NCBI RefSeq assembly: GCF_020144665.1
Contig: NZ_JAAHBQ010000017.1
Span: 1-64,000 of the forward strand
Length of the DNA: 64,000 nt
Direction of reading: 5' to 3'
Origin: Oscillatoria salina IIICB1
GTDB lineage: Bacteria; Cyanobacteriota; Cyanobacteriia; Cyanobacteriales; SIO1D9
Both the position numbers and the translations under genes were made by a program. The notes beneath the pieces were generated by a model. The model saw only the letters and a program-made list of their open reading frames with translations. It was not told the origin of the DNA and searched no databases. This document shows, one piece after another, positions 1 to 64,000 of the stretch (positions are counted from its first letter, which is position 1; each line of letters begins with the position of its first letter).

Positions 1-66
1 CTGCAAGGAGAGGGGAGAATTTTTTTAACTATGGTTAATTAATTATGAGTATCTAATCTGATTACT

Positions 67-91
67 CCCCCTTCCCTCGTAGGGAAGGGGG
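67..91. repeat. GC-rich inverted repeat downstream of the TPR gene
   Basis: An 11-bp perfect hairpin, CCCCCTTCCCT then CGT then AGGGAAGGGGG, followed by a G-rich stretch (GTTGGGGGGTTAGG). This sequence type is a common dispersed repeat in cyanobacterial spacers, from general knowledge. It lies just past the stop codon of the minus-strand TPR gene, so it may stop that transcript, but there is no T tract on that strand. Confidence 0.5.
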
Positions 92-119
92 TTGGGGGGT
101 TAGGTTAAACAATTCCTAG

Positions 120-1286
120 CTATTGTGGTGTAGGTGTGATTAAAGCTTGGGCTTTTTCTAATAAATCTTGGGCATTATTAGCCCATTCTAAATTAGCTTG
201 GGCTGAGTAAAGATCTACTGCAAATTGTAAAACTCGCTGGGCTTCGCTGTAGCGTTTTTGATTGAAAAAAATTAAGCCAGCAGCATAGTAAGCGTTAGCA
301 TAATTACGGTTAGCTTCGGCGGCACTACGAAACGCGGCGAGGGCAGTGTCGAGAGAGTTTTCTTGGAATAAAATTGTTCCTAAATTATAGTGAGCTTCGG
401 CATAATCTGGTTTAATTTTAATTGCTTGTTGAAATAATTCTTTTGCTTGTTGAAATTGGTTTGCTTGGAGATAAGTAACGCCTAAATAATAATAAGGAGA
501 TGCAGAATCAGGATTTAGTTGAATAGCGCGACGTAAAGTGGCGATCGCGGTTTCAATTTCTCCTAACTCTAACAAAACTTTGCCCAAATTTTCGTGAGCA
601 AAGGCTAATTCGGGATCGAGGGAGATCGCGCGATCGAGATAATTTTTTGCTTGCGGGAGATTATTACCTTGATAAAGCACTTCGCCCAAATTAGCAAAAG
701 CTAAGGCAAAATTAGGATCGGCGAGGGTGCTACGATAAAAGGCTGTGGCTGCGGGCTGTAATTCTCCTTCTTGCTTGAGGGCTAATCCGAGGTTATAGTG
801 TGCCGAGGCGAGGTTAGGATCGAGTTGTGCGGCTAAACGAAAAGCGGCGATCGCTTCGCGGATTTTCCCTGATTCAACTAATTGTAATCCTTTGTTTACT
901 TGGTTAACTGCGGCGGTTTGTCGTTGTAAACTTTCACTGGATGTCTGGGCTAACTGGAAACTAATTGCTTCTGCGGATCTCGCTGGGGCTACGTTTCCCG
1001 TTATTAACATTAAACTCAAAATAATTAAGATTGGGGATTGGGGATTGGGGATTGGGGATTGGGGATTGGGGATTGGGGATTGGGGACTGTTAACTGATAA
1101 CTGCTCACTGTTAACAGCTTTGTTTGTGAATTTTTGCAAATTTTTCTTGACAAACTCGAAAGGTTTCCAACTTAACCCAGAAAATTGCTGAGGAATAAGG
1201 GAAATTAAGTGGTGGTGGGGAATCTGAGGTAAAGAATTTTGTTGATTTTTGAAACAAAATTGCGAACAAATGTTGCTATTGTTCAT
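120..1286 (-). CDS. TPR-repeat protein, probably secreted, with a heptamer repeat inside its N-terminal coding region
   Basis: 388 residues. From about residue 125 to 370 it is a run of TPR units with the usual pattern (for example LDPNLASAHYNLGLAL and IKPDYAEAHYNLGTIL), so it is a protein-protein interaction scaffold. The N-terminus is odd. About 65 residues without recognisable domains are followed by a period-seven stretch (NPQSPIP repeated) encoded by the GGGGATT array, and then by a hydrophobic segment (ILIILSLMLITGNVAPARSA) that resembles a signal peptide with an A-x-A cleavage site. A start inside that segment (TTG or ATG, near 1000-1010) would give a conventional exported TPR protein and would leave the repeat in the leader. 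ATG at 1286 is used here because it is the first in-frame start. The partner is unknown. TPR assignment is firm; the start is not. Confidence 0.8.
   Translation of the reverse strand: MNNSNICSQFCFKNQQNSLPQIPHHHLISLIPQQFSGLSWKPFEFVKKNLQKFTNKAVNSEQLSVNSPQSPIPNPQSPIPNPQSPILIILSLMLITGNVAPARSAEAISFQLAQTSSESLQRQTAAVNQVNKGLQLVESGKIREAIAAFRLAAQLDPNLASAHYNLGLALKQEGELQPAATAFYRSTLADPNFALAFANLGEVLYQGNNLPQAKNYLDRAISLDPELAFAHENLGKVLLELGEIETAIATLRRAIQLNPDSASPYYYLGVTYLQANQFQQAKELFQQAIKIKPDYAEAHYNLGTILFQENSLDTALAAFRSAAEANRNYANAYYAAGLIFFNQKRYSEAQRVLQFAVDLYSAQANLEWANNAQDLLEKAQALITPTPQ
1033..1085. repeat. Heptanucleotide tandem repeat (GGGGATT)x7, STRR type
   Basis: Seven exact copies of GGGGATT from 1033 to 1081 and a partial eighth. 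It is followed directly by TAACTG/CTGATAA-type sequence (1088-1115) that resembles the heptamer arrays at 40504-40587 and 60496-60518. Such short tandemly repeated repetitive heptamers are known from cyanobacterial genomes. Here the array lies within the open frame of the TPR gene. Confidence 0.9.
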
Positions 1287-1507
1287 TAACTTTATAACTA
1301 ATTTACGGTTAGCAAGCTTACTTAATAATTACTCTAGTTTCTCTTAAAAGAAATTGCAATTTTTGTATCAAGGAGAGAAAACGAGTTAGGCTTCATTAAT
1401 AGAGAGCTAGAGAAAGAACCTAATGAGAATCTTTGACTCTCACAATCCTAGCGGCACTAGGGGAAAGATATCGCTCCCCCAAAGTTAAACCGCAATTTAA
1501 CTTATGT

Positions 1508-1514
1508 AAGGAGG
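1508..1514 (+). promoter_or_regulatory. Strong ribosome binding site of the EF-G-like gene
   Basis: AAGGAGG lies seven bases before the ATG at 1521, which fixes that start. An AT-rich hairpin (AAGTTAAA at 1482-1489 with TTTAACTT at 1496-1503) ends four bases before the site and could affect its access. Confidence 0.7.
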
Positions 1515-1520
1515 CAGGTT

Positions 1521-3548
1521 ATGACCAGAAAAGTGGGAAACGGTACTCGCAATGTCGCCATTGTGGGACCGTACTCTAGTGGGAAAACCACCTTATTAGA
1601 AAGTATTTTGTTTGTGACAAAGGCGATCGCGCGTAAAGGTAGCATCAAAGAGGGTAACACAGTCAGCGACAGTGCGGCTGAAGCCCGCGATCGCACGATG
1701 AGTGTAGAAGTATCCATCGCTAGCACCGAAATTTCCGACCTGAATTTCACCTTTGTCGATTGTCCTGGTAGCATCGAATTTGCTCAAGAAACTCAAAACG
1801 CCCTAGTAGGTGTAGATGCAGCCGTAGTCGTTTGCGAACCAGTAATCGAGCGGGTTTTAACTCTCGCTCCTTTGTTCAAATTCCTCGACGACTGGGAAAT
1901 TCCGCACCTAGTTTTCATCAACAAAATGGATCGCTCCAATGACAGCTTTATGGATGTTCTCCACGCACTGAAAGCTGTTTCCACCCGTCCTTTATTACCG
2001 CAACAATACCCAATTCGTCAAAATCGAGAATTAGTCGGCTATATTGACTTAGTAACAGAAGCGGCTTTCCACTACCATGAAGGTAGTCCCGCCGATCCCG
2101 TACCTCTCCCCGAACACCTCAAAGACGAAGAAAAAGCAGCGCGGGAAGAAATGCTCGAAGTTTTGGCAGACTTTGACGACCATTTGCTCGAAGAATTGCT
2201 GGAAGAGATTGAACCGCCTCAAGAAGAAATTCTCCAAGATTTAAAGAAAGATTTAGGTGCAGATTTAATCGTTCCCGTATTCTTTGGTATTGCCGAACAA
2301 GATTACGGCGTGCGACCATTATTAGATGCTTTAGTGCGAGAAGCACCAGCCCCAGAAATTACCGCCGAAAGGATCGGACTAACTGGTCAAACTGACGCTC
2401 CCACTTTGGCGCAAGTGCTGAAAACCTACTATACTCCTCAAGGTGGCAAACTAAGTTTAGTCAGAGTTTGGCAAGGCGAGATTACCGACGGAATGGTTCT
2501 CAACGGCGTTCGTGCTGGTGGTTTGTATAGTTTGATGGGTCAGCAGCAAGAGCCTTTACAGAAAGCCGTAGCAGGTGAAATAATTGCGATCGGACGACTG
2601 GAAGGTATTCAAACCGGAGTAACTCTCAGTCCCAACCAAGCAGAAGAATTACCGAAAGCAGAAGCGATCGTACCAGTTTACGCTTTAGCGATCGCGCCCG
2701 AACGTCGCAAAGACGAAGTTAAACTTTCTTCGGCACTCACGAAACTTTTGGAAGAAGACCCCTCTTTGCGTTGGGAACAACACGGCGACACTCATGAAGT
2801 AATTCTTTGGGGACAAGGCGAAATTCATCTGCAAGTTTCCCTCGATCGCCTGCGCCGTAAATATAATTTACCCATGACGACGCATTTACCGCGAGTCCCT
2901 TACAAAGAAACAATTCGCCAAAGTGGAACTTCTCACGGTCGCTACAAACACCAAACAGGCGGTCATGGCGCATTCGGAGATGTTCATCTAGATATCAAAC
3001 CGCTTTCAAGAGGAGAAGGCTTTAGCTTCCACGAAACCATCGTCGGCGGTGTTGTCCCTAAACAATATATTCCCGGCGTAGAAACAGGCGTGCGTGAATA
3101 TCTCGCACAAGGTCCTTTAGGTTTCCCCGTCGTAGATGTAGATGTCACCCTGACTAACGGATCTTACCACTCAGTTGATAGTTCCGAGCAAGCATTTAAA
3201 CAAGCGGCTCGAATTGCGATGACTGAAGGAATGCCGAAATGCCAGCCAACTTTGCTCGAACCGATTTTAGCAATTAAAGTTTGTGCGCCTTCGGAGTTTA
3301 CCTCGAAAGCCCTACAGCTAATTAGCGGACGACGAGGACAAATTTTGGGTTACGAACCTCGCACCGACTGGCAAGGTTGGGACGAAGTTACAGCTTATCT
3401 ACCCCAAGCCGAGATGCACAACTTTATTATCGAGTTGCGATCGCTAACAATGGGCGTTGGCTTCTTTAATTGGGAATACAATCATCTCCAAGAAGTACCC
3501 GATAAAGTTGCCGAGTCTGTCTTAGCGATGATGAGTCACGCTGAATAA
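1521..3548 (+). CDS. EF-G-like translational GTPase (EF-G2 type)
   Basis: 675 residues, close to the length of EF-G and EF-G2 proteins. G1 is GPYSSGKT (residues 16-23), G4 is NKMD (134-137), and the C-terminal half has the EF-G domain II-V layout (for example GGHGAFGDVHLDIKP and a final EF-G C domain). It should be a ribosome-associated GTPase, but it is a paralogue rather than the main elongation factor. Switch I reads DRTMSVEVS instead of the usual RGITI-type sequence. G3 reads DCPGSIEF, so Ser84 sits where EF-G has the catalytic His of DTPGHVDF. The gene stands alone between a minus-strand gene and a strong terminator. Family assignment is firm; function in translocation, recycling or stress is not known. 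Confidence 0.85.
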   Translation: MTRKVGNGTRNVAIVGPYSSGKTTLLESILFVTKAIARKGSIKEGNTVSDSAAEARDRTMSVEVSIASTEISDLNFTFVDCPGSIEFAQETQNALVGVDAAVVVCEPVIERVLTLAPLFKFLDDWEIPHLVFINKMDRSNDSFMDVLHALKAVSTRPLLPQQYPIRQNRELVGYIDLVTEAAFHYHEGSPADPVPLPEHLKDEEKAAREEMLEVLADFDDHLLEELLEEIEPPQEEILQDLKKDLGADLIVPVFFGIAEQDYGVRPLLDALVREAPAPEITAERIGLTGQTDAPTLAQVLKTYYTPQGGKLSLVRVWQGEITDGMVLNGVRAGGLYSLMGQQQEPLQKAVAGEIIAIGRLEGIQTGVTLSPNQAEELPKAEAIVPVYALAIAPERRKDEVKLSSALTKLLEEDPSLRWEQHGDTHEVILWGQGEIHLQVSLDRLRRKYNLPMTTHLPRVPYKETIRQSGTSHGRYKHQTGGHGAFGDVHLDIKPLSRGEGFSFHETIVGGVVPKQYIPGVETGVREYLAQGPLGFPVVDVDVTLTNGSYHSVDSSEQAFKQAARIAMTEGMPKCQPTLLEPILAIKVCAPSEFTSKALQLISGRRGQILGYEPRTDWQGWDEVTAYLPQAEMHNFIIELRSLTMGVGFFNWEYNHLQEVPDKVAESVLAMMSHAE

Positions 3549-3593
3549 AACATTTTGAGGGTAGGATATAGTTATCTACCCTCAAAATGTTTT
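3547..3593 (+). terminator. Long perfect hairpin terminator after the EF-G-like gene
   Basis: An 18-bp perfect inverted repeat (arms 3547-3564 and 3576-3593) with an 11-base loop begins at the stop codon. The arm starts with AAAACATTTT and ends in GAGGGTAG, so the hairpin has a GC-richer core flanked by A and T runs. It can act on both strands. Confidence 0.8.
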
Positions 3594-3667
3594 CTTTAAA
3601 TCAGGCTTAAACTATCTGGTTTATTAGTAATTGAAATAGCTCGAAATCTTTGCTCCTCAAGCCAGAT

Positions 3668-4337
3668 ATGAGTTTACTGATTTCCACAATTATTGCCCTG
3701 ATTGCTTGGATAATTGTCTACACGCCAGAACAAATCGCGGTCGAAAAAAATCGTCAAACCGTGCGCGCGATCGCCTTTTTAGTTGCGATTTTAGCGAGTT
3801 TAATTTCACTTTATCGAGTAATGTGGCGCTTCGCGATCGTTATACCTGCGGGTAACGTCGGTGTTGTCGAAGTTTTTGGTCAAGTTAGCGATCGTACTCT
3901 TAACCCAGGCGTTCATTTAATTAATCCTTTTGCCGATATAATTACAGAAAAAAATGAGCGAGAGTCTATCTCCATTAGGCTTTATTGTTGAAGAAACCTT
4001 GTTAAGAGAAGTTATTTTACCAGAAGAAATCCAAGCAGCAATTCAAGAAAAACTAACTGCTCAACAAGAAAGTGAACGTCAAGAATTTATTAACTCTCAA
4101 GAACGCCAGCAGCTAGAATTTACGATTGAAAAAGCTCAGAAAGAAGCTGAACGTCAAAAAATTGAAGCACAAGCAACCGCAGAAGCCCAACGCATTCTTT
4201 CTCAAGGATTAACCGAACAAGTGCTGCGTTTAAAAGCAATTGAAGCAACACAAAAACTAGCCGAATCAGATAACACTAAAGTGATTATTATTGGTGGTAG
4301 CGAAGCAGGAACACCCATAATTTTACCGGGGCAATAG
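3668..4337 (+). pseudogene. SPFH/prohibitin-family gene with internal deletion and frameshift
   Basis: The first open part (3668 to 3991) encodes two membrane segments and the start of an SPFH domain (IPAGNVGVVEVFGQV, NPGVHLINPFADI), then runs out of frame to a stop. The second part (from about 3957 to 4337, another frame) encodes the end of the SPFH domain (SPLGFIVEETLLREV) and the usual Glu/Lys/Gln-rich coiled coil, ending in KVIIIGG. In intact relatives these are joined by about 110-120 residues that are absent here. The junction is near an A7 run at 3948-3954. The gene is therefore dead, or makes two fragments. A different SPFH protein, at 55325-56236, is intact. Confidence 0.8.
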
Positions 4338-4524
4338 CCCTCGATTGGCAATGGCTACTTTCTCAAAAACTTGACAATTAAGAGCGGAAAATACCAAAAT
4401 TTTCTTGAGCTATCTACCTTGAACTAAGAAAAAGAAATAAATTAGCCAAAAAAATTTTTGGATTGCCAATCGCCATTAAATCTTGTCTTAACTCGCCTTA
4501 AATTTGCAAGTTTATTTTCTTTTC

Positions 4525-5841
4525 TTAACGAATGCGAGAGACAATTTGCCAATACTGTCTAGCAATAATTTCCGGGGTAAACTTAGACTGAAGGTAACTA
4601 CGTCCAGAATTTCCCAAAACAGCAGTTAATTCAGAATCATTAGCCAAACGGCGAATAAAGTTAGCCAAAGCAGTTCCGTCGCCATTATCAAAAGCTTCAC
4701 CGCAGTTAGCTTCCGCCAATAAATTCCTTAAATAAGAATGAGGTTCGCAAATTGCCGCTACCGGACGACCAGCAGCTAAAATGCCATATAATTTGCTAGG
4801 GGCTATTAACCCTTCCATACCCGGACTCACGCTAACTAAGGAAAGGTCGCAAGCTGTGAGAGAATAGGGAAGAACGCTCCTATCTTGATAAGGTAAAAAT
4901 CGACAATTAGTTAATCCTAAACTGCATACTTGTTCCAAACATTGTTTGCGCTTTGCACCATTACCAATAAAAACAAACTGTATTGGTGTTGGTTCGTTAC
5001 TAAGTTGTGCTGCTGCCGCTAAGATGGTATCCATATCGTGACAGCGACCCATATTACCCGAATAAAGTACGGTAAACTTGTTCGCCAGATCGAATTCGCA
5101 AGCAAACCAATTATCCTGTTTGTCGATCGGTTTGATCCAGTTAGGATTAGCCCAACTATGAATTACCGTAATTTTATCGGCTATTTCCGGGCATTCAGCA
5201 ACAATGCGCTCTTTCATACTCGAACTAAGAACGATCGCGCTTTGAGCATTTTTCCACACTTGTCGATTTAACCAACGCCAAATACGGACTAGCCAATGTT
5301 TTTCAGGAATGACGTGCAGATTGACGGCAATGTCTGGATAAATATCGTAAAGCAGACAGACATAGGGAAGACCGAATAGTAAATGAGCGAAATAGCCTAA
5401 AATCGGTAGATAGGGCGGTTCCGTTGTCAGCAGTAAAACATCGCCGCGATTAACACTTTTGCATAAATGGATTGCCGCACGCAAGCAAAATAATAATCCA
5501 TTTAAAGCTCTAGCGCGAATTCGACGCGACCACATTCTCGAAGTACGCGATCGCCTTACTTGTATCTTTCCATCCCTTTCTATCTTCGGCGCTTTGTCTT
5601 CACCATAAGCATATCCGGGCTGTCCTGTAAAGATATTGACTTGTAAACCTAGCTTTCCTAGCTGCGTTGCTAGTTCGGAAATTAGTTGACCTGTAGCGGC
5701 GTAGTCAGGAGGATAAAATTGGCTGATAATCGACAGTTTAATCGGTTTCCTGTGTCGTCGGCTGTGCTGAATTGTCTTTTCTTTGGGGGCATCTAATGTT
5801 CTCAAAAGCGGTTTTAAGGTATAGTTATCTAGCATGGACAA
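4525..5841 (-). CDS. Glycosyltransferase family 4, WbuB-like
   Basis: 438 residues with a GT-B fold. The N-terminal domain starts at SIISQFYPPDYAATGQLISEL, typical of WbuB/CapM-like enzymes that extend capsular or O-antigen chains in the cytoplasm. The C-terminal domain has the sugar-nucleotide motif EGLIAPSKLYGILAAGRPV, where the second Glu of the E-x7-E pair is Lys, as is usual in this subfamily. Start: TTG at 5841 has GAGAGG seven bases upstream; ATG at 5835 is the alternative. It is the last gene of the minus-strand polysaccharide run, separated from the next by about 700 bases, so it may be transcribed on its own. Donor and acceptor sugars cannot be told. Confidence 0.85.
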   Translation of the reverse strand: MSMLDNYTLKPLLRTLDAPKEKTIQHSRRHRKPIKLSIISQFYPPDYAATGQLISELATQLGKLGLQVNIFTGQPGYAYGEDKAPKIERDGKIQVRRSRTSRMWSRRIRARALNGLLFCLRAAIHLCKSVNRGDVLLLTTEPPYLPILGYFAHLLFGLPYVCLLYDIYPDIAVNLHVIPEKHWLVRIWRWLNRQVWKNAQSAIVLSSSMKERIVAECPEIADKITVIHSWANPNWIKPIDKQDNWFACEFDLANKFTVLYSGNMGRCHDMDTILAAAAQLSNEPTPIQFVFIGNGAKRKQCLEQVCSLGLTNCRFLPYQDRSVLPYSLTACDLSLVSVSPGMEGLIAPSKLYGILAAGRPVAAICEPHSYLRNLLAEANCGEAFDNGDGTALANFIRRLANDSELTAVLGNSGRSYLQSKFTPEIIARQYWQIVSRIR

Positions 5842-6542
5842 TATTTTACCTCTCGGTTGATTGTTCCTGTGGCTGCGACCAGATTATCAATGTCGATCCC
5901 GGAGTTATAACCAATAGCCGATGTTGTGCTTTTTGTAGTTACTCCGATTAATTGGTGGTAGTTGGCTTTGATACCCCTGGCAATAGCGATTTCCATTAAC
6001 TTGAGTTGCATTTTTCGCCCTGATACTTGTTAAGTTCTAGTTAGCGATCGCTCTAACTGTTTGACGAGTCAATCTCGCTTTTGACAGATTCATAATATAC
6101 CAAGCTACCAATTAAACTGGTTGCATTCCGGATTTTAGCGCAGATTTTTTGCAAAACCGAGATAATTTTCTACCTTTAGGTAAAAAAAATTGCCCGTTTT
6201 GACTTCCTTATTCTTTTATGCTATTTTTAACAATTTATGCCATAATTATCCGTTTTAAAAATGATTTTACAATCTCGCCTTGCTCTTCACTAACTCTAAG
6301 CAAATTATTTCCCTTTATGAAGGTATTATGAAGCACTTTATCTCGATAGCTATCTTTTTTCAAGAGTTACAGATAAAATTGATTTGCTTAAAATAAGCTG
6401 ACTAGCTGTCAGAAAAACCTTCAACCTCTACCTAAAGTAAGAAATTTATTATTTTTGAGTAAAAAATTAAGTTTTCAAGAAATTAATCGGGATCTTTATT
6501 ATTTTGTCCTCACAAAAATGTTTGAGATTGAGAGTTTAATTT
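5842..6542. other. AT-rich spacer between two glycosyltransferase genes
   Basis: About 700 bases with no gene I can support. A minus-strand open frame of 60 codons (5829-6011, ATG, weak ribosome site) overlaps the next gene's start by 13 bases but matches no family I know. From 6100 on the sequence is mostly A and T, with a small hairpin (TACCTTTAGGTA near 6170). It probably holds the promoter of the glycosyltransferase at 4525-5841. Confidence 0.4.
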
Positions 6543-7751
6543 TTACTTAGGCTGAATATTAGAATTAAAATCAGGGCAAGATTTACCTTCGAGGATTGAA
6601 GTATAAACAGTAGTGAGATGGTTAGATATCGTTTCCCAAGCATATCTTTCTGCTACCAGTAATTTGCCATTAACGCCCATTTGCTGTCTTAATTGAGGAG
6701 ATGTCAGTAAAGTCGCGATCGCCTCTTTTACCGCTTCCAGGGAATTTTCAACTACCAATCCAGCTTCAAAAGCAGCAATTTCCGGCGCAATTTGCACCCC
6801 AGGAGTAACAATTACTGGTAAACTAGCAGCCATCGCTTCTGCTATAGCTACGCCGAAATTTTCGGAAAATGACGGCAAAACAAACAAATCTGCACCTTGC
6901 AGCAATATTTGTTTATCTTCTCCCGCAACAAAACCAGCAAAAGAAGTACAAGAAGCTATGCCTAAAGAAGCAGCTAAATCCTCAAGATAACTGATATATT
7001 CTGCCTCGCCCGAACCGGCTAAAATCAAGTGAAACTGATGTTTTTCAGCAGTTATTTTACCTAATGCTTGAATTAACAAATCTGGACGTTTTTTATAGTG
7101 AAGACGAGAGAGAAATAATACTATTGGTATTTCAGGAGATATGGCATATTTTTGCCTAATTTTTTCTTTGGCTAAAGGTAAAGCAGACACGGGTTTAACT
7201 CCTAAAGGGAGAATAAAGCTAGGAGTATTAATCCCAAAATTGCGGACATCTGTTGCTTCACCAGAAGAAGTACAATGAATAGCGGCGGCACGAGTTAGAT
7301 TGCGTCGCTCGATCAAAGTAGTGTATACTTGTTTTTTAAGTTTACTTTGTGCCAGCGCCCAAGGCGTAAGTTGACCGATAGTGCTAACAACATAAGGGAC
7401 TTTTTGTTTTCTAGCGATCGCTGCTGCCGCAGTGGAAGCAAAAGAGAATAGATAATGGGTATGAACTAGATCGTAATGTTTAATATTTTGCCATAACCAA
7501 CGAGCAAGAGCCGCAGAAAAAATATATTCTTTTAAAGGTGGAGAAAATCTCGGCAAAAACCAAACAGGAACACCTTCATAGTCAACAAGCTGATTTAAAG
7601 GTACATCTAGTAATTCACTGCCATTATCATTAGTAGTAGCAATTTCTGCATCAATACCACGCGATCGCAAATGTTTAACAAAATTCAAAACCACATGAGT
7701 CGGTCCTCCTAATGCGAGACTGACTGAAGGAATAACGTGCAAAATTTTCAC
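6543..7751 (-). CDS. Glycosyltransferase family 4
   Basis: 402 residues with a GT-B fold. The N-terminal domain begins MKILHVIPSVSLALGGPTHV, a glycine-rich acceptor-side loop. The C-terminal donor domain has SENFGVAIAEAMAASLPVIV with both Glu of the E-x7-E motif, so it should be catalytic and retaining. The start is GTG at 7751, preceded by GGAG eight bases upstream. The stop of the upstream gene (TAA, 7752-7754) abuts this start, so the two are co-transcribed and probably translationally coupled. Its likely role is adding one sugar of the polysaccharide repeat at the cytoplasmic face. The sugar is not known. Confidence 0.87.
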   Translation of the reverse strand: MKILHVIPSVSLALGGPTHVVLNFVKHLRSRGIDAEIATTNDNGSELLDVPLNQLVDYEGVPVWFLPRFSPPLKEYIFSAALARWLWQNIKHYDLVHTHYLFSFASTAAAAIARKQKVPYVVSTIGQLTPWALAQSKLKKQVYTTLIERRNLTRAAAIHCTSSGEATDVRNFGINTPSFILPLGVKPVSALPLAKEKIRQKYAISPEIPIVLFLSRLHYKKRPDLLIQALGKITAEKHQFHLILAGSGEAEYISYLEDLAASLGIASCTSFAGFVAGEDKQILLQGADLFVLPSFSENFGVAIAEAMAASLPVIVTPGVQIAPEIAAFEAGLVVENSLEAVKEAIATLLTSPQLRQQMGVNGKLLVAERYAWETISNHLTTVYTSILEGKSCPDFNSNIQPK

Positions 7752-8909
7752 TTAATCAACTCCGCAAGTAAAACTTTCAATTAATGCAGCCAATTTATGC
7801 TTAAACTGTTCGTAGCCAAAAGTATCTCTAACTCGCTGGCGGAGAATTTCTGGTTGAGACAAAATAGAATGGGGATGAGTTCCTTGTAAAATTTGGCTGA
7901 GATTAGTTGCGATTTCTCCGACATTATCGGGATCGACTAAAACGCCTAATTCGCCATGACAAAGTGCATCAACTGCACCATCTATTTTGCCTCCTAATGT
8001 AGGTTTACCACAAGCAAGTGCTTCTAGGTAGACGATCCCAAAACCTTCATTTTTACTAGGCATAGCAAAAACATCGCACAAATTATAATGTTCGGCAAGT
8101 TCTTCATCGGGAACAAAACCCGCCAGCGTGACGCAATCTGCTAAATTAAGTTTAGTAATTAACTGTTCGATCCGAGAGCGATCGCTACCCTTACCCACTA
8201 ACAGATAATGTACATTAGGTATAGAAGTGCGAATTTGGGGTAAAGCGTAGAGAATTTGTTCATAACCTTTACTACGTTCGCTGTTATCAAGTCTCGCTAC
8301 TGTTAAAATAACTGGTTGTTCTGGTTTTAATCCGTAACGCTTCAGCAAATGTGGAGGTTTAGGAGCAATTTGAAACCTACTAACATCAACAGTATTAGGT
8401 AAAATCGAAACTTTGGTAGGTTCGAGATTTTGTTCCGCAATCAGAATTTCGCGGGTATAACTGCTGACTGCTAAAATTCTATCTGCTTGCTGCAAAGCAG
8501 TTTTTAAACTAGGATTTTCAATATTCCAAGCTTCTACTCCGTGTGCAACTCCCCAGTAAGGAATACCAGCTATTTTTTTTAACCAATAAGCAGCAGGTGT
8601 AAAATTAAGATGAGTAGCAATAACTAAGTTAGGTTTTTGCCAAAGTCCATATCCCATAATTTGAGCAGCAAAAATTGCGGTTCTTAAACCTACAGGTGAA
8701 TTCCCGGCAAAATAATAGTTAGTTTTTTCTAAAAATTTGTAACTTGACAAATACTGAGTATCGTGCTTAAGAAAAACCTGGAAACTACTTTCAGGTAATA
8801 ATTCTTGTAAAGCCTGTAAAAATACAGCCGAATAAACTTGAATTCCTCCCTTAAATTCAAAAATATTCGGAAACCATAAATTGAAAGATAAATTTTCTTT
8901 TTTTTTCAT
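7752..8909 (-). CDS. Glycosyltransferase family 4
   Basis: 385 residues with a GT-B fold. The N-terminal part has FEFKGGIQVYSAVFLQAL (GG loop) and the donor domain has KNEGFGIVYLEALACGKPTL with an intact E-x7-E motif. The ATG at 8909 is followed by a Lys run (MKKKENL). It ends directly against the GTG of the next glycosyltransferase and begins 17 bases after the previous gene's stop, so it sits inside a tight operon. A retaining transferase acting on an undecaprenyl-linked or similar intermediate is the likely role; the substrate is unknown. Confidence 0.87.
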   Translation of the reverse strand: MKKKENLSFNLWFPNIFEFKGGIQVYSAVFLQALQELLPESSFQVFLKHDTQYLSSYKFLEKTNYYFAGNSPVGLRTAIFAAQIMGYGLWQKPNLVIATHLNFTPAAYWLKKIAGIPYWGVAHGVEAWNIENPSLKTALQQADRILAVSSYTREILIAEQNLEPTKVSILPNTVDVSRFQIAPKPPHLLKRYGLKPEQPVILTVARLDNSERSKGYEQILYALPQIRTSIPNVHYLLVGKGSDRSRIEQLITKLNLADCVTLAGFVPDEELAEHYNLCDVFAMPSKNEGFGIVYLEALACGKPTLGGKIDGAVDALCHGELGVLVDPDNVGEIATNLSQILQGTHPHSILSQPEILRQRVRDTFGYEQFKHKLAALIESFTCGVD

Positions 8910-8926
8910 TAACCTTAGTTCTTATG

Positions 8927-10192
8927 CTAATTTTTTGTTGAATGATTGATAACTTCTTTGACTTTATTTCCTAATTTGTGACGATACAAATCCCAAGTTA
9001 ATTCTTCTGCTTTACGTCGGGCTGCTTTGCCCATTTCAGCTAACTCTTGAGGACGATTATAACACCAAGCAATTTTTTCTTTCAGTGCTTCTACATCTCG
9101 AATTGGTACGATGAAACCATCTTTCCCATCAGTGATTATATCCGCCCCTGCGGTATTAGGAGTAGTAATAACTGGAATTCCGCAAGTCATAGCTTCCAAA
9201 ATTACCAAGCCAAAACCTTCAACTAAGGAAGGAAAAACTAAAACGTTAGCTGCACTATAATATTGATTTAGCAAACCATGAGGTACAGTAGAAACATAGC
9301 GAAAACTGTCTTCATATTGAGATAGCCATTGGTGAGGAAATTCATTAATTCCTACCAATAATAATTCGGCTTTCGCTAACTGTAAATCTTGCCAAGATTG
9401 TAACAAGTAATGAACGCCTTTGCGAGGACCCACACGACCAACAAATAAAGCTCGAAAAAGATTATCTGGTTTGGGTTTTGGTTGAAAATATTCCAGGGGC
9501 GAACCGTAGGGAATAACGCTAATTTTTTCTTGGTTAATGCCAATATCGAGCAAGGATTTTTTGGTAAAAGAAGAAGCAACAAAAATGTGGTCTGCTAGCT
9601 GAATTTCTTGCTCTTTGCGCTTAATTTTCCAAGCAGGTTCTTGGACTGCTTGGAAAGCAGAAGCGAGCTCTGGAAAACGTTGAGCTTCTTCTGCTTGGAT
9701 TGCCTGACTGGTACGATAAAAAGGTATGGGTAAATCGTATAAACAAAGGATATTTTGTTGTTTAGCAACCTGAAAAGTAGTAGCAGCACCATCCTCGTAA
9801 GCATACACTGCATCTAGTCCTTGGAGATGATACTTAGCAACATGGCGATCGAGCGAAGCATAAACCCAGTTTATCGGTCCGGTGCGACCAAAACCAAGAG
9901 GACGACTTAAACCAGATTTTACCAGAGCGATGCGTAAAGTTTCTTGCCAGGGATGATCTCGCAAAGGTACGTTATCTGGAGGTATCCAAGTACGTCTGGC
10001 TAATTCTTGAGTCAGAATCTGAGACAATTGGGGAGGTAGTTGCTTGAGCCAGCGCGCTAGTTTACCATTAGGATGATATGCTGTAGTTGTGATGATTTCC
10101 TGAAGGAGATTCGCTTCAGCCAGGGATCTCGCCGCATTCCGAGAAAATGGATTACTGGTCGGGTGAACTAGAGATATCCGGGGATTGTTCAT
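8927..10192 (-). CDS. Glycosyltransferase family 4
   Basis: 421 residues. The N-terminal half has RISLVHPTSNPFSRNAARSL and KWVYASLD-like text that resembles plant- and cyanobacteria-type GT4 enzymes. The donor domain has VEGFGLVILEAMTCGIPVIT with E-x7-E intact. Its first 41 bases overlap the end of the Wzy-like gene (10152-11561), which indicates coupled expression. An assembly transferase of the repeat unit is the likely role. Confidence 0.85.
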   Translation of the reverse strand: MNNPRISLVHPTSNPFSRNAARSLAEANLLQEIITTTAYHPNGKLARWLKQLPPQLSQILTQELARRTWIPPDNVPLRDHPWQETLRIALVKSGLSRPLGFGRTGPINWVYASLDRHVAKYHLQGLDAVYAYEDGAATTFQVAKQQNILCLYDLPIPFYRTSQAIQAEEAQRFPELASAFQAVQEPAWKIKRKEQEIQLADHIFVASSFTKKSLLDIGINQEKISVIPYGSPLEYFQPKPKPDNLFRALFVGRVGPRKGVHYLLQSWQDLQLAKAELLLVGINEFPHQWLSQYEDSFRYVSTVPHGLLNQYYSAANVLVFPSLVEGFGLVILEAMTCGIPVITTPNTAGADIITDGKDGFIVPIRDVEALKEKIAWCYNRPQELAEMGKAARRKAEELTWDLYRHKLGNKVKEVINHSTKN

Positions 10193-11561
10193 AAAATTGC
10201 CATAGTTGCTGGAGTTGCTGATATTCTTGCCAATTTTCTATTTGCTCTAATTGTGGTAATAGGAAAATAAAACTATTGAAAAACCAGTGATACAAGCCCG
10301 CAGTATGATTGTAAACAAGCTGACCAGTAAATAGAATTACTGAAATCAAAAAAGCACACAAAGCTAGTTGACGTAAGAAAGGTCGCTTTAACTGTCGATA
10401 TGTAGTCCAAAGATAAAATACTAAAATCAGTTTAAAAGTGTACCAAAGGAAAAAACCGATCGCCCCTAAATCTATAGCAATTTTAATTAGTTCTCCTTCA
10501 TAGTAGAAGGGAATATTTTCTCCCGGAGGTAAACTCAGCAGTCCGCGAATAGTTCCATTTGCTTGGAAAGTAGACCCTGTACCGTAGCCATCTAGTCCAA
10601 TCTGGTTGACAATTTTCAAGGGTTGAATGAAACTACCCACGATCCGAGGTAATATGTCTTCGCTATTGCCACCTCGCGCCCACAATTGGTTTATTGTTGA
10701 ACTAAATTTGTAAATTGTCAAGGAAATGGCAATGACTCCAGGGACTAAAAGCTTGCGAATCGAGCGGAGAAAGTTGGAAAATTCTGTTACTCCTTGTAAG
10801 CCAAAGTAACCAACTAACAGTAAAGCAAAGATAATCATTATTCCACGAGAACCTGTCATGGTGCTAGTAACAGCAACAAACAAAAGCTCTGTTATGGTTA
10901 GCAACTGCCAGACGAGGGGTTGCTTCCGGGTTAGCATTGGTAATAGGAAACAGGTGCAAGTGGTAAGGAAAGTTGTGTAACCCGTAATATAAGAAAATGT
11001 ACCTGTGACTCGTACATTGCCACCAAACCTAGCTATCCCTAAGTCGTCGCTTGCGTAGACGTTAAGGGGGCTGGTAGGAGGACTGAAAAATTGCGCGATC
11101 GCTAACAAACCTACAGGGATAAGCAGCAGCAAGTAGGAGCGCAAAAACTTATACAATTCCTCTTCTGATTGAAACAAATAAGGCACCACCCATAATAGGG
11201 GAATATATAGTAAATAATTCTTCAGTCCAATCAAACCAATTATCGGCGAGCCTAAACGAGGATTGAATGCTTGAAACAAACACCAGACTATAACTAAAAA
11301 AAGTAAAACCTTAATAATGCCACTATCTTTTACAACTCTTCTCCTCGACTTAGGAAGAGAAAAATAGCTTAGATAAGCCCCGATTAAAACAAAATCTTTC
11401 AAAAAGTAAATTAGTTGGCTAGCTTGAGGAAATGCCCATTTTCGCAAAGCTCCCTCAATTACTACAATTACCAATGCTGCCTTAACTGCTCGTTGCCAGT
11501 TACGAGATGAAATATAAATTACAATTATTGCACCAACTAATCCAACAAATACTAGGTTCAA
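10152..11561 (-). CDS. Wzy/O-antigen-ligase-like membrane protein
   Basis: 469 residues, mostly hydrophobic, with roughly ten to twelve membrane segments and a larger loop near residues 270-350 containing FGGNVRVTGTF (earlier) and YGTGSTFQANGT. This layout fits the Wzy polymerase / WaaL ligase superfamily, which joins polymer units on the outer face of the inner membrane. The start is TTG at 11561, supported by AAGGAG at 11569-11574, seven bases upstream. The C-terminus overlaps the following glycosyltransferase gene. Polymerase and ligase cannot be told apart from sequence. Its presence with an ABC exporter and without a visible Wzx is unusual. Confidence 0.7.
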   Translation of the reverse strand: MNLVFVGLVGAIIVIYISSRNWQRAVKAALVIVVIEGALRKWAFPQASQLIYFLKDFVLIGAYLSYFSLPKSRRRVVKDSGIIKVLLFLVIVWCLFQAFNPRLGSPIIGLIGLKNYLLYIPLLWVVPYLFQSEEELYKFLRSYLLLLIPVGLLAIAQFFSPPTSPLNVYASDDLGIARFGGNVRVTGTFSYITGYTTFLTTCTCFLLPMLTRKQPLVWQLLTITELLFVAVTSTMTGSRGIMIIFALLLVGYFGLQGVTEFSNFLRSIRKLLVPGVIAISLTIYKFSSTINQLWARGGNSEDILPRIVGSFIQPLKIVNQIGLDGYGTGSTFQANGTIRGLLSLPPGENIPFYYEGELIKIAIDLGAIGFFLWYTFKLILVFYLWTTYRQLKRPFLRQLALCAFLISVILFTGQLVYNHTAGLYHWFFNSFIFLLPQLEQIENWQEYQQLQQLWQFYEQSPDISSSPDQ

Positions 11562-11592
11562 GTAATAACTCCTTTCTCAATTCCGGCATCAG

Positions 11593-12513
11593 TTAGTTTG
11601 TGTCTTTACTCCAGTGGGTTAAATCCCTACCTAACAGTTCGCTTAAACGTTCAACTTCAGGAGCAAATTCTTTTTGTAAATTTTTTCTTATTTCTTTATT
11701 CATCGCTGGAGGAGTGGTATATTTATTATTAATTTTATCCCACGCTTTAATTAGTCGAAATAACTTTCCTTGGTTTGGTCGCGGCATCATTTTTCTTACT
11801 AGCCATATACTCAGAGGATTCTTGAGCAATTTTTGTATTTTTTTGCTTCTGCTGATTCTTATTTTTGCCTTATTTTCTTGGGTAAATGGTACTTGAAATT
11901 CTTCATTAACCCTTAAGAATTTTAAGGTCTTTTTATATACTATTTCTGGTTCTATTAGCAAATCGTCGAAAATAATCCAGTGAATATTATCTTTACCAAA
12001 ACAGTCTAAGTATGCTTGACATTGTTTTGTATACTTGGCTATTTCACGATAGTAAAGAAGCTCTTGGGGAAATGAATATAAAGTTTTAGGTAAGCGTAGC
12101 CCTTGTTTTCTTTCTTTCTCGGCAGCAAGAGCAGAACCAAAATCAGCAATATTTTCCCTACCTGTAGCGATAAAATAATTATATAGAGAGTAAAGCATAT
12201 CTACAGGATTTCTCAGCATAATAATTATTTGAGCAGAAGGACAAAAATTTTTAATTTCCTCGGCTGCTTTTTCTGAATAAAGATACCAAACTGAAGCTTC
12301 TCCAATTCTTTGCCCATTTTTAGCCTCAGAAAACAAAGCTAGATACTCTTGCTCATTTTTAATTGATAAAGAACTGTAGTTTAAGTCGCAACCAAAAAAA
12401 TGAGGTTCTTTGTCTTGTGGCATAAAAATTTCTGGATGTTGGCGAAGATATTTATACATGGAAGTTGTGCCACACTTCGCCGCCCCTACAAGAAAAAAAT
12501 CTGGTTTATTCAT
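11593..12513 (-). CDS. Sulfotransferase, Sulfotransfer_1 type
   Basis: 306 residues. The 5'-phosphosulfate binding loop GAAKCGTTSMY is at residues 10-20, followed by LRQHPEIFMPQDKEPHFF, and the 3'-phosphate motif region reads IIMLRNPVDMLYSLYNY. These are hallmarks of PAPS-dependent sulfotransferases, which move sulfate to a hydroxyl of a sugar. The ATG overlaps the stop of the upstream glycosyltransferase (ATGA). It is the nearest paralogue of the gene at 24326-25252. In this setting it most likely sulfates the polysaccharide or its lipid-linked precursor; the position is unknown. Confidence 0.87.
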   Translation of the reverse strand: MNKPDFFLVGAAKCGTTSMYKYLRQHPEIFMPQDKEPHFFGCDLNYSSLSIKNEQEYLALFSEAKNGQRIGEASVWYLYSEKAAEEIKNFCPSAQIIIMLRNPVDMLYSLYNYFIATGRENIADFGSALAAEKERKQGLRLPKTLYSFPQELLYYREIAKYTKQCQAYLDCFGKDNIHWIIFDDLLIEPEIVYKKTLKFLRVNEEFQVPFTQENKAKIRISRSKKIQKLLKNPLSIWLVRKMMPRPNQGKLFRLIKAWDKINNKYTTPPAMNKEIRKNLQKEFAPEVERLSELLGRDLTHWSKDTN

Positions 12514-13649
12514 AAAATTTCTTCTAGTTTATTGTTAACTACTAATTTATATAATTCTAAATATTTCTTCGTCAGTTTAACCTCATTATATTCTTTAAGT
12601 TTATTTTCAGCATATTTTAGATGTTGTTGTGCAAGTTGCCGATCTTCACTAAGTTTTACCATACATTGGTAAAGTGACTGATAATCTCCATTCTTAAACC
12701 GCAGTCCTGCATTTCCAATACACTCTGCATGACCACCAGACTCAGATACAATTAGATTTTTACCAGCAGCTAATAACTCTAATGCTACCCCACCCATAGG
12801 TTCTTCCCAAATTGAAGGAACTACACCAATACTAGCTTGACTAATGGTTTCTACTAACTCTGAGCCATACATTGCTCCTAGGAAAAATACCTGATTAGTA
12901 ATAGACAGTTGCTCAACAAGTTTTTCTAAACCTGGTTTCATATTTCCACTTCCTACAATTGCCAAGGTTTTTTCTTGGTAATTAGGGTGAGAAAGTAGCA
13001 GATGAAATGCTCGAATTAGTTCGATGAGACCTTTTTCGCTAACTAAACGACCAACGTAGATAAAATCATACTTTTTGGGTTGGTTTTTTGGGGCAACTTC
13101 AAATTGACTCAAACAATAAGGAGTATAAGCAACAATTTGTTTTTTTAAGGGCTGTCGTTGAGCTACCCAGTTAGTACAAGCAATATTTAAATCTACTTGA
13201 TTAGCAACGTAGCGTCGGACAGCTAGTTTAATTGATTCTCGACAAAAATGCAACAAACCTTTTTTCCGAAAATGATACTTTAGAGAACTCCAAGGAGACA
13301 TTGGTGCTGGTTCTCCATCAACCCAACCGAGACCATCAACGCACGAAACTTGATATCCGTTATGAGTCCAGATAAAAGGTTTTTTATTTATTTTAGCAAA
13401 GGGAAACATCGCAACACTTGCACCATTAGAGTGAATTAAATCGCATTTACGCGCTAAATTAAACCTTTCTTGGAGCGATGGTTGACGAACTACTTGAAAA
13501 CTATAATTTTCTTTGCTATCTGAACTTGTTTCGGTAATAACGATACATTCATGTCCTAGTTTAACAATATTTTCAGCAAGAGTAGCAGTAATAGTTTCAA
13601 TTCCACCTATTGAAGGCCAAAAGACAGAAGAGTAAAGAATTATTTTCAT
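12510..13649 (-). CDS. Glycosyltransferase family 4
   Basis: 379 residues with a GT-B fold. The N-terminal domain has SSVFWPSIGGIETITATLAE. The donor domain starts at YDFIYVGRLVSEKGL and ends with EEPMGGVALELLAAGKNLIV, containing the acidic pair of the family. Its TGA overlaps the sulfotransferase ATG, so a sugar-adding and a sulfate-adding enzyme are expressed as a pair. The codons are AT-rich compared with the next genes. It may be the first gene of a transcript, since 241 bases without a gene precede it. Confidence 0.86.
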   Translation of the reverse strand: MKIILYSSVFWPSIGGIETITATLAENIVKLGHECIVITETSSDSKENYSFQVVRQPSLQERFNLARKCDLIHSNGASVAMFPFAKINKKPFIWTHNGYQVSCVDGLGWVDGEPAPMSPWSSLKYHFRKKGLLHFCRESIKLAVRRYVANQVDLNIACTNWVAQRQPLKKQIVAYTPYCLSQFEVAPKNQPKKYDFIYVGRLVSEKGLIELIRAFHLLLSHPNYQEKTLAIVGSGNMKPGLEKLVEQLSITNQVFFLGAMYGSELVETISQASIGVVPSIWEEPMGGVALELLAAGKNLIVSESGGHAECIGNAGLRFKNGDYQSLYQCMVKLSEDRQLAQQHLKYAENKLKEYNEVKLTKKYLELYKLVVNNKLEEIL

Positions 13650-13823
13650 GATTTTATTATTATTTAAATCAATATTTTATTTCCACAAATTTAGTTTTTA
13701 AAATAACAATAAATAACCCGATCTTTAGGTGAATTAAATTATTTAACTGAAATGAGTTTACGCTTGAAGTTATTTTGGGAATACCTCAAAAAAATCCCGC
13801 TCATAAAATATGAAATGAGGAGT

Positions 13824-13846
13824 TCAAAGCTTATGCTGAGCTTTGA
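13824..13846 (-). terminator. Small hairpin between glycosyltransferase genes
   Basis: TCAAAGCT (13824-13831) and AGCTTTGA (13839-13846) form an 8-bp stem with a 7-base loop in the 241-base gap downstream of the gene at 13891-15000. On the minus strand there is no clear T tract, so termination is only possible. Confidence 0.3.
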
Positions 13847-13890
13847 CTTAAAGATAATAGTATACTAACCAGATAGTCATTCATTTATTT

Positions 13891-15000
13891 TTACCGATCG
13901 TCTGAAAAAAAGTAAGTAGCAAATTTTTGAGCATGAGTTGATAAGTCATGTTTATGGTACGAGGAGAAAGCATTATTGGCAATTTCTTGGAAAACAACTT
14001 TTGGTTCTGAGTGTACCTTTTTGGCTATCTTCAATGTCTTTGGTTCTAGTTCCGGAATCCAAGAAGATTTTTCCGCTTCTTTACCATCTGTAGACTGGGG
14101 ATTACTATAGGCATTAACAGGTACTAAGCCATGAGCGCAATAGGCAGCAAATATAGTTGATTTTGCAAGTAATTCGGGGCGATTGACAAAAAAACCTGCC
14201 ACACTGTCTAACATAAGACGACTAATTTCTGCTGCTGATAACTTACCCATTTCTCTTACGGGTATCCTACTAATCGTTGAAAAATCGAGATTTGTAGGCG
14301 TACCGATGTCTAGAATAGTTTCCAAATCGAGTAATTGACAAACTTTGTTTAGTGTGGCTGCTTGTTGATAGGCTTGTAATCTTTTGCTACGGCCGCCAAA
14401 TACTACTAACTGTCGTTTTCGTGCTGTTAAAGGTTCTACTTCTAAGGGTTCTCCGACATTGGAGAAGACTGGTAAGCTAGGAATGTGAGAATGTTTCCCT
14501 TGACTAAGTAAGGTAAGAATTTCTGCGTAAAGTTGTACGCTGGTAAGTGCGCGATCGCATAACTTCACCAAACGACTAGCAAGATTTTTTTGCAGGGGAA
14601 ATAGCCAAAAGGCACTCGTCCAAAATGGTCTTCCAGCAGCGTATACTTCATGAAACATTGTCACTAGGAATCTCTCTTGACTCTGACTACGCCATCTCTC
14701 CAAACCTTCTATTAACCATAAGGGACAACCTCGCTTGGCGTAACCGTAGCCCACATAATGTAAGAGAATTTTATCAGTATTTGGGGGCAAACTTGACAAC
14801 AAGCTAGTCGCATTTCTCTGACTTATGCGAGTAACCCCAAATCCCTCTATTTTTTCCTCTCCTTCCCAACTAAGATCGCCGACCAAAAAATGAGTATCTA
14901 TACCAAAATCCGATCGCAATCGCCGAGCTAAAATTAAGGCATAATCTTCTACACCACCGATCGCTGGGGGTAATTTGGGGACAATTTGCACAATTAACAT
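13891..15000 (-). CDS. GT-B-like protein, divergent glycosyltransferase
   Basis: 369 residues. The N-terminal half looks like a GT4 enzyme (IVQIVPKLPPAIGGVEDYAL, then HYVGYGYAKRG and TMFHEVYA). The C-terminal half has VVFGGRSKRLQAY and a possible donor domain, but no E-x7-E motif; the stretch where it should be reads LLAKSTIFAAYCAHGLVPV. It could be a glycosyltransferase with an unusual donor site, or a non-catalytic partner. It starts six bases after the stop of the upstream glycosyltransferase, so the two are in one transcription unit. Confidence 0.65.
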   Translation of the reverse strand: MLIVQIVPKLPPAIGGVEDYALILARRLRSDFGIDTHFLVGDLSWEGEEKIEGFGVTRISQRNATSLLSSLPPNTDKILLHYVGYGYAKRGCPLWLIEGLERWRSQSQERFLVTMFHEVYAAGRPFWTSAFWLFPLQKNLASRLVKLCDRALTSVQLYAEILTLLSQGKHSHIPSLPVFSNVGEPLEVEPLTARKRQLVVFGGRSKRLQAYQQAATLNKVCQLLDLETILDIGTPTNLDFSTISRIPVREMGKLSAAEISRLMLDSVAGFFVNRPELLAKSTIFAAYCAHGLVPVNAYSNPQSTDGKEAEKSSWIPELEPKTLKIAKKVHSEPKVVFQEIANNAFSSYHKHDLSTHAQKFATYFFSDDR

Positions 15001-15006
15001 TTAAGC

Positions 15007-16221
15007 TTAACCTCCTAGCGCTGACTCGATCCATTCGATATGCTGTGGTAGTAATTTTGCTAAATCGTAACGCTGTTGAATAGTTTCTCTTGCTTTCTGC
15101 CTAATTTCAGTCATCTTGCTAGGATAATTGAGAACCTCTTCGACGCGATCGCTAATTTCTTGAGGTGAGAAAAAGTCTACCAACAAACCATTCACCCCAT
15201 CTTCGATTACCTCTTTAACTGGAGGAGTTCCCGAAGCCACAACTATACAACCAGTAGCAAGTGCTTCCAACAACGACCAAGATAAAACAAAAGGACGAGT
15301 TAAATAAACGTGAACTGAAGACGCTTGTAGCACTTGCAAATATTCAGAATAAGGCAATAATCCCGTAAAATGAACCCTCTGCAAATCTAAAGGCACTTTT
15401 TCTAACATTAAATCTTTATAAGTTTTCCCATCAGGTAACTGCTTTCCGTAAGCAACTCGGTTTTCACCGACAATAACTACATGAGTTTGAGGTCGTCTTT
15501 CTAGCAATAAACCTACCGTTTCGATAAACTGAGGAAAACCTCGGTAAGGTTCCATTCCCCGTGCCACATAAGTTACTATTTCTGTGACTGACGACAAATC
15601 TAAATTAATACGCGGTAAAACAAGCTTTGCACCCGGTAAGGGTTGAAAATATTCTGTATCAACACCATCGTGACGTACAGTAATTTTGTTGTGATATTCT
15701 GAGGGAAATTGTTCTTGCTGCCAGGAGGTTGGAGACAGACCGCGATCGCAGCTATAAAGGTCGATTAAAATAGGCGCATTTTTGATTCTAATTCTCGCTT
15801 CGTCGTCTGCGGTTAAAGGATCGCTAGGATCGAAATCCGCATCCGAACCATGAGAACGATAAAACCACTCAAAGTAACACAATAACTTAGCTTGGGGGAA
15901 AATATCTTTAATAAATAATGTCGGTCCCCAACCCGAATGACCGTAAACTAAATCGGGTATAAAGCCGATCGATTTGAGTTTCTCAGCGATGCGATAAACC
16001 GCTTGACCTTGTAAAACAGCATTTTCTAAATTACGCACGTAGTGATGAGTTTCTGGACGTGCTTCCCGCGAAGGATTATAAAGTGCTTTATACACTCCAT
16101 TAATACTACCTTCTTTGCGCTTCGTGCCAAAGATAACCTGATGGCGACTATCTTGCGCCATTGTTGCTGCTAGATGACGAAATTGAGCAGGAAAATTGGG
16201 GTGTAGAAATAAGATCCGCAT
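15007..16221 (-). CDS. Glycosyltransferase family 4
   Basis: 404 residues. It begins MRILFLHPNFPAQFRHLA and has YGHSGWGPTLFIKDIFP and YFEWFYRSHGSDADFDP, a pattern shared by a GT4 group common in cyanobacteria and proteobacteria. The donor domain has VTYVARGMEPYRGFPQFIE and RPFVLSWSLLEALATGCIVV. The first acidic residue of E-x7-E is not Glu, while the second is kept. It is paired with the divergent GT-B gene six bases downstream. Activity is likely but the donor is unknown. Confidence 0.84.
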   Translation of the reverse strand: MRILFLHPNFPAQFRHLAATMAQDSRHQVIFGTKRKEGSINGVYKALYNPSREARPETHHYVRNLENAVLQGQAVYRIAEKLKSIGFIPDLVYGHSGWGPTLFIKDIFPQAKLLCYFEWFYRSHGSDADFDPSDPLTADDEARIRIKNAPILIDLYSCDRGLSPTSWQQEQFPSEYHNKITVRHDGVDTEYFQPLPGAKLVLPRINLDLSSVTEIVTYVARGMEPYRGFPQFIETVGLLLERRPQTHVVIVGENRVAYGKQLPDGKTYKDLMLEKVPLDLQRVHFTGLLPYSEYLQVLQASSVHVYLTRPFVLSWSLLEALATGCIVVASGTPPVKEVIEDGVNGLLVDFFSPQEISDRVEEVLNYPSKMTEIRQKARETIQQRYDLAKLLPQHIEWIESALGG

Positions 16222-16340
16222 AAATTGCTTTGCTAAATTTTCATATTTCAGTAAAATTACGCAATTGTCAGGTTAGTGACCGCGAATAAACATAATAACC
16301 CACATTTGTCTACCAAGTTAATTTTATTTAATGATTTTCC

Positions 16341-17228
16341 TCACTTTTGTGGCAAACTCATTATATGTCTTAATAACTTATGCCCATGATGCTTCACAAA
16401 AATTAAACTTGACATTCTCAAATAAAAACATGGTTCAATAACTAAATAGTAGAACTTAAACTCACCAAATTCTATTGCCGACAACAGATTAAACTGAAAC
16501 ACACGCCAAAAATGCTTTAAGTAATAAAAAGAGTTAACCTCATCCAACTGTTCAGGATGAATAGATAAGTAAAGTAAGGTCGATTCTTGATGTTGTTTCA
16601 ATTGATACCAACCTTTTTTAAATCTCCAAGGATGGCACACACTAGCTTCCTTGACAAAAGCGAACTTATACCCTTGCTTGGTCAACCTTACTCTGAACTC
16701 TACATCCTCCATTGTGGCATAAGGAAATCGCTCGTCAAAACCTCCAAGAGATTGAAACAATTCTCTTTTGATAGTAAAGTTACACGACCAAAGATACCCC
16801 CCTGATTCGTTAACAGGAGAGGTTTCTGCAAGGTAGCGGCGAGGGCGATCTACATAAACTCTACCTTCAAAAACTTGATATTCCGGAATAGTAGTTATTG
16901 CTTTTGTATATGCTTCTAACCAGTGGCGATCTGGCAAGCAATCGTCATCGGTGAAAACCAACCATTCTCCGCGAGCATACTTAGCTCCATTATTGCGATT
17001 TGCTGCCGGTCCTAGCTGCGATCCTGCTACCCACTTTACCCAAGGATAGCACTTAAGAAGCATCTCCTCGGCAGTAGTTTCAAGACCGTCATCAGTAACG
17101 ATAACTTCGTATTTTTCAATGGGTAAAGTTTGAATTCCAGGGGCTAAACAATCCAAACACTTTGCTAGCAAATCATTGCGATTGCAGGTAGGTATAATCA
17201 CTGAGAAAAAAGAGTTTGAGTTGAACAT
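16341..17228 (-). CDS. Glycosyltransferase family 2
   Basis: 295 residues with a GT-A fold. It starts with FSVIIPTCNRNDLLAKCLDCL, then VIVTDDG and the metal-binding FTDDDCLPDRHWL (the DXD site). The C-terminal part has the GFDERFPYATMEDVEFRVRL acceptor and base region. Thus it should be an inverting transferase using a nucleotide sugar. Its neighbour on one side is the GT4 at 15007-16221 and on the other a divergent RTX gene, so its promoter must lie in 17229-17478. Confidence 0.87.
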   Translation of the reverse strand: MFNSNSFFSVIIPTCNRNDLLAKCLDCLAPGIQTLPIEKYEVIVTDDGLETTAEEMLLKCYPWVKWVAGSQLGPAANRNNGAKYARGEWLVFTDDDCLPDRHWLEAYTKAITTIPEYQVFEGRVYVDRPRRYLAETSPVNESGGYLWSCNFTIKRELFQSLGGFDERFPYATMEDVEFRVRLTKQGYKFAFVKEASVCHPWRFKKGWYQLKQHQESTLLYLSIHPEQLDEVNSFYYLKHFWRVFQFNLLSAIEFGEFKFYYLVIEPCFYLRMSSLIFVKHHGHKLLRHIMSLPQK

Positions 17229-17460
17229 CTGCTTTGTGAAGTTTTGGTAAAGTTACTGCTGATAAGTTAATATTAATCTAACCAGTTTGGGTAGTAATAA
17301 GGTTAATTTTCTTGAGATTACAAGGAAAACTTAATAACTTTGAGGAGATTATTTTATCGAATAAATTAACAAGCAGAATCGCTACTTAAAATTTAAGGCA
17401 AGAAGTTGACATATAGACAACCCATCTGCAAAAAATAGAAAGTTAGACAATAGTCTTAAA

Positions 17461-17467
17461 AGAGGAG
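17461..17467 (+). promoter_or_regulatory. Ribosome binding site of the RTX gene
   Basis: AGAGGAG stands eleven bases before the ATG at 17479 and supports that start. The 250-base gap from 17229 is AT-rich and must hold divergent promoters; a TTGACA is seen at 17406, but no convincing -10 box at the right distance. Confidence 0.5.
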
Positions 17468-17478
17468 AAAAGTAAAAA

Positions 17479-18813
17479 ATGGCAACTATTATAGGAACCA
17501 ATTCAGCCGATCGATTGCAAGGTACTTCTGGTGACGATACGATCCAGGGTCTGGATGGTAGCGACCTGCTGTTAGGCGATAGAGGTAATGATTTACTTCA
17601 AGGTGGTGCGCAGCCTGACACACTTCAAGGATCGCCAGGAATTGATACTTTGGAAGGTGGCATAGGCAATGACGTTTATCGTATGTTTGGTCTTGATGCC
17701 ACAGAGGATATTATTAACGAACTTGCTGGTCAAGGCAACCGAGATACAGTCCACACCGACCAAAGCAATTACACTTTGCCTGCAAACGTAGAAAAATTAG
17801 TATTGTTTGCTCTAGGAACTAATGGTATTGGTAACGAACTTAATAACATTATGCAACGGGTGCAAAACAATCCTAACGGCGCTCCGATAACTTTGTCTGG
17901 TATGGCAGGCAATGATACGCTCATTGGTAGCGATCGCAACGATTCACTAGATGGAGGTGACGATAGTGACAGTCTTTCCGGAGCCTTAGGAGATGACACT
18001 CTCAATGGTGGTGCAGGAATCGATATACTAAATGGTGGTTTAGGCAACGATACCTACATCGTGGATAATTCTCAGGATAATATTGTAGAAATTTCTACTG
18101 GAGGCACCGATCTAGTTATTGCTTCTGTAGATTATACCTTAACCAATAACGTTGAAAACCTAACTTTAAGTGGAGTTAATAATTTAACTGGAAGTGGCAA
18201 TGACTTGGATAATGAGATTGTCGGCAATGACGGCAATAATCTCCTTCAAGGAATATTAGGTAACGATACTCTCAGTGGTGGTCTTGGTAATGATACTCTC
18301 AATGGTGGTACTGGTGATGACTCTTTAGAAGGCGGAACTGGTGCTGACAGTCTTGTTGGAGCTTCAGGTTTCGACTCGCTCTTTGGAGGTGACGGTAGTG
18401 ACACTCTTCTAGGAAATCGTGACGATGACTATTTAGAGGGTGGTCTTGGTAGTGATAGTCTCGAAGGTGGTCTTGGAGACGATACTTTGATTGGAGTAGA
18501 TCCATCGACTGGATTTGGCTCGGCAGAAATAGATACTCTTACTGGTGGTAAGGGAAGCGATGTGTTTGTACTTGGAGATGCTACTAATGTTTACTACAAC
18601 AACGATAACACTGATTTGGCGCTGATCGTTGATTTTACAATCTCTCAGGGAGACCAAATTAGGTTACAAGGTCAGTTAATTGATTATACTTTTTCGGTAA
18701 GCGGAGGTTCTAATACCGCCATTGTTGAAATTGCGACTAACGATCAAATTGCAATTGTTCAGGGGATCGATCCGACAACTCTCAACCAAGCAAGTAACTT
18801 CGAGTTTGTCTAA
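17479..18813 (+). CDS. RTX (hemolysin-type calcium-binding repeat) protein
   Basis: 444 residues. Repeats of the GGxGxDxLxGG type occur in three blocks (about residues 14-65, 140-190, and 250-345), the sites that bind calcium in parallel beta rolls. The segments between, such as NYTLPANVEKLVLF and DYTLTNNVENLTLSG, match the linker repeats of cyanobacterial RTX proteins. There is no N-terminal signal peptide, and the C-terminus (FSVSGGSNTAIVEIATNDQ to NFEFV) fits a type I secretion substrate. No catalytic domain is visible. It is the only plus-strand gene in the polysaccharide run, so it is expressed separately. Role as an extracellular matrix or S-layer-like protein that holds the polysaccharide through calcium is inference. 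Confidence 0.88.
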   Translation: MATIIGTNSADRLQGTSGDDTIQGLDGSDLLLGDRGNDLLQGGAQPDTLQGSPGIDTLEGGIGNDVYRMFGLDATEDIINELAGQGNRDTVHTDQSNYTLPANVEKLVLFALGTNGIGNELNNIMQRVQNNPNGAPITLSGMAGNDTLIGSDRNDSLDGGDDSDSLSGALGDDTLNGGAGIDILNGGLGNDTYIVDNSQDNIVEISTGGTDLVIASVDYTLTNNVENLTLSGVNNLTGSGNDLDNEIVGNDGNNLLQGILGNDTLSGGLGNDTLNGGTGDDSLEGGTGADSLVGASGFDSLFGGDGSDTLLGNRDDDYLEGGLGSDSLEGGLGDDTLIGVDPSTGFGSAEIDTLTGGKGSDVFVLGDATNVYYNNDNTDLALIVDFTISQGDQIRLQGQLIDYTFSVSGGSNTAIVEIATNDQIAIVQGIDPTTLNQASNFEFV

Positions 18814-18885
18814 CTGGGTAGAGGTAATAAATGACTAAGCTCTCCTGATTTCTAGGTACTCTGAAAGTGATGCTGAATTAAACTT

Positions 18886-20034
18886 TCAAACAGAAACATT
18901 AGTTTCTACCCAACCTTCATTAAGAGCCACAAAGCGAATCATAGCAACATAGCTGGGAAGTAACTTTTCCCAGCTAAAACGTTGATACACCCTTTGATGA
19001 CGCTGGTGACGCTGATAGATATCATCACTTGATGTTAATACTTGAGAAACTAGCTTCCTCAAACTTCCTGACAATTCAAAGTTAGCAAAAAAGCCTTCTT
19101 CTCCCAAAACAAAGCGAGTAACTTCGTAATCGTGAGCTAAACAAGGTAAACCATAAGACATCGCCTCTAAAAATACTCGCCCAAACCCTTCTCTGAGAGA
19201 AGCTAGCACAAAAATATCAGCTACTTTGTAGTAATCTGCCATTTGTTCCGCAGCCACAGTTCTCATTTGAAAATTACCTTTTCCTAACAATTGATACCCT
19301 AACTGGAGAATTTCAGCAGACTCGGAATCTTGTTGTCCCAGTAACAATAGATAAGGACGCGGTTTTGGTAAACTAGCAATCTCACGAACTACATAATCCA
19401 TCCGCTTGTGAGATTTGTTAATCGCTCCTACCGAGAGAACAATCTTCCGCTTTTGAGGCAATTTTAGCTGACTTCGTAGTGCCTCAATTTCTAGCTGAGA
19501 AACAATTTCTAGTTCCCTAGAAACGTTAATTCCATAAGGAACAAGCTTATGTTTAGCCATAGTTTCTCCCGATGCTAAAGCTATTTCTAGATGTGTGGGT
19601 GTAACTTGTTGGACTAAATCCCAGCGTGAAAAAGGAGGTGAAAGTGGTCCGCCATTAGAGAAAAGCAGCTTATAATTTTGTTTGCGAAAACGTCGCCAGT
19701 GCCAAAGCAAATTCCCTAACCTGCCGTCGCTAAAATAAATAATATCCGGTTGCTGCGATTGAATATAAGCAAGAAAGCTTAAACCAAAGGAAACCTGTTC
19801 GATGTAGTAAGCTCCTCTTTTCGTGATTTTACCTAGTTGAATTGCTGTTTGACTTTCGCGGGATAAATTTGGTAAAACAACTATTTTTTTGCTTGACTCT
19901 CCGCCACCTTGAAAAAGCGTGATATCCAAAGCTGGTTCTTGAGAAAGAGCCTGAAAACATTCTTGGGTAAAAGTCTCGAAACCTCGCTTAACGTTTCCTA
20001 GTCCAGGACAAAGAAGAAAAACTTTAATTACCAT
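18886..20034 (-). CDS. Glycosyltransferase family 4
   Basis: 382 residues. Donor domain: VLSVGAINKSHKRMDYVVREI, then REGFGRVFLEAMSYGLPCLA with E-x7-E intact. The N-terminal half has LLCPGLGNVKRGFETFTQEC, which fits the acceptor domain of GT4 enzymes. It converges on the RTX gene (73-base gap) and begins 21 bases after the upstream GT2, so it belongs to the operon that runs from about 32904 down. It is probably a cytoplasmic assembly transferase. Confidence 0.86.
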   Translation of the reverse strand: MVIKVFLLCPGLGNVKRGFETFTQECFQALSQEPALDITLFQGGGESSKKIVVLPNLSRESQTAIQLGKITKRGAYYIEQVSFGLSFLAYIQSQQPDIIYFSDGRLGNLLWHWRRFRKQNYKLLFSNGGPLSPPFSRWDLVQQVTPTHLEIALASGETMAKHKLVPYGINVSRELEIVSQLEIEALRSQLKLPQKRKIVLSVGAINKSHKRMDYVVREIASLPKPRPYLLLLGQQDSESAEILQLGYQLLGKGNFQMRTVAAEQMADYYKVADIFVLASLREGFGRVFLEAMSYGLPCLAHDYEVTRFVLGEEGFFANFELSGSLRKLVSQVLTSSDDIYQRHQRHQRVYQRFSWEKLLPSYVAMIRFVALNEGWVETNVSV

Positions 20035-20055
20035 ATTTTAATATTTCTAAAAATC

Positions 20056-20967
20056 TTAAACATAAGGAATTGGTATTTTCATCAACCAAGTTTTCCAACC
20101 ATAAATTTTCGAGTAAGAAAATCTAGTCCAGAAATTAATTAAAATTGCTCTGATAATAAATGGTTGTCTTTCTTTGATATATTCTTGTAATCTCAACCGA
20201 TCGCATTCAGACAAATATCTTTTAAATCCTTCAACTGTTCCTGTTTTAGCCTGAAAATGAGTGCGAAAAAAGCCTAATGTTTCGGGAATAATCAGACAAT
20301 TAGTTAACTGAGAAAATCGTAACCATAATTCATAGTCCATGACTAAATTACGATCGCTAACATAGGAACCGACTTGATTCCAGATTTCACGAGTCCAAAA
20401 AGTCGAAATTTGAGTAATTATTTTTCTCGCATGAAGTAAGTCGTTTCGAGTCACATGACTTATTTGCTGTGGATCGCGCCAAATTATAGTTCCATCTTGC
20501 ATAATTTGTGATGCAGTTCCATTCCACCAATTTAAGCCTGGTTGGTAATAAAGTGCAAGATGATAAAGGGCTTGTTTGGCTAAAATATCGTCACTGTTAA
20601 CCCAGCCCATTATTTCACCTGTTGATAAAGCAAATCCCTGATTAATTGCATCGCTTTGTCCATTATCCTTTTTACTTTGCCAATAAGTAAGCCAAGGCTG
20701 ATATTTTTTAATTATCTCGACAGATTTATCGGTACTACCACCATCGATAATTATATATTCGAGATTTGGATAGCCTTGTAAAAGTACAGAGCGGATAGTT
20801 TCTTCCAAGTATTGACCTTGATTGTAGCTGGGTGTGACAATAGTAATGCGAGGCCATTGTGAACCGTTGGGCATAGTTTTTGGTAACTGAGGACTCTCAT
20901 CTGTCCAGGGCCAACCTGTTTTACTAACTGGGGAAGGGGGAAGTGTGTTTAAAGTAGGATAGCACAT
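20056..20967 (-). CDS. Glycosyltransferase family 2
   Basis: 303 residues with a GT-A fold. ITIVTPSYNQGQYLEETIRSV starts the nucleotide-binding region, IIIDGGSTDKS follows, then DNGQSDAINQGF and GEIMGWVNSDD, whose DD is the metal site. This is the typical pattern of WcaA-like inverting transferases in exopolysaccharide clusters. A 40-residue Pro-rich leader precedes the domain; an internal start is possible. It lies 31 bases from the GT4 gene upstream. Confidence 0.87.
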   Translation of the reverse strand: MCYPTLNTLPPSPVSKTGWPWTDESPQLPKTMPNGSQWPRITIVTPSYNQGQYLEETIRSVLLQGYPNLEYIIIDGGSTDKSVEIIKKYQPWLTYWQSKKDNGQSDAINQGFALSTGEIMGWVNSDDILAKQALYHLALYYQPGLNWWNGTASQIMQDGTIIWRDPQQISHVTRNDLLHARKIITQISTFWTREIWNQVGSYVSDRNLVMDYELWLRFSQLTNCLIIPETLGFFRTHFQAKTGTVEGFKRYLSECDRLRLQEYIKERQPFIIRAILINFWTRFSYSKIYGWKTWLMKIPIPYV

Positions 20968-20998
20968 TTTATTTTTTGACTATACCAGTTGCTAGTTA

Positions 20999-22222
20999 TT
21001 ACTTGATTTGGCTGATACTTTTGATAAAAGAATATAGCTTGTTATTGACAACTTCTGTGCTGAAATTATCTTTGACAACAGCAAAAGCTTTTTGAGCAAG
21101 GAGATGATTTGAACGGCGATTAGCGATTTGTAGCCGGAGAAATTCTTTGATTTGTTTAATTTGATTAGTTTCACATAGTAAACCACAGTTCCAGGTTCTC
21201 AGAAATTCATGAGAAGCAGAGTAATTTGGACCGCAAGCAAGAATTGGTCTGCCCGCAACCATATAATCTGTTAATTTAGTAAGCACAGAAGCACGAACTA
21301 AATGAGAACTTTCGGGCAAAAATGATGTAGCAACTAACAATAAATCGGCTTGTTTTAGATAAGAGTTAAGTTCCTCGTAGGGAATGAGTGAGCCATAAAT
21401 AACCTCCCATTTTTCCCAATGGTGTTGATATAGATTCCAAAAAGAAGGATTAGTGTACAAAATTAATTCAATATCTTCACCATCATGCTTTAACTCAAAA
21501 ACTGCTTCTGCTACGGCGGCTAGAGCATCGTAGTGCATGGGATAAATAGAACCAGCGTAAGCAACCTGAAATGTATTTCGAGCTTGTGGCTGTTCGCTTG
21601 GTGGCTCTTTTCCTGTTAACTCAACAGGATTATGAACGATTAACGATCGCTGAGGTTGAATTTGATACCGACGAGATAATTCTGTTTGTAGTTGTTCGCT
21701 AATCATTAGCCAACCCGTAGCTTCTTGCAAACTTTGATAAGCTACTTGTTGGGTGTTACCTGAAAGCCACCACAACTTTTTGTTAGCTAACCAGTCATCC
21801 ATCAAGTAAATTAAACTTGGACAGCGAAAGTGGCGAGCTAATTTTTGTCCAATTCGTAGATAGCGAATGTTGTGGGGACAGACGAAAATTACTTCTGGTT
21901 GAAAAGCTTCTAAGGTTTGTAGGTGGGGAATGGGTAGCCAGTCAAGTAACTGAATTTTGGTAGCTAATAGCCAAGGTTTGAACAACTTACCAAAGCGATT
22001 GTTAAGATTTATTGGTGGTTGATATCCAGGGAAAGAAATTACCTGTTGATTAAAGGGAGGAGATGGGGGTTGTTGTTTAAGAGCATTTTCGGGAGCCAAT
22101 AATAATAACTTTTCAACTGGATAATTTTTGAAGAGATTAAAAAGGGTTCGCGTTGCTCCTTTTCCCTCTTTGTTGAAGGTTACTTCACTAACAATTAGTA
22201 ATCGTGGTAAATCGGCGCTCAT
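20999..22222 (-). CDS. Glycosyltransferase family 4, divergent
   Basis: About 407 residues from the ATG at 22222, which stands four bases after the stop of the upstream gene; a longer frame from TTG at 22255 would overlap that gene by 29 bases. N-terminal RLLIVSEVTFNKEGKGATRTL and donor-domain VAYAGSIYPMHYDALAAV show the GT-B fold. The donor motif is SSHLVRASVLTKLTDYMVAGRPIL, without a normal E-x7-E, as seen in some GT4 enzymes that keep only a Lys/Asp near the site. A transferase of the repeat unit is likely. Confidence 0.8.
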   Translation of the reverse strand: MSADLPRLLIVSEVTFNKEGKGATRTLFNLFKNYPVEKLLLLAPENALKQQPPSPPFNQQVISFPGYQPPINLNNRFGKLFKPWLLATKIQLLDWLPIPHLQTLEAFQPEVIFVCPHNIRYLRIGQKLARHFRCPSLIYLMDDWLANKKLWWLSGNTQQVAYQSLQEATGWLMISEQLQTELSRRYQIQPQRSLIVHNPVELTGKEPPSEQPQARNTFQVAYAGSIYPMHYDALAAVAEAVFELKHDGEDIELILYTNPSFWNLYQHHWEKWEVIYGSLIPYEELNSYLKQADLLLVATSFLPESSHLVRASVLTKLTDYMVAGRPILACGPNYSASHEFLRTWNCGLLCETNQIKQIKEFLRLQIANRRSNHLLAQKAFAVVKDNFSTEVVNNKLYSFIKSISQIK

Positions 22223-22226
22223 TAGT

Positions 22227-23447
22227 TTAGTTGAGTAGCTGTTGATAGAGTTCAAGATATCGCTTTCCTTGGAGATCGAGGGAATATTCTTGAACCGCGA
22301 TCGCGCGACAGTTTTGACTCATTTTTTCTCGGAGATTTACATCTTCGAGTAGCTGGACAATTTTCTCAGAAAAATCTTGGGGGTTTTCTGGTTCGGCGAT
22401 CGCACCTGTTATTCCTGGGCGTACTAAATCGGGAACGCCACCAATCTTAAAAGATACCATTGGTGTACCGCAAGCCATACTTTCTTGTAGCATTAAAGGT
22501 AAGTTATCGGCACGGGTGGGAAAAACAAATAAGTCAGCAGCAGAATAAGCAACTGATTTCAGGCGATCGCTGCTGACGTAGCCTAAATTTAGGGTAGAAA
22601 TTCCCGCAGTCTGCGCGATCGCTTCGCCACCTTCACCAATAGTCAGCAATAATAATTCCGCTTGAAGAGATTTGGGTAAGCTAGTTAAAGCTTTTAAGAG
22701 CAGATCGCCTCCTTTACGAACTAAAGTGATACTTTCTGCTCCAAACATAATTACTTTTTTTGTGACTGGAATGTCGAGTAGCTGACGACATAAATTAGAA
22801 TCTAAAGGTTGATAAGCTGAAGTATCAATTCCATTAGGAATGTGATAAATGGGAAAGCAGTTGAGCATACTTTGTTCAACCTGCTCTGTCAGCCATTTAC
22901 TAAGAGTAACAATGGTAAGCTTAGAACGGCTGTAAACCCAGTTTTTTAACTTCCACTCTAAATGAGTATTATCTTGTTGAATAGGTGGATAAATATCCGG
23001 ATAAGGACATTTACCACAACCTATTTTCCAGCGATCGCAGTCGTAGCTATAGGCACAGTGACCTGTAAAACTCCACATATCATGGAGAGTAAATAAAGCT
23101 GGTTTATGCTTAGTTAATAAGGGAATTGCTAGGTAGTTAAAGTAACCGAGGTGGAGGTTGTGAAAGTTGAGAACATCTGCTTGTTGATAAAAAGGATGTT
23201 CTGGAATATCGAAGCTACTAAGGAGATGAAGATAGTTCAATCCTAGTCGCCGAGTTAAGCGAATAATTTGATTTTCGAGACGGTATTTGCGAGGAGGAGT
23301 AGCAGCGACGCGATCGCTGCTGGTTTTCACAGTTCCCACCAGTAAGCGAGAGTCAATCCCCTTAGCTAGTAAACCTTGATGCAGTCTGTAACCGGCGATC
23401 GCTGCACCACCACTTACATCAGATTGATTTATGTGCAAAACTTTCAT
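22227..23447 (-). CDS. Glycosyltransferase family 4
   Basis: 406 residues. It starts MKVLHINQSDVSGGAAIAGYRL, the usual start of WcaC-like GT4 enzymes, followed by LHDMWSFTGHCAYSYDCDRW and CGKCPYPDIYPP, a Cys-rich insert typical of this group. The donor site is TRADNLPLMLQESMACGTPMV, where Asp takes the place of the first Glu, as is common here. It is coupled with the next gene four bases downstream. Confidence 0.88.
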   Translation of the reverse strand: MKVLHINQSDVSGGAAIAGYRLHQGLLAKGIDSRLLVGTVKTSSDRVAATPPRKYRLENQIIRLTRRLGLNYLHLLSSFDIPEHPFYQQADVLNFHNLHLGYFNYLAIPLLTKHKPALFTLHDMWSFTGHCAYSYDCDRWKIGCGKCPYPDIYPPIQQDNTHLEWKLKNWVYSRSKLTIVTLSKWLTEQVEQSMLNCFPIYHIPNGIDTSAYQPLDSNLCRQLLDIPVTKKVIMFGAESITLVRKGGDLLLKALTSLPKSLQAELLLLTIGEGGEAIAQTAGISTLNLGYVSSDRLKSVAYSAADLFVFPTRADNLPLMLQESMACGTPMVSFKIGGVPDLVRPGITGAIAEPENPQDFSEKIVQLLEDVNLREKMSQNCRAIAVQEYSLDLQGKRYLELYQQLLN

Positions 23448-23511
23448 TTAGCTGGTTTAATTGCTTCCATATAAAGAGAATCTGGAATGAAATCTATTTC
23501 CAAAACCTAGG

Positions 23512-24324
23512 TTAAGATATTTCATGTTTTTCCCGAAAGGCAAAAATATTTAGTTGTAAATCCATTCCCAAACAAATATCTCGATGGTAGAAAGGTTGAG
23601 GAGAAATAACTGAAGGATGAATATGAATTCTAAATCCAGCTTCCGATAAAATTTTTAAGATAATGTCTACACTTTGCTTCTCATTGACAAATGAGTGATA
23701 TTCTACAAAAAGATTGTCAATATTTCTAAGTAAATCTTGACAATCTTGCACTACTTCTGTTTCCGCACCTTCTATATCTAACTTAACAAACTCTACTGGT
23801 TGAGTAAGATATTCTCGTAGACGAATTGTTGATACCTGATACTTTTCCCTTTCTGATTCAAGTTGAACAATTCTACCTCCATCAGCACCTTCGGACATAA
23901 ATTCTAAGGTAGTTTCTGAACTCCAAATAGCTTTTTTAACTAATTTGACATCAGCAAAACTAAATTGTTTAACATTTCTTTCTAAAATGCTAAAAACTTT
24001 ATTATCTGGCTCAAATGCTATAATCTGGCTTTCTGGATAAAGTTGTTTAAAATATAAAATACTTAAACCAATATTAGCCCCACAATCTATAATAGTCGGA
24101 TTTTTCTTGTTTGCTTTAAATTTATATATTTCTTGTTTAAAAATCTCTTTATACATAAACAAAAAAGAAGCCGCATCAACTAATTCAATTTCTTTTCCCA
24201 ATACTTCAGTAGAAGTAGCCATATAGCGCGGCATCTTTTTCAAACGTTGTCTTTCTAAATAAGATTTTCTGTATGCAGGTTGCAAAAATAATTTACTGGC
24301 GTTTTTTAATCTTTGGAAAATCAT
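23512..24324 (-). CDS. FkbM-family SAM-dependent methyltransferase
   Basis: 270 residues. The SAM site is TIIDCGANIGLSILYFKQLYP (about residues 75-95), then IIAFEPDN with the acidic end of strand two, and VEFVKLDIEGAETEVV near residue 190, all typical of the FkbM family. These enzymes O-methylate sugars or polyketides. Here a methyl group on a polysaccharide hydroxyl is the likely product. It stands one base from the sulfotransferase stop upstream, so decoration genes are grouped. Confidence 0.87.
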   Translation of the reverse strand: MIFQRLKNASKLFLQPAYRKSYLERQRLKKMPRYMATSTEVLGKEIELVDAASFLFMYKEIFKQEIYKFKANKKNPTIIDCGANIGLSILYFKQLYPESQIIAFEPDNKVFSILERNVKQFSFADVKLVKKAIWSSETTLEFMSEGADGGRIVQLESEREKYQVSTIRLREYLTQPVEFVKLDIEGAETEVVQDCQDLLRNIDNLFVEYHSFVNEKQSVDIILKILSEAGFRIHIHPSVISPQPFYHRDICLGMDLQLNIFAFREKHEIS

Positions 24325-24325
24325 A

Positions 24326-25252
24326 TTATAACCAAGCTCCTAAATCTCTTTCTATCAAATTAGCCGTATTCAGAATATTATCCCGATAGCGATCTTGCAA
24401 ATTACGCCGAGTTTCAGCAGTTAGATACCAAGGACGAAACTGTCCAAAAAATAAATTTGTATTCAAGACAGTTTTTTGAATTCTACCTGCTTTGGGAATA
24501 TGAAGCTTGTGTAGATACTTCATTAACTTTTGCTTAGTGAAATATTGTGTTGATACAGAGAAAGGTAATTTCCCCGGATTGTGTATTGATACTTCCGGCA
24601 CAAAAGAGCTATCTACATCTAAAAAATTAAATATTCTTTGGGTAGTCAATACTGGATTATCTTTAAGCTCTTCAAATAAAATTATTTTAACTTTTTTTCT
24701 CGGGAAATTTTCTAAATAACGCTTTACTTGTAAATCATAAAGCCCAGAAGAAAAATATAAATAATTATAGTAAAACTGGGGGTTATTATGCTTAAAATAT
24801 TGGTTGTTTAATCTTTCTTCTTCGGAATTTAAAGCCTTTTCAAAGGAATCTATCCACTCATATCCAGCACTAATCATCCAATTGTAAAGAGAATACGCCC
24901 GATCTACTGGATTGCGTAAAACAATGATGATTTTAGCTTGAGGATAAACCTTTTTAATCCAAGCTGCACTTTCCGGAGATGTGAGATAAGCGTGTGAAGC
25001 TTCGCCGATAGCTTTCTCTTCTTTAACATCAGCAAATAGTCGCAGATAAGCATCAAAATCGCTGTATCCGTATAAATGACAAAAAAATGAGGGTTCTTTA
25101 TCTGCTATTCGTTTAGGCATAAAAATTTCTGGGTGTTGTTTGAGATACATCCAAAGAGAAGTTGTCCCCGACTTAGCAGCACCTACAATAAAGAAGTTAG
25201 GTTGAGGATTAGAAGATGATGAAAATTGTAAAGATTCATTGACAGCGTTCAT
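24326..25252 (-). CDS. Sulfotransferase, Sulfotransfer_1 type
   Basis: 308 residues. The PAPS loop GAAKSGTTSLW is at residues 24-34, followed by LKQHPEIFMPKRIADKEPSFF, and the 3'-phosphate site is IIVLRNPVDRAYSLYNWM. It is close in layout to the gene at 11593-12513 (both have HPEIFMP, RNPVDxxYSLYN). It should transfer sulfate from PAPS to a sugar hydroxyl. It belongs to a block of decoration genes from 23512 to 30620. Confidence 0.88.
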   Translation of the reverse strand: MNAVNESLQFSSSSNPQPNFFIVGAAKSGTTSLWMYLKQHPEIFMPKRIADKEPSFFCHLYGYSDFDAYLRLFADVKEEKAIGEASHAYLTSPESAAWIKKVYPQAKIIIVLRNPVDRAYSLYNWMISAGYEWIDSFEKALNSEEERLNNQYFKHNNPQFYYNYLYFSSGLYDLQVKRYLENFPRKKVKIILFEELKDNPVLTTQRIFNFLDVDSSFVPEVSIHNPGKLPFSVSTQYFTKQKLMKYLHKLHIPKAGRIQKTVLNTNLFFGQFRPWYLTAETRRNLQDRYRDNILNTANLIERDLGAWL

Positions 25253-25338
25253 GAGATCGCGAAGTTATATAGTGTAGCAATAATAAATTTTTACTTGCTT
25301 AGACAATTTCTGCAAATATGGCATTATTTTTCATTTCA

Positions 25339-26217
25339 TCACGAAATTCCATCATTTGAGTTGTGCAATAGGGATTGTATTTTTTTTTGTACCTGATGCG
25401 AGGATTCTAAAAAATAAGAGTAAGACTTGTATAACTGATTAAAATACCTGAAAAATTTTAAATTCCTTTGTAAATCACTTCCTAGTTCGCTAACTCTGGC
25501 TCGAAAAATTTTTCGAGCATATTCGTACAGTTCCAGATCGAGTTCGTTATGTTTTTCCATAATTTTGAGTTCGGCTGGTGATAATTTTTCTTTTGCCGGA
25601 CGTTTTTTGCTGACCAATTTTTTGCTATAAAAAAAATGATGATGCCATCCTAATAAATTTTTCATTAAAATAATACTTTCATCGAATTTTTCCTGAAGAC
25701 CAACTACAGCAAAACTTGATTGCAAATTTTGTTTAGCAAGTGACAAAACTTCTTCATTAACACTATCCCCATCATAACCAGCTAAAAATCTAACTTGACA
25801 GTTGTTAAACCCTCTCGTTCTTTCAACACAGGAGAAAAAGTCTATTAAACTCATAGATTTAGCATCTTGATGAAAAGGATGAGTAGAGTGCCGACGGATA
25901 AAATAATAACTGGAAACTAGGCGATCGATTGGATCTCGCAACATAGTTATGTAAGTAGATGGTTGAGGAAGCAGATCGTGCAAACCATAATAAATGTGTC
26001 CGCTTACTAGCTTGAATTTTATTCTTTCTGATTCAGGTAGTTTCTGAAAGTAATTAAATGACTCTCGAGCAGATGAATAAGTAGGATAAAATTTCCAAGT
26101 CTTGCTTGGATCGTATTGTCGTTCAAGAATACTTGATAAAGTAGAACCGGCTGTTTTTGGTATATGTACAAAAATTAATGTTTTTTCTGGCTTTGGTGTT
26201 TGGCTAAAGTTTTTCAT
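25339..26217 (-). CDS. Sulfotransferase, Sulfotransfer_2 type
   Basis: 292 residues. FVHIPKTAGSTLSSIL at residues 16-31 is the PAPS loop of the carbohydrate-sulfotransferase family that includes heparan 2-O-sulfotransferases; TMLRDPIDRLVSSYYFIRR is the 3'-phosphate site. It is a paralogue of 27229-28113 and the same sub-motifs appear in both (GHIYYGLHDLLPQPSTY here, GHMPFGLHELMPQPCTY there). ATG overlaps the stop of the GT2 upstream (ATGA). It probably sulfates a polysaccharide sugar. Confidence 0.86.
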   Translation of the reverse strand: MKNFSQTPKPEKTLIFVHIPKTAGSTLSSILERQYDPSKTWKFYPTYSSARESFNYFQKLPESERIKFKLVSGHIYYGLHDLLPQPSTYITMLRDPIDRLVSSYYFIRRHSTHPFHQDAKSMSLIDFFSCVERTRGFNNCQVRFLAGYDGDSVNEEVLSLAKQNLQSSFAVVGLQEKFDESIILMKNLLGWHHHFFYSKKLVSKKRPAKEKLSPAELKIMEKHNELDLELYEYARKIFRARVSELGSDLQRNLKFFRYFNQLYKSYSYFLESSHQVQKKIQSLLHNSNDGIS

Positions 26218-27179
26218 ACTTGATATCCTCGTAAAAATAATTGGAGCGCTCCCTGTAGCCTACCTAGAGAGTGATTTAGGTACAGTAGACGCTCTGCTGT
26301 TAATGGATGAGCTTGAAAAAGATTTCGATAGATAATGCTAGTTAAGACTTTGCTAAAATACCGCATACTCTTGCCGCAGGTAGATAAGCGCACTGCTAAA
26401 TTAGGCTGAAGACGGTTTCCCAAAACATATAGAAAAGGTTGACTTTGACCAATTCCTCTGATTAATCGCTGTAAATACTGAGGTGAAATTCGCTTTTGAG
26501 GTATATAGTGCTGTAGCTGCATAGCAGGATTGTACCAAAGTTCGTAACCTGCGTTGCGAATCCGCAAAACTATTTCGCTGTCGTCACCAGCAGTCAAGCA
26601 TTTGCCGTTTCTACCTACCAATGCTGTTTTTTCTAACCAACCAGAGGCTAATAATGCCGATCGCCGCACGACTAAACCTGCACCCACGAGATAAGTATTC
26701 CCTACCGAGGGCATTTGTAAGGGTAAGTCACCGCGATCGTATGCAGATAAATAACCTTGAAACGGCAAAATTTCCTCTGGTGGGGGGACTTCCCAGAGCA
26801 ATTTTACTCTGCTACCAACTGCACCAGCTTGGAGATGTTCCTGAAAAAAGGTTACTGCTTGCTGTACCCAATCTGGCGAGAGAAGACAGTCATCGTCAAC
26901 AAAAGCAATTAACTCCGAATCTGTCGATCGCACGGCACAGATCCGAGCATAGCTTAACCCTTGTTGGGGTTCCTTCACTAAACGTAGCTGAGGAATTGTA
27001 CCAGCATCTATATAGCGTTGTGCGATCGCGGCGGTTTCGTCGGTGCTGTTATTATCTACCACTAGCACCGACCATGTTATCGATGAGTCTACTTGCTGTT
27101 TGGCAATAGTAGCCAGAGTGCGATCGAGCAATAAAGCATTATTGTAAGTACAGATAGCAACTTCAATAGACAAACTCAT
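26214..27179 (-). CDS. Glycosyltransferase family 2
   Basis: About 321 residues from ATG at 27179 (a TTG at 27188 would add three). GT-A fold: VAICTYNNALLLDRTLATI, then VLVVDNNSTDET and LIAFVDDDCLLSPDWV with the metal-binding DDD. It overlaps the sulfotransferase downstream by four bases, so a sugar-adding enzyme and a sulfate-adding enzyme are again translated as a pair. Inverting transferase of the repeat unit is likely. Confidence 0.87.
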   Translation of the reverse strand: MSLSIEVAICTYNNALLLDRTLATIAKQQVDSSITWSVLVVDNNSTDETAAIAQRYIDAGTIPQLRLVKEPQQGLSYARICAVRSTDSELIAFVDDDCLLSPDWVQQAVTFFQEHLQAGAVGSRVKLLWEVPPPEEILPFQGYLSAYDRGDLPLQMPSVGNTYLVGAGLVVRRSALLASGWLEKTALVGRNGKCLTAGDDSEIVLRIRNAGYELWYNPAMQLQHYIPQKRISPQYLQRLIRGIGQSQPFLYVLGNRLQPNLAVRLSTCGKSMRYFSKVLTSIIYRNLFQAHPLTAERLLYLNHSLGRLQGALQLFLRGYQV

Positions 27180-27228
27180 TAGCCTCAAAAAATTTAGATA
27201 AAGAACTGTTTGGCAAATTTTTTTTCTA

Positions 27229-28113
27229 CTAGCTATATTTAGCTCCCATAACTAACTTTTTCAATCTACTTGCTTCGAGCCGAGACCAATATTTTAAACG
27301 ATTGAAACGGGCATAAAGATTATTTTTGGCTTGAAAATTTTTCAACTCTTGGGCAAAACGATTGCCTTGCTTCTCTATTTTTTGGGATAGTAATTCTTGA
27401 GCAAAAGTGTATAGTTGCAGATCGAGTTGATTGTTTTCTTTGATAATCTCGATAGTTTCTTTTTTGATTTGGCGTTCGTTTGGTTTATGTTTGGTTATAT
27501 TTCTCGAAATATAGTAGCAATTATTCCAAGCTAATTCCTTCTTCATTAAAAGTAATGATTCGTCGAATTTATCGACAACTCCTACCACGGAAAAATGGTT
27601 AATTAAATTTTCTTTTGCCTGCGTTAGTAATTCTGGATAACACTCGCCAAAATCAACAATTCGCTCTCCTGACAATTTTCCTGCGGAAACTCCTGCCAAA
27701 CGCCTAGTTTGCCCATTATCCGTATCAGTAGACATCCCAGTTGAAACAAAATTTTCTAAACTTATTTGTTTAGTGGTGACGTAGTTATGTAAGTAGTGAA
27801 CAGGCGATCTTAAAATATAGTGATAACTTGAAATAATCCTTTCTACGGGATGCCGTAGTAAAGTAATATAAGTGCAGGGTTGAGGCATCAGTTCATGAAG
27901 ACCAAATGGCATATGTCCTTTCAAGACCTTAATTTTTTTTCTTTCTAGTTCAGGAATATTTTTAAATTTATTTATACTTCCTTGGGTATCGATACCAATG
28001 GTAAATATAGCCTCTTTGTCATAATTATTTTCGATAATTTTGTTTAATGTAGTTCCTGCTGACTTAGGAATATGAAGAAAAATTAATGATTTTGCTTTTT
28101 CGTGATTATTCAT
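27229..28113 (-). CDS. Sulfotransferase, Sulfotransfer_2 type
   Basis: 294 residues. FLHIPKSAGTTLNKII at residues 12-27 is the PAPS loop; TLLRHPVERIISSYHYILR is the 3'-phosphate site. A paralogue of 25339-26217. The C-terminal quarter is Lys-rich and has no recognisable domain. Likely a carbohydrate O-sulfotransferase; which sugar position is unknown. Confidence 0.86.
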   Translation of the reverse strand: MNNHEKAKSLIFLHIPKSAGTTLNKIIENNYDKEAIFTIGIDTQGSINKFKNIPELERKKIKVLKGHMPFGLHELMPQPCTYITLLRHPVERIISSYHYILRSPVHYLHNYVTTKQISLENFVSTGMSTDTDNGQTRRLAGVSAGKLSGERIVDFGECYPELLTQAKENLINHFSVVGVVDKFDESLLLMKKELAWNNCYYISRNITKHKPNERQIKKETIEIIKENNQLDLQLYTFAQELLSQKIEKQGNRFAQELKNFQAKNNLYARFNRLKYWSRLEASRLKKLVMGAKYS

Positions 28114-28145
28114 AAACTTTATTTTTCAAAACGAACAAATTAAAC

Positions 28146-28916
28146 TTAAGCAAATACTGGCTCTTGATATGCGGCTAACTGGCAAAGTTGATGATAAATT
28201 TTTTGAGCTTGCTCAGAAACGGTAGCATTGGAAAATGATTGACATAGGGAAGGATCGGGAACCGAATAATCAACGGCTGCTTCTGTGAATGCTGCTAATC
28301 TTGTCAAACCTGGGGGAGTTACTGCTTGATTATAGTGTAAAAACAGCCATTCACCTTGATAACGATGAATTTCTAGAATATGTTTATACATAAGAGTCCA
28401 GACTTGTATAGCTCGTTCCCAATTAATCGAGAAATTTTGTAAATATGGTGCTTTTTGAGACAGTTTCAAGATACTTTCTGCTGTGGTTGCTGGTTCTCGA
28501 AACACACAAACAAATACCGTATCTTTAAGAAATGGTCGCCACACAGGGAGGGTGTAAGAAAAGCGAGGATCTTTGAAACAATAAGGTTCTCTAGCAGTTA
28601 AAGCTGTAATTTGTTTAGTAACTAATTCTGAAGCAGGAAGATCTATATTTAGCGGTACAGATGATAGCCATCTCTGCCACATAATAGGTCGGTGACGAAA
28701 GAAGTAGTTACCGATAAACCTCGGTCTTTTGGGTACTACTTGAGCAAGTAGGATCTCATTAAGACGATTGATTTCTATATCCTCAAAATTACCCATTGGG
28801 TTACTAAATCTTTCAGTAGAGAGGCGATCGCCCATAAAGTAACCTGCTTTAGCTAACGTAGCTGCTACCATACTCGTACCACTGCGACCAGAACCGAGAA
28901 TTAGGCAGTTTTTCAT
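28146..28916 (-). CDS. Sulfotransferase, Sulfotransfer_3 type
   Basis: 256 residues, a little short for the family. ILGSGRSGTSMVAATLAKAG (residues 6-25) is the PAPS loop, and PYCFKDPRFSYTLPVW with FVCVFREPATTAESI make the second binding region. This subfamily occurs in bacterial sulfated glycan and glycolipid gene sets. The ATG overlaps the stop of the neighbour at 28913-29797 by four bases, so the two are co-translated. Confidence 0.84.
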   Translation of the reverse strand: MKNCLILGSGRSGTSMVAATLAKAGYFMGDRLSTERFSNPMGNFEDIEINRLNEILLAQVVPKRPRFIGNYFFRHRPIMWQRWLSSVPLNIDLPASELVTKQITALTAREPYCFKDPRFSYTLPVWRPFLKDTVFVCVFREPATTAESILKLSQKAPYLQNFSINWERAIQVWTLMYKHILEIHRYQGEWLFLHYNQAVTPPGLTRLAAFTEAAVDYSVPDPSLCQSFSNATVSEQAQKIYHQLCQLAAYQEPVFA

Positions 28917-29797
28917 TTTGGCAATTCCTCACTTGCGTAGGTGTAGTTCAATCTCATCAGCAGTTCGCCAGCAATCGGCTGTACTGTTGGACTGAGAGTA
29001 TGTCGGCTAGCTGGAGGCGACTTGCGAGTAATTTGAGTAGCAGCAAATTGCCGCATTTCTTGACTCGGTTCCACCCCGATGAATTGTTCGAGTCTGGTAC
29101 AAACGGCGATCGGCTTTTCCAGTAAATCTTCGTAGCGAATCTCTAGCCAGCGATCGCTCTCTATATTACTCAATCCCTCAATTGCACTTTCCACACTCAA
29201 GCGCCATTCCAGCATTCCCTGGAGAAAGTTATCTGTACAAAGGGGGACTAATTCTCCCTGTCCCCTCGCAGAAGCATATTCACTCAAAAGTTGCCATTTA
29301 TAGTTATTATTATTTACTCCGAACCAAGCCTGAGTTTCTGATAGTTTGGCAATTGATTTTGCTACCTCTATGCCATTGCGAATTAAATGCACAAACCTGG
29401 CATCAGGAAATAGAGAATTAATAAAATCAATCCGAAAACTATTAATTGGCAATTTTTCTACCAAACGCCGACCATTTTGTAAGCGAACTTGCAAAGCAAA
29501 TTTTTGCTTAATCTTGGCAGCAGTTTTTTTGTTCAAGTCTTTAGCCGTCAACTGTAATTTACCACTTCGCCTTTGTGCTTCTTCTGTCCAAATATCTGTT
29601 TTTGGTTCGCAGTACCAAATATATCGAGGCTCATTAAGATAAGCTAACTGGGGATGTTGAGATAATAGTGTTCCTAAAATAGTAGTACCCGATCTCCCAC
29701 AACCGATAATAAATACAGGATCGGTAAGAATTTTTTTGTTGGGAAACAATCTATAGACTTTAGCTTTAATTTGGGTTTTCCAGGAATTATTCAGCAT
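28913..29797 (-). CDS. Sulfotransferase, Sulfotransfer_3 type
   Basis: 294 residues. The PAPS loop GCGRSGTTILGTLLSQHP starts at residue 32, then LNEPRYIWYCEPKTDIW and ARFVHLIRNGIEVAKSI for the 3'-phosphate, and WLEIRYEDLLEKP in the C-terminal part, all usual for this family. It overlaps the next sulfotransferase by four bases. Together with that gene it forms the third sulfotransferase pair type in the locus. Confidence 0.86.
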   Translation of the reverse strand: MLNNSWKTQIKAKVYRLFPNKKILTDPVFIIGCGRSGTTILGTLLSQHPQLAYLNEPRYIWYCEPKTDIWTEEAQRRSGKLQLTAKDLNKKTAAKIKQKFALQVRLQNGRRLVEKLPINSFRIDFINSLFPDARFVHLIRNGIEVAKSIAKLSETQAWFGVNNNNYKWQLLSEYASARGQGELVPLCTDNFLQGMLEWRLSVESAIEGLSNIESDRWLEIRYEDLLEKPIAVCTRLEQFIGVEPSQEMRQFAATQITRKSPPASRHTLSPTVQPIAGELLMRLNYTYASEELPK

Positions 29798-29885
29798 TTT
29801 TTTATTTTAAGCAGTACATATCTAATTATTTTATAGTCGATCGTTTATAGATTCTTTTGAAACAAAATTGCCAACTTATCAATCT

Positions 29886-30620
29886 TTACCAATAGCCCAA
29901 TTGTTTTATTTTCTGGGTTATTATTGGGGCTACGGTTTTAGCATTTAAGTGATGGTCTAAAGGATTTGGATGACGGTATTGATGAGCGACTGTACCTGTA
30001 TCTGGATCTAATATTTCTGATTCAAAATCTAGAAAAAACCAATCTCGCTTTTCGCAATAATTTTGCAGGTGGCGATTATATTTTCTTGTTAGCGCCGTTC
30101 TTTGTTGAAGACTTGTTTTGATACTGCGACGCAATTTAGCTACTTCTCCCCAATCTTGATCGTCTATAATAGTTGGTAAAGGCACGCTCGAAATAATTAT
30201 CTTTTTAAATCCTTGCTTATCTAGCTCATCCAAAAAATTTAAATAATTTTCAAGCGAATACTCAAACTGCTCTTCAACTGAAACTCCATATTTTTCTGCT
30301 CTATACCAAATTACAAAACCGCAATCTACTTCGCCAAGACAGAAAAGCAACCAATCATTTTTAGGAACTTTTTGTAAATACTCAGAGAATACTTTTATGG
30401 CTTGAGTTTTTGACTTTGGGTGTCCTAAACCCATTGCTGTTCCACCTTGAACTAAAGAAAATTTAAAGCGAGTATGGAACCAAAAATTCTCTCGACTAAT
30501 ATACTCAAAAATTTTAATATGACTATCTCCTAAGCAATGTATTACCTTAGAGCCAGTTATTTTTAGTATTTGCTGATAAACTCTTGAGTAATAAATTTTT
30601 CTTTGCCAATAATTTAGCAT
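29886..30620 (-). CDS. SGNH/GDSL-fold protein, possible polysaccharide esterase or acyltransferase
   Basis: 244 residues. HCLGDSH at 28-34 looks like SGNH block I with Ser33 as nucleophile. FCLGEVDC resembles block III, with Val where Asn is usual. A C-terminal NPLDHHLN (about 219-226) resembles block V, but Asp and His are closer together than in the standard D-x-x-H. No signal peptide is seen. In this place it could add or remove acyl groups on sugars, or be a non-catalytic relative. It stands 11 bases from the Wzt-like gene upstream. Confidence 0.6.
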   Translation of the reverse strand: MLNYWQRKIYYSRVYQQILKITGSKVIHCLGDSHIKIFEYISRENFWFHTRFKFSLVQGGTAMGLGHPKSKTQAIKVFSEYLQKVPKNDWLLFCLGEVDCGFVIWYRAEKYGVSVEEQFEYSLENYLNFLDELDKQGFKKIIISSVPLPTIIDDQDWGEVAKLRRSIKTSLQQRTALTRKYNRHLQNYCEKRDWFFLDFESEILDPDTGTVAHQYRHPNPLDHHLNAKTVAPIITQKIKQLGYW

Positions 30621-30631
30621 TTATTTCACCT

Positions 30632-31954
30632 TCATTGTTGCTGGCTTCCAAGCAATTCTAAAAAGCTATGTTCTTGGGAAGTTTTTTCCCACCTCGCTTT
30701 AGTTTTGACCATTCCACCAGAATGATTGTGAGGTGGAGTATTTTCATAAGTAAGAAGAGACACTTGAAATCGGGTAATATACATTAGTGTATCCAAGGAT
30801 CTCCGACCACTACGAATTGCAATAGAAACTGAATAATTACCTGGATAAAGAATCAGTTCCTCAAACCAAACATTAACTCGTAAAGGTATATTAGGTGCTA
30901 CAGTAAAAACTGTGCCAAAATCGTTACTAATAACTGTAGAAATTCGTCTTTCATCTGCTGTGTCTACACCTACTACTAGAGATAAATCTTCGTAATAATT
31001 TCTAGAAATAGCTTCTAAATGGACAGCAAAAGGTTCGCCTAAACGTAGGCTAGAGTTAATTTCTCTTCGGGAATCAATAATTAAACATTTACTAAAAAGA
31101 ATGTTTGCCTGGTTTCCCTTTGGGCGTGGGTGATTTAATAAATTAAACTGATGTTTTGTGGCTATATCTGTATTATTCAAATAGCGTTCGACTGCTGAAC
31201 TGACTTCTCCAGCCAATACTAATTTACCTTGTTCTAGCAATAAAGCTCGAGAACAAAGCCTTTGTACGGATGGCATACTATGGCTAACAAATAATACTGT
31301 CCGCCCTTCCTTTGTCGCCACATCTCCCATTTTACCTAAACACTTTTTTTGAAATTGAGCGTCACCGACTGCCAAAACTTCATCTACTATCAAAATTTCC
31401 GGTTCTAAATGAGCGGCTACCGCAAAAGCCAACCGAACATACATTCCGGAAGAATAGCGTTTGACAGGGGTATCGAGAAATTTTTCTACCTCAGCAAATG
31501 CGACAATTTCGTCAAATTTTTTCTTGATTTCTGCTTTACTCATCCCCAAAATTGCCCCGTTGAGAAAGATATTTTCTCGTCCGGTGAGTTCTGGGTGAAA
31601 TCCCGTTCCAACTTCTAATAAACTTGCTACTCGCCCCTGGAGATAAATGCGACCTGTCGTAGGTTCGGTAATGCGACTTAAAATTTTTAAGAGAGTGGAT
31701 TTTCCAGCACCATTGCGACCGATAATGCCTATAACATCTCCTTGTTTAACTTCAAAACAAACATCCGCAAGCGCCCAAAATTCTTCTTTAGAGGGAGTAG
31801 AAACTTTGTTTCCTAATGGTGCCATCAGCTTAGATTTAAGTGACTTAGCACCATTGGTTAATGCTTCTCTGAGCAGTTTTGTCCGCTTTTGCTGTTGGTG
31901 AGCAATTATATATTTTTTGCCGAGATTTTCAACGCGAATTACTGTGTCAGACAT
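30632..31954 (-). CDS. ABC transporter ATPase for polysaccharide export, Wzt-like with C-terminal carbohydrate-binding domain
   Basis: 440 residues. Walker A is GRNGAGKST (79-87), the signature is YSSGMYVRLAFA (near 175), Walker B is ILIVDEVLAVGD (near 195), and SGMYVRLAF is typical for KpsT/Wzt/TagH. After about residue 285 a 140-residue beta-rich domain follows (LGEPFAVHLEAIS, VWFEELILYPGNYSVSIAIR), matching the Wzt C-terminal domain that recognises the finished or capped polymer in known systems. It works with the permease gene 116 bases upstream. Confidence 0.9.
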   Translation of the reverse strand: MSDTVIRVENLGKKYIIAHQQQKRTKLLREALTNGAKSLKSKLMAPLGNKVSTPSKEEFWALADVCFEVKQGDVIGIIGRNGAGKSTLLKILSRITEPTTGRIYLQGRVASLLEVGTGFHPELTGRENIFLNGAILGMSKAEIKKKFDEIVAFAEVEKFLDTPVKRYSSGMYVRLAFAVAAHLEPEILIVDEVLAVGDAQFQKKCLGKMGDVATKEGRTVLFVSHSMPSVQRLCSRALLLEQGKLVLAGEVSSAVERYLNNTDIATKHQFNLLNHPRPKGNQANILFSKCLIIDSRREINSSLRLGEPFAVHLEAISRNYYEDLSLVVGVDTADERRISTVISNDFGTVFTVAPNIPLRVNVWFEELILYPGNYSVSIAIRSGRRSLDTLMYITRFQVSLLTYENTPPHNHSGGMVKTKARWEKTSQEHSFLELLGSQQQ

Positions 31955-32070
31955 ACGCCCTCAAAGCTATTAACCATCAAGAGAAACCTCTGCTAGTTTA
32001 TCAGAATTAAGCGGTCTGGTTGATGCTTGTTTAGAGATACAACAATCCCGGATAAGTTTCCGGATTGTGT

Positions 32071-32904
32071 TTAAATCACGTCAGCAAAGGTACGTTCTAC
32101 TTTCCGAAAGTACCAGATTCCGGTAGCAAATAATAAAATTACTAAAGCTACAGATAAGGCAAATCCAGGTAAATAAATTTTCGATTCGCCGCCTAAGATT
32201 GCCCAGCGAAAGCCGTCAATAACACCTACCATCGGATTGAGGGAGTAGAGAAGCCGCCATTTTTCGGGGACAATGCTGCTACTAAAACCCACTGGGGAAA
32301 TGTATAAGCCAAACTGAACAATAAATGGTACGATATAGCGGAAATCACGATAGCGTACATTCAGCGCGGCTAACCAAAGTCCAACTCCTAGGCTAGCAGT
32401 AGCAGCGATCGCTACAAATGCAGGTAGTGTAATTACCCGCCAGCTAGGGATAAAGTTGTACCAAGCCATTAATCCCAGCATAATCATTCCCGAAACCAAA
32501 AAATCCACAAAACTTACCACCACTGAACTTGCTGGGACAATCAAGCGAGGAAAGTATACTTTAGAAATTAAGTTAGAATTACCTATCAAACTGGTGCTAC
32601 AAGAAGCAAGAGAAGTAGCAAAAAATTGCCAGGGTAGGGTGGCTGCAAATACTAGAATTGGATAGGGTGCGCCCTCTGAAGGTAACTTGGCTAGCTTACC
32701 AAAAACGATTGATAAGACAACCATTGTCATAAATGGTCGAATTAGCGCCCAAGCCATACCGATGACTGTTTGTTTGTAACGCACGAGAATATCTCGCCAA
32801 GCGAGAAAGTAGAACAGTTCTCGGTAGCGCCAAATGTCTTTCCAATACTGACTTTTGTTGCGACCTGCTTCAATTACTAATTCTGTGGAACTGCTATCTA
32901 TCAT
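32071..32904 (-). CDS. ABC transporter permease for polysaccharide export, Wzm-like
   Basis: 277 residues, six membrane segments, ABC-2 family. The N-terminal RELFYFLAWRDILVRYKQTVIGMAW and later LNPMVGVIDGFRWAILGG are typical for KpsM/Wzm. It exports polymer through the inner membrane with the Wzt-like ATPase. It is the first gene of the minus-strand run; its promoter must be in 32905-33338, back to back with that of the Wzc-like gene. Confidence 0.9.
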   Translation of the reverse strand: MIDSSSTELVIEAGRNKSQYWKDIWRYRELFYFLAWRDILVRYKQTVIGMAWALIRPFMTMVVLSIVFGKLAKLPSEGAPYPILVFAATLPWQFFATSLASCSTSLIGNSNLISKVYFPRLIVPASSVVVSFVDFLVSGMIMLGLMAWYNFIPSWRVITLPAFVAIAATASLGVGLWLAALNVRYRDFRYIVPFIVQFGLYISPVGFSSSIVPEKWRLLYSLNPMVGVIDGFRWAILGGESKIYLPGFALSVALVILLFATGIWYFRKVERTFADVI

Positions 32905-33338
32905 ATTTAATCAGTAATATTCGAGCAGTATTAGCTTAACCTACTAGCACTAGCAAAGGTAAAAATTTTAAATTCTCGCTAACTACCAATAAGGGTTTAG
33001 CAAGGGCTAGGCTTTAGTATCAACCATACAGAATAGCATTAAAAATGTTAACCTAAATGCTAGATACCCCTTAAGGTCGGCTCACATCAGCACTACCTAC
33101 AGAGAATAATCGACCATTATCGAGACTCAGAAGCCGCTCAGCTAAGGAAAGCTGACAATTTTACTAGCCTCCTACTTTCTTCAGGCGATCGCGATTTAAA
33201 TGGCAAATAGTGCATTTGGGGGTTTTCCGCTAAGGTCGGTGTAAATTATTTAACTAAAAAGTAAATATATTAATGCTCAAATCCGAGAATTTAATTATTT
33301 ACTTAATTGTTCTTCAAGAATTTTAATCACTGTGTTTT
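32905..33338. other. Divergent control region between exporter and Wzc/Wza genes
   Basis: 434 bases without a gene. It must hold promoters for the minus-strand exporter operon and for the plus-strand Wzc-like gene. TAAGGTCGG occurs twice in the same direction (33072-33080 and 33231-33239). A small hairpin, CAGCT then AAGGAA then AGCTG, lies at about 33137-33152. A HIP1 core is at about 33185. No sure promoter boxes were found. Confidence 0.5.
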
Positions 33339-35633
33339 ATGATTTCAAACCGAAACTCTCAGTCAATATCACCTAATTGGAATGGAAAACAGCTTCCGCC
33401 CCAGTTGCCGCCAACTATTTCGGGTTTGGCAAAGGAAGAGGAAGAGTCGTTCAACCCTAGTAAAATTTTCGGAGTGTTACGCAGGCGCTGGTGGCTAATT
33501 GGGATAGTTACTATTAGTGTTAGCGCTGTGGTTGGGGTAAGAGTATTTCAAGAAGAGCCAATCTATCAAAGTCGTTTTCAGGTTTTGGTTGGTCAACTTA
33601 CCAACGAGCAAATCAATCCTTTAGCAGAACAAGCTGGTGTCTCAACAAAATCTGTGGATTATGAAACACAGATTCAGGTACTTTCTAGTCCGAAAGTTTT
33701 ATCTCCGATTTTGGAGAAAATCAAAGCCGAGTATCCCAACTATGATTATAGTTCTTTGTCAAACAATTTAAAAATTAATCGTTTGGGACAAACACAAATA
33801 TTAGAAGTTCGCTATCAAGACTCTAATCCAGAAAAGGTAAAAATTGTTTTAGATCGGGTGGCTGCCGGATATATAAATTACTCATTGAATGAGCAACAAA
33901 GTGGTTTGCAGCAAGGATTAGAGTTTACTGAAGATCAGTTGCCGCAACTGCAAGAACGAGTAGATAAACTACAAGAAAGGCTCCAAATTTTTCGGCAACA
34001 ATACGATTTAATTGAGCCACAAAGCCAAGGTCAACAGTTGTCGGGTAAACTGAGTGCGATTAAACAACAACAACAAGAAACACAAGCTCAATTAGCCGAA
34101 ATTCAGTCGCTTTCAGTACGACTTTCTGAGCAACTAGGTTTAGAAATGAATGAGGCAATTACTGCCTCTGCACTTAGCGCAGCACCACGCTATCAAGAAT
34201 TACTAAATCAACTACAACAGATAGAAACTCAAATTGCTCTCGAATCGGCTAGATTAACAGAAATAAGTCCTCAAATGCAAAGGTTACAAGAGCAACGAGC
34301 AAATTTGTTACCTTTGTTGCAACAAGAAGCAAGGGCAGTTTTGGGAACCGATCGCGTTAGCCAAAATGCCCAATCAATGGCTGCTTCTCCTAATCCAATT
34401 CGCTTACAGCTAACTCAGCAGTTGATTGAAGCAACTAATCAAAGACAAATTCTTGAAGTGCGGCAAGTAGCGATCGCCTTAGCGGAAAATCAAGCTCGTC
34501 AGGAACTACAAAAAATGGCTGCTGTCATCCGAGAATATACGGATTTACAGCGCGAGTTGCAAGTGGCTACGGAAAGTTTAAACCGCTTTTTGACGGTGAG
34601 AGAAACTCTCAAAATTGAAGAAGCACAAAAAGCGACGCCTTGGCAGCTAATTTCTAATCCTTTTCAACCGTCAGCGCCAATCTCTCCCGATGTACCGCGC
34701 GGTTTGCTGATTGGCGGAATGGCAGGCTTGCTAGCAGGAATTGGTGCAGCAATGTTGGCGGAAAAATTTGACAACAGATTTCATTCTCCTGATGATTTAA
34801 AAGAAATTACCGGACTAGCACTGTTGGGGACAATTCCTTACCAAAAGCAAGTTAAAGGACAAACCAGTGGCGATTGGGCGAAGCCCAGCACCCGGAGGGG
34901 CGATCGCGCTTCAGTTTTGTCTGTTACTCCTGCTCACTACCACTCTTCTCCGTTTTTAGATGCTTTCCGTTCCCTTCACGCTAATCTCTATTTTATCAGT
35001 CCCGATCGCCCTCTGCGATCGCTAGCGATTAGTTCCTCGGTACCCGCAGAAGGAAAGTCAACTACTTCGGTTAATTTAGCTCAAGCTGCCGCCGCAATGG
35101 GACAACGAGTATTATTGGTAGATGCCGATCTGCGCCGCCCTCAAATTCATATAATGATGGATTTGCCCAATGTTTGGGGACTCTCTCATGTAATTTCTAC
35201 AGATATTGAAGTTAATGATGTCATCCAGCGATCGCCTGGGGAAGATAATCTCTACATTTTAAGCGCAGGTCAAATTCCGCCCGACCCGACTCGTCTCCTG
35301 TCGTCGCAAAAAATGCGTAACTTAATCCAACAACTGCAAGAATCTTTCGATCTTGTCATTTTTGACACACCACCGCTACTAGGTTTAGTTGATGCTAAAC
35401 TCCTAGCAGCTCACACCGACGGCATTGTTATGGTAGTAGGGTTGGGTCAGGCAGACCAGTCGGGAGTAAAACAAGTTTTAGATGGGTTAAAAATGTCTCA
35501 TACTAAAGTTCTCGGAGCGATCGCCAATGGTGTTAAAGGCTATACTCCTAGTTCTTCTAGTTATTATCAGCGCTACTATCGGGCTGAAAACCAAACAAGT
35601 AGCTTAAATGGGAATGGGGAATCTGTCAATTGA
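33339..35633 (+). CDS. Wzc-like polysaccharide co-polymerase and BY-type tyrosine kinase
   Basis: 764 residues. A Wzz-type domain with a first membrane segment (WWLIGIVTISVSAVVGV, near 52-68) is followed by a long Gln-rich coiled coil (about 185-430) in the periplasm and a second membrane segment (GLLIGGMAGLLAGIGAAML, near 452). The kinase domain has Walker A SSVPAEGKSTT (about 565), Walker A' LLVDADLRRP (about 592) and Walker B VIFDTPP (about 672). The tail has SSYYQRYYRAEN, a Tyr cluster for autophosphorylation. It should set chain length and couple synthesis to the Wza-like exporter 86 bases downstream. Confidence 0.92.
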   Translation: MISNRNSQSISPNWNGKQLPPQLPPTISGLAKEEEESFNPSKIFGVLRRRWWLIGIVTISVSAVVGVRVFQEEPIYQSRFQVLVGQLTNEQINPLAEQAGVSTKSVDYETQIQVLSSPKVLSPILEKIKAEYPNYDYSSLSNNLKINRLGQTQILEVRYQDSNPEKVKIVLDRVAAGYINYSLNEQQSGLQQGLEFTEDQLPQLQERVDKLQERLQIFRQQYDLIEPQSQGQQLSGKLSAIKQQQQETQAQLAEIQSLSVRLSEQLGLEMNEAITASALSAAPRYQELLNQLQQIETQIALESARLTEISPQMQRLQEQRANLLPLLQQEARAVLGTDRVSQNAQSMAASPNPIRLQLTQQLIEATNQRQILEVRQVAIALAENQARQELQKMAAVIREYTDLQRELQVATESLNRFLTVRETLKIEEAQKATPWQLISNPFQPSAPISPDVPRGLLIGGMAGLLAGIGAAMLAEKFDNRFHSPDDLKEITGLALLGTIPYQKQVKGQTSGDWAKPSTRRGDRASVLSVTPAHYHSSPFLDAFRSLHANLYFISPDRPLRSLAISSSVPAEGKSTTSVNLAQAAAAMGQRVLLVDADLRRPQIHIMMDLPNVWGLSHVISTDIEVNDVIQRSPGEDNLYILSAGQIPPDPTRLLSSQKMRNLIQQLQESFDLVIFDTPPLLGLVDAKLLAAHTDGIVMVVGLGQADQSGVKQVLDGLKMSHTKVLGAIANGVKGYTPSSSSYYQRYYRAENQTSSLNGNGESVN

Positions 35634-35719
35634 AAATTCTTAGATTCCCAGAATTTTGAGGAAAAGTTTCCGCTCGGAAATTGTAGCTCTACCAGGCAAA
35701 GATTAATAATGATGCGAGA

Positions 35720-37495
35720 ATGAAGAGAAAATCTAGATATACATCGGATAAATTCAGCAAAATTAACCTTCGTCACCTAGTCAGTTTTTTGCTAGTGACA
35801 AGCACGACTGTTGGTTTTGGGGTTGAATGTCAAGCTCAAATTACCTCAGCAGAAATTAATAACCAAACAAGAATTAATCCCCAGCTAATTGCTCAACAAG
35901 CAGCATATACTCTCGGAACAGGCGATCGCGTGCGCGTTGATGTCTTTGATGTTCCAGAATATAGTGGCGAATATTTAGTTTTAATTGACGGTAGTCTCAA
36001 CTTACCAATCATTGGTAGCGTTAATGTTCGCGGACTAACACTCCCCCAAGCAACACAACTCATTACTAGAGAATACGCTCCTTATGTGAGGCGACCAATT
36101 GTTACCGTCAGTCTCCTTGAACCTCGTCCGATTAAAGTAGCCGTCGCTGGCGAAGTAAATCGTCCTGGTTCGTTTAAAGTAAATCTCGAAGGCTCGGAAT
36201 TTCCGACTCTTACCCAAGCAATTACTCTTGCTGGAGGAACCACCGGAGCCGCCGATGTTAGCTCAATCCAAATCCGACGACAAGCAGGTTCCGGGGAAGT
36301 AGTAAATTTATTAGCATTAATTCGTAGTGGCGATCTTTCTCAAGATCCGCTTTTGCGCGATGGAGACGAAATTTTTGTCCCGACGAGAAATAATATTGAC
36401 CCTGGTGAACTCCGCCAAATTGAAGCAGCGAACTTTGTCCCTCAAAATCAGCCGCGAGAAGTTGCCATTGTCGGAGAAGTGTCTCGTCCGGGAACCTACA
36501 CTGTAGGAGGAGAAATACCACCTACTGTCACCAGAGCAATTCAAAGTGCTGGTGGAGTTACCCCGATGGCAGAAGTTAGCAGCATCATCGTTCGTCGTCC
36601 CACTAGACAAGGTGGAGAACAAATCATCGCCATAGATTTGCTGCAATTATTGCGACAAGGAGACTTGACCCAAGACCTAATCTTACAGCAGGGAGATACA
36701 ATCTTGATTCCTACTGCCAGTCAAATTGACCCAGCCGAAAATCGTCAATTAGCAGACGCGACTTTTGGCATTCGGGCAGTAGAACCAGTTAAAGTAGCGA
36801 TCGTTGGTGAAGTAACTCGTCCAGGTTCTTACACCATTAGCGCGGGCGGTGGTAATTCTCAAGGAGCGGGTGGTGGTAGTACGCCACCAACTTTAACTGA
36901 AGCAATTCAAACTGCTGGCGGGATTACCGCTTTAGCAGATGTGCGTCAAGTAGAAGTTCGGCGACCCACAAGACAAGGTACAGAAAGAGTTATTTCCATC
37001 AATCTCTGGCAACTTTTGCAAAGTGGTGACTTAGCCCAAGACGTACTTTTACAAGATGGAGATACAATCGTCATTCCTACGGCTACAGCGATCGATCCGG
37101 CTGAAGCCGCAAATTTGGCAGAGGCAAGTTTTTCTCCTGAGAGGATTCAGGTTAATATTGTTGGGGAAGTCAAAAACCCTGGTTCAGTCGAAGTACCCCC
37201 AAATACTCCTTTAAATCAAGCAATTTTAGCAGCCGGGGGATTTGATAATACTCGCGCTCGTAGAGGCTCCGTAGAATTGATTCGCCTCAATCCTAATGGC
37301 ACAGTTGCGAAAAGAAATATACCAGTTGATTTCTCTGAAGGCATTGACCAGGAGAACAATCCACCTTTACGCCCTGGCGATGTGGTTGTGGTTAATCGTT
37401 CTACTTTGACTAGAGTCTCAGATACGTTAGGAACAGTTTTAAGTCCTGTAGGACGTTTCTTCTCGTTGTTTAACTTTTTACGCATCTTTGACTAA
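35720..37495 (+). CDS. Wza-like outer-membrane polysaccharide export protein with four SLBB-like segments
   Basis: 591 residues. A signal peptide (HLVSFLLVTSTTVGFGVECQAQ) is followed by the poly-export domain (YTLGTGDRVRVDVFDVPEYSG, about 60-145). Four segments with the motif GEVxRPGxx follow (VAGEVNRPGSF, IVGEVSRPGTY, IVGEVTRPGSY, IVGEVKNPGSV), more than the two SLBB domains of classical Wza. A Gly/Ser-rich insert (GGGNSQGAGGGS) lies between the third motif and the rest. It should form the outer-membrane channel for the polymer. It is co-transcribed with the Wzc-like gene. Confidence 0.92.
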   Translation: MKRKSRYTSDKFSKINLRHLVSFLLVTSTTVGFGVECQAQITSAEINNQTRINPQLIAQQAAYTLGTGDRVRVDVFDVPEYSGEYLVLIDGSLNLPIIGSVNVRGLTLPQATQLITREYAPYVRRPIVTVSLLEPRPIKVAVAGEVNRPGSFKVNLEGSEFPTLTQAITLAGGTTGAADVSSIQIRRQAGSGEVVNLLALIRSGDLSQDPLLRDGDEIFVPTRNNIDPGELRQIEAANFVPQNQPREVAIVGEVSRPGTYTVGGEIPPTVTRAIQSAGGVTPMAEVSSIIVRRPTRQGGEQIIAIDLLQLLRQGDLTQDLILQQGDTILIPTASQIDPAENRQLADATFGIRAVEPVKVAIVGEVTRPGSYTISAGGGNSQGAGGGSTPPTLTEAIQTAGGITALADVRQVEVRRPTRQGTERVISINLWQLLQSGDLAQDVLLQDGDTIVIPTATAIDPAEAANLAEASFSPERIQVNIVGEVKNPGSVEVPPNTPLNQAILAAGGFDNTRARRGSVELIRLNPNGTVAKRNIPVDFSEGIDQENNPPLRPGDVVVVNRSTLTRVSDTLGTVLSPVGRFFSLFNFLRIFD

Positions 37496-37547
37496 CCTAC
37501 TATAGCAGTGAACAGTAAACAGTGAACCGGGTCATTAAACAAAAATG

Positions 37548-37577
37548 GGGTAATGGATCGAACCAAATCCATTACCC
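37548..37577. terminator. Hairpin between convergent Wza-like and PEP-CTERM genes
   Basis: GGGTAATGGAT (37548-37558) pairs perfectly with ATCCATTACCC (37567-37577) across an 8-base loop. On the minus strand the stem is followed by CCATTTTTG, so it can terminate the PEP-CTERM transcript; it may also stop the plus-strand one. Confidence 0.7.
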
Positions 37578-37618
37578 TACTTAGTTGTATCGAGGAAAAT
37601 TGAGCTAGATGAATTAAA

Positions 37619-38356
37619 TTAGCTTTTTTGAGTGCTTTTACGACGGCGAGAGAGCAGAAATGAACCGCCAACTAAGCTTAATCCTAACAGGGTAGCCGGT
37701 TCGGGAACGGTTTCGGTGGGAGTTCCTGGAGCTATACCAGATACTCGGACAATCATGTCGTTGTAGTCTGCATCATTCCACCAGTCATTACCGAGTACCT
37801 CGATATCTTCGATCGCGAAAATCCAGTCATCTCCGTCTTGGTAGGTAGCAAACTGATCTTTTCCACCTGGGTTGAGAGCAGATTCGCTGTAGAAATAATC
37901 TGCTTGTTCGTATTCGTTACCTGCTGACCAAATGTAGAAACCGAAGTTTTCAAAGGGTAAGTTGCTAAAGGTGAGCGGAGCATCCCACCAGCCGTGGGAT
38001 GCTGAATCAAAGAGTTCAAGTTTGTTGTCTGCGTTCCCTAATTCATAAATACCGAACTTGTTTTTGTTCCAGTTAACGGCAACGTTGTCTAAGAGGTCAA
38101 CGGTAAGGGAACCAGTGCTAATAAATCCTTCAAATGCTGATTGGTTGTTCAGATCGCCAACTACTTCTGTGAATGCTGGATTATCGTAATCGGCAATTTG
38201 TAAATTTTCTAGCTTTTTGCTTTCTCCGTCGAGGCTGTAGCTGCCGTATTCAGCTAGAGAAGCAGCAGAAGCACTACCGCTAATGGCTACTGTTGTTCCT
38301 AAAGCTAACACCGCAGCACTGCTTGTGTAACTAAGGACTTTTTTGAGGGAAATCAT
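37619..38356 (-). CDS. PEP-CTERM sorting-domain protein (DUF4114-like)
   Basis: About 245 residues. A signal peptide (LSYTSSAAVLALGTTVAISGSASA) is followed by a mature part with NDWWNDADYNDMIVRV, the pattern seen in DUF4114-type secreted proteins with Asp-rich sites. The C-terminus, VPEPATLLGLSLVGGSFLLSRRRKS, is a PEP-CTERM tail: motif, membrane segment and Arg cluster. Such proteins are sorted by exosortase and go with exopolysaccharide genes in many bacteria. No exosortase is in this window. AAGGAG lies upstream of GTG-ATG; ATG at 38356 is chosen. Confidence 0.88.
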   Translation of the reverse strand: MISLKKVLSYTSSAAVLALGTTVAISGSASAASLAEYGSYSLDGESKKLENLQIADYDNPAFTEVVGDLNNQSAFEGFISTGSLTVDLLDNVAVNWNKNKFGIYELGNADNKLELFDSASHGWWDAPLTFSNLPFENFGFYIWSAGNEYEQADYFYSESALNPGGKDQFATYQDGDDWIFAIEDIEVLGNDWWNDADYNDMIVRVSGIAPGTPTETVPEPATLLGLSLVGGSFLLSRRRKSTQKS

Positions 38357-38635
38357 CACAGTTATCTCCTTAAAACTTACGCTTAATAAATTACCTAACC
38401 TACTTCATTTATCTTCCCCCTCTATGCTACTCACCATTTCTTTGTAATTCCAGAGGTTTTGCAGCATTTTCATTAACTCTTTAAAATCAGAGTATTTTAG
38501 GATAATAACTTTTGGCTTGCTTTAATTTAGCTAATCATTTCTCCGTGCTTATACGGATCTAATTCTGAAGGTGATTGTTCGAGGGTTAATTGTTTGCGTA
38601 GCTGTCTTGGGTTTTTACTGAGAAGAAAAACTAAC

Positions 38636-40348
38636 TTAGAGTTGCCCAGAAGCCAGTAAAGGAGCCGCTTGTAACAGTTTTTGGGTGTAGGGATTTTGGG
38701 GAGAGGTAAAAATTTGGTTAGTTTCTCCTATTTCTACTATTTTACCACTATTCATAACGGCGATGCGATCGCAGAAAAATCTTGCTACCCAGAGGTCATG
38801 TGTGATAAACAAATAAGTTAGCTTAAATTCTTCCTTGAGAGATTTCATTAAATCTAATACTTGAGTTTGGACGCTAGCATCGAGCATACTTACGGGTTCG
38901 TCACAGATAATTAATTTGGGTTGAGTAATTAAAGCACGGGCGATCGCTACGCGCTGTTGTTGTCCTCCGGATAAGTCGGCGGGGTAGCGGTTAGTGTAGT
39001 CTTCTACTGGGGTTAAACCTACTCGCTCTAACATTTGCCCTACTTTGATTTTAGCTTCGGCTGGCGTGGTTAAGTTATGAATATACAAGGGATCGACAAT
39101 ACTATCGCCAACTGTCATTAAAGGGTTAAGACAAGCGTGGGGATCTTGAAAAATCATTTGGATCTCGCGACGCATTTGCCGCATTTGGGAGGTTGAAAGT
39201 TTGGTTAAATCTGTTCCTAAAAATTCCACACTTCCAGACGTAGGGCGAACTAACTGTAAAATTGTCCGGGAAAGGGTACTTTTGCCGCAACCCGATTCAC
39301 CTACTAAACCGAAAATTTCCCCAGGATAAAGTTCAAAACTAACGTCGTCAACAGCTTTAATAAAATTAGTTTGTCGTGAAAATAATTGCTGAAGTAAACT
39401 GGTTTCTAAAGTGTAATACTGTTTGAGATTTTTAATTCTTAAAATAGGATTTGAATCTTGGCGATCGCTAGTGGGTAAGTTTTTAGCGAGTTCGGGATTT
39501 TCGCTGTTAGTAACTGGAATTTTTGCTTCTGCATCCTCAACTCGATCGACAGTTTGAATATGTAAAGCAGCTTCAAGTAAAGAGCGAGTATATTCATGTT
39601 GAGGTGCTTTCAGGAGGGAATTTATAGGTCCAGTTTCGACAATTTTGCCATTGTACATAACTGCAAGGCGATCGCAAAACTCTCCCACCATTGCCAAATC
39701 ATGAGAAATTAACAACAGTGCCAAAGAGCGAGAGTGACACAAGCGCGTGAGTTCTTGTAAAATCTCCGCAGCCACTGTAACATCAAGACTAGTAGTTGGT
39801 TCGTCAGCAACAATCAACTTGGGATCGAGAAGTAAAGCTAAAGCGATCGCCACACGCTGACGCATTCCTCCGCTAAACTCGTGCGGATATTGACCCCAAC
39901 GACTAGCAGGAATTTTCACCGCCGCCAAAGTAGACAGCGCCTTTTCCTTCGCTCGATCTCGCGATAACTTTGGTTGATGCGCCCTCAAAGTCTCGATACA
40001 ATGTTTGCCAATGGTCATTAAGGGATCGAGACGAGTCATCGGATCTTGAAACACCAACGCCACCGCTTCACCGCGAAACTTCCGTAACTGAGTTGGACTT
40101 AAATCAAAAACTGACTCACCCTGAAACGTAACTCGTCCCTCAATTTTCCCTTGGGGATCTAGCAAACGCATCGCCGCTCGTCCCAAAGTTGACTTTCCAC
40201 AGCCCGATTCTCCCACCAATCCCAGCTTTTCCCCTGGATTGAGAGTAAAAGAAACATCATCAACAGCCCAAGACTGTTGTTGAGCATTACGCTTGTTATT
40301 AGGATAAGCAACTCGTAAGTTTTCTACACGCAAAAGAGGATCGTTCAT
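38636..40348 (-). CDS. ABC transporter with two fused ATPase domains, oligopeptide/dipeptide (YejF/GsiA) type
   Basis: 570 residues. First ATPase: GESGCGKST, FSGGMRQRVAIAL, VADEPTTSLD. Second: GESGCGKST, LSGGQQQRVAIAR, CDEPVSMLD. Each is followed by an oligopeptide-type C-terminal extension (for example HEYTRSLLEAALH and NPYTQKLLQAAP). It energises uptake of peptides or similar solutes. No permease or binding-protein gene is nearby, so its partners lie elsewhere. It is transcribed alone. Confidence 0.9.
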   Translation of the reverse strand: MNDPLLRVENLRVAYPNNKRNAQQQSWAVDDVSFTLNPGEKLGLVGESGCGKSTLGRAAMRLLDPQGKIEGRVTFQGESVFDLSPTQLRKFRGEAVALVFQDPMTRLDPLMTIGKHCIETLRAHQPKLSRDRAKEKALSTLAAVKIPASRWGQYPHEFSGGMRQRVAIALALLLDPKLIVADEPTTSLDVTVAAEILQELTRLCHSRSLALLLISHDLAMVGEFCDRLAVMYNGKIVETGPINSLLKAPQHEYTRSLLEAALHIQTVDRVEDAEAKIPVTNSENPELAKNLPTSDRQDSNPILRIKNLKQYYTLETSLLQQLFSRQTNFIKAVDDVSFELYPGEIFGLVGESGCGKSTLSRTILQLVRPTSGSVEFLGTDLTKLSTSQMRQMRREIQMIFQDPHACLNPLMTVGDSIVDPLYIHNLTTPAEAKIKVGQMLERVGLTPVEDYTNRYPADLSGGQQQRVAIARALITQPKLIICDEPVSMLDASVQTQVLDLMKSLKEEFKLTYLFITHDLWVARFFCDRIAVMNSGKIVEIGETNQIFTSPQNPYTQKLLQAAPLLASGQL

Positions 40349-40383
40349 AGTTTTTCAGAAGGGATTGGGGTTTTCAGTGAACA

Positions 40384-40406
40384 GTTACCAGTTATCAGTT
40401 ACCAGT
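40384..40406. repeat. Dispersed repeat, shared with 60496-60518
   Basis: A 23-base stretch that begins GTTACCAGTTATCAG and ends TTACCAGT is identical to one at 60496-60518. It is a variant of the TAACTG/GATAACTG heptamer family that fills spacers here. Confidence 0.8.
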
Positions 40407-40503
40407 GAATAGTGGGTGGTTGGTAGTCGATATTGACAGTGGGGATAATTGGGGGAATTGGAAGGGATGGGGGACTGCTAACTGTTCGCTGGTAACTGTT
40501 CGC

Positions 40504-40587
40504 TGCTAACTGCTAACTGCTAACTGATAACTGATAACTGCTAACTGCTAACTGCTAACTGATAACTGATAACTGCTAACTGTTCAC
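40504..40587. repeat. Tandem heptamer array with a higher-order 35-base unit
   Basis: Heptamers TGCTAAC (C) and TGATAAC (D) follow each other in the order CCCDD CCCDD C, then a degenerate TGTTCAC. So the array is two exact 35-base units plus a partial one. The stop codon of the zinc-ribbon gene (TGA at 40586-40584) lies in the last, degenerate heptamer. Confidence 0.92.
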
Positions 40588-41156
40588 TGTTTATGGCTTT
40601 GGGCTACTTGTCGCATTAAATAAGCTAGGGCAAAATCTCCGTGAGGATGATCCTGTAAAATTTCCCCTAATTCAAAGACCTTTTGGGCTAATTCAGGTCC
40701 AAGTTTTTCCACCGTAGTTTGACGTTCCTTTTCCGCAGACTGTTGCTTTTGCAGTTGAAACTGCCATTCGGTGGAAAAAAGGCGATCGAGCGTCGTATGT
40801 ATTCCCAATTTGGTTAAGATATCCCACTCACCGCGATCGCACCAAATCCCTTGACACTGAGGACAGCGTTCCACGTAAAAAGGATTTCTAATACTGACTT
40901 TAGCGCGGGCTAAATAGCGACCGCATTCAGGACAAAGGGCTGCTTTCGCATCCAGAGGAGATTGAGTAAAGTTGACATCAAGGTTTTTCGAGAAAAAATC
41001 GGGGGGAACCACTGGTTGGTGTTGTTTTGCTTGCCAAGTTTCGTATTCGTCCCCGGAAAGCCAACTTCCTTGACATTGGGGACATTGTTTGGCGGCTAAA
41101 TTGGTTGAAAGAGTACCATCAACTAGCGCTACTTTCCTACATTTCGGACATTGCAC
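40584..41156 (-). CDS. TFIIB-type zinc-ribbon protein
   Basis: 190 residues. Two zinc-ribbon units: CPKC...CPQCQGSWLSGDE (residues 3-37) and CPEC...CPQCQGIWCDRGEWD (about 73-110), the usual form of the zf-TFIIB family. After that comes a helical C-terminal part with Gln- and Glu-rich text. Function is not known for this family; DNA or RNA contact is possible. The start is GTG at 41156, backed by AGGAGG eleven bases upstream. The last codons lie in the heptamer repeat, so the protein tail could vary with it. Confidence 0.8.
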   Translation of the reverse strand: MQCPKCRKVALVDGTLSTNLAAKQCPQCQGSWLSGDEYETWQAKQHQPVVPPDFFSKNLDVNFTQSPLDAKAALCPECGRYLARAKVSIRNPFYVERCPQCQGIWCDRGEWDILTKLGIHTTLDRLFSTEWQFQLQKQQSAEKERQTTVEKLGPELAQKVFELGEILQDHPHGDFALAYLMRQVAQSHKQ

Positions 41157-41215
41157 GGTCAGATGTGCCTCCTAGTTATCAAATTTTCTTATTTTATCGT
41201 TCTCTGACTCCAGAG

Positions 41216-41575
41216 CTAGGATGACAGCATTAGTTCGCAGTAGTCAATAAGTTTTTGTAAGCGCTCCTGAGCGGCTGCTAGTCTAGCCACAGAGGTTGAT
41301 AAAGATCGTGATGCTTGTAAAAATACGATCTCTGTTTGTAATAAGCGCCATGCGCGTAAGATTTCCGTCTGTACTGACTGCCAACGGGAAGCAACATCTA
41401 CATCGAGATTTTCACTGGTTAAAGTTGTAATCTGTTGTCCGTAAACCCACTGGGATTGCTGAAAACCTGCCTTTAGCGAGACCAGATCTGGCTGGGGTTG
41501 AGATAATATTTTTTGTAAGTTCCGGATTGATTTAAGAAAATCTTCGTATTGTTCGGTATGCGATCGCGGCAACAT
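41216..41575 (-). CDS. Small helical protein, PatD-like
   Basis: About 119 residues from ATG at 41575 (GTG at 41584 is an alternative). It is all alpha-helical by look, with SRWQSVQTEILRAWRLLQTEIVFLQASRS and a C-terminal RLQKLIDYCELML. This fits, from memory, the small cyanobacterial family named PatD, which affects heterocyst frequency in Anabaena, although homologues also occur in strains without heterocysts. It lies 60 bases from the zinc-ribbon gene and may share its transcript. Family call is tentative. Confidence 0.5.
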   Translation of the reverse strand: MLPRSHTEQYEDFLKSIRNLQKILSQPQPDLVSLKAGFQQSQWVYGQQITTLTSENLDVDVASRWQSVQTEILRAWRLLQTEIVFLQASRSLSTSVARLAAAQERLQKLIDYCELMLSS

Positions 41576-41959
41576 TGTTTGCACTGTTAAGCTAAAATTT
41601 CTTTAAATAATAATCCGACTTTCTGGAAAAGCCCGGATTTACGAGCTAGGAGCCAATAGTTATTACTAGAGGATTAAACTTGTATCCTCTTTGCTTCAAC
41701 TTTGAGGCTTCTTGGAACCCTAAAGCCAAAACCCCAGCTTATAACTTCTGGTGGTATTTTCTTCTAATTCCGAGTCTTCTAAACTCTCAGTTTTGGCTGA
41801 AACTCGTATTTTGTTTATTTTTGTTCGTCAAGGACGGGTAAACAAGACAACAAATCAACTTTTCTACCTGCAACCATAGCGTCTTAAGGATTTATGACCA
41901 AAAAGGGTTGATTTGGTCATTAGTTTTTTCTATTGCTAATTTCTAAACGAGAAACAACT
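41576..41959. other. Spacer and leader upstream of rsh
   Basis: About 380 bases between divergent genes. It holds a hairpin AATCCG...CGGATT (41612-41639) with an inner CTTT/AAAG stem, and in its last part the terminator and possible antiterminator described separately. Promoters for both neighbours must be here, but no sure boxes were found. Confidence 0.5.
41894..41929 (+). terminator. Intrinsic terminator in the leader of rsh
   Basis: ATGACCAAA (41894-41902) pairs with TTTGGTCAT (41912-41920) over a 9-base loop, followed by TAG and six T (41924-41929). The ATG of rsh is 30 bases further. A 9-base sequence upstream, CAAATCAAC (41851-41859), is complementary to GTTGATTTG (41907-41915), which covers the loop and first part of the right arm, so an alternative pairing would prevent the terminator. 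The left arm also starts a five-codon frame (MTKKG, stop at 41909-41911) with AAGGA just before. Confidence 0.6.
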
Positions 41960-44242
41960 ATGAACACAACTACACTTACTACAACTAATACTACTGATTT
42001 TGAGCCTCCGAAGTGGCTGAAAGAATGTTTGTTATCCCAGAATATTTCTGGAGATCGAGAGGCTGATGACGATCGTAGTCTGATTTGTCGTGCCTTTGAA
42101 TTTGCTTATCAACTTCACCAAGGACAGTATCGCAAATCGGGAGAACCTTATATTGCTCATCCAGTAGCGGTAGCAGGTTTGTTACGGGATCTGGGTGGCG
42201 ATCGCGCGATGATCGCGGCTGGGTTTCTTCATGATGTGGTGGAAGATACTGATGTCACGGTGGAGGAAATTGAGGAACTTTTTGGTTCTCAGGTACGCCA
42301 GCTAGTCGAAGGTGTGACTAAGCTTTCTAAGTTTAATTTTTCTAGTAAAACTGAACGTCAAGCTGAAAATTTCCGCCGTATGTTTATCGCGATGGCGAAG
42401 GATATTCGCGTCATTGTCGTTAAGCTAGCAGATCGGCTGCACAATATGCGAACTCTGGAACACCTGAAGCCGGAAAAACAGCAGCGTATTGCTTTGGAAA
42501 CTAGAGAAATCTTTGCTCCTTTGGCAAATCGACTGGGGATCGGGCGTTTTAAGTGGGAATTAGAGGATTTAGCTTTTAAGTATCTCGAACCCGATGCTTA
42601 TCAAGAAATCCAAGAATTGGTCGCTGAAAGAAGATCCGATCGCGAAGCGAGATTAGAAAAGGCGATCGAAAATTTGCGTTCTCGTTTAGGAGAAATTGGG
42701 ATTCATGTTTGGGAAGTCAACGGTAGACCAAAACACCTCTACAGCATTTATCAGAAGATGCAACGCCAACAAAAGGAGTTTGGTGAAATTTTTGATATTG
42801 CTGCTGTACGCATCATCTTAGAGACGAAGGACGAATGTTACCGCACTTTAGCTGTGGTACACGACAGTTTTCGCCCGATTCCCGGTCGTTTTAAAGATTA
42901 TATTGCTTTACCAAAACCAAATCGTTACCAGTCGCTACATACGACTGTGGTGGGTTTAAATGGTCGTCCTTTAGAGGTACAAATACGCACCCTGGAAATG
43001 CACCAAATAGCTGAATACGGGATCGCTGCTCACTGGAAGTATAAAGAAACAGGTGGTTCCTCGAATACCCAATTAAATACTGCTGATGAAAAATTTACTT
43101 GGTTGCGGCAACTCCTCGAATGGCAAAATGACCTTAAAGATGCTCAGGAATATATCGAAAGCCTCAAGGATAATTTATTTGAGGACGATGTCTATGTTTT
43201 TACCCCTCAAGGGGATGTGATTGCTTTGGCTAAAGGGTCAACTCCGGTGGATTTTGCTTATCGGATTCATACGGAAGTGGGAAATCACATGAAAGGGGCG
43301 AGAGTTAATGGGCGTTGGTCGGTATTGGAGACAGAATTACACAACGGTGATATTGTCGAAATTATCACTAGTAAAAACTCTCATCCGAGTTTAGATTGGC
43401 TTAATTTTGCTGTTACTCCTAGTGCAAGAAATAAAATTCGTCAGTGGTATAAGCGATCGCATCGAGATGAAAATCTTGCTCGCGGTCGGGATCTCTTAGA
43501 AAAGGAATTAGGCAAAAATGGCACGCTGTCTGTACTGAAGTCCGAGGCGATGCAAGCGGTAGCAGAACGTTGTAATTATCAAAATGTGGACGATCTCCTG
43601 GCTGCCCTCGGTTATGGTGAAGTAACTTTAAACTCGGTGGTGAATAAGCTGCGCGATGAAGTGAAAGCCCAACAACCGATTGAGGAAAGCGAGTCAGATA
43701 AACAAGAAACTAAAATTCTCACTACCGATAGCGGGAAAAATGACGTTTACACGGCTAGTTGTAGCAAAGTACGCAAATCTGACTCTCCTATTGCTGGAGT
43801 AGAAGGTTTACTGCATTATATTGCCGGCTGTTGTCGTCCTGTTCCCGGCGAACCGATTATCGGGATCGTCACTCGTGGGGCTAAAGGAATTTCGATTCAT
43901 CGTCAAGGTTGTAGTAACGTTGAAGATATACCTGGCGATCGCTTGATTCCGGTAAGCTGGAACCGTGAAGGCAATAACGGACGCTGCCAAACTTATCCGG
44001 TTAATATCTCGATTGAAGTTCTCGATCGCGTTGGGGTCTTTAAAGATATTTTGGCTCGTTTGAGCGACCAAAAAATTAATATTCGCAATGCAGGTGTGAA
44101 AACTAGTGAAGGTAAACCTGCTTTGATTTCCCTCGAAATTGATATTCGCGATTGCGAACAACTCGAACGCAGTCTCAACCAAATTCGCAAAATGAGCGAT
44201 GTGTTGAATCTACGCCGCGTTAGTGGGGTAGATTGTGAGTAA
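41960..44242 (+). CDS. rsh: Bifunctional (p)ppGpp synthetase/hydrolase (Rel/SpoT)
   Basis: 760 residues from ATG at 41960; TTG at 41933 would add nine and lies just beyond the leader terminator. Hydrolase (HD) domain: His67 in HPVAVAG, His91-Asp92 in HDVVEDT. Synthetase domain: RFKD at 310-313, the basic RXKD motif of bifunctional enzymes, with KPNRYQSLHTTV. Then TGS (VYVFTPQGDVIALAKGSTPVD), helical region, a Cys/His-containing zinc-finger-like part (HYIAGCCRPVPG) and an ACT domain at the end. It makes and breaks the alarmone that controls the stringent response. All key residues I can see are present. Confidence 0.95.
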   Translation: MNTTTLTTTNTTDFEPPKWLKECLLSQNISGDREADDDRSLICRAFEFAYQLHQGQYRKSGEPYIAHPVAVAGLLRDLGGDRAMIAAGFLHDVVEDTDVTVEEIEELFGSQVRQLVEGVTKLSKFNFSSKTERQAENFRRMFIAMAKDIRVIVVKLADRLHNMRTLEHLKPEKQQRIALETREIFAPLANRLGIGRFKWELEDLAFKYLEPDAYQEIQELVAERRSDREARLEKAIENLRSRLGEIGIHVWEVNGRPKHLYSIYQKMQRQQKEFGEIFDIAAVRIILETKDECYRTLAVVHDSFRPIPGRFKDYIALPKPNRYQSLHTTVVGLNGRPLEVQIRTLEMHQIAEYGIAAHWKYKETGGSSNTQLNTADEKFTWLRQLLEWQNDLKDAQEYIESLKDNLFEDDVYVFTPQGDVIALAKGSTPVDFAYRIHTEVGNHMKGARVNGRWSVLETELHNGDIVEIITSKNSHPSLDWLNFAVTPSARNKIRQWYKRSHRDENLARGRDLLEKELGKNGTLSVLKSEAMQAVAERCNYQNVDDLLAALGYGEVTLNSVVNKLRDEVKAQQPIEESESDKQETKILTTDSGKNDVYTASCSKVRKSDSPIAGVEGLLHYIAGCCRPVPGEPIIGIVTRGAKGISIHRQGCSNVEDIPGDRLIPVSWNREGNNGRCQTYPVNISIEVLDRVGVFKDILARLSDQKINIRNAGVKTSEGKPALISLEIDIRDCEQLERSLNQIRKMSDVLNLRRVSGVDCE

Positions 44243-44245
44243 GTG

Positions 44246-44330
44246 GGATTGGTGAGGAGGGGATTGGTGATTGGTGAGGAGGGGATTGGGTAAACTGCTA
44301 ACTATTTCATGCGGCTACGTGATAACTGAT
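44246..44330. repeat. Spacer repeat block after rsh
   Basis: GATTGGTGAGGAGGG occurs twice in a row within 44243-44290, followed by AACTGCTAACT and GATAACTGATAAC text up to the ATG of the next gene. It joins the GGGATTG type of 1033-1085 with the TAACTG type of 40504-40587. Confidence 0.7.
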
Positions 44331-44335
44331 AACCT

Positions 44336-45292
44336 ATGAAACGACCAGCTTGTTTAGTTTTCAACCCGGTTGCGGGACAAAGCAATGCCGAGGAAGATTT
44401 AGAGAACATTCGGGCATTATTAGAACCTGAGTTTGACTTAGATATCCGTCAGACTACGAAAGAGAAAAATGCCAATCAAATTGCTTCGGGTGCGATCGCT
44501 GATGGTGCTACTCTAATTATCGCTTCTGGGGGCGATGGTACGCTTTCTTCTGCTGCGGAAGCGGTGATTAATACGGGTATTCCTCTCGGCGTTATTTCTC
44601 GCGGTACAGCGAATGCTTTTGCTGCTGCTTTAGGTATTCCTGACACAATTGAGGAAGCTTGTCAAACGATTATTGATGGTCAACAAACAATCGTTGATGC
44701 AGCTAAGTGTAATGGTAAACCAATGGTTTTACTTGCTGGAATCGGTTTTGAAGCCGAAACAATTGAAAAAACCGATCGAGAGAAAAAAAGTCGTTTTGGC
44801 GTATTGGCTTATATTCTTGCAGGTTTTCAGCAACTACAGGAACTCGAACCTTTTGAAGCGGTGTTAGAAACTGAAGATGAAATTATTCAAGTTACGGCTG
44901 CGGCGATTACTGTCGCTAATGCGGCACCAGCAACTTCAATTTTGGCACAGGGTCCAGCCGGAATTGTTGCCGATGATGGTTTTTTAGATGTTACTGTAGT
45001 TGCACCCCAAAATGCAACTCAGGCGATCGCTGCTTCTTATCATTTACTCCGCACTGCTTTGGGGAAAACGCCTGCTCAACGTAAAGATATTGGCTATTTG
45101 CGTACTAAAAAGATTAAAATTAATACCGATCCGCCTCAACAAGTTGCTCTCGATGGCGATCTTCTTGGTACTACTCCAATTGAAGTTGAATGTCTCGAAC
45201 AAGCAATAACTTTATTAGTTCCTAAGTCGGATAACGAGCGACCTCCTTCGGTAGAACAACTTACCCAACTTCCTCCTGGAGGAAGAGAATAA
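44336..45292 (+). CDS. Diacylglycerol-kinase-like lipid kinase (YegS/DgkB family)
   Basis: 318 residues. NPVAGQSNAEEDL near the N-terminus and GGDGTLSSAAEAV (G65-T69) form the nucleotide site of the DAGK catalytic fold, and GVISRGTANAFAAALGIP is the second conserved motif. VALDGDLLG near the C-terminus completes it. It phosphorylates a lipid such as diacylglycerol or a related alcohol at the membrane. It stands 93 bases after rsh, and the start lies directly in repeat sequence. The exact lipid is unknown. Confidence 0.87.
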   Translation: MKRPACLVFNPVAGQSNAEEDLENIRALLEPEFDLDIRQTTKEKNANQIASGAIADGATLIIASGGDGTLSSAAEAVINTGIPLGVISRGTANAFAAALGIPDTIEEACQTIIDGQQTIVDAAKCNGKPMVLLAGIGFEAETIEKTDREKKSRFGVLAYILAGFQQLQELEPFEAVLETEDEIIQVTAAAITVANAAPATSILAQGPAGIVADDGFLDVTVVAPQNATQAIAASYHLLRTALGKTPAQRKDIGYLRTKKIKINTDPPQQVALDGDLLGTTPIEVECLEQAITLLVPKSDNERPPSVEQLTQLPPGGRE

Positions 45293-45397
45293 CTTAACTC
45301 AGTAAATCAAAAAATATTTTATATTAAAACAAGGCAAGACTCAATAAAATTGCTGCTGGAATTAGTCGGTAAAGAAATTACCCCTAAAATTAAGTAT

Positions 45398-48300
45398 ATG
45401 CAGCCGTTACCCACTCCCAGCCTCGATCGAATCGTCGATCCTCATCCTCTGAAAATACCACCGCAAACGCCAATTTTTGAAGTGGTGAGGTTACTTGGAG
45501 AAAGACAACCAAGTAACTGTGCATTAATCCAGTCTGAGAAAGGATTACAAGGGATTTTCTCAGCGCGAGATTTTGTCAAGTTAGTGGCTAATGGAGAATT
45601 ATTAGCAAAACCGATTCTAGACGAAAATCAAAGTATTGCTCAAATTAAGCCCAGAAGTACGATCGCGCTAACAGTTACAAAAACGACTAATTTCCTCGTA
45701 GCAGTCAAACTTTTGTTACAACATCAAATTAGTTGTCTGCCAATTGTCGATCCTCTGAGTAATATTTTGGGAGTAGTAACTGCAAAAACTATTCTTGATT
45801 ATTGGGGAAATAGTGAATTATTTTCTCGGCTTCAGGTTGGCGATTTGATGACAGATAGAGTCATAACTGTGTCGCCAACTACAAGTTTGTTAAAAATTAC
45901 TAAAGAAATTGGCAAACAAAAAGCAATTTGTGCAACTATTGCTCATAATTTGGATATCATTGCCCCAGAAGATTTACTTCGCTTTCAGGCAGAAAACCTG
46001 AATTTAGCAGTTACAGAAGCAAGAGAAGTAATTAACGAGCGACTTCTAGCTGTAGTAAAAGTTAAAGATTCATTGCGAGTAGCAGTGCAAAAAATGCAGC
46101 AATTGTCAAGAGAAACTTTAGGCGTAGTTAACGAAGTAGGGGAAATAGTTGGCGCGATCGCACCAACACAATTGCTAAAAGAATTAGGGAAACGGCATCT
46201 CTTACCAGGGCTGCGTCGCTCGCGAAATTTAGTTAATTCAAAACAATTAACCAAAACTCAATTATATCAAGCTATTACCTGTAACTTTCCCAATGGCGCA
46301 ATCGTGGTTTTTGACCGCGATTTACGCTACATTCTAGCTGAAGGAACTGGTTTAGAAGCTGTTGGACTTGCTAAAAAAAGTTTAGAAGGAAAAACCATTT
46401 GGGAAATATTTCCGTTAGAAACTTGTCAAAATCTCGAACCAAATTATCGCGCTGCTTTAGCTGGTCAAACTACTTCTTCAGAAATAAAATATCAAAATCG
46501 TTACTATCTATATTATACCATTCCCTTGAAAAATAAAACAGGTGAAATTGTTGCTGGAATGGTAGTAACCCAAGACATAACTGCTCAAAAAAATGCTGAA
46601 TTAGCTTGGCGCGAAAGTGAATCAATTCTCCGGAACTTTTATAACAGTACCACCGTGATGATGGGAGTAGTGGAACTTCTAGAAAACGATATTTTGCATT
46701 TATCAGATAATGGAGTTACAGCCCGCTTTTTAGGTTTGAATTCCGAAAAAATGCAAGGTAAAACAGCAACTCAGTTGGGGCTTAGTCGAGAAAATATAAA
46801 TCTTTGGCTTGCCAAATATAGAGAATGTGAAATTACAGGCGAGCCAGTAAAATTTGAATATGCCCATACCACCAAAACTGGCTCTATGTGGTTATTAGCA
46901 ACAGTTTGTTACCTAGGCAAAATGAGCAGCAACAAACCCCGATTTTCTTATATAATTGAAGATCTCACCGAGCGCAAGCTAGCCGAGCAACAAATTTTAG
47001 AGCGAGAAAGGGTACTGCGGCAGGTAATTGATTTAGTACCGCACTATATTTTAGCGAAAGATCGCGAAGGAAATTATCTTCTCGCTAATCAAGCAGTAGC
47101 AGATATTTTCCACACCACAGTAGAGGAAATTTTACAGAAAAACGAAGCAGATGTAGCGGCATCTCCGGCAGAAGCCCAAGAATTTCGCGAAGATGATTTA
47201 GAAGTAATTAATAGTGGCAAACCGAAAAAAATTGCTGCCCAAAATGTTACTGCTGCTGACGGGAAAGTGCGTGTTGTCCAAGCAATAAAAATTCCCTTTA
47301 AGCCAATTGGTTCAGAGCAAACAGCAGTATTGGCAGTTGCTAGTGATATTACCGAACTGAAACAAGTAGAACAAGAACTACGAGAAAGTGAAGCAGCAAT
47401 TCGGGCATTGTATCAAGTAACAGCTTCAGGTAAATTAAGCTTCAGCGATCGCGTGAAACAAATGCTGGAAATGGGCTGTCGGCGGTTTAATCTCGAAATT
47501 GGCATTCTCGCAGAAATTCAAGATAATAATTATCAGGTGAGAGCGGTACAAGCTCCCCAAAACCAAATTAGTCCGGGCGCTGTATTTGACTTGAAACAAA
47601 CTTATTGCCAAGAGACGCTTAAATCTGAAGAACCAGTTTACTTTGAGTCAGCAGCAGATAGCGAATGGCGAAAACATCCTGCTTACCAAGCATTTCGATT
47701 AGAAGCTTATCTCGGTACGCGCATCATAGTTGGTAAGAAAATTTTTGGAACGCTCAATTTTTCCAGCCCCAACAAACACAATCGCTGCTTTAGATCCGTA
47801 GACAAAGAGCTATTAAAATTAATGGCACAGTGGATTGGAGATGAATTAGAGCGACAAGCAACCCAGGAAGCGCTGCAACAGCAACTCGAACGAGCAAAAA
47901 TTCTCAAGCAAATAACTCAAGAAATTCGCTCGACTTTAGACACCCAGGAAATTTTTCAAACTACAGCAAGGCAAATTGGTCAAACCTTTAAAGTCGATCG
48001 CTGTTTAATTCATAGTTATATTTTCGACGGCAAGGAAGCAAAAATTCCCTTCATGGCAGAATATTTAGCTTCCTCAGTCACATCAGTAATTAATTTACAA
48101 GTACCAGTTCAAGGTAATCCTCACGCACAAGAACTATTAAAAAGCGATCGCGCGAGATCTTCTGATAACTTTTACACCGACCCTCTACTCGCCCCAGTAA
48201 GCTCATTGTGTCGGCAAATTAACCTCAAATCAATGCTTGCAGTGCGAACTTCCGATCAAGGTAAACCCAACGGCGTCATTGCACTACAGCAGTGTAACGA

Positions 48301-50491
48301 ATTTCGCCAATGGACGGCGGAAGAAATCAGTTTACTCGAAGACATCGCCGAACAAGTAGGTATAGCCCTCGAACAAGCTCGACTCCTCGAACAACAAAAG
48401 ATCGCCTATCAACAACTAGCCAAAAACAACCTGGAACTCCAAACAGCGAGAAAAGCTGCTGATGCTGCTAACCAAGCCAAAAGTGAATTTTTAGCAGTCA
48501 TGAGCCACGAAATTCGCACCCCAATTAATGCCATCATCGGCGGAAATCAGCTTTTGCTCGAAAGTGAGTTATCTCCCCAAGACCGAGAATTAGCCCAAAT
48601 CGTCGATAGCAGTAGCCATGCTTTACTCAGCATTGTGAACGATATTCTCGACTTTTCCAAAATCGAATCCAAAAAACTCGAACTGGAAACTACTCCCGTA
48701 GAGTTAGCAAGTTGTATCGAAAGCGCGATCGATTTGGTCGCACCTCAAGCAACGAAAAAAAATCTGGAATTAGTGTACTCGATCTCTGGAGAAACTCCCT
48801 TTTGTATTTCCGGAGATGCCTTGCGACTGCGGCAAATTTTAGTTAACTTACTCAGTAATGCGATCAAATTTACCGAAACTGGAGAAATTGTCCTCTTTGT
48901 TAGCGCCGCACCCGCCAAGCAAAAGAGAAACTCAGGAAATCTTTACGAAATTCAATTTGCCATTAGCGATACAGGTATTGGGATTCCGCGCGATCGCCTG
49001 CATAAATTATTTAAAGCCTTTAGTCAGGTAGATTCTTCCACTACCAGAACTTATGGCGGTACTGGTTTAGGTTTAGCAATTTCCCAACGTCTCAGCAAAA
49101 TGATGGGCGGTAGAATGTGGGTAGAAAGCCAAGGTGGTCTTGCTGGAAATCCTCCTCGCAATTGGCAAATCAGAGTAAGTACGCCGACACCAGTTATCCT
49201 CAGCCAAACCCCAGTAACTACCTTTTATTTCACAATAGTTTGTCCCTCAGTCAGTTGTAGTGCTCACCTCAGCAATCATGTCCAACATCTAGCAGGAAAA
49301 CGCTTGCTAATCGTCGATGATAGTGCTACTAATCAGCAAATTCTTGCCCGACAAACTAAATCTTGGGGGATGCTACCTACTACAGCTAAATCAGCCTCAG
49401 AAGCCCTTGATTTGCTCGATCGCCACCATTTCGATCTTATAATTTTGGCTCGGCAAATTGGAGAGATGGATGGCTTTACCTTCGCTAGACAAATCCACTC
49501 ACGTCCTCAAACTTCTTGCTTACCGGCGATCGTCTTAACTCCACTGTCCGAGACTAAAGTAGTTCCTCCGGCAAGGTTAACTTCTTTTGTCACTTTCTTA
49601 CACAAGCCAATTAAACAATCTGACTTATATAATGCCCTCAGCAAGATTTTTATGGAACAACCAAATCAGGAATTAAGCACAAATAAGCTGGTAATTGACT
49701 CGGAATTAGGTCGCAAGCAACCAATAACAATTCTCTTAGCTGAAGACAATCCAGTTAACCAAAAAGTTGCTTTAGCAATGCTCGCTCGCTTAGGATACCA
49801 AGCAGATGTAGCTATGAATGGACTCGAAGTCCTGGTAGCATTAAAAAGACAAGATTACGATTTAGTCTTAATGGACGTGCAAATGCCCGAAATGGACGGA
49901 ATTGAAGCAACACAGCGAATTTATGCCGAAATCAGCCCAGCCAAACGTCCCTACATTATCGCCATGACAGCTAACGCTAGCGATAGCGATCGCCAATTTT
50001 GTCTCGAAGCAGGAATGAATTCATATTTGAGTAAACCAGTCAAGCTAGAAACACTCAGCAAAGCTTTGGATAATTATTACCAACAAAAGCAGTCCCCATC
50101 AAAATTGTCAGTGACAGAAAAGTCTTCTTCAACAGATGAGATAATTGACGAGCAAGCTTGGATTTCATTAACAGAAATAGTTGGTTCTGAATCGAAAAAA
50201 ATTATTCTCGAAATAATCGACTCTTATTTAGAAGATACACCAAAACTACTAAAAATAATTAATCGCGCAATTACTACGGGTGAGGTAAAAGATTTACAAT
50301 ATGCAGCACATACGTTAAAATCCAGCAGTGCTATGTTAGGTGCAAGCAAAATTTCTCAACTTTGTTTGGAATTAGAAAAAATGGCTAAACAGGGTCTAAC
50401 AGTAGCACCAGAATTTAGTCGAGTCATCGCAACTGAATACGAACGAGTAAAAACAGCTTTAGCACAAAAAAGAGAATTATATAATCGCTAA
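45398..50491 (+). CDS. Large hybrid histidine kinase: CBS, PAS, GAF, kinase, two receivers, HPt
   Basis: About 1697 residues from ATG at 45398 (TTG at 45350 adds 16). Order: CBS domains (1-270), three PAS (about 290-665, the first with [16 protein letters not shown]), two GAF (about 670-1000), HisKA with phospho-His1037 (SHEIRTP), HATPase (N box [12 protein letters not shown]1 DTGIGIP), receiver 1 (from [12 protein letters not shown]), receiver 2 (from [12 protein letters not shown], phospho-Asp1493 in [11 protein letters not shown]), HPt with His1638 (AHTLKSSS). No membrane segment is seen, so it is a cytoplasmic sensor. In receiver 1 the phospho-acceptor Asp is replaced by Ala1351 (LIILARQIG), so it cannot take a phosphate. 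The relay probably runs His1037, Asp1493, His1638 to an unknown regulator. Confidence 0.93.
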
Positions 50492-50509
50492 TTAATATAT
50501 ATTTATTTT

Positions 50510-52036
50510 ATGGACAAAATTAAAGAAATATGGATACAAGCGGCTATATTTTTTATTGTTGGCATTATTTGGCGCCTACCTTTTCAAAGTAAAATTTTGC
50601 ACGAATGGGATTCAGTTAATTTTGCTTTAGCTTTAGATAAATATGACCTCCGCTTACATCAACCTCATCCACCGGGGATGTTTTTTCTTTATATTTTAAG
50701 CGGTCGTTTATTTAACTTTTTTTTAGACGATCCTAATGCTAGCTTAGTTTGGGTTAGTACGATCGCTACTGGTTTCGCCGCCGCAACTATTTTTATTTTA
50801 GGTCAGACCTGGTTTGGTCGTCAAACAGGTTCAACGATCGCACTTTTAATGTTAAGCAGTCCCTTGATTTGGTTTCAAGGAGAAGTCGCTCTTTCTTATA
50901 TGTTAGAGTTCTTCTGGGTGCTGTTAATTGTTTGGGGTTGTTATCATCTACGCTACGGTAATAAATTAGTTTTTTTCTCCACGGCAATTTTCTTAGGATT
51001 AGCCGGAGGTATTCGCCCAAACACGCCATTTTTCTTGTTTCCTTTGTGGGCGATCGCGGTTTTTCTTGGCTGCCGCGAACATAAATATAAATTTACAGAT
51101 GTTATTCTTGCTGTTATTTTGGGCTTAATTAGTGTCTGTGTTTGGCTAATTCCTATGGTGGCTTCCTCCGGAGGAATTGACGAATTCTGGCAAACAATGC
51201 AGCCTTGGCTAGAAAAACACCCCAAAGATGGCATCGGACGCAGCTTACTTGATGAAGATAATGTTAGTAGTTTAGAAGGAGTTTATCTCAATTTTAAACT
51301 CCTTCTAGAAGCCGTACTTTATGGAATTGGCTTCGGACTTTTTCCGCTTATTTGGTGGTTGGGCGATTCAAGAAAACAATTAAAGCAAAAATTCCTCAAA
51401 GATTGGCGCTGGCAAACTTTACTAATTTGGCTTTTACCAGGGTTGATTTATCTAATTTTTGTTCACATCAAACGCTTAGGACATTCTTTTACAATTTTAC
51501 CAGTTTTTATCATTATTGCTGGCATTGCTATCGCTGAAGCTAGTAAAAGTTGGCAAAAGAAACAGCAAAAAGCTAAAGTTATCTTACCAGGAATTATCTT
51601 TTTGGGGAATATTTTATTTTTTACTTTAGGTCCCGCTAACTGGCAAACTTCTCTTCCCACTTGGGAGACAATCATACAATACGATCGCTATATTAGCGAA
51701 CGAGTTGCGGCAATCAGTCGCCGATTTTCCCCCACAGAAACAATGGTTTTAACTACCGGAAGAAATGGTCGCATCCGCGAATTTTACCTAGCTGAATATA
51801 GCGGAACTGGTTACGATTCTCAGCCCGGAGAAGCAGAAGAAATCATTACTTTACCAGAGAATATTCGCAATTTAGTTTTATTTGAAGATAAAGTCTTATC
51901 TGATTTAGAAAGCGAACCAGAATATGAAACAATTACTCTCCCTTCTCAAGCGACAATTCGTTATTTAACTTGGGATGAAGATCGACAAGTTAAGTTAAAT
52001 AAATATTCCTTGTCCATAGAAGAAAAAAATGAGTAA
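50510..52036 (+). CDS. GT-C-type membrane glycosyltransferase (PMT/ArnT-like)
   Basis: 508 residues with roughly ten membrane segments. HEWDSVNFALALDKYDL in the first external loop, and HPPGMFFLYILSGRLF right after, fit the GT39/PMT_2 superfamily, in which an acidic residue in that loop takes part in transfer from a polyprenyl-phosphate sugar. The C-terminal 130 residues are soluble (FSPTETMVLTTGRNGRIREF). It begins 18 bases after the kinase gene, so they may be co-transcribed. Substrates are not known. Confidence 0.72.
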   Translation: MDKIKEIWIQAAIFFIVGIIWRLPFQSKILHEWDSVNFALALDKYDLRLHQPHPPGMFFLYILSGRLFNFFLDDPNASLVWVSTIATGFAAATIFILGQTWFGRQTGSTIALLMLSSPLIWFQGEVALSYMLEFFWVLLIVWGCYHLRYGNKLVFFSTAIFLGLAGGIRPNTPFFLFPLWAIAVFLGCREHKYKFTDVILAVILGLISVCVWLIPMVASSGGIDEFWQTMQPWLEKHPKDGIGRSLLDEDNVSSLEGVYLNFKLLLEAVLYGIGFGLFPLIWWLGDSRKQLKQKFLKDWRWQTLLIWLLPGLIYLIFVHIKRLGHSFTILPVFIIIAGIAIAEASKSWQKKQQKAKVILPGIIFLGNILFFTLGPANWQTSLPTWETIIQYDRYISERVAAISRRFSPTETMVLTTGRNGRIREFYLAEYSGTGYDSQPGEAEEIITLPENIRNLVLFEDKVLSDLESEPEYETITLPSQATIRYLTWDEDRQVKLNKYSLSIEEKNE

Positions 52037-52136
52037 AGTTAACCTACAAATGTCATTCTGAGGAAAATTAACCTACAAATGTCATTCTGAGCGAAGCGAA
52101 GAATCTAAGGAGATCCTTCGCTTCGCTCAGGATGAC
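52035..52136. repeat. Direct and inverted repeat block
   Basis: A 28-base unit that contains TTAACCTACAAATGTCATTC occurs twice (52035-52062 and 52064-52091, one difference). The end of the second copy starts a 26-bp hairpin (52081-52106 with 52111-52136, two mismatches, loop AAGG) built of GCGAAGCGAA and TTCGCTTCGC. It lies between convergent genes and may act as terminator for both. Confidence 0.85.
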
Positions 52137-52183
52137 AACTAATACCAATAATATCAAATATTTTCACTGTATCTACAAGTAGA

Positions 52184-54301
52184 TTATTGCTGTTTGAGAA
52201 TAACCAAAGTAAGATCGTCAAACATTTTCTGCAAACCGATATGTTTTCGCAAATCATCAATAACCACTTGTTTAATTTCTTCAGCCGAATAGTGACGATT
52301 AAGCTGAATCACCTCGCAGAGTCTTTCTAGTCCGTAATGAACGCCAGAAACATCTTCAGCTTCAGTAATTCCGTCAGTGTAAAGAACGACTAGATCTCCA
52401 AGATTTAACTGAATATTTTCTCGAGCGATAAAATCAGCAATTTCTGGTTCTAAACCAATCGGAAAACCTAAATCAATCGTGTCGATACGTTCAATTTCGC
52501 CGTGAGAACGAACGATAATTGTTTCCTCGTGTTGTCCGCTAATACTAAGTTTGCCGTCAAAGTAATTTAAGATAACCAAAGTGAGATTTTTATCCGAGTT
52601 CATGCGCTGGATATTTTGATAAATAGTGCGGTTGAGAGTGTTGAGAAACTTGACAGGATCGGTTTCGCGTATTTCTTGCAAAGTACGCACTGCCGTTTGT
52701 GTCATTACCATCAAAATACCGCTTTCTAAACCATGTCCAGTAACATCGCCAATGCCAATAGTAACTACGCCATCAGTATGCAGGACATCGTAGTAGTCAC
52801 CGCCAACTTCTTCAGCAGGTTCCATATAACCAGCAATATCAAGTTTTTTAATAGCTTTAAGTTCTGCGGGTTTAGGTAAAATTAAGTGTTGCATCTGACG
52901 CAAGAGATCCAATTCGGCACTAAGGCGAACATTTTCGGCTTTCAAGCGTTTGTAAAGAATGGTAATTTCTTGATTAGCTTGGGCGAGTTGGGCGGTGCGG
53001 GATTTGACTTTATCTTCGAGGTTTTCAATTAACTCTTTTAACTGTCCCGCCATTTGATTAAAGGATGCGGCTAGTTTTTCAAGTTCGATGCTACCTTTAG
53101 CTTCAACGTGCTGTTCAAGTTCGCCATTGGCAATTTTTTCGGAAGCTTGAGAGACTCGATGGATAGGTTGAGTAATCCAGCGAGCAGTAATAATTCCTAT
53201 TCCTACGGCGACAATTAAGGCAACAACGCATAACAGGATGGTAATGCGGGTATTTTGGTTAATTTCTGCCATGAAATCTGATTCTGGTACGACGACAACA
53301 ATTAACCAGTCAAGCCCAAATTCATCTTGATAGGGGGTGACTTGTAGTAGTTGGCGAGATCCATCTAGTCTAAAGCTAAGTTGTTGGGGAGTGTCAATGT
53401 GTTGAAAATCTTGAAATTTCTGTTCGAGAAACTCGACTGTAGCTTGAATGAGAGAGCTTTTGCTTTCGCTAGCTGGGAGGCGCTGCTGTTGGTTATTTTC
53501 GCTCAAAAAAGGTGGATTACCAGTGGAGGAGGAAATGAGTAAGCCGTTGCGCTCCATAATAAAGATTTTGCCAGTTTTGCCGATTTCGAGAGTGCTAAGA
53601 AAATCAGCGATCGCCAATAATGATAAGTCAACAGCAAATACTCCTTCTAACTCTGCCTCGCTGTTATAAACTGGACGCACGGCAGGTAAGGCAAGATTGG
53701 GATAAGGAGCTGCCCAAACGTAAATTTCCCCCCAGACAGGCTTTTCTGCGTCTTTGGCGGCTTGATACCAGGGACGAGTCAGGAGATCGTAACCGGGAAC
53801 TACAGATAACAATTTCGTGCGAGATCCCTTCTTCTCCGTAGCGTAAGTTTCAAACTCACCGTTAGGAGATTCACCTGTCCAATAAGCAACATTAGGTAGT
53901 TTACCGGGAACTTGTTCTGCACCGCTAAAAATTTCTTCCTCAGTACCGACATAAATGTAACTTGTTTCTGGATGTCGCTGGATCTGCTGCCAAAAATGAA
54001 GTTCTAATTCCGAGAAATCATTTAAGCTTAATTGTCCTAAACTTAGTGCATCGGCGTTAGCATGATTAATCGCGTGAGGTACGGCTAAATAGTTCCGCAG
54101 GCGTTCCTCAACGCGATTGGTAACTTCTGCATGGAGTTGACTAGCGAGATCGTTGACTGCTTTTTCAGCGCTTCTCAAGGAAAGATACCCTACTAATCCC
54201 ACTGCGGCAACGATTTGCAAGACAAAAGGGATTACAAGGGTAGTTCGTAGAGGAACTTTGCGAGAGATTTTCGTTACCACCAGGCTGAGAAATTCGATCA
54301 T
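52184..54301 (-). CDS. Cache-HAMP-PP2C phosphatase (SpoIIE/RsbU type)
   Basis: 705 residues. One membrane segment near residue 25, then a double Cache sensor outside (with TSYIYVGTEEEIFSGAEQ and YDLLTRPWYQAAKDAEKP), a second segment near 355, HAMP (about 375-428), coiled coil, and a SpoIIE-type phosphatase (about 500-705). Metal-site motifs are present: GGDYYD, GDVTGHG, YTDGITEAED, FDDLTLVIL. In this family the substrate is often a phosphorylated anti-sigma antagonist. The external domain probably binds a small ligand. No partner-switch genes are close by. Confidence 0.92.
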   Translation of the reverse strand: MIEFLSLVVTKISRKVPLRTTLVIPFVLQIVAAVGLVGYLSLRSAEKAVNDLASQLHAEVTNRVEERLRNYLAVPHAINHANADALSLGQLSLNDFSELELHFWQQIQRHPETSYIYVGTEEEIFSGAEQVPGKLPNVAYWTGESPNGEFETYATEKKGSRTKLLSVVPGYDLLTRPWYQAAKDAEKPVWGEIYVWAAPYPNLALPAVRPVYNSEAELEGVFAVDLSLLAIADFLSTLEIGKTGKIFIMERNGLLISSSTGNPPFLSENNQQQRLPASESKSSLIQATVEFLEQKFQDFQHIDTPQQLSFRLDGSRQLLQVTPYQDEFGLDWLIVVVVPESDFMAEINQNTRITILLCVVALIVAVGIGIITARWITQPIHRVSQASEKIANGELEQHVEAKGSIELEKLAASFNQMAGQLKELIENLEDKVKSRTAQLAQANQEITILYKRLKAENVRLSAELDLLRQMQHLILPKPAELKAIKKLDIAGYMEPAEEVGGDYYDVLHTDGVVTIGIGDVTGHGLESGILMVMTQTAVRTLQEIRETDPVKFLNTLNRTIYQNIQRMNSDKNLTLVILNYFDGKLSISGQHEETIIVRSHGEIERIDTIDLGFPIGLEPEIADFIARENIQLNLGDLVVLYTDGITEAEDVSGVHYGLERLCEVIQLNRHYSAEEIKQVVIDDLRKHIGLQKMFDDLTLVILKQQ

Positions 54302-55040
54302 GGAGGATCTCGCTCTAACATCAATCAGAGCAGTTTTTACTTGCGCAGACTCCAGCGCTAATACGCCGCAGCTAATACCTTTCTACTCTAAATAAAGTCT
54401 TTAGGTAAACATTAAGAAGTTTTTTTGAGATGAATAAATATTAGTTTGTTAGTTTGATTCGTAACTGTTGAATTTATTTCTACTTGCTTGGTTAACTCAT
54501 GCCTACTGTTAAAAATCTTGGTTGTCAATCTCAAAAAATATGTTAAGAGATTTTATCAGAAAATTGTCGCTGGAGTTGAGCTGATTTCGACTTCGCAATT
54601 AATTCGCTAGATTTCTATAAGTTTTATTTCGATATCGATTATCAAGTTGAATTTAGCAGTATTTTAAGCTACTATTGTCTTAGTGGGTGAGAGTTTTTTA
54701 ACTAGCGCGATTAGAACGGAATTCGATTGTTAAATCAGCAGAGCGAGGCAAAAGTTTTGTCTTTTCGGCTCAAGTTAAAAATTACTAGCGTTGTAGTTCG
54801 GTCCAAGCTGCATCGGGAGAGCAATAATTTCTACACTTGTCTTCCCTCGTCTAGATTGTATCCAGTATCAATCCTGCAACTCTCCCTCCGCACTTAGCGA
54901 TCGGGTACGCAGCAAGCACTGTAATGAATGAAAAAACAAATATGCAGTAAGTGAAGTTACTGCGACTAATCGTTGGGTTAGTTCACAGAAGTTAATAGAC
55001 CTTACCCAACTTGCTCTTTTGCTCAACTTTTAGTTACGTT
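54302..55040. other. Long spacer between phosphatase and small membrane protein genes
   Basis: 739 bases between divergent genes. I see no tRNA-like T-loop and no frame worth calling. 54302-54700 is AT-rich; 54740-54960 is less so (with CATCGGGAGAGC and GCACTTAGCGATCGGG) and might be transcribed, but nothing proves this. Confidence 0.4.
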
Positions 55041-55319
55041 ATGAAAACGATCTCGAAATGGATCGCAATTGGAATTATTGAACTCATTTTTTGTTTCTGG
55101 CTATTAGGTAAAGCCGCTAATTTAGTTAGTTCTCCTAGTAACCTAAAAGTTTTGTCTGGTGTCGTCTGTTACCTAGCTGGCTTATTAGTAATTCCCGGAG
55201 TTTCTATCAGTTATGCAGCACATCAAATTACTGACGCTAAACGCCGACAAAAACAACTAAAACAAGCTTTTCCTGATGAAGAAACTTCGGTAATTCAATT
55301 GTTAGATTTAAAAAAATAA
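55041..55319 (+). CDS. Small membrane protein
   Basis: 92 residues from ATG at 55041 (a frame from TTG at 55011 adds ten). Two membrane segments: WIAIGIIELIFCFWLLG and VLSGVVCYLAGLLVIPGVSI, with a basic, Gln-rich tail (AKRRQKQLKQAF). No family recognised. It ends five bases before the SPFH gene, so it is in one operon with it and may be its partner in the membrane. Confidence 0.65.
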   Translation: MKTISKWIAIGIIELIFCFWLLGKAANLVSSPSNLKVLSGVVCYLAGLLVIPGVSISYAAHQITDAKRRQKQLKQAFPDEETSVIQLLDLKK

Positions 55320-55324
55320 CGACC

Positions 55325-56236
55325 ATGAACAAATCACCTCGTCGCTTTCTTCATTTTACCGGAATAGCTGCTCTTATTGCCATTTTAGCTTCTAGTTGTG
55401 GAGTTATTCCCGGAACTAGCGTCAAGCGCATACCTCCTGGTTATGTAGGCTTAAAAGTTAACCTTTATGGGAAAAATCGGGGCGTACAAAATGCTACTAT
55501 TAGCACTGGTCGCGTTTGGTACAATGGCTACACTGAAGAAATTGTTGTCTTTCCCGACCACGTTCAATACTATATCTTAACCGCTTCAACTGATGAAGGT
55601 TCGCCAGTAGATGAAAGTATCACTTTTGGCGTCGGTGGAACTACAGCAAATGCTGATGTTTCCATGTCCTACTTTTTCGATACTGAACGAATTAAAGACT
55701 TTTACGGCAAGTATTTGAAAGACCCGGATCAATTCAAAGCTACTTTGGTTCGTAGCGAAACTCGTAACTGTTTCAACCAATCAGCAACTGAGTTAAAACC
55801 AGAAGAAATTGTTGGCGCTAAACAGGCTGAATTACTCACCAATGTCAGAGATTGTTTAAACAATAAATTTGGTGTAGTTGGCGTTACTTTCGAGTCGGTA
55901 GGATTTGTCAGCAAACCACGTTTTGATAAATCAATTGAAGCCCAAATAACTGCACGTTTCCAAGCCGAACAACAAGCGATCGCGGCGAAAGCGCAACTAG
56001 AAGTTGCCGAAGCCGAAGCGAAACGTCAAATAGCCAAAGCCAAAGGTGAAGCCGAAGTAGCCCGAATTCAAGCGGCTACAGTTTCCCCTCTTACTATTCG
56101 CTTACGAGAGTTAGAATTGCAAGAGCAAATGATTGAAAAATGGGATGGAGTTTTACCCGTTTATCAAGGAGGTACTGCACCTTTTCCTTCTTTCGATCCC
56201 AATGCTAGCAAATCAACTGCTACTGGTCAACAATAA
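55325..56236 (+). CDS. SPFH/prohibitin-domain protein with lipoprotein-like N-terminus
   Basis: 303 residues. The N-terminal hydrophobic part ends in LASSCG (Cys25), which could be a lipobox, though Ala and Ser at its first positions make it weak. The SPFH domain starts at IPPGYVGLKVNLYGKNRGV and covers residues 35-200. It is followed by an Ala/Glu-rich coiled coil (EAEAKRQIAKAKGEAEVARIQAA), as in flotillins and prohibitins, which form rings or scaffolds on membranes. It is intact, unlike the remnant at 3668-4337, and of another subgroup. Confidence 0.85.
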   Translation: MNKSPRRFLHFTGIAALIAILASSCGVIPGTSVKRIPPGYVGLKVNLYGKNRGVQNATISTGRVWYNGYTEEIVVFPDHVQYYILTASTDEGSPVDESITFGVGGTTANADVSMSYFFDTERIKDFYGKYLKDPDQFKATLVRSETRNCFNQSATELKPEEIVGAKQAELLTNVRDCLNNKFGVVGVTFESVGFVSKPRFDKSIEAQITARFQAEQQAIAAKAQLEVAEAEAKRQIAKAKGEAEVARIQAATVSPLTIRLRELELQEQMIEKWDGVLPVYQGGTAPFPSFDPNASKSTATGQQ

Positions 56237-56244
56237 TTAATTTA

Positions 56245-56274
56245 GTAGAGACGGTAGCATTGCTACGTCTCTAC
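56245..56274. repeat. Dispersed palindrome after the SPFH gene
   Basis: GTAGAGAC-G-GTAGCA, one base, TGCTAC-GTCTCTAC: a near-perfect hairpin nine bases after the SPFH stop codon. Palindromes with GTAGAGAC and GTCTCTAC ends are frequent in cyanobacterial spacers. It may serve as a terminator. Confidence 0.7.
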
Positions 56275-56316
56275 ACAATATTTTGTCAGCCTAACTACGA
56301 ATGGTTTAAACAATTT

Positions 56317-57117
56317 TTAGCTGTTATTGCTATTTTTGCGACGAGAACGAGCAACAAGTAAAGAAACAAAACCTAAAGCTGCTAGAGAACCAGGTTCCGG
56401 AACATCTTGGCTAACATTAGTTTCGGTGAAATAAATATCGCCAATACCTATTCCGTGACCGTTAGGATTACTTCGAGAGATATCATCTCCATCAGTAAAA
56501 ACTAACTTGAAGCTATCAATTTGACTAGCAAACGATACTAAAACATTACTAGCATCGCTGTTGTTATTTGTGCTTTTAATCCCATCGAGAGTATTCGCAT
56601 CAACTCGTTCAATTTTACCTAATGCTTCAGCAAACTGGAAAATCGGATCGACTTCTTGATCGTCCAAAAATCCTTGTACAATTACTCGATCTTGCCATAA
56701 TTTGCTGCTACTCATGTCAAGATCGAAAATAGTAAAAAATACAGACAAGGGATTACTATAATTGTTGAAAACAGTATTCATTGTAACCGAATAATCACCT
56801 TCTTCTGCACCAATTTTTTCAGAATCGATTTGTAAGTGCAATGATTTATCGCTATTAGGGTTACTTCCGTTAAGAAAGTCGCTAACAGCAGGAGTAATTC
56901 CACTACTACTAGATGGGATAAATTTAATCCCAGAACCAACTTCAAAGTCAATATCGATAGTTCCTTCACCTACTACAAAGCTACCATTTTTTTGACCATC
57001 TGACCAACCCGTTGTATCCCAATCAAGACTAGCTGCTTTGGCTGATTTACTAATTAAAGTTGTTCCTGCTAAGGTGAAAGCACATCCTAAAATGAACATT
57101 AATCTTTTGTTAGCCAT
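56317..57117 (-). CDS. PEP-CTERM sorting-domain protein
   Basis: 266 residues. A signal peptide (LMFILGCAFTLAGTTLISKSAKA) begins the protein, and the mature part has beta-rich text (SVTMNTVFNNYSNPLSVFFTIFDLD, FASQIDSFKLVFTDGDDI). The tail is VPEPGSLAALGFVSLLVARSRRKNS: motif, membrane segment and Arg/Lys cluster of PEP-CTERM proteins. AAGGAG stands before the ATG at 57117. Likely an exported surface or matrix protein; the mature domain is not recognised. Confidence 0.85.
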   Translation of the reverse strand: MANKRLMFILGCAFTLAGTTLISKSAKAASLDWDTTGWSDGQKNGSFVVGEGTIDIDFEVGSGIKFIPSSSSGITPAVSDFLNGSNPNSDKSLHLQIDSEKIGAEEGDYSVTMNTVFNNYSNPLSVFFTIFDLDMSSSKLWQDRVIVQGFLDDQEVDPIFQFAEALGKIERVDANTLDGIKSTNNNSDASNVLVSFASQIDSFKLVFTDGDDISRSNPNGHGIGIGDIYFTETNVSQDVPEPGSLAALGFVSLLVARSRRKNSNNS

Positions 57118-57774
57118 AATTTTCTCCTTGTTTGTCTAAATTTGGCTATTATTTGTTGTTTTTCTGGAAAACTATTAACTGTGAGCTTTCTTTTTCTATT
57201 AAAGCTTATGAAACTATTCAATTAAGTGAATTTACTTTAATTTTGTTGTTAATCTTTGTGAAAAGTTTTAAATTTATTTATTATTAGGAATAAAAGTCAA
57301 ATTGACTTGTTTATGTAGTTGATAAAATTTTTATCCACAATTAGCACTATGTATTTTCAGATACTTTGTAAACAATTTTCAAGTAGACTTATTCTTATTT
57401 CTTTTTTAAATATTTTTAGGTGAAATTTTAATTTATTACATAATTTCAGTAAAGGCTTAAATTAGTATACGAATATTCGAGCGCTGCAATAAATTCCAGC
57501 TTGTCTAAAGAGAATAATTTATTAAATCTGAGCTATTTGTAACTCGGACTGAGTAAATTAATCAGTAGGATGATATCCTATTTTTTTCTACAAATAAATA
57601 AAATTTTAGTCAAATATTTTTTCCAAAAATTAATAAATTATAATTATTTTTTGAGCTGATAGACTCACAAATACCAGCAAAAGTTCCCCAACTTTTCTTG
57701 GAACCTTTGCTATTTTTCATCGACTTAAGAAATAACCACACACAAATAAAGTTTACTGATTGTGAGGAGAAATT
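57118..57774. other. Very AT-rich spacer
   Basis: 657 bases, mostly A and T, between divergent genes. No coding frame is worth calling. It holds a terminator-like hairpin (57676-57717) in its last 100 bases. Confidence 0.5.
57676..57717 (+). terminator. Terminator-like hairpin upstream of the barrel-like gene
   Basis: AGCAAAAGTTCC (57676-57687) pairs with GGAACCTTTGCT (57700-57711), one mismatch, then ATTTTT. Within it AAAAGTT (57679-57685) can pair with AACTTTT (57690-57696) instead, so two folds exclude each other. It is 58 bases before the ATG at 57775. Confidence 0.55.
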
Positions 57775-58281
57775 ATGAAAGCTAGTTTGAAATCTGTAGT
57801 TGCTCTTTCAGCTTTATCAGCAGTGGCGATCGCGCCTCTTGTGCTTTCGGCTGGTGCTGCTTATGCTGATACTGGGGCTTATATCGGTGGTGGTGCTTCC
57901 TATGGTTTCGACGACGGTGACGAAGACGATGTTAGCGGTAACATTCAAGGTAACTTACCCGTACTGAATGGTAAAGTATCCGTGCGCGGTGCCGTTCTTT
58001 ACAGCGAAGATAACAGCGCGATCGTTCCTATGGCTACCTACAACGTTCGCATCAATAATAGAATCAATGGTTATGTTGGTGGAGGTTACTCGTTAGTCCA
58101 AGAAGAAGGAGAACAAACCTCAGTTGGAGTTCAAGATGCACCCGTAGCCGTAGTTGGTGTCGAAGGACGAGTCACCGATGATATTGTCGGCTATGCTGAT
58201 ACGAAAATTGGCATCAATGCTGGTGAAACCGACAACACAGTCTTCGGCGTTCACGCTGGAGTCGGTTTGCGCCTCCGTTAG
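57775..58281 (+). CDS. Small secreted beta-barrel-like protein, conserved in cyanobacteria
   Basis: 168 residues. A signal peptide (VVALSALSAVAIAPLVLSAGAAYA) is followed by a mature part of alternating beta strands (GAYIGGGASYGF, GKVSVRGAVLYSED, GYVGGGYSLVQEE) ending in VFGVHAGVGLRLR, the aromatic/Arg-type end often seen in outer-membrane barrels, though it is too short for a large pore. From memory, such short proteins are common in cyanobacteria without known function. GAGGAGA before the ATG supports the start. A terminator follows. Confidence 0.75.
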   Translation: MKASLKSVVALSALSAVAIAPLVLSAGAAYADTGAYIGGGASYGFDDGDEDDVSGNIQGNLPVLNGKVSVRGAVLYSEDNSAIVPMATYNVRINNRINGYVGGGYSLVQEEGEQTSVGVQDAPVAVVGVEGRVTDDIVGYADTKIGINAGETDNTVFGVHAGVGLRLR

Positions 58282-58331
58282 AAAGCGTAGTTGTCTTAAT
58301 TAACCAATACCAGATACCATATTTTTAGACA

Positions 58332-58358
58332 GGGACGGGCTTGAAGCCTGTCCCTTTT
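58332..58358 (+). terminator. Terminator after the barrel-like gene
   Basis: GGGACGGGC and GCCTGTCCC form a stem with one G-T pair around TTGAA, followed by TTTT (58355-58358). It lies 50 bases past the stop codon. Confidence 0.75.
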
Positions 58359-58480
58359 GGCACTTAAGGTTTTTTCCAGACCTGCCCGGAGATAGACCAC
58401 AGTAAAATAAAAGTAATCTCCATTATCCCGATAGATTTACCGGGAATAAAATAAAACTTGCAAGAGAAAATATTAGTGTA

Positions 58481-60454
58481 ATGGTTACAACTCCAGTTTC
58501 GAGCGATAAAAAGCTGTCTAAGCTAGAAGGTATAAAAGAACGCAGTAATTTTTTGCGCGAACCCTTGGCAAGCGAACTGCTAGAAGATACCACTCATTTT
58601 AGCGGTGATGCAGTTCAGATACTTAAGTTTCACGGCTCCTACCAGCAAGACAATCGAGATAATCGAGTTAAGGGTCAGGAGAAAGATTACCAGTTTATGT
58701 TGCGGACTCGCAATCCGGGGGGTTTCATTCCGCCGCAACTGTATCTTACTTTGGATCGCATTGCTTCAGAATATGGCAACCAAACTTTACGAGTAACGAC
58801 TCGCCAAGGTTTTCAGGTTCATGGGATTCTGAAAAAGAATCTCAAGGCGGCTATTTCCGCAATTATCCGCGACATGGGTTCGACGTTGGGCGCTTGTGGC
58901 GATCTTAATCGCAATGTCATGGCTCCACCTGCTCCTTATAAAAACCGTCCCGAATATCAGTATGCTTGGGAGTATGCGGACAAAATTGCTGATTTACTCA
59001 GACCCCAAACGGGTGCTTATTACGAAATTTGGCTGGATGGGGAAAAAGCGATTAGCGCTGAAGAAGATCCAGCAGTGGTAGCAGCCAGACAGGGTAATGG
59101 TAACGGTACGATTATCCATGAAGGGGAAGAACCACTTTATGGGACAAATTATATGCCCCGGAAGTTTAAGTGTAGTGTCACTGTACCGGGAGATAACTCG
59201 GTTGATTTGTATACCAACGATGTCAGTTTGGTTGTTATTACTAATGAAAATGGCGAACTAGAAGGCTTTAATGTTTTAGCTGGAGGCGGTTTAGGTCGCA
59301 CGCATAATAAAGAAGAGACATTTGCGCGCATTGCCGACGAAATTGGCTATGTCGATAAAGAAGATGTTTTCGATTTAATCAAAGCAATTTTAGCGACACA
59401 GAGAGATTATGGCGATCGCTTCAACCGTCGTCATGCTCGGATGAAGTATTTAATCAATGATTGGGGTGTCGAGAAGTTCAAAGAAACACTTACAGGTTAC
59501 TTCGGCAAGCAACTGCAACCATTTAAACCATTACCTCCATTTAAGTATGAAGATTACCTAGGATGGCACGAACAAGGCGATGGCAAGCTGTTTTTGGGTA
59601 TTTCCATCGAAAATGGTCGGGTGAAAGATGAAGGCAGCTTCCGCCTCAAAACAGCCTTGCGGGAAATAACCGAACAATTCGAGTTACCGATGCGGCTGAC
59701 TCCCAACCACAACGCGATTATTTACGAAATTGAACCAGAGAAGCAGTTAGCAATTCAGCAAATTTTAGATAAGCATGGAATTCATACTGCACCCGAAGCG
59801 ATCGCGCCTTTAGTTCGTTATGCAATGGCTTGTCCCGCTTTGCCAACTTGTGGTTTAGCAATTACTGAGTCAGAACGCGCAATTCCCGGAATTATTGACC
59901 GGATTCAAGCCCTACTCAACAAAATCGGTTTAGAAAACGAGCATTTTGTCATTCGGATGACCGGATGTCCCAATGGTTGCGCTCGTCCTTATATGGCAGA
60001 ATTAGGCTTTGTGGGGAGTGCGCCCGATCGCTATCAGATTTGGTTAGGCGGTTCCCCAAATCAAACCCGTTTAGCCAAAGCTTACCTCGATCGGATGCCA
60101 ATTGAAGAGTTGGAAAGCACCTTAGAACCAATTTTTGTCTTCTTCCAACAAAAGCGAGAATCAGGAGAAAGCTTCGGCGATTTTTGCGATCGCCTCGGTT
60201 TCGATGCAATTCGTGAATTTACCGTTAATTACGAGTCTCTCGCTGTCAGCCCTCAATCAGATACTGGTTTAATCAACGAAGTCGCCAAACCAGAACCTTC
60301 GGAAACCAAAACTTCTCGTCGTTCTCGTCCTCGTCGAGTTAGCGTCCGCGACGAACTTCATCAGCGTCTTAAAGATACTGCTACCCAACAAGGTAAAAGC
60401 ATGACTGAAATTGTCGCTGAAGCCTTAGAAGCCTATTTTGCTAACCAAAATTAG
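58481..60454 (+). CDS. sir: Ferredoxin-dependent sulfite reductase with C-terminal ribbon-helix-helix-like tail
   Basis: 657 residues. Two nitrite/sulfite reductase half-domains; the siroheme/4Fe-4S ligands are Cys451, Cys457 (CPALPTC), Cys496 and Cys500 (TGCPNGC). It reduces sulfite to sulfide with ferredoxin electrons in sulfur assimilation. The N-terminal part ([29 protein letters not shown]) matches the cyanobacterial and plant enzyme. After about residue 600 an Arg/Ser-rich linker ([19 protein letters not shown]) leads into about 40 residues that look like a ribbon-helix-helix domain ([28 protein letters not shown]). A hairpin (TTATCCCG with CGGGAATAA) is in the leader. Enzyme call is firm; tail function is not known. 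Confidence 0.93.
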
Positions 60455-60495
60455 TAATTGGCGATCGGTTATCAGTTGGTAGGGGATATTTGGTC

Positions 60496-60518
60496 GTTAC
60501 CAGTTATCAGTTACCAGT
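60496..60518. repeat. Dispersed repeat, second copy of 40384-40406
   Basis: Identical over 23 bases to 40384-40406, beginning GTTACCAGTTATCAG. The spacer around it (60455-60560) also has GGTTATCAGTTGG and GAGAACTGATGATTGG, more of the same family. Confidence 0.8.
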
Positions 60519-60637
60519 AATCAAATCATAAAGATTAGGGACTGAGAACTGATGATTGGCAATTTCAGTTAAAATCAACTGAAGCAGCCGAGAGTAAAAA
60601 TAGGAAAACTACATCGGCGCTAAGGAGTTGTTGATTA

Positions 60638-61711
60638 GTGTCGATAAATCTTCGTAGGTTAAAGCCGATGTGGTTTAGTTTCCTGAAAAAAACTGTAGTT
60701 CAACTCAAAAAGATTAGCGACTTATGGAATAGTGAAAGTGGCGACTGGCATTGGTTGGTCGAAAAACCCCGTCCCCTGGCTAGTCTAAATCGCGATCTTT
60801 GGAAAGCATCTGTTCCTGCTTTTAGCTTTTATTTTTTGCTAGCGCTTTCTAGTATTATTTCCACATTGGGATTACTCGCGGGAAGCGCAGCCACAATAAT
60901 TGGGGCGATGATTATTGCACCTTTGATGGGACCGATTATTGGTATGGCTTATGCAATGGTAGTTGCTAACCGACGGTTGTTGAGGAGATCGAGTTTAACC
61001 TTGTTTACTGGCGTAGTTATGACCGTAATTGTGTCAATGGCGATCGCCAATACGATCGGTTTGAGGACTCTTTCTGAAGAAATTTTGGCGCGGGTAAATC
61101 CTACTCTCATTGACTTAGGAGTGGCAATGTGTGCGGGTGCAGCCGGGGCTTTTGCTAAATGTCGGCGAAGTATCGGCGACGCATTACCGGGAGTGGCGAT
61201 CGCGGTGGCTTTAGTTCCTCCTCTCAGTGTAATTGGGATTGGTTTATCAATCGGTTCTAAATCTGTTACTGGTGGCGCAAGTTTACTGTTTTTAACTAAC
61301 TTAATTAGTATCATTTTTAGTGGGGGCTTGGTCTTTTTATTCCATCGCTACGGTAGTCTCGAACGTGCTAAAAAAGGATTATTTGTTTCAGTTATTGGGC
61401 TGACGTTGTTAGGTTTACCTTTGGGATTTTCTTTAAAAACTTTACTGATTAAAGAAAATGTGCGCCGCAGTATTTCAGTATTAATTCGTCGTCAAACCTT
61501 AACTTTTTCCGATAAGGATATTCGCACTATTCAAGTAGTTCCCCAAGGAGATGAATTATTCGTCGAAGTTGAAGTGGCTGCTGCTTTCAATTCTATTTCT
61601 GAACGACAAGTTAGTTTAGTCCGAGATTTCCTTGAGGATGAGTTAGAACGACCTGTAAATTTACAGGTAAAAGTAATTCCTGTTAATTACTTTGAAGCAC
61701 CCGCAGATTAG
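60638..61711 (+). CDS. DUF389 family membrane protein
   Basis: 357 residues from GTG at 60638 (GGAG ten bases upstream; ATG at 60668 is possible). Several membrane segments with GAMIIAPLMGPIIGMAYAMV and ALPGVAIAVALVPPLSVIG, both typical of the DUF389/TIGR00341 family. A soluble C-terminal part (about 285-357) follows. Function of the family is not established. It is transcribed alone between repeat-rich spacers. Confidence 0.85.
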   Translation: MSINLRRLKPMWFSFLKKTVVQLKKISDLWNSESGDWHWLVEKPRPLASLNRDLWKASVPAFSFYFLLALSSIISTLGLLAGSAATIIGAMIIAPLMGPIIGMAYAMVVANRRLLRRSSLTLFTGVVMTVIVSMAIANTIGLRTLSEEILARVNPTLIDLGVAMCAGAAGAFAKCRRSIGDALPGVAIAVALVPPLSVIGIGLSIGSKSVTGGASLLFLTNLISIIFSGGLVFLFHRYGSLERAKKGLFVSVIGLTLLGLPLGFSLKTLLIKENVRRSISVLIRRQTLTFSDKDIRTIQVVPQGDELFVEVEVAAAFNSISERQVSLVRDFLEDELERPVNLQVKVIPVNYFEAPAD

Positions 61712-61804
61712 GGATTGTGTATTGGGAGAACGGGTAGAATTGAAATAATGAGGCAAAACTTAGGATTTGATACCAACTTTTAAGATTACTACTAAAAAGA
61801 ATTT

Positions 61805-62305
61805 ATGTCTGTACTTAGCTTACTCGATTCGTCGAATCGTCATTTGCTGGTGATGTCAACAAATGGCTACAATCTTAAGTTTTACTTTCAAGTTCCCAAT
61901 ACCCCTAAAAGTTCATTTCTTGATACAATAGTTGAATTTTCGACAAAAGTTGAATCTGTACAAAAAGTTTCCGTTAGATCGCAAAAGTTTCCAATGTGTT
62001 TTGACGATTTAAGAAGGCTGTCAAATTATCTAAAAAATCATCTGCAAAATATTAAAAACGATCCCGATTATGAGTCACATACTTTTGTAGATTATAACCT
62101 TACATATCAAATACAAGCTTTATGTGGTGAATATTCTTGTTCAGATTATAATGAAAATTATTTTAGTATCTGCTCAATGGTGAATATCGTTAAAAGAAGT
62201 CCGTCGAGTTCTGCAATTTACATTGGAGGAGAATCTACAATAAGTTTTCTACAAACTGAAGAATTTATTCTTAATCTAAAAAAGATTATATCTTTAGCTA
62301 ATTAA
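61805..62305 (+). CDS. Protein of unknown function
   Basis: 166 residues, not recognised. No signal peptide or membrane segment. Four Cys: one near residue 60 and three in CGEYSCSDYNENYFSICS. The N-terminal VLSLLDSSNRHLLVMSTNG and C-terminal TISFLQTEEFILNLKKIISL suggest a small globular alpha/beta protein. Its base composition is more AT-rich than the neighbours, so recent transfer is possible. It is flanked by unrelated genes. Confidence 0.6.
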   Translation: MSVLSLLDSSNRHLLVMSTNGYNLKFYFQVPNTPKSSFLDTIVEFSTKVESVQKVSVRSQKFPMCFDDLRRLSNYLKNHLQNIKNDPDYESHTFVDYNLTYQIQALCGEYSCSDYNENYFSICSMVNIVKRSPSSSAIYIGGESTISFLQTEEFILNLKKIISLAN

Positions 62306-62423
62306 AATTTGATTTTTTATATGTAGGAGAGCAAAAAAGTGTGAGAGATAGTAGTAACATTATCCCAGGTCAGAAGCTAATAATTGCCGATTGCTAATCA
62401 CTAACTATCAACTACCAAAAATA

Positions 62424-63173
62424 GTGCAACGCTTAGTTATTAATTCCACACAGCTAGAAAATAACCAAATTGCTTTAACAAACGAGCAATTACATTACCT
62501 GAAGCGAGTTTTGCGATTGGGAGACGGAGATCGTTTTTTAGCAATGGATGGAGAGGGAAAATCTTGGTTAGTGGCGATCGCTGCTGACTCGGCAATTATT
62601 CTTGAAGAAGTATTAGCACAAACTGAGCTATCTGTCAACTGTACGCTCTTGGTAGCTTTACCGAAAGGTAACGGTTTTGACGAAATTGTGCGCTGTTGTA
62701 CAGAACTCGGTGTCAGCAAAATCATCCCCGTAAACAGCGATCGCACTCTCCTCAAACCTAGCCCAAATAAGCTCGCACGTTGGCGACGGATAGCCACAGA
62801 AGCCGCCGAACAGTCAGAACGTCAATTCGTACCAAAAATTAGCGAACCCCTTGATTTTGCTACTGCTGTTAAAGTAGTACCAGAGGAGAATACCCCTTGC
62901 TATCTTAGCGTTGCTCGTAGTAGTAGTCCTCATTTGCTCGACTGCTTGCTCGACCAAAAAGCAACGAAAATTGTCATTGCTACAGGCCCAGAAGGCGGAT
63001 GGACTCCTACAGAAGTTGAGTTAGCCAGATCTGCTGGTTTTCAACCTGTTTCTTTAGGTCGTCGCATCCTCAGAGCTATTACTGCTCCAATTTTCGCCTT
63101 ATCTGTAGTTGCTGCTCAAAGTGAAAGGAAACCCTTGACAAAAGGTAAAATCTATGATGGAAGAAGTTGCTGA
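62424..63173 (+). CDS. rsmE: 16S rRNA (uracil1498-N3)-methyltransferase
   Basis: 249 residues from GTG at 62424, giving MQRLVINSTQLEN, as in relatives; a frame from TTG at 62391 adds eleven residues made by repeat-like spacer. The PUA-like N-terminal part has HYLKRVLRLGDGDRFLAMDG; the SPOUT knot has LVALPKGNGFDEIVRCCTELG, ATGPEGGWTPTEVELA and LGRRILRAITAPIFALSVV, the SAM-binding loops. It methylates U1498 of 16S rRNA. Its last 20 bases overlap the next gene. Confidence 0.93.
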   Translation: MQRLVINSTQLENNQIALTNEQLHYLKRVLRLGDGDRFLAMDGEGKSWLVAIAADSAIILEEVLAQTELSVNCTLLVALPKGNGFDEIVRCCTELGVSKIIPVNSDRTLLKPSPNKLARWRRIATEAAEQSERQFVPKISEPLDFATAVKVVPEENTPCYLSVARSSSPHLLDCLLDQKATKIVIATGPEGGWTPTEVELARSAGFQPVSLGRRILRAITAPIFALSVVAAQSERKPLTKGKIYDGRSC

Positions 63174-64000
63174 GGCGCTCCAGGATCGAGATTATCGCAC
63201 CGCCCAAATCTTACTCAAAGAGTTAAAGCAGTCCGAACCGCAAAATCCTTGGGTAAATTTTTACATGGCGCGGCTTTACGAATCAACGGGTAAACTAGCT
63301 ACCGCCGAAAAAGTTTATCGCCAATTGCTTAAGGGAACAACCAACACGAAAATTATTACCCAAGCGCGTCAAGGTTTAGCCCGAATAGAAGCGATAGAAG
63401 TTGAACAAAAGCGAACCGCGATCGCTAACGCCCTCGCGGAACCTGGAGGAAAAGAACCAGGAATTTTAATCTTAGAACAGATCGCCCCAGAAATGCGGAA
63501 AACCGCAGGACAAAAATTTGCTCGCATCATGCAGCTTGACCCTTACGTGGCGCGTTTGCAACTACCTGGTCGAGGTTGGCGCTTATTTCGTACAGGTCCG
63601 GTAGGGGAACTTCGTTATTACACCTCGCGTTTGCAACAAGCCGAAATTAACAGCTTCTGCATCCCCATCAACGATCTCGCTAAAATAAATGTTTTCAACA
63701 TTAATTATTTTGAATCAGTCGCTCCCCAACCAATTGTTTACTGTAAAAGCAAAGAAGGTCAAATGGGTAAATTGACTTTTGACTGGTCAGAAGTCCAACA
63801 GCGAGTAGAAGGTTTATTACCCTTATTTGAAAAAATTGAAGTAATGGATGCACGACGCAAATTCAAAGAAAAAACTAAAACCCTCGACTACTCGCAATTT
63901 TGTGACTTGCATTTACCCCAAAGAAATGCTATTCTCCGTTTTAGCGATTCTTACTATGAGTTCCAAAAAGGCATTACTCTCGCTCAAAAACCAAAAGATA
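63154..64000 (+). CDS. TPR-like conserved cyanobacterial protein, cut by the window end
   Basis: Open from ATG at 63154 (or 63157) to the last base, at least 282 residues. It starts MMEEVAEALQDRDYRTAQILL and has two TPR-like helical pairs (WVNFYMARLYESTGKLATAEKVYRQLL). The rest (PGRGWRLFRTGPVGELRYYTS, INVFNINYFESVAPQPIVYC) is a separate domain I do not know. The start lies inside the end of rsmE, in another frame, which indicates coupled translation. AAAGG precedes it. Function unknown. Confidence 0.75.
   Translation, partial: MMEEVAEALQDRDYRTAQILLKELKQSEPQNPWVNFYMARLYESTGKLATAEKVYRQLLKGTTNTKIITQARQGLARIEAIEVEQKRTAIANALAEPGGKEPGILILEQIAPEMRKTAGQKFARIMQLDPYVARLQLPGRGWRLFRTGPVGELRYYTSRLQQAEINSFCIPINDLAKINVFNINYFESVAPQPIVYCKSKEGQMGKLTFDWSEVQQRVEGLLPLFEKIEVMDARRKFKEKTKTLDYSQFCDLHLPQRNAILRFSDSYYEFQKGITLAQKPKD

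Follow-up and report, generated by a model that had tools for sequence, protein, structure and literature searches.

The window, a stretch of 64,000 nucleotides from Oscillatoria salina IIICB1, begins with an open reading frame of 388 aa on the minus strand (120..1286), composed of a long N-terminal leader, a hydrophobic signal-peptide-like segment delimited by eye (ILIILSLMLITGNVAPARSA, 972..1031, minus strand) and a TPR domain. Its divergent neighbour is an elongation factor G-like GTPase (1521..3548, plus strand), and a divergent EF-G-like gene was found beside at least 82 of the 107 distinct ortholog loci of the TPR gene, the window's own included. Between both genes, a conserved DNA block of about 110 bp extends over the start region (1247..1356, minus strand). 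Seven perfect GGGGATT units are located on the plus strand at 1033..1081 (AATCCCC when read along the TPR gene), and on the minus strand they spell NPQSPIP within the 388-aa frame, right before the signal-like segment and the TPR domain, as had been described in an earlier note made from the letters alone. The array was retrieved both by pattern matching for exact copies, with 6 overlapping two-copy matches compared to 0 in 100 dinucleotide shuffles, and by Tandem Repeats Finder (1029-1086, period 7, 8.3 copies, 100% matches). The extent of 1033-1085 proposed in that note was correct for the array but not for its end, since position 1085 includes part of the next unit, GGGGACT. With seven GGGGATT units and one GGGGACT, the array belongs to the GGGGA(T/C)T class, for which at least two such units are needed. 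It is directly adjoined by xACTGxx heptamers, absent from the earlier note, which are degenerate tandem units of the TAACTGA type and make of the whole a longer composite at about 1029..1117 (ends approximate), formed of the GGGGATT array and GGGGACT/xACTGxx heptamers and encoding VNSEQLSVNSPQSPIPNPQSPIPNPQSP on the minus strand.

The earlier note had also suspected that slippage in the array turns an exported TPR protein on or off, and the frame arithmetic behind this suspicion is exact. When copy numbers from 0 to 14 were simulated, 1, 4, 7, 10 and 13 copies kept the frame while all others ended it after 70-124 aa, so that a gain or loss of one unit shifts the frame and truncates the product, the TPR part being reached from the ATG at 1286, and the signal-like segment kept in one frame with the upstream start, only if the copy number equals 1 mod 3. 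The length of the array, the third longest among the 53 genome arrays examined (those in 46 genome stretches and in the window), also speaks for phase variation. The C-rich strand of the array contains no stop codon in any of the three frames and gives the same seven-residue cycle in each; taken with the present length being in frame, this suggests that ribosomes probably read through the repeat.

The GGGGATT repeat is dispersed over both strands of the genome. The three-copy pattern gave 53 forward and 53 reverse matches in the genome of the strain (0 and 0 in the control), and at least 53 arrays of three or more copies are distributed over 47 of its stretches; of the 53 arrays examined, 41 lie clear of any ORF of at least 100 aa. 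When positions 700-1300 of the window were compared with the same genome by BLAST, the composite (1029-1115) was found nearly whole at 23 other places with 79-92% identity, a count to be read with the ease with which tandem repeats align. The number of units on both sides of the composite differs from copy to copy, and what recurs is therefore an arrangement and not a unit of fixed length. A pair of xACTGxx heptamers within 60 nt accompanies 13 of the 53 arrays on the 3' side of the G-rich strand and 5 on its 5' side, compared to 27 of 3252 in the control. Regarding orientation (ORFs of at least 150 aa, within 120 nt), 12 arrays upstream of ORFs give a C-rich mRNA versus 2 a G-rich one, and after stop codons 18 are G-rich versus 5 C-rich. 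By eye, no obvious ribosome-binding site was seen in the C-rich leaders at L157 (GrpE by Pfam), L162, L156, L154 and L166, where arrays stop 1-21 nt before the start codon.

The seven-base repeat itself occurs in many cyanobacteria, and short tandem heptamers scattered through the genome, as observed here, are known as STRR sequences in heterocystous cyanobacteria. For Nostoc sp. PCC 7120, Rehm and colleagues described GGGGA(T/C)T repeats that are quadruplex-forming, present chromosome-wide and 68% intergenic, with CD data published for the (GGGGATT)4 quadruplex and with phase variation thought unlikely (PMC4692102). The unit is identical to that of the window and is likewise dispersed on both strands with some intragenic copies, and the strand preference near gene ends published for Nostoc, whereby the G-rich strand is antisense before genes and sense after stops, holds in the present genome (PMC4692102). 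Two differences were noted: the term "amino acid" does not occur in that paper's main text while here the in-frame readings are listed for each gene, and the present array is joined to AACTG-type heptamers (PMC4692102). This second half of the composite is of the same heptamer type as the TAACTGA repeats of Beggiatoaceae and cyanobacteria, whose reverse copies likewise allow an in-frame reading, as LSVISYQ peptides there and as SEQLSV here; the TAACTGA repeats are described as lying mostly just before start codons and at the ends of proteins, whereas here they also occur inside or between domains, as in a CopA-type ATPase and in PKS (PMC4679880). Among the literature matches listed, no paper dealing with this TPR gene was found, nor any on signal peptides that contain heptamer arrays.

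Six further genes of the genome carry the repeat within their reading frame, flanked left and right by gene sequence, as judged in a screen that itself requires an open frame; these genes encode a CopA-type ATPase, LpxC, a TPR protein, two PKS modules and a GT9/TPR protein. Left out of this count were L272 (where the array is probably part of the leader ahead of a glycosyltransferase domain), L282 (a frame of 139 aa), L166 (array before the start codon) and L167 and L179 (short frames). The CopA-type ATPase (L154) carries the repeat in frame just before MVGDGINDAPAL, as an insert between LQ and AMVGDGINDAPAL that counts 40 residues versus 1 in the best PDB relative. The insert is absent from all ten aligned relatives, the alignment pattern having caught 11 of 12 rows, its own included, and the best matches of 11/11 relatives start no earlier than query residues 58-64, where the insert ends or has already ended. 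Since two further homologs of this ATPase are found in the genome, loss of the insert-bearing copy need not be costly. The two PKS modules (L270 and L273) carry the repeat in frame at equivalent positions, where it separates the ketoacyl synthase domain from the acyltransferase domain, and in the TPR protein it comes after the hydrophobic N-terminus. LpxC, for which a single copy was found in the genome, is the weakest of these cases, because loop length varies among relatives and the pattern caught just 4 of 11 rows. Dispersed repeats read in frame in unrelated proteins are known from Rickettsia as palindromic elements; the repeat here is a tandem heptamer composite.

Genes split out of frame by an array were also sought, as complementary halves by Pfam in close same-strand flanking ORF pairs (9 + 9), and none was found in the 18 pairs; in 11 of them Pfam left one or both ORFs unmatched, and with matches on both ORFs in only 7 informative pairs this null result counts as weak evidence. 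A TPR gene apparently broken by an array at L287 was rejected, as the array sits between genes. Phase variation of the exported TPR protein, unsupported by these results, was set aside as main reading and is considered unlikely, since the repeat belongs to a dispersed class of at least 53 arrays, since it is found in frame in unrelated enzymes (LpxC, CopA-type ATPase, PKS), and since no variation was observed in the one genome available; in the study of the Nostoc repeats, it was judged unlikely for the class as a whole (PMC4692102). In the heptamers of Haemophilus hmw1A, what matters is likewise the number of copies, close to the 5' end of a gene for an exported protein; there, however, it was seen to vary, downstream of the promoter, while the present array is probably coding and known from one genome (PMC8262952). 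Switching at the present locus would be rare at most.

Whether the array is coding depends on where translation starts. The most likely start is the ATG at 1284..1286 (minus strand), which is aligned with the ATG of the conserved block and after which codon usage is not gene-like; a TTG at 1137..1139 (minus strand), placed by eye at the position of the ATG in relative L004, is an alternative that also lies upstream of the array. Both are in frame through the repeat. A profile of the block, built from eight relatives and searched over the 82 ortholog regions flanked by the EF-G-like gene, gave 27 matches, with 42.6 bits and E 1.5e-12 for the window. In 16 of the 20 best loci, window included (15 of 19 relatives), an uninterrupted frame leads from the block ATG into the TPR part. 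The 20 loci do not count as independent cases, as they are the best matches of 82 regions, eight of them built the profile and several come from one genus. In the remaining four (L131, L126, L116 and L005) the block ATG fails to open the TPR frame. A start upstream of the array, on which the earlier note had built, is thus favoured by comparison. When single open frames were tested by dinucleotide shuffling, P ranged from 0.0015 to 0.37, with 0.17 for the window frame. The relatives' N-terminal peptide profile weakly supports the window frame: built from ten relatives, it gave the window ORF as best match at full length (E 0.018), and once cut to its 28-residue core a shuffled sequence came best, with E 0.92 for the window ORF.

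Conservation of the first codons was rejected as proof of translation, the three codon positions differing about equally (133, 122 and 139 differences at positions 1, 2 and 3 over 12 codons of the window and eight relatives) and the block being conserved also where its ATG opens no gene. Equally variable at the three codon positions, the block at 1247-1356 is possibly a promoter, an operator or a leader.

The other possibility, already named as the alternative in the earlier note, is a start downstream of the array. The reading that translation starts at the TTG at 1019 or the ATG at 1010 and that the array lies in an untranslated leader where, if active, it would tune expression as a template-strand G-quadruplex or a C-rich 5' leader, agrees with the coding signal, which becomes gene-like only past about 1016. 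The 55 codons ahead of the composite score -0.207 bits per codon, like intergenic DNA, a value as low in 1 of 80 gene N-termini and as high in 55% of intergenic pieces, and translation there is consequently not certain. Other arrays of the genome end 1-28 nt ahead of start codons, for example before the GrpE gene, and the strand preference reported for the class points in the same direction (PMC4692102). Codon usage alone was however rejected as disproof of translation, because low scores are also obtained for relatives whose frame is opened by the block ATG (with the codon table of the window's genome). A protein begun at either downstream start would lose part of its hydrophobic segment and lack a charged n-region; the frame through the array can be entered from two start codons further upstream, and the block ATG opens the frame in most relatives that have the block. 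The untranslated leader is therefore regarded as doubtful, and translation of the array, which would proceed from the ATG at 1286, as quite likely. It is, on the other hand, highly improbable that the N-terminal frame arose by chance and that, since the insertion, the protein has been decaying or is exported poorly: the last lysine does lie about 30 residues from the hydrophobic core, repeat counted, but the ORF is full-length, its TPR domain is intact and the codon signal of the TPR part is strong.

Heptamers were also looked for in the orthologs of the TPR gene. Perfect arrays of at least three copies, placed within the open frame and ahead of the TPR part, occur in 5 of the 107 ortholog loci, namely the window (GGGGATT), L013 (CTGTCAC), L126 (CTGCCTT), L222 and L223; in the four other loci (of 106) the heptamers differ from GGGGATT and are N-terminal and in frame. 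The remaining ortholog arrays lie upstream of the ORF start or straddle it. No perfect heptamer array of three or more copies was found in 80,187 nt of TPR body, compared to 22,152 nt of N-terminal sequence searched, and the N-terminal stretch thus looks permissive for several kinds of heptamers. At L126, the signal-like segment owes its hydrophobic core (AFCLLPSAFCLL) to five CTGCCTT heptamers.

Taken together, the comparisons make it fairly probable that the array belongs to a dispersed heptamer composite which a TPR gene tolerates in frame close to its signal peptide, and is not a switch. It would be the G-quadruplex-type half of such a composite, of the cyanobacterial STRR class, which may have reached the gene by insertion and come to lie in the N-terminal leader, past the start codon but ahead of the signal peptide's hydrophobic core. 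Its G-rich strand is the template strand, as commonly seen in copies close to 5' ends, and reading through it would yield a linker rich in Ser, Pro, Gln and Asn, presumably neutral in function, that the TPR gene would tolerate as other genes of the genome may do. A suspected on/off switch is in this way recast as an instance of an already known repeat class, here probably read as protein. A wider proposal, in which the composite can settle in genes of the lineage and supply them with translated linkers irrespective of frame (in a signal-peptide leader, a P-type ATPase, PKS and LpxC) and slippage at such sites gives rare, reversible frame switches genome-wide, is quite unlikely. If the inserts in the CopA-type ATPase, LpxC and PKS are confirmed, the genome would be convenient for studying the spread of heptamers, linkers and the rate of slippage in coding sequence.

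Two further observations concern heptamers elsewhere. GGGGATT arrays of at least three exact copies are present in 63 of the 80 loci L031-L110, retrieved with a peptide query that selects for the GGGGATT repeat, and records bearing the names Xanthomonas, Lysobacter, Anaerolineae, Pirellulales and Verrucomicrobia are among these 63. In the window itself, Tandem Repeats Finder detected a second heptamer array, of the ACTGCTA type with 15.6 units (40474-40589), which overlaps the 3' end of an ORF at 40584-41156 (minus strand) and precedes another at 38636-40348 (minus strand) that is ABC transporter-like by eye.
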